Source: Flavobacteriaceae bacterium UBA5079 (lineage in GTDB: Bacteria; Bacteroidota; Bacteroidia; Flavobacteriales; Flavobacteriaceae). From it: a stretch of 11,598 nucleotides of DNA. The stretch spans positions 1-11,598 of the forward strand of contig DIAL01000115.1 in assembly GCA_002414705.1 (NCBI GenBank). The letters are read 5' to 3'. The stretch's first letter is position 1, and each line of letters opens with the position of its first letter. The notes under the pieces were generated by a model that was given only the letters and a program-made list of their open reading frames with translations, searched no databases and had not been told where the DNA came from. The position numbers were made by a program, and so were the translations under genes. This document shows positions 1-11,598 of this stretch, piece after piece.

Positions 1-159
1 CATGGTTCTTTTTAAATCATCAGCCGCTTTAATGTGAGTCCCATTATGTGTGGTCTCATTTGGCAAATACAAAAAAGTATGAAGTGCGTTAAACGCAGGA
101 GCCATTTTGGTTCCTTTGTACTTCTCCTTTAAGTTATGTAAATTACTTTTTAAACTCAT
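1..159 (-). CDS. nqrB: NqrB, Na+-translocating NADH:quinone reductase subunit B (N-terminal 53 residues; cut by window edge)
   Basis: The frame opens with ATG at 159-157 on the minus strand and stays open to the window edge, giving 53 residues that begin MSLKSNLHNLKEKYKGTKMA and continue with PAFNALHTFLYLPNETTHNG. This matches the cytoplasmic N-terminus of NqrB, including the K-KYKGTKMAPAFNALHTF pattern and the THNGTHIKAADDLKRTM stretch that precedes the first membrane helix. In the family NqrB is an integral membrane subunit of roughly 400 residues with a covalently bound FMN and a role in Na+ translocation; those parts lie outside the window. It follows nqrA by 39 bases on the same strand, the usual nqrABCDEF order, so it is inferred to be co-transcribed with it. 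The gene is partial only because the window ends. Confidence 0.93.
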   Translation of the reverse strand, partial: MSLKSNLHNLKEKYKGTKMAPAFNALHTFLYLPNETTHNGTHIKAADDLKRTM

Positions 160-198
160 CTTTATATATATTTCTCATTTTACAGTGAAAATGAACCA

Positions 199-1554
199 TT
201 ATCCAATTTCTTTAATCATGACATCCAATCCTTTTCTGATAATTTCTTGGTGTGGCTGTTTAGACACACAAACAAATTCCGTTAAGGCAAAATCTTCTGG
301 TGCAACTTCGTACATACCTAAAGCTTCCATTTCATCTAAATCTTGATACATACAAGCTTTAAGAATTTGTAGTGGATAAATATCCAATGGAAATACTTCT
401 TCATATTTTCCTGTAAGTACAAAAGCACGATGCTCACCATTTGTATTGGTATTTAGAGCGTATTTTTTATTTGGTGTTAACCATGAGAAGGTTAAAGCTC
501 TAGACGTAGAAACTTTATCAAAAACAGGTTTGTTCCAACCAAAAAATTCATAATCATCTCCTTCTGGTATGACGCTTATTGTATTGCTGTAATAATCTAA
601 ACTACCGTCTGGCTTTATTTGTTTTCCTGATAAAACACTTCCAGATATAATACGATCGTTAGCATCCTTATCAACACCATTATCATAAACCATAGTAGCT
701 ACTTCACTACCAATTTTGGTTTTAAAATAACGTGGTTTTTTAACAGACGATCCGACTAAAGCAACCAAACGTTCTGCGTTGAATTTACCGGTTAAAAGTA
801 ATTCACCGATGATGACTAAATCCTGCGGATTAATAGTCCAAACAGTTTCTCCTTTATTAATTGGGTCTATTTTATTTATTTGCGTTCCTACGTTTCCAGA
901 TGGATGTGGACCTGAAACCTGGTGTAATGAAACACCTTTTAGTCCAGCCAATGGCGAATTAGAGTTTTTACCAACCGACACATGCACGTGGCCTTCAGTT
1001 AATTTCCCTAAAGCACTTACTGCCGCTTGAAGTTCTGCTTCTTTACCTTGCAATACGTAATCATAATCCGCAACTAAAGGTGCACTAGCATATCCTGAAA
1101 TAAAAATAGCTTTCGGCGATTTCTCTGGATTTGCAATAACATCATACGGTCTTTGTTTAATAAAAGGCCAACAACCAGATGCTAATAAATGTGCTTTAAT
1201 AGACTCTGGCGTAGCAGTTTCTACATTAAATGTTCCGTAATCGTGAAAAACTTGCTCCTTATCTGCTTGAATTTTCAATGCTAAAATGCGACGTTTATCA
1301 CCTCTAGGGATATCTACAATCTCTCCAGATACTGGTGAAACAAACATAACAGCTTCTTGTGCCTTATTATAAAAAATAGGCTCTCCAGCTTTTACTTTAG
1401 CTCCAATTTTTGCAATTAATTTTGGTGTAACACCGTGGAAGTCTTCTGGTCTAACAGTGCAAAAATTACTAATAATGGCGTTTTCAGTCACCTGTTCAGC
1501 AGCACCTTTTAGCTTGATGTCTAGACCTTTTTTAATGGTAATGTCGTTTGACAT
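199..1554 (-). CDS. nqrA: NqrA, Na+-translocating NADH:quinone reductase subunit A
   Basis: The product is 451 residues, close to the usual NqrA length. NqrA is the cytoplasmic-side subunit of the six-subunit Na+-NQR, which oxidises NADH, reduces quinone and exports Na+; NqrA is linked to quinone binding. The N-terminus (MSNDITIKKGLDIKLKGAAE) and the following segment with KVKAGEPIFYNK and SPVSGEIVDIPRGDKRR are typical of the barrel-sandwich region of NqrA/RnfC-like proteins. The C-terminus ends GLDVMIKEIG. The same frame could start 30 codons further upstream at 1644, but that extension is unlike any NqrA and contains a TAnnTTTG promoter (1621-1628), so the start at 1554 is preferred. It heads the nqr operon, with nqrB 39 bases downstream. 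No Shine-Dalgarno site is visible, which is normal for this phylum. Confidence 0.95.
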   Translation of the reverse strand: MSNDITIKKGLDIKLKGAAEQVTENAIISNFCTVRPEDFHGVTPKLIAKIGAKVKAGEPIFYNKAQEAVMFVSPVSGEIVDIPRGDKRRILALKIQADKEQVFHDYGTFNVETATPESIKAHLLASGCWPFIKQRPYDVIANPEKSPKAIFISGYASAPLVADYDYVLQGKEAELQAAVSALGKLTEGHVHVSVGKNSNSPLAGLKGVSLHQVSGPHPSGNVGTQINKIDPINKGETVWTINPQDLVIIGELLLTGKFNAERLVALVGSSVKKPRYFKTKIGSEVATMVYDNGVDKDANDRIISGSVLSGKQIKPDGSLDYYSNTISVIPEGDDYEFFGWNKPVFDKVSTSRALTFSWLTPNKKYALNTNTNGEHRAFVLTGKYEEVFPLDIYPLQILKACMYQDLDEMEALGMYEVAPEDFALTEFVCVSKQPHQEIIRKGLDVMIKEIG

Positions 1555-1620
1555 GTTTATAAATCTATTTGTTAATAGTAAAAAATATGATTCTGATTTT
1601 AATTGAAGTAAAAATCGGTG

Positions 1621-1628
1621 CAAATTTA
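1621..1628 (-). promoter_or_regulatory. Putative promoter -7 element for nqrAB
   Basis: On the minus strand this reads TAAATTTG followed by CA, a full match to the Bacteroidetes sigma-A -7 consensus TAnnTTTG. It lies 66 bases upstream of the chosen nqrA start, giving an expected leader of about 60 bases. A clear -33 TTG is not seen at the expected distance; TGG at 1653-1651 is the nearest match. Its position inside the 30-codon upstream extension of the nqrA frame argues against that longer start. Confidence 0.6.
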
Positions 1629-1721
1629 CGAAATTATACATCATTTTATGCCAGAGTTTAATGAAGTTTATTATTTATATCTATTCTAAATAAACAAGAA
1701 TCATTAGGCATAAAAATTGTT

Positions 1722-1729
1722 TATCTTTA
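1722..1729 (+). promoter_or_regulatory. Possible promoter -7 element for the Plug gene
   Basis: TATCTTTA matches TAnnTTTG at all fixed positions except the last. It lies 20 bases before the start at 1750, so the leader would be short. No clear -33 element is seen. This is the only good candidate in the divergent nqrA/Plug spacer for plus-strand transcription. Confidence 0.35.
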
Positions 1730-1749
1730 ACCCATAAAACTATTAATAC

Positions 1750-3003
1750 ATGCTTAAGTCATTTTTATCCGTATTTGTTATTTTTTGTAGTCAGACTATT
1801 TTTGCACAAATAGTTCAAGAACTTAATCCGCCTGGTTATATAAAATCCATCACATTTCAAGGTCAAACAAACGAAAGTCAGTTACCCATTTTACAGCTTG
1901 GACAGCAACTGGTTTTAGAATTTGATGCATTAAATGGTGACGAGGAAGATTTCTATTACAAAATTGAACACTTTGATTACGATTGGACACCATCCCAACT
2001 TATGCAAACCGAATTTTTAAATGGTATAGATAATCAGCGGATTCGGAATTACGAAAATTCCTTTAACACGCTTCAAATTTACTCTCATTATATATTGAGA
2101 CTTCCAAATTCGCAAACACGTGGTTTAAAAGTTTCAGGAAACTACATGATTGAAATTTTTAATGATATGGATGAAATGGTTTTCTCACGAAAATTCATGA
2201 TTCAAGAAAACCTAGCCAACGTTGGTGTTTCCATCAAGCGCTCTCGCGATGTTAAAAAAGTAGAACGCATGCAAAGTGTTGACATCGTTATCAACTCTGG
2301 AAGCCTTCAGTTTAATAACCCACTACAAACGGTTAAAACACTGATAATTCAGAATAACAATTTAAACACGGCCATTAAAAATGTACCACCACAATATACT
2401 ATTGGAAACGATTTGATTTATAAATATACTAACGAGACGCTGTTTGAAGGAGGAAACGAATATTTTTACTTCGAAAATCGAGATATTCGTGGTGCCAATG
2501 CTGCTATTCAGTTTATAGAATTACACGAATTATACAGTAATTACCTATTCACAAATGTACCGCGTTTTAACCAACCCTATACCTACAATCCCGATATTAA
2601 TGGTAACTTTTTAATTACGGCTATTGATGCAGATAGACCTTCTATAGAAGCCGATTATGCTTGGATGCATTTCTCATTATTATTAGACGAATTACCTCCA
2701 ACCCAATCCGTTCATGTTTATGGGAATTTTAATAATTATGCCATTGAAAACACCACTAAAATGACGTTCAATTCCAAAAAAGGAATTTATGAAGTACCCA
2801 TTATTTTAAAACAAGGTTTTTATAACTTTAAATATGTTATTGTTAATAATGAAACTGGCACTTTAAATGAAAGTGCTGTAAGTGGTAGCTATTGGCAGAC
2901 AGAAAATGATTATAAAGTGGTTGTATACTATCGGGATTTAGGCGCCAGATATGACCGAATCATTGGTATTGGTCAAGGAAGTTCTGTGAATATATCCAAT
3001 TAA
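1750..3003 (+). CDS. Type IX secretion system Plug protein (DUF5103 family)
   Basis: This 417-residue protein begins with a signal peptide (MLKSFLSVFVIFCSQTIFA, predicted cut after A19), so it is exported to the periplasm; no lipobox is present around C13. The rest matches the DUF5103 family as I know it: an N-terminal beta-rich domain beginning VQELNPPGYIKSITFQG, a central YKIEHFDYDW segment, the QPYTYNPDINGNF motif (residues 275-287), and a C-terminal immunoglobulin/E-set-like part with VHVYGNFNNY (about 321-329) and LKQGFYNFKY. In Flavobacterium johnsoniae a member of this family is Plug, which occupies the periplasmic side of the giant T9SS translocon SprA when PorV is not bound. That role is inferred here from family membership. 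The gene diverges from nqrA and is followed by apaG after 95 bases. The start is fixed by the signal peptide. Confidence 0.85.
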   Translation: MLKSFLSVFVIFCSQTIFAQIVQELNPPGYIKSITFQGQTNESQLPILQLGQQLVLEFDALNGDEEDFYYKIEHFDYDWTPSQLMQTEFLNGIDNQRIRNYENSFNTLQIYSHYILRLPNSQTRGLKVSGNYMIEIFNDMDEMVFSRKFMIQENLANVGVSIKRSRDVKKVERMQSVDIVINSGSLQFNNPLQTVKTLIIQNNNLNTAIKNVPPQYTIGNDLIYKYTNETLFEGGNEYFYFENRDIRGANAAIQFIELHELYSNYLFTNVPRFNQPYTYNPDINGNFLITAIDADRPSIEADYAWMHFSLLLDELPPTQSVHVYGNFNNYAIENTTKMTFNSKKGIYEVPIILKQGFYNFKYVIVNNETGTLNESAVSGSYWQTENDYKVVVYYRDLGARYDRIIGIGQGSSVNISN

Positions 3004-3057
3004 GTTACCCGTTAATCGACTAAAATCTATTTATTTTTATTCTAAAAGATTATTTAT

Positions 3058-3065
3058 TACTTTAG
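3058..3065 (+). promoter_or_regulatory. Weak possible -7 element for apaG
   Basis: TACTTTAG resembles TAnnTTTG with one changed base and lies 33 bases before the apaG start. The surrounding 95-base spacer is very AT-rich and has no convincing terminator, so apaG could equally be transcribed by read-through from the Plug gene. Confidence 0.2.
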
Positions 3066-3098
3066 CAAGAATCTAATCCTTGAAAACCGATTAATAGC

Positions 3099-3485
3099 AT
3101 GGTTCAACAAGTAACAAAAGGCATCAAAATTTCTGTGGAAACACATTTTGAAGGCTCATTTTACAAAGACTACAAAATTCAATATGCCTTTGGATATAAA
3201 GTCACTATTGAAAATCAAAGCAGCCATTTGGTTCAATTATATGCCAGAGAATGGACTATTTTGGACGCACTTAACAATGTTGAATTGGTCTCAGGCGAAG
3301 GCGTAATTGGCAAAAAACCTATTTTAAACCCTGGTGAATCGCACACGTATACGTCCGGCTGTTTATTAACGTCTCCATTTGGTGCTATGCAAGGGTTTTA
3401 CACCATGATTAATTTAGAAACAAAGAAAAAATTTAAAGTAGCTATACCTGCCTTTAGGTTAAGCGCTCCTTTTGCTTTAAACTAA
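3099..3485 (+). CDS. apaG: ApaG (DUF525) protein, Co2+/Mg2+ efflux-associated
   Basis: The product is 128 residues, the usual size for ApaG, a soluble single-domain protein with a fibronectin-III-like fold. Family hallmarks are visible: the ITIENQS-like strand (VTIENQSSHLVQLYAREW), the glycine-rich GEGVIGKKP loop (residues 66-74), the PGESHTYTSGC stretch (C88), and the SPFGAMQGFYTM segment. ApaG is linked to Co2+ resistance and Mg2+ efflux in enterobacteria by genetics, but its biochemical role is unclear, and the metal-efflux label should be treated as a family name. It follows the Plug gene by 95 bases on the same strand. The neighbour apaH, with which apaG forms an operon in Proteobacteria, is absent here. 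Confidence 0.93.
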   Translation: MVQQVTKGIKISVETHFEGSFYKDYKIQYAFGYKVTIENQSSHLVQLYAREWTILDALNNVELVSGEGVIGKKPILNPGESHTYTSGCLLTSPFGAMQGFYTMINLETKKKFKVAIPAFRLSAPFALN

Positions 3486-3537
3486 CAAAAACGGTTATCT
3501 CAAAAACACACAGTTTATGTAGTGGTAATTTGCGTAT

Positions 3538-3714
3538 TCAAAATACGATAACACCTAGCAACACATATATGCCTTTTACTACCTGCATAATATTGGTTGC
3601 TTTATCAAATCCTTGACACAAAATAACACCGTTTTCGTCCTAAAAAGGTGGAGCAGGAACTAATCTATTTGGTACCTCATCAGGATTACACGCTAAAACA
3701 GAGCAGTATCCCAT
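3538..3714 (-). pseudogene. Possible short gene remnant with an in-frame TAG
   Basis: On the minus strand an ATG at 3714 opens a frame reading MGYCSVLACNPDEVPNRLVP, then APPF and a TAG at 3642-3640. The same frame continues as DENGVILCQGFDKATNIMQV and VKGIYVLLGVIVF to a TGA at 3540-3538. The composition, with charged and hydrophobic residues well mixed, looks more like decayed coding sequence than random AT-rich DNA. I do not recognise a family. It could also be chance, since open frames of this length are common. Confidence 0.18.
3557..3601. repeat. Imperfect inverted repeat (hairpin)
   Basis: AGCAAC (3557-3562) pairs with GTTGCT (3596-3601), and inside it ATAT-ATGC (3565-3572) pairs with GCAT-a-ATAT (3585-3593) around a 12-base loop. 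Small asymmetric bulges separate the two paired blocks. It does not match the GTTRRRY/RYYYAAC ends of integron attC sites and has no T-run. Its function is unknown. Confidence 0.4.
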
Positions 3715-3836
3715 ATATGAATGAGTTATACAATACACATAAATATGTAAGCAAAGAATTATTTAAATTTACCAAAAGATAAAACTTTTAACGTGTATTT
3801 AAGATGCTTTCTCTCAAAAAAATAGCTAAAAAATCG

Positions 3837-3844
3837 TACCTTTG
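3837..3844 (+). promoter_or_regulatory. pruA: Promoter -7 element for pruA
   Basis: TACCTTTG followed by CAC is a perfect match to the Bacteroidetes TAnnTTTG(C) consensus, 40 bases before the pruA start. This gives an expected leader of about 35 bases that is AT-rich and lacks a Shine-Dalgarno site. No TTG is seen at the -33 position. Confidence 0.65.
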
Positions 3845-3884
3845 CACCTTTAAAATTAATTAACATTAAAATACACACATACTC

Positions 3885-5513
3885 ATGGGAAAAGGATTCT
3901 TTAACGTACCAATTGCAGTAAACGAGCCTGTAAAATCTTATGCTCCAGGATCGCCAGAACGCGAAGAAGTTTTAAAAGCATACAAAGACATGTACAACAA
4001 CAAAATTAATGTACCCATGTATATTAATGGAAAGGATGTTGAAACGGGAAACACCAGAACCATGTCTCCTCCTCATGATCATCAACATAGTGTTGGAACG
4101 TATCATGTAGCCGAAAAATCGCATATAGAAGACGCTATCTCTACTGCTTTAGAAGCCAGAAAATTATGGTCGCAAATGCCATGGGAACAACGCACAGGCA
4201 TCTTTTTAAAAGCAGCCGAATTAATTGCTGGCCCATACAGAGCTAAAATAAATGCCGCTACCATGATAGCGCAATCTAAAAACATTTACCAAGCTGAAAT
4301 TGATGCAGCTTGTGAGCTGATTGACTTTTTACGTTTTAACGTACAATTCATGTCAGATATTTACATGGAACAACCAGAAAGCACAAGTGATGCTTGGAAT
4401 CGTATTGAATACCGTCCGTTAGAAGGTTTCACGTATGCCGTTACACCATTTAACTTTACTGCTATCGCTGGAAACTTACCAGCTTGTATGGCTTTAATGG
4501 GCAATGTTGTTGTTTGGAAACCAAGTGATAGTCAAATATATTCAGCCAAAGTTATTATGGATGTATTTAAAGAAGCAGGTGTTCCAGCTGGTGTTATTAA
4601 TGTTGTTTTTGGAGATCCTGTCATGATTACAGATACCGTTTTAAATAGCCCAGATTTTTCTGGATTACACTTTACGGGTTCAACAAACATCTTTAAATCA
4701 TTATGGAAACAAATTGGTAATAACATCCATAAATACAAAACGTATCCACGAATTGTAGGTGAAACTGGTGGTAAAGATTTTATTGTTGCGCATAAAACAG
4801 CAAATGCTAAACAAGTAGCAACTGCAATTGTCCGAGGTGCTTTTGAGTTCCAAGGTCAGAAATGTAGTGCAGCGTCAAGAGCTTATGTACCAAGCAATTT
4901 ATGGGATGATGTTAAGAAATTGGTTATTGAAGATGTAAAGTCTTTCAAAATGGGTTCACCTGAAGATATGAGCAATTTTATTACAGCCGTAATTCACGAA
5001 GGTTCTTTTGATAAACTAGCTAAATATATTGATAACGCTAAAGCAGATACAGATGCCGAAATAATTGTTGGTGGAAATTACGATAAATCTAAAGGTTATT
5101 TTATTGAGCCTACTGTTATTGTAACTACCAATCCAAAATACACAACCATGTGTACCGAGTTATTTGGACCTGTAATTACAATCTATGTCTATAATGAAGA
5201 TGAGTATTCTGAAACGCTAAAATTAGTTGACGAAACGAGCGAATATGCCTTAACAGGTGCTATTTTATCTAACTGTCGTTATGCTATTCAAGAAGCTACA
5301 AATGCACTTCAAAATAGTGCAGGAAACTTTTACATAAACGATAAGCCTACAGGAGCTGTTGTTGGTCAGCAACCATTTGGAGGTGCAAGAGCATCTGGAA
5401 CAAATGATAAAGCTGGATCCGCACAAAACTTGTTACGTTGGGTTTCCCCAAGAATGATTAAGGAAACTTTTGTAACACCAGTAGATTATAGATATCCATT
5501 TTTAGGTGAATAA
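3885..5513 (+). CDS. pruA: L-glutamate gamma-semialdehyde dehydrogenase (1-pyrroline-5-carboxylate dehydrogenase)
   Basis: This 542-residue enzyme belongs to the aldehyde dehydrogenase superfamily and has the length and opening sequence of the monofunctional P5C dehydrogenase group found in Bacteroidetes and eukaryotes. It oxidises glutamate-5-semialdehyde to glutamate with NAD+, the second step of proline breakdown, in the cytoplasm. Visible landmarks are the Rossmann-region TPFNFTAIAGNLPACMALMG and VVWKPSD, the FTGST nucleotide-binding turn, the general base in GETGGKDF (E293), the catalytic cysteine in GQKCSAASRAYVP (C327), ELFGPVITIYVY, and the C-terminal GQQPFGGARASGTNDKAG that closes the active site. 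It has its own strong promoter and a perfect hairpin terminator, so it is inferred to be monocistronic. There is no proline dehydrogenase gene in the window and no PutA fusion. Confidence 0.95.
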   Translation: MGKGFFNVPIAVNEPVKSYAPGSPEREEVLKAYKDMYNNKINVPMYINGKDVETGNTRTMSPPHDHQHSVGTYHVAEKSHIEDAISTALEARKLWSQMPWEQRTGIFLKAAELIAGPYRAKINAATMIAQSKNIYQAEIDAACELIDFLRFNVQFMSDIYMEQPESTSDAWNRIEYRPLEGFTYAVTPFNFTAIAGNLPACMALMGNVVVWKPSDSQIYSAKVIMDVFKEAGVPAGVINVVFGDPVMITDTVLNSPDFSGLHFTGSTNIFKSLWKQIGNNIHKYKTYPRIVGETGGKDFIVAHKTANAKQVATAIVRGAFEFQGQKCSAASRAYVPSNLWDDVKKLVIEDVKSFKMGSPEDMSNFITAVIHEGSFDKLAKYIDNAKADTDAEIIVGGNYDKSKGYFIEPTVIVTTNPKYTTMCTELFGPVITIYVYNEDEYSETLKLVDETSEYALTGAILSNCRYAIQEATNALQNSAGNFYINDKPTGAVVGQQPFGGARASGTNDKAGSAQNLLRWVSPRMIKETFVTPVDYRYPFLGE

Positions 5514-5535
5514 TTAACACCTATTTTAAACACAC

Positions 5536-5571
5536 AAAAACCCTTAACACGAACCTGTTAAGGGTTTTTTT
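5536..5571 (+). terminator. Rho-independent terminator of pruA
   Basis: AAAAACCCTTAACA (5536-5549) and TGTTAAGGGTTTTT (5556-5569) form a perfect 14-bp stem around the 6-base loop CGAACC, ending in seven T residues (5565-5571). It starts 23 bases after the pruA stop. The A-rich left flank gives U-runs in both directions, but there is no converging gene to use the reverse one. Confidence 0.93.
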
Positions 5572-5614
5572 ATGCCGTTTATCCAAAGTATTAGTTCCAA
5601 TTAATTTCAGACTG

Positions 5615-5622
5615 TATATTTA
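5615..5622 (+). promoter_or_regulatory. Possible -7 element for the lipase-like gene
   Basis: TATATTTA matches TAnnTTTG except at the last base and lies 22 bases before the start at 5645. No -33 TTG is obvious. Because a strong terminator precedes it, a promoter must lie in 5572-5644, and this is the best candidate there. Confidence 0.35.
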
Positions 5623-5644
5623 AACAATCTATAACTGAATACTT

Positions 5645-8020
5645 ATGAAAATAAACTACTGTCTAATAGTTATTTTGCTTTCGGCTTCATCATTTTCACA
5701 ACAGCGGAAAGCTTTCGAAAAATTTGATACAACAGGAATGGAAACTAGCATTTTGGTTCCACAGTCTCCAGTAGTAGATATTACAGCATACAATAGCAAA
5801 CCCATTAACACGTATAGGTTTTATCAAGCCTATAAAACCATTGCACAAAACGATTTTCAAGAACGCTTACAACCGCTTTCCAGTATTAAGAAAAAAAGTG
5901 AACAAAGTCATTTTACAAATACTATTCCTTTAGCTATTTTATATTCAGATTATGAATCTATCACAGAAAACGCACTTCGGAATCAAGCTGTAACGCGTGA
6001 CGCAAATGGCTCTTTAATTCGAAGAAACTCAAATGAAGTCATCTTTGAGCAAAACAGCATAGCCATTATTGCTCCTTTACGCAATAAACACAAAGGTTTA
6101 GAAACTACATTTGTTTTGACAGCAGATAATGTTTTTAACACGACAGAAAACGCTATCGCACAAATTGCTATAAATTTTGGAGATGGTCAAGATTTTAGAC
6201 CGATAAACATCGGTGAAAACACAAGAATTTCTTATCTCAATGATGGAAAAAAGACACTTACTTTTCAAATCACTTTAGATAATGGAACGATTATTAACCG
6301 TCAAGCAACTTTAGATATCACCTATTCCAATACCGATTTACAACGGAATTTTAATCGTGTAATTTCAACCTTCAATTCTACTATTACACCAGACCTTTCT
6401 ACTTATGGCGAAACCACATCTTATAACGGAACTGGAGAATATGAACTGTTTTTAAGTGCTGATAATATTTTAGATAAACCTATTATTTTAGTCGATGGTT
6501 TTGACCCAGATGATGGACGAGACATTGCTGGAATTTATGAATTACTAAATTTTGAACAAAATGGTACGACTTCCAATTTAGGCGATTTAGTTAGAGACGA
6601 AGGGTTTGATGTTGTTATATTAAATTTCCCAGTCTATACGCGAGCTGCCGATAACAAAGTTGTAGATGGTGGTGTCGATTTTATAGAGCGAAACGCCATG
6701 ATTTTAGTCGAATTAATAAATACCATTAACGCCCAAAAAATTGGCGTTGAAGAGAATGTGATTATTGGTCCTAGTATGGGTGGATTAATTTCTAGATACG
6801 CTTTAAACTATATGGAGAGTAATAGTTTAGACCATGAAACCAGACTGTGGATTTCTTTTGATGCACCGCATCATGGTGCTAATGTGCCCATTGGATTTCA
6901 ACATCAGTTTAATTTTTTAGCCTTTGGCTTGGATGATTTTGCCGTTTTAGGCGATCAAAACGTAGAAGAATTACAACCTATTATAGATGGTATGCTAACA
7001 TCTTCTGCTGCCAGACAAATGTTAGTTGATCAGTTTGAATCCCATATCACAAACAGTGATGGTGTAACCTTTAATAGCGCATTGGATTTACCACAAGAAC
7101 ATCCATTTAAAGCCATACTAGATTCAAGAATAAAAAATTTAACCAACTCTGGTTTTCCAGAATTAACCCGAAACATTACAATTAGTAACGGAAGTGGTGC
7201 AAACATACGATATCAAGATAACACAGCCTCTACTAACAATTTAAACCCTGGAAGTCGGATTCTAAATGCCAATATTGATGTTATTACAGGAGCGGAATTA
7301 AAAGCAGAAACACGCTTTACGCCCAATGCTGGAACACAAGTTTTTAGCAGTAAAGTTCATTTGGATTTTGCCTGGTGGTTTCCTTTAGCGAACGACCGCA
7401 TTAATAATGCCACATCAACAGCTCCTAGCTTTTCAAATGGCGTGGATGCTGCTTCTGGCGGATTATTTGATATTTTGAATTTAACTGCAGATTTATCAAC
7501 GGATGGATTGGTTGGCGATTTTCTAAATGCCTTGAGTACAGATTATTTTAATTTTATTCCAAGTGTGAGCTCCATGGCTTTTGAAATTACAAATAATGAG
7601 ATAAATTGGTTTCATACACCAAGCAACGTTACAACAGCTCGTGCAACCACCAACACAACACCTTTTGATGCCTGGTATATGCCAAATGAAAATGAACCAC
7701 ACGTTACTTTAACGCAACAAAACGTGGATTTTGCCATAAATGAAATTATTTTAGAAACTTTAGGCACAGATTCTTTTGATGGAAATTTTATAAAACTAGA
7801 ACAAAATCCGGTATTCCAAAACGTCACCATTTTATGTTCACAAGTTTATAAAAATTCAAAGGTATCTATTGTAGATGTTACTGGAAAACTTGTGTTGCAA
7901 TCAACAGTCGATTTAAACCAACGCACAACGATTCCGTTTCAACTGTCTTCTGGTTTATATATATTAAATATTGAAAGAGAAGGTAATCCGATTTTAAGAA
8001 CAAAATTATTGGTTAAATAA
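5645..8020 (+). CDS. Secreted lipase-like serine hydrolase with T9SS C-terminal sorting domain
   Basis: This 791-residue protein starts with a signal peptide (MKINYCLIVILLSASSFSQQ). Residues of about 20-160 are of unknown type. About 160-225 form a PKD-like beta domain with the characteristic NFGDG and a G-KTLTFQITLDNGT strand. An alpha/beta-hydrolase region follows: PIILVDGFDPDD (D284) sits where lipases carry the oxyanion-hole HG, the nucleophile elbow GPSMGG contains S377, and FDAPHHGANVP is the segment typical of PGAP1/lipase-like enzymes. The FNFIPSVSSMAFE stretch is also seen in Bacteroidetes relatives as I know them. H686 (NEPHVTL) is the likeliest catalytic histidine, with H657 the alternative. 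Residues 718-791 are a type A T9SS sorting domain (VSIVDVTGKLVLQS, SSGLYILNIE, KLLVK end), predicting export through T9SS to the surface or medium. The substrate, lipid or other ester, cannot be read from the sequence. Confidence 0.85.
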   Translation: MKINYCLIVILLSASSFSQQRKAFEKFDTTGMETSILVPQSPVVDITAYNSKPINTYRFYQAYKTIAQNDFQERLQPLSSIKKKSEQSHFTNTIPLAILYSDYESITENALRNQAVTRDANGSLIRRNSNEVIFEQNSIAIIAPLRNKHKGLETTFVLTADNVFNTTENAIAQIAINFGDGQDFRPINIGENTRISYLNDGKKTLTFQITLDNGTIINRQATLDITYSNTDLQRNFNRVISTFNSTITPDLSTYGETTSYNGTGEYELFLSADNILDKPIILVDGFDPDDGRDIAGIYELLNFEQNGTTSNLGDLVRDEGFDVVILNFPVYTRAADNKVVDGGVDFIERNAMILVELINTINAQKIGVEENVIIGPSMGGLISRYALNYMESNSLDHETRLWISFDAPHHGANVPIGFQHQFNFLAFGLDDFAVLGDQNVEELQPIIDGMLTSSAARQMLVDQFESHITNSDGVTFNSALDLPQEHPFKAILDSRIKNLTNSGFPELTRNITISNGSGANIRYQDNTASTNNLNPGSRILNANIDVITGAELKAETRFTPNAGTQVFSSKVHLDFAWWFPLANDRINNATSTAPSFSNGVDAASGGLFDILNLTADLSTDGLVGDFLNALSTDYFNFIPSVSSMAFEITNNEINWFHTPSNVTTARATTNTTPFDAWYMPNENEPHVTLTQQNVDFAINEIILETLGTDSFDGNFIKLEQNPVFQNVTILCSQVYKNSKVSIVDVTGKLVLQSTVDLNQRTTIPFQLSSGLYILNIEREGNPILRTKLLVK

Positions 8021-8052
8021 AGAAACGGAATGTAGTGGATTTTGATAAAATT

Positions 8053-8173
8053 CGTCAATTCGAGTGAATTTTACGATTGAAAAAAGTAAAATTTGTATCG
8101 AGAATAAGAATTTGTTCTTTAAATTAGTTCTCGATACGATTTGTTCGTACCTCAAAAATCACTCGAACTGACG
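8053..8173 (-). repeat. Cloverleaf-shaped palindromic repeat, copy 1 (inverted relative to copies 2 and 3)
   Basis: The outer stem pairs 8053-8066 with 8160-8173 (13 of 14 pairs). Inside it are three arms: AATTTTAC/GTAAAATT (8067-8074 with 8086-8093), GTATCGAGAA/TTCTCGATAC (8095-8104 with 8128-8137, with a small AAGAA/TTCTT hairpin at 8106-8119 in its tip), and ATTTGT against AAAAAT (8139-8144 with 8154-8159, 5 of 6 pairs). Single unpaired bases (8094 and 8138) separate the arms. It sits in the 3' region of the lipase-like gene, before the shared terminator. The reverse complement shares GAGGTACGAACAAAT exactly with copy 2. Confidence 0.85.
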
Positions 8174-8203
8174 TTTCGTTTTATTTTCTAATCCAATATT
8201 AAT

Positions 8204-8240
8204 ATCAAAAAGCTCCGAAGTAAATTCGGAGCTTTTTGAT
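8204..8240. terminator. Bidirectional terminator between the lipase-like gene and rsmG
   Basis: ATCAAAAAGCTCCGAA (8204-8219) and TTCGGAGCTTTTTGAT (8225-8240) form a perfect 16-bp stem with the 5-base loop GTAAA. The A-run on the left and T-run on the right provide a U-tract in both directions, fitting the convergent genes on either side. Confidence 0.9.
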
Positions 8241-8276
8241 TGTTTATACATTTGATTCTGAATAATTTCAAAAAAG

Positions 8277-8906
8277 TTATCCCTTAAATTTAATGGGTAA
8301 ATGAACCACCTTTTTAGTATCGAAAAATGCTTCTGAATAAAAATCTGAAATGTTATAAATGGTGGCTGTTCTATAATCTTGAAGCTCTTCAGATAAATCG
8401 CCTCCTTTTAAATAGAGAATGCCATTTTTAAGATCATGATTTTGTTTTTTGGCCACGCGTCCTTTTATCCAATGCACAAAAGTTGGCATAGCTGCAACGG
8501 CTCTACTAATTATAAAATCATAGGTATCTTTAATGTCTTCAACGCGAGTGTGTGTGGTTTTTACATTGGTTAATTCTAAACCAGCAACAACCTCATCCAC
8601 CACTTTCAACTTTTTAGCAATACTATCCACCAAATGAAACGAACATTCTGGAAATAAAATAGCCAACGGAATGCCTGGAAATCCACCACCAGTTCCAACA
8701 TCCATCAATTTGGTTCCGGGCTTAAATTCTATCACCTTCGCAATAGCTAAAGCATGTAAAACGTGACGTAAATACAACTCATCAATATCTTTTCTGGACA
8801 CCACATTAATCTTCAAATTCCAGTCTTGATATAAGGTTTCCAATAGCGTAAATTTGGCAATCTGATCGTCTGTTAAGTTTGGGAAATACTTTAAAATAAG
8901 CTCCAT
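8277..8906 (-). CDS. rsmG: RsmG, 16S rRNA (guanine527-N7)-methyltransferase
   Basis: The product is 209 residues, the normal size for RsmG (GidB), a cytoplasmic SAM-dependent enzyme that methylates N7 of G527 (E. coli numbering) in 16S rRNA; loss of this modification is known to give low-level streptomycin resistance. The Rossmann motif I is DVGTGGGFPGIPLA (residues 69-82), the acidic residue that binds the SAM ribose is D94 in HLVDS, and the SRAVA motif (134-138, with R135) is diagnostic for the family. The N-terminal helix region with QDWNLKINVVSRKD and LRHVLHALA is also typical. It converges on the lipase-like gene and shares its terminator, and it diverges from the desaturase. A -7 element ends only 17 bases before the start, so the leader is very short. 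Confidence 0.95.
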   Translation of the reverse strand: MELILKYFPNLTDDQIAKFTLLETLYQDWNLKINVVSRKDIDELYLRHVLHALAIAKVIEFKPGTKLMDVGTGGGFPGIPLAILFPECSFHLVDSIAKKLKVVDEVVAGLELTNVKTTHTRVEDIKDTYDFIISRAVAAMPTFVHWIKGRVAKKQNHDLKNGILYLKGGDLSEELQDYRTATIYNISDFYSEAFFDTKKVVHLPIKFKG

Positions 8907-8922
8907 ATTCGAATATTTTCGA

Positions 8923-8930
8923 CAAAAGTA
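8923..8930 (-). promoter_or_regulatory. rsmG: Promoter -7 element for rsmG
   Basis: On the minus strand this reads TACTTTTG, a full match to TAnnTTTG. It lies 16 bases upstream of the ATG at 8906, implying a leader of only about 10 bases. A -33 TTG is not seen at the usual spacing. Confidence 0.5.
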
Positions 8931-8988
8931 GGTAATTTTTTGTGCATATTTTTATGAAAACTTTGTGTTCATAACGGCTCATTATAAT

Positions 8989-8996
8989 TATCTTTG
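8989..8996 (+). promoter_or_regulatory. Promoter -7 element for the desaturase gene
   Basis: TATCTTTG followed by C is a perfect match to TAnnTTTG(C). A TTG at 8963-8965 lies 23 bases upstream, within the range reported for the -33 element. The leader to the ATG at 9049 would be about 45 bases. This is the best complete promoter in the window. Confidence 0.65.
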
Positions 8997-9048
8997 CCTA
9001 AATGTGTAGTTTCGTCTTTGTGCGTTAGTACATTTTAAATGATAGAGC

Positions 9049-10143
9049 ATGACAAATAAAACCCTTTCTTTCTCAAGAAATGATTCTGCAAAATTTTTCA
9101 GAACATTAAACAAACGTGTAAACGATTATTTTAAAGATAACGACATAAAAAAAACAGGTAATTGGACTTTATACATAAAAGCCATGATCATGTTCACCCT
9201 TCTTTTAGGACCATTAGTTCTTTTATTAACAGTTAATTTACCAGGATGGGCTCAAGTTATAGCCATGGTTATTACGGGTATTGGAATTGCAGGTGTTGGT
9301 ATGAATGTGATGCATGATGCAAATCATGGATCATTTTCTAGTAAAAAATGGGTAAATACATTAATGGGAAGTAGTATCCATATTTTAGCTGGAAACGATT
9401 ACAACTGGAAAGTACAACACAACGTTTTACACCATACCTATACTAATATTCAAGGGCATGATGAAGATATTGATGCAGGACGTATTATCCGTTTTTCTAA
9501 ACATGCTAAGTGGTCAAAAATTCACCAATACCAAAAATATTATGCATTTCTACTGTATGGTTTATTAACGGTTAATTGGGCAATTACTACCGATTTTAAA
9601 CAAACCTACATATACCTCAAGCGTAAATTATCGTATGGTGATTTTCCAAACCCAGCAACCCAATGGACCAAGCTAATTATTGGTAAAATAATTTACTACT
9701 CAATATGGGTCGTACTTCCATTAGCATTAGGATATGCCTGGTGGCAAGTATTAATTGGTTTTTTCATTATGCATTATACAGCAGGAATTATATTGAGTGT
9801 TATTTTCCAATTAGCGCACGTTATGCCAAATACGGAAATGCCATTACCTGATGAAAATGGTAATATGAAAAATACCTGGGCAATTCACCAATTATTTACC
9901 ACATCTAATTTTTCACCTAAAAGTTGGATGGTTGAGTTTTATACAGGTGGATTAAACAGACAAGTAGAACATCATTTATTTTCTCATATCAGTCACGTGC
10001 ATTATAAGAATATTGCTAATATTGTAAGAGAAACAGCACATGAATTCAGCCTTCCTTATAATGAATACAATTCTATTTGGACGGCTATTGCAGAACACTA
10101 CAACCAATTAAAAGTACTTGGCACAAAACCAAGTATGGCGTAA
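9049..10143 (+). CDS. Membrane fatty acid (acyl-CoA/acyl-lipid) desaturase
   Basis: This 364-residue integral membrane di-iron enzyme carries all three histidine boxes of the family: HDANH (H89-H93), HNVLHH (H124, H128, H129) and QVEHH (Q305, H308, H309). It would introduce a double bond into a fatty acyl chain using O2 and an electron donor. Hydrophobic segments lie at about 44-66 and 70-88 before the first box, and at about 220-258 between the second and third boxes, with VVLPLALGYAWWQVLIGFFI. The glutamine that opens the third box is typical of front-end and linoleoyl-CoA-type desaturases, but regiospecificity cannot be read from sequence alone. There is no HPGG motif, so no fused cytochrome b5; the electron donor must be separate. 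It has its own promoter and is followed by the aminotransferase after 33 bases. Confidence 0.92.
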   Translation: MTNKTLSFSRNDSAKFFRTLNKRVNDYFKDNDIKKTGNWTLYIKAMIMFTLLLGPLVLLLTVNLPGWAQVIAMVITGIGIAGVGMNVMHDANHGSFSSKKWVNTLMGSSIHILAGNDYNWKVQHNVLHHTYTNIQGHDEDIDAGRIIRFSKHAKWSKIHQYQKYYAFLLYGLLTVNWAITTDFKQTYIYLKRKLSYGDFPNPATQWTKLIIGKIIYYSIWVVLPLALGYAWWQVLIGFFIMHYTAGIILSVIFQLAHVMPNTEMPLPDENGNMKNTWAIHQLFTTSNFSPKSWMVEFYTGGLNRQVEHHLFSHISHVHYKNIANIVRETAHEFSLPYNEYNSIWTAIAEHYNQLKVLGTKPSMA

Positions 10144-10176
10144 TTTTTATTTACTTTTTTAAAAAGATAGATCTAC

Positions 10177-11364
10177 ATGAATGTTCTTTCAGATAGAGTT
10201 TTAAACATGGCCACGTCTGCCACGTTAGCTATGGCAGCAAAAACCCGCGAATTACGTGCGGAAGGCAAAGATATTATTGGGTTAAGTTTGGGTGAACCAG
10301 ATTTCAATACGCCAGATTATATTAAAGAAGCAGCCATTCAGGCTATTCATGATAATTACAGTTCGTACACACCAGTTGATGGCTATGTAGAATTGAAACA
10401 AGCTATTATCACCAAATTTAAACGAGATAATAACGTAACATATACCTTACCACAGATTGTAGTGTCTACTGGTGCTAAACAGGCACTTTATAATGTAGCA
10501 CAAGTGATGATTAATCCGGGTGATGAAGTTATTTTACCCTGTCCGTATTGGGTTAGTTATGCAGATATAGTTGAACTTGCAGAAGGTGTTCCGGTTGAAG
10601 TACCAACCAGTATTGCTACCGATTTTAAAATGACACCTGCACAATTAGAAGCCGCTATTACACCCAAAACAAAAATGATTTGGTACAGCTCACCTTGCAA
10701 CCCAAGTGGTTCGCTTTATAGCAAAGCCGAATTGCGTGCTTTGGCTGATGTACTTCAAAAATATCCAAACATTTATGTGGTTTCAGATGAAATCTATGAA
10801 CATATCAACTTCACCGAAGAAGGTCATGCAAGTATGGCACAGTTTCCTGATATGTTTGATAGAACCATAACTATAAACGGTGTTTCCAAAGCCTTTGCTA
10901 TGACGGGCTGGCGAATTGGTTATTTAGGTGCGCCAGAAAACATAGCACGCGCTTGCAACAAAATGCAAGGTCAGGTTACAAGTGGTGCCAACAGTATTGC
11001 GCAACGTGCAGTTATTACAGCTTTAAACGAATCACCAACACGAGTAAAATTCATGGTAGATGAATTTAAAATTCGTCGGGATTTGGTGTTAACCTTATTA
11101 AATGATGTGCCTGGATTTATCAATAACACACCTGAAGGTGCGTTTTATGTATTTCCAAATATTTCGGCTTTCTTTGGAAAAACGTTAAAAGGAACACCCA
11201 TAAATAATGCAACAGATTTCTCCTTATTCTTATTAGAACATGCCTTGGTAGCAACCGTTACAGGTGATGCCTTTGGCGATCCAAATTGCATTCGCTTATC
11301 GTATGCGGCTAGTCAGGCACAAATTATAGAGGCTATTAAGCGTATTAAAGAGGCAGTATCCTAA
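10177..11364 (+). CDS. PLP-dependent class I/II aminotransferase, aspartate aminotransferase-like
   Basis: The 395-residue product is a fold-type I aminotransferase of the size and style of bacterial aspartate aminotransferase subgroup Ib. Landmarks are SLGEPDFNTPDYI (about 37-49), the STGAKQALYN cofactor-phosphate region, CNPSGSLYS with N175, VSDEIYEH with D204 (pairs with the PLP pyridine nitrogen), the Schiff-base lysine K238 in GVSKAFAMTGWRIGYLGAP, and R373 in CIRLSYAAS, which binds the substrate alpha-carboxylate. It would exchange amino groups between aspartate (or a related amino acid) and 2-oxoglutarate in the cytoplasm; prephenate or aromatic substrates are possible, as in some subgroup Ib enzymes. 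The 33-base gap to the desaturase has no terminator or good promoter, so co-transcription is likely although the functions look unrelated. No terminator follows before the repeats at 11413. Confidence 0.93.
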   Translation: MNVLSDRVLNMATSATLAMAAKTRELRAEGKDIIGLSLGEPDFNTPDYIKEAAIQAIHDNYSSYTPVDGYVELKQAIITKFKRDNNVTYTLPQIVVSTGAKQALYNVAQVMINPGDEVILPCPYWVSYADIVELAEGVPVEVPTSIATDFKMTPAQLEAAITPKTKMIWYSSPCNPSGSLYSKAELRALADVLQKYPNIYVVSDEIYEHINFTEEGHASMAQFPDMFDRTITINGVSKAFAMTGWRIGYLGAPENIARACNKMQGQVTSGANSIAQRAVITALNESPTRVKFMVDEFKIRRDLVLTLLNDVPGFINNTPEGAFYVFPNISAFFGKTLKGTPINNATDFSLFLLEHALVATVTGDAFGDPNCIRLSYAASQAQIIEAIKRIKEAVS

Positions 11365-11412
11365 ATTTTTAATAGTCTTTATAAGCTTAAATAGATTTTA
11401 GAGACCAGAACA

Positions 11413-11516
11413 CCCGTCAGCTCGAGTGATTTGTGAGGTACGAACAAATGGTATCGACATCTCGATACAATTTTTTTCCTTGCTTCCGCAGTAAAAAAAT
11501 CACTCGACGTGACGGG
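11413..11516 (+). repeat. Cloverleaf-shaped palindromic repeat, copy 2
   Basis: The outer stem pairs 11413-11428 with 11501-11516 (14 of 16 pairs, ending CCC/GGG). Three arms follow one another inside it: ATTTGT/ACAAAT (11429-11434 with 11444-11449), GTATCGA/TCGATAC (11451-11457 with 11462-11468, tetraloop CATC), and ATTTTTTT/AAAAAAAT (11470-11477 with 11493-11500), the last with an inner TGC/GCA hairpin at 11481-11490. Only bases 11450 and 11469 at the junction are unpaired. It lies 48 bases after the aminotransferase stop. Confidence 0.88.
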
Positions 11517-11558
11517 GCTACATATATTCTTAATTTCTCTTTTTTAATTAGGTCTGAA

Positions 11559-11598
11559 CGTCAGCTCGAGTGATTTGGCTTTGGCCAAATGGTATCGA
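11559..11598 (+). repeat. Cloverleaf-shaped palindromic repeat, copy 3 (5' part; cut by window edge)
   Basis: The sequence repeats copy 2 in the same orientation: the left outer arm CGTCAGCTCGAGTG (11559-11572), a first arm ATTTGG/CCAAAT (11573-11578 with 11585-11590), one spacer base, and GTATCGA (11592-11598), the left half of the second arm, where the window stops. The first arm is 18 bases rather than 21, and its tip is unlike those of the other copies. Confidence 0.8.

Follow-up and report, generated by a model that had tools for sequence, protein, structure and literature searches.

CGTC-tagged REPs are extragenic palindromes with a CGTC or TGTC tag at one end and are found also in Bacteroidetes (Di Nocera et al. 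2013, PMC3733652). According to the available excerpts of that study, they have stems of 8-9 bp starting with A-T pairs, loops of 4-5 nt and a CCA-like tail, and they form dimers, most commonly head-to-head and in part mixed (heterodimers). The excerpts name no dedicated enzyme and leave open which enzyme, if any, mobilises these palindromes (PMC3733652). The units described here, from a stretch of 11,598 nt of the Flavobacteriaceae bacterium UBA5079 (the window; the bacterium is referred to as the host), have the tag and the dimer features in common with the CGTC REPs. They differ in the stem, which has 4 bp starting with G-C or C-G and is followed by a GA/GA core, in the loop, whose place is taken by a large variable inner hairpin, and in the absence of a CCA-type tail. 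They also differ in having an enzyme gene, a GIY-YIG gene that is bracketed by units (exact units at 30/30, 18/20 and 62/80 loci).

With the GTAG REPs and their BIMEs, REPINs and RAYTs, as far as the available parts of that literature describe them (PMC3733652, PMC6006769; further papers include PMC3116915 and PMC2817692), the units share dispersed inverted pairs, a tag at the foot of the hairpin and a gene flanked by its own repeats. The organisation thus resembles that of REPINs, but without a RAYT: the tag is YGTCA rather than GTAG, no Y1 transposase was found in the host or beside the units, and the flanked gene encodes a GIY-YIG nuclease. Sequence relatives of this nuclease, the UPF0213 proteins BH0048 and EF2693, have solved structures and are named 'hypothetical'. 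Among the literature matches listed, none linked GIY-YIG proteins with REP or palindromic elements; those for the unit strings were unrelated by title, and strings of a sister repeat described below were absent.

The Ssn family reportedly comprises single-strand-specific, site-specific GIY-YIG nucleases tied to the NTS repeats of Neisseria. The likeness lies in a small GIY-YIG protein tied to a many-copy palindromic repeat; the bracketing of the gene and the tandem-GA plan were seen in this analysis. By this analogy, an Ssn-like nuclease may serve as the nearest working model, and parts of the system of units and GIY-YIG protein may already be covered by the work on Ssn.

The cloverleaf is a pair of REP-like units

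In agreement with the original prediction of a cloverleaf, an outer stem with two mismatches enclosing three arms is the optimal DNA fold of positions 11405-11525, with a minimum free energy of -26.9 kcal/mol (z -6.77; 0/200 shuffles as low). Folded as RNA, the same stretch is likewise more stable than its shuffles (-44.4, z -6.63, 0/200 as low). Under RNA parameters the optimal structure differs and has one long arm, and the cloverleaf is a sub-optimum at -40.7. No Rfam 15 family reached its gathering score in the window, and nothing specific favours a reading as structured RNA.

The elementary unit is a small REP-like hairpin repeat, and the cloverleaf is a tail-to-tail pair of two such units (Table 1). 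The three arms had been taken to separate the element from REP hairpins, which is not supported: two REP-like units each contribute their inner hairpin (arms 1 and 3), arm 2 is formed where both 3' ends meet, and the outer stem consists of the 5' ends of units 1 and 2. The two central mismatches of this stem (GC against CG) are the stem bases in which the two units differ. Unit 1 is without its 3' stem arm, as the next bases, CATC, belong to unit 2, and hence it is a decayed copy; elsewhere in the host genome, 43-nt stretches are 93-98% identical to it (BLAST). The stem of unit 2 consists of three Watson-Crick pairs and one G-T pair. The unusually tidy shape of the cloverleaf is accounted for by a decayed pair in which the spacer is gone and the two units are fused.

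The element lies 50 nt past the stop codon of the ORF at 10177-11364. A second tail-to-tail pair (8053-8173), located between the ORFs at 5645-8020 (+) and 8277-8906 (-), is better preserved than the first, and pairs of the same subtype are found in other genera, where their flanks are mostly unrelated.

Table 1. Units and pairs in the window.
Feature	Position	Strand	Description	Basis
Unit 1	11415..11457	+	tag CGTCA, stem GCTC, GAG, inner hairpin ATTTGT/ACAAAT, CGA	sequence, fold
Unit 2, inverted	11458..11514	-	tag CGTCA, stem CGTC, GAG, inner hairpin, CGA, GATG	sequence, fold
Cloverleaf	11413..11516	.	units 1 and 2 tail to tail, no spacer	fold, sequence
Third unit	11559..11598	+	truncated at the contig end, right after CGA	BLAST, sequence
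Second pair, first unit	8053..8105	+	AATT-type stem, first pair A-T; CGTCAATTCGAG ... CGAGAAT	
Second pair, spacer	8106-8126		21 nt	
Second pair, partner unit	8127..8173	-	CGTCAGTTCGAG ... CGAGAAC	

Anatomy of the unit

Further copies, as the original prediction required, are present in the host genome: BLAST gave 19 partial matches (the query itself counted), and the exact pattern found 28 units versus 0 for a reversed control pattern. Exact units occur at least once in 41 of the 99 genomes of one set and in 156 of the 299 family genomes of another; the host belongs to both. The unit follows the plan YGTCA, 4-bp stem, GAG, variable inner hairpin or loop, CGA, complement of the stem, with cores of varying length. 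Its borders are sharp. The 194 distinct exact-pattern units from the gathered loci read Y-GTCA, S, TTCGAGT, variable part, TATCGAGA, A, S', where 185 units have C or T at position -6, and the next positions are G in 183, T in 187 and C in 183. Beyond S' (positions +3 to +12), no strong consensus was seen in these 194 units.

Two features of the unit co-vary. Among the 190 units in which A precedes S', the first stem pair, S-S', is complementary in 177, as G-C in 107, C-G in 64, T-A in 4 and A-T in 2, and non-complementary in 13; these units are related and hence are no independent events. The inner part also pairs with itself, and co-variation of the arms is thereby borne out: over 175 distinct inner parts the longest Watson-Crick run averages 5.78 bases, versus 3.53 after exchange of the 3' halves between units (at most 3.80 in 200 swaps). 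As the inner hairpins differ in length and sequence, swapped mates and permuted motifs were used as controls in place of a covariance model.

A GIY-YIG nuclease gene is bracketed by units

On contig 168 of the host, the gene of a small GIY-YIG nuclease lies between units: upstream, about 15 nt separate the end of the nearest unit from the start codon, and downstream an inverted unit follows the stop directly. The protein of 96 residues matches PF01541 over residues 4-76 (58.9 bits, cut-off 22.6) and has no NCBIfam match; its relatives include BH0048 (PDB 1zg2, E 2e-13) and EF2693 (PDB 1ywl, E 8e-9). In 12 aligned members of the subfamily, GIY-YIG residues are invariant that we take to be of the catalytic type.

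Loci of homologues were gathered by comparing the host protein with the 299 family genomes and picking the best matches by the protein alone; the best 30 include the host and loci in G001, G031 and G034, for which the arrangement was already known. Exact units were found within 1.5 kb at 30 of these 30 loci, at 18 of 20 loci of ranks 31-50, and at none of 20 loci of ranks 51-70 (loose matches at two). As controls, the best 30 PF01541 loci of other GIY-YIG proteins gave exact units at two and loose ones at four, and the best 30 Y1_Tnp loci gave none and one, respectively. In ranks 1-50, units lie on both sides within 500 nt at 45 loci, form a +/- bracket at 30, lie on one side at two and were not found at three, one of which (L202) has exact-core units by another pattern. 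Units often abut the start and stop codons of the homologues. By shared neighbouring ORFs, the best 30 loci form 21 groups, that is, 21 unrelated neighbourhoods.

A similar picture was obtained for named genomes, in which the best 80 of 535 confirmed loci, some coinciding with loci from the 299-genome set, have an exact unit in 62 cases, a loose one in 66, a +/- bracket within 300 nt in 32 and none on either side in 14. They are mostly from Flavobacteriaceae (Winogradskyella, Tamlana, Polaribacter, Maribacter, Flavobacterium and others), and the few from MAGs of Cytophagales, Bacteroidales and Ignavibacteriales were without an exact unit.

Gene and units also occur together at the level of genomes. 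Of the 47 family genomes that carry a subfamily gene, 46 have at least three exact units, versus 57 of the 252 others (Fisher p 5e-24, relatedness ignored), with the threshold of three units and the definition of a subfamily gene (E <= 3e-32) chosen in this analysis. These 57 genomes, in which units are present but no subfamily gene was detected, are a real exception and weaken a strict pairing of gene and units. Four genomes, G222, G246, G238 and G252, have 37-109 exact units and no subfamily GIY-YIG match at E <= 3e-32; a diverged enzyme, a loss or another enzyme may account for this. As the units of one genome and the proteins of one clade are related, the counts of units and proteins are not independent. 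At two loci (L128 and L132) the GIY-YIG frames continue in tails that resemble repeats (SAQPP, LPEPVEG), as though palindromes had been translated, and such tails may be common misannotations.

A general architecture and its stem classes

The loci of ranks 51-70, which represent a sister clade, share another palindrome, typically TGTCACACTGAGCGCAGTCGAAGTG, with a 10-mer of TGTCACACTGAGCGCAGTCGAAGTG at 17 of the 20 loci and the form ACTGAG...CGAAGT at 15. It shares the plan YGTCA, N4, GAG, loop, CGA, N4'. As GTCA-N-ACTGAG...CGAAGT, this sister repeat occurs in 78 of the 299 family genomes and not in the host, and its loops (L211-L230) are of two kinds, CGCAGT-like and CTTGT/CCTGT-like.

Scanning for the general plan YGTCA-N4-GAG-...-CGA-N4' with exact complement of the stem gave matches at 30/30 loci of ranks 1-30, 20/20 of ranks 31-50, 19/20 of ranks 51-70 and 73/80 in the named genomes, compared with 12 of the best 30 PF01541 loci (18 without a match) and 0/30 Y1_Tnp loci. 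With the stems GTTC and CTTC left out, 138 matches remain, whereas none of 23 permuted tags gave a match and none of 161 other cores that were tried gave more than one. There are 33 different compensated stems, 32 of them with a pyrimidine adjoining GA. When complementarity is not required, 150 GIY-YIG loci contain 762 YGTCA-N4-GAG halves, 543 of which have a fully complementary tail; of the 695 halves with any CGA tail in reach, these 543 match at 4/4 positions, 81 at three and 71 at fewer.

RNA folding of 25 units mostly gave an outer stem in a different register, with TTCGA paired to TCGAG, which counts against the explanation preferred below. The co-variation of S-S' and the 33 compensated stems led us to prefer the S-S' register. 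Tandem G-A pairs occur in DNA, and the GA/GA between N4 and N4' can form them.

The stem class follows the protein. On a quick and poorly resolved tree of 164 GIY-YIG proteins (95 columns; 131 labelled rows, after removal of 6 mixed and 27 match-free ones), the inner stem bases switch between the classes TC and CT 6 times compared with 24.7 times for shuffled labels (0/500), and the label "GTTC/CTTC or other" changes 17 times compared with 41.2 (0/500). Such clustering is also expected if repeat and gene were simply co-inherited.

Arrangement and distribution of units

Neighbours within 150 nt were counted in 38 stretches (29 GIY-YIG loci and nine host stretches including the window) with 175 loosely matched units. 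Head-to-head neighbours are the most frequent (53), followed by tail-to-tail (33) and direct ones (18); units are also found singly and in direct tandem. Of the head-to-head pairs, 36 combine S=G with S=C, three are GG, one is CC, and 13 have another or an unread letter. Tail-to-tail pairs are mixed in 24 cases, GG in three and other in six, so that 24 of 27 typed pairs are mixed. No mixed pair was found among the direct neighbours (11 GG, 4 CC, 3 with an unread letter). In a mixed pair the stem of each unit is intact and the joint stem of the cloverleaf is mismatched; hence, and this is the main argument, it is the hairpin of the unit rather than the junction that is maintained.

The spacers of the 33 tail-to-tail pairs range from 0 to 57 nt, and the window pair is the only one with a spacer of 0. 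Tail-to-tail pairs of 97-145 bp recur in other genomes. Of 20 fetched stretches 19 were parsed; inspection by eye shows mostly unrelated flanks, and some of the stretches resemble GAATTTTATCAAAA on one side. No target duplication was recognised at these 19 stretches, and no exact empty site was found among them or at the congener sites.

At the latter, the pair at 11413-11516 is missing in 5/5 congeners (700 nt read after the counterpart of the ORF at 10177-11364), all five of which have a terminator-like hairpin after this counterpart. The second pair is also missing in 5/5 (480 nt read after the counterpart of the ORF at 8277-8906), and the architecture scan found no match at 10 congener loci. 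In another family of the order, one genome (G071; contig 7, 184332-184830) has 65 exact units, some in direct tandem with a period of 113 bases. Carriage on plasmids was considered and rejected: the element was without a match in 72,556 plasmid records at E 1e-3, and the GIY-YIG relatives on plasmids (2 records in one search, 12 in another) are all less than 60% identical, with no YGTCA-N4-GAG half at two alphaproteobacterial plasmid loci.

Host contigs 9 and 39 (L020, L021 and L022) contain direct tandem arrays of alternating units that differ greatly in their inner hairpins and are linked by a repeated ATCGAGAAC-like joint. In L021 a long run of N (a gap or masked, at about 2600-2830) separates unit-bearing stretches, so that this array is readable in part. 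The contig end of the window (11559-11598) falls inside a unit, and arrays lie at several contig ends, including those of contigs 9 and 39 (L020, L022). The assembly probably breaks at unit arrays, and the unit counts are therefore lower bounds.

Discussion

The anatomy of the unit, its co-variation, the bracketing of the gene, the tie between stem class and enzyme clade, the many unrelated neighbourhoods and the absence in congeners are direct observations; from these we infer binding and cutting by the enzyme, the state of the DNA strand and the mode of movement. Judged from the sequences, the host-type GIY-YIG nuclease is likely the enzyme that recognises and spreads the units. We somewhat favour the explanation that the unit, in single-stranded DNA, is the recognition hairpin of its cognate GIY-YIG nuclease, and that a minimal mobile element is represented in the window by a decayed pair that carries no gene. 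YGTCA would be the tag read by the nuclease, the GA/GA core a shape mark, and the TC or CT next to it the specificity letters. The nuclease would cut the unit in DNA that is single-stranded in replication, transformation or repair, and repair or template switching after the cut would spread the units. A nuclease gene inside two inverted units would represent the self-carrying form, and gene-less tail-to-tail pairs its dispersed miniature form. From the original description, the repeated and structured nature of the element is borne out, and its mobility is probable. Against the preferred explanation we also count the 14/80 named-genome and 3/50 other loci that have no nearby unit by the pattern used, the 18 of the best 30 PF01541 loci without a match to the general architecture, the fact that neither a target duplication nor an exact empty site was found at the sites inspected, and the degenerate state of the window copy.

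The nuclease might instead act in defence or uptake control, cutting incoming single-stranded DNA at hairpins, with the units as landmarks under host selection and the bracketing due to hitch-hiking with recombining DNA rather than transposition. The model for this is the study of Ssn, in which the nuclease is said to act in Neisseria transformation. The association of gene and units would fit this as well, and units are also found far from the gene; the units that almost touch start and stop codons in 21 unrelated neighbourhoods, and the tail-to-tail pairs, which are alike in length but mostly differ in their flanks, look mobile, however, and we consider this explanation improbable. We regard it as very unlikely that function resides in the four-way junction or cloverleaf as such, in DNA or in RNA, be it as a protein-binding junction, a terminator or an element stabilising mRNA, although the cloverleaf is the DNA optimum and is located 50 nt past the stop of the ORF at 10177-11364, where 5/5 congeners have a terminator-like hairpin. 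Of the 27 typed tail-to-tail pairs, 24 have a mismatch in the outer stem at the position that defines the stem type, units occur singly and in direct tandem as well, the spacers vary from 0 to 57 nt and the RNA optimum is another fold; the junction as a functional object, as it was originally conceived, is thus not upheld.

Inverted pairs and arrays also resemble BIMEs and REPINs, and the units could belong to the ordinary REP/BIME elements that a RAYT (Y1 tyrosine transposase) mobilises, such as one of Bacteroidetes subclass 2.6, with the link to GIY-YIG being incidental. A Y1_Tnp match is present in 40 of 99 genomes (host in the set), and atypical flanking structures are reported for subclass 2.6 in Bacteroidetes in the available part of PMC6006769. 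Yet the host, which is 88% complete, is without a Y1_Tnp match, as are G034 and G029 with 31 and 32 units, and the best Y1_Tnp loci have an exact unit in 0/30 cases, a loose one in 1/30 and the general architecture in 0/30. With no match in the host and no exact unit at the best 30 Y1_Tnp loci, Y1_Tnp was set aside as the mobiliser, and we hold an incidental link to GIY-YIG to be distinctly unlikely.

Returning to the cognate GIY-YIG nuclease, a broader and more tentative proposal, for which we see slightly less than an even chance, is that Bacteroidota harbour a class of minimal, transposase-free mobile elements composed of YGTCA/tandem-GA hairpins and a GIY-YIG protein of about 96 residues. 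In these, the enzyme would read the two stem bases next to the GA core (TC or CT), and bases and enzyme would have diversified together; the outer two bases would need only to pair, and the gene-less pairs would be miniatures.

The analysis ties a protein family to CGTC-type palindromes by position, co-occurrence and shared diversification of the stem. If the proposed role of the nuclease is true, an enzyme would be supplied for palindromes that were enzyme-less in 2013, and two bases of the hairpin are predicted to determine which nuclease cuts. Short palindromes would then have a transposase-free route to spread in bacterial genomes, and the site-specific single-strand nucleases could serve as tools.
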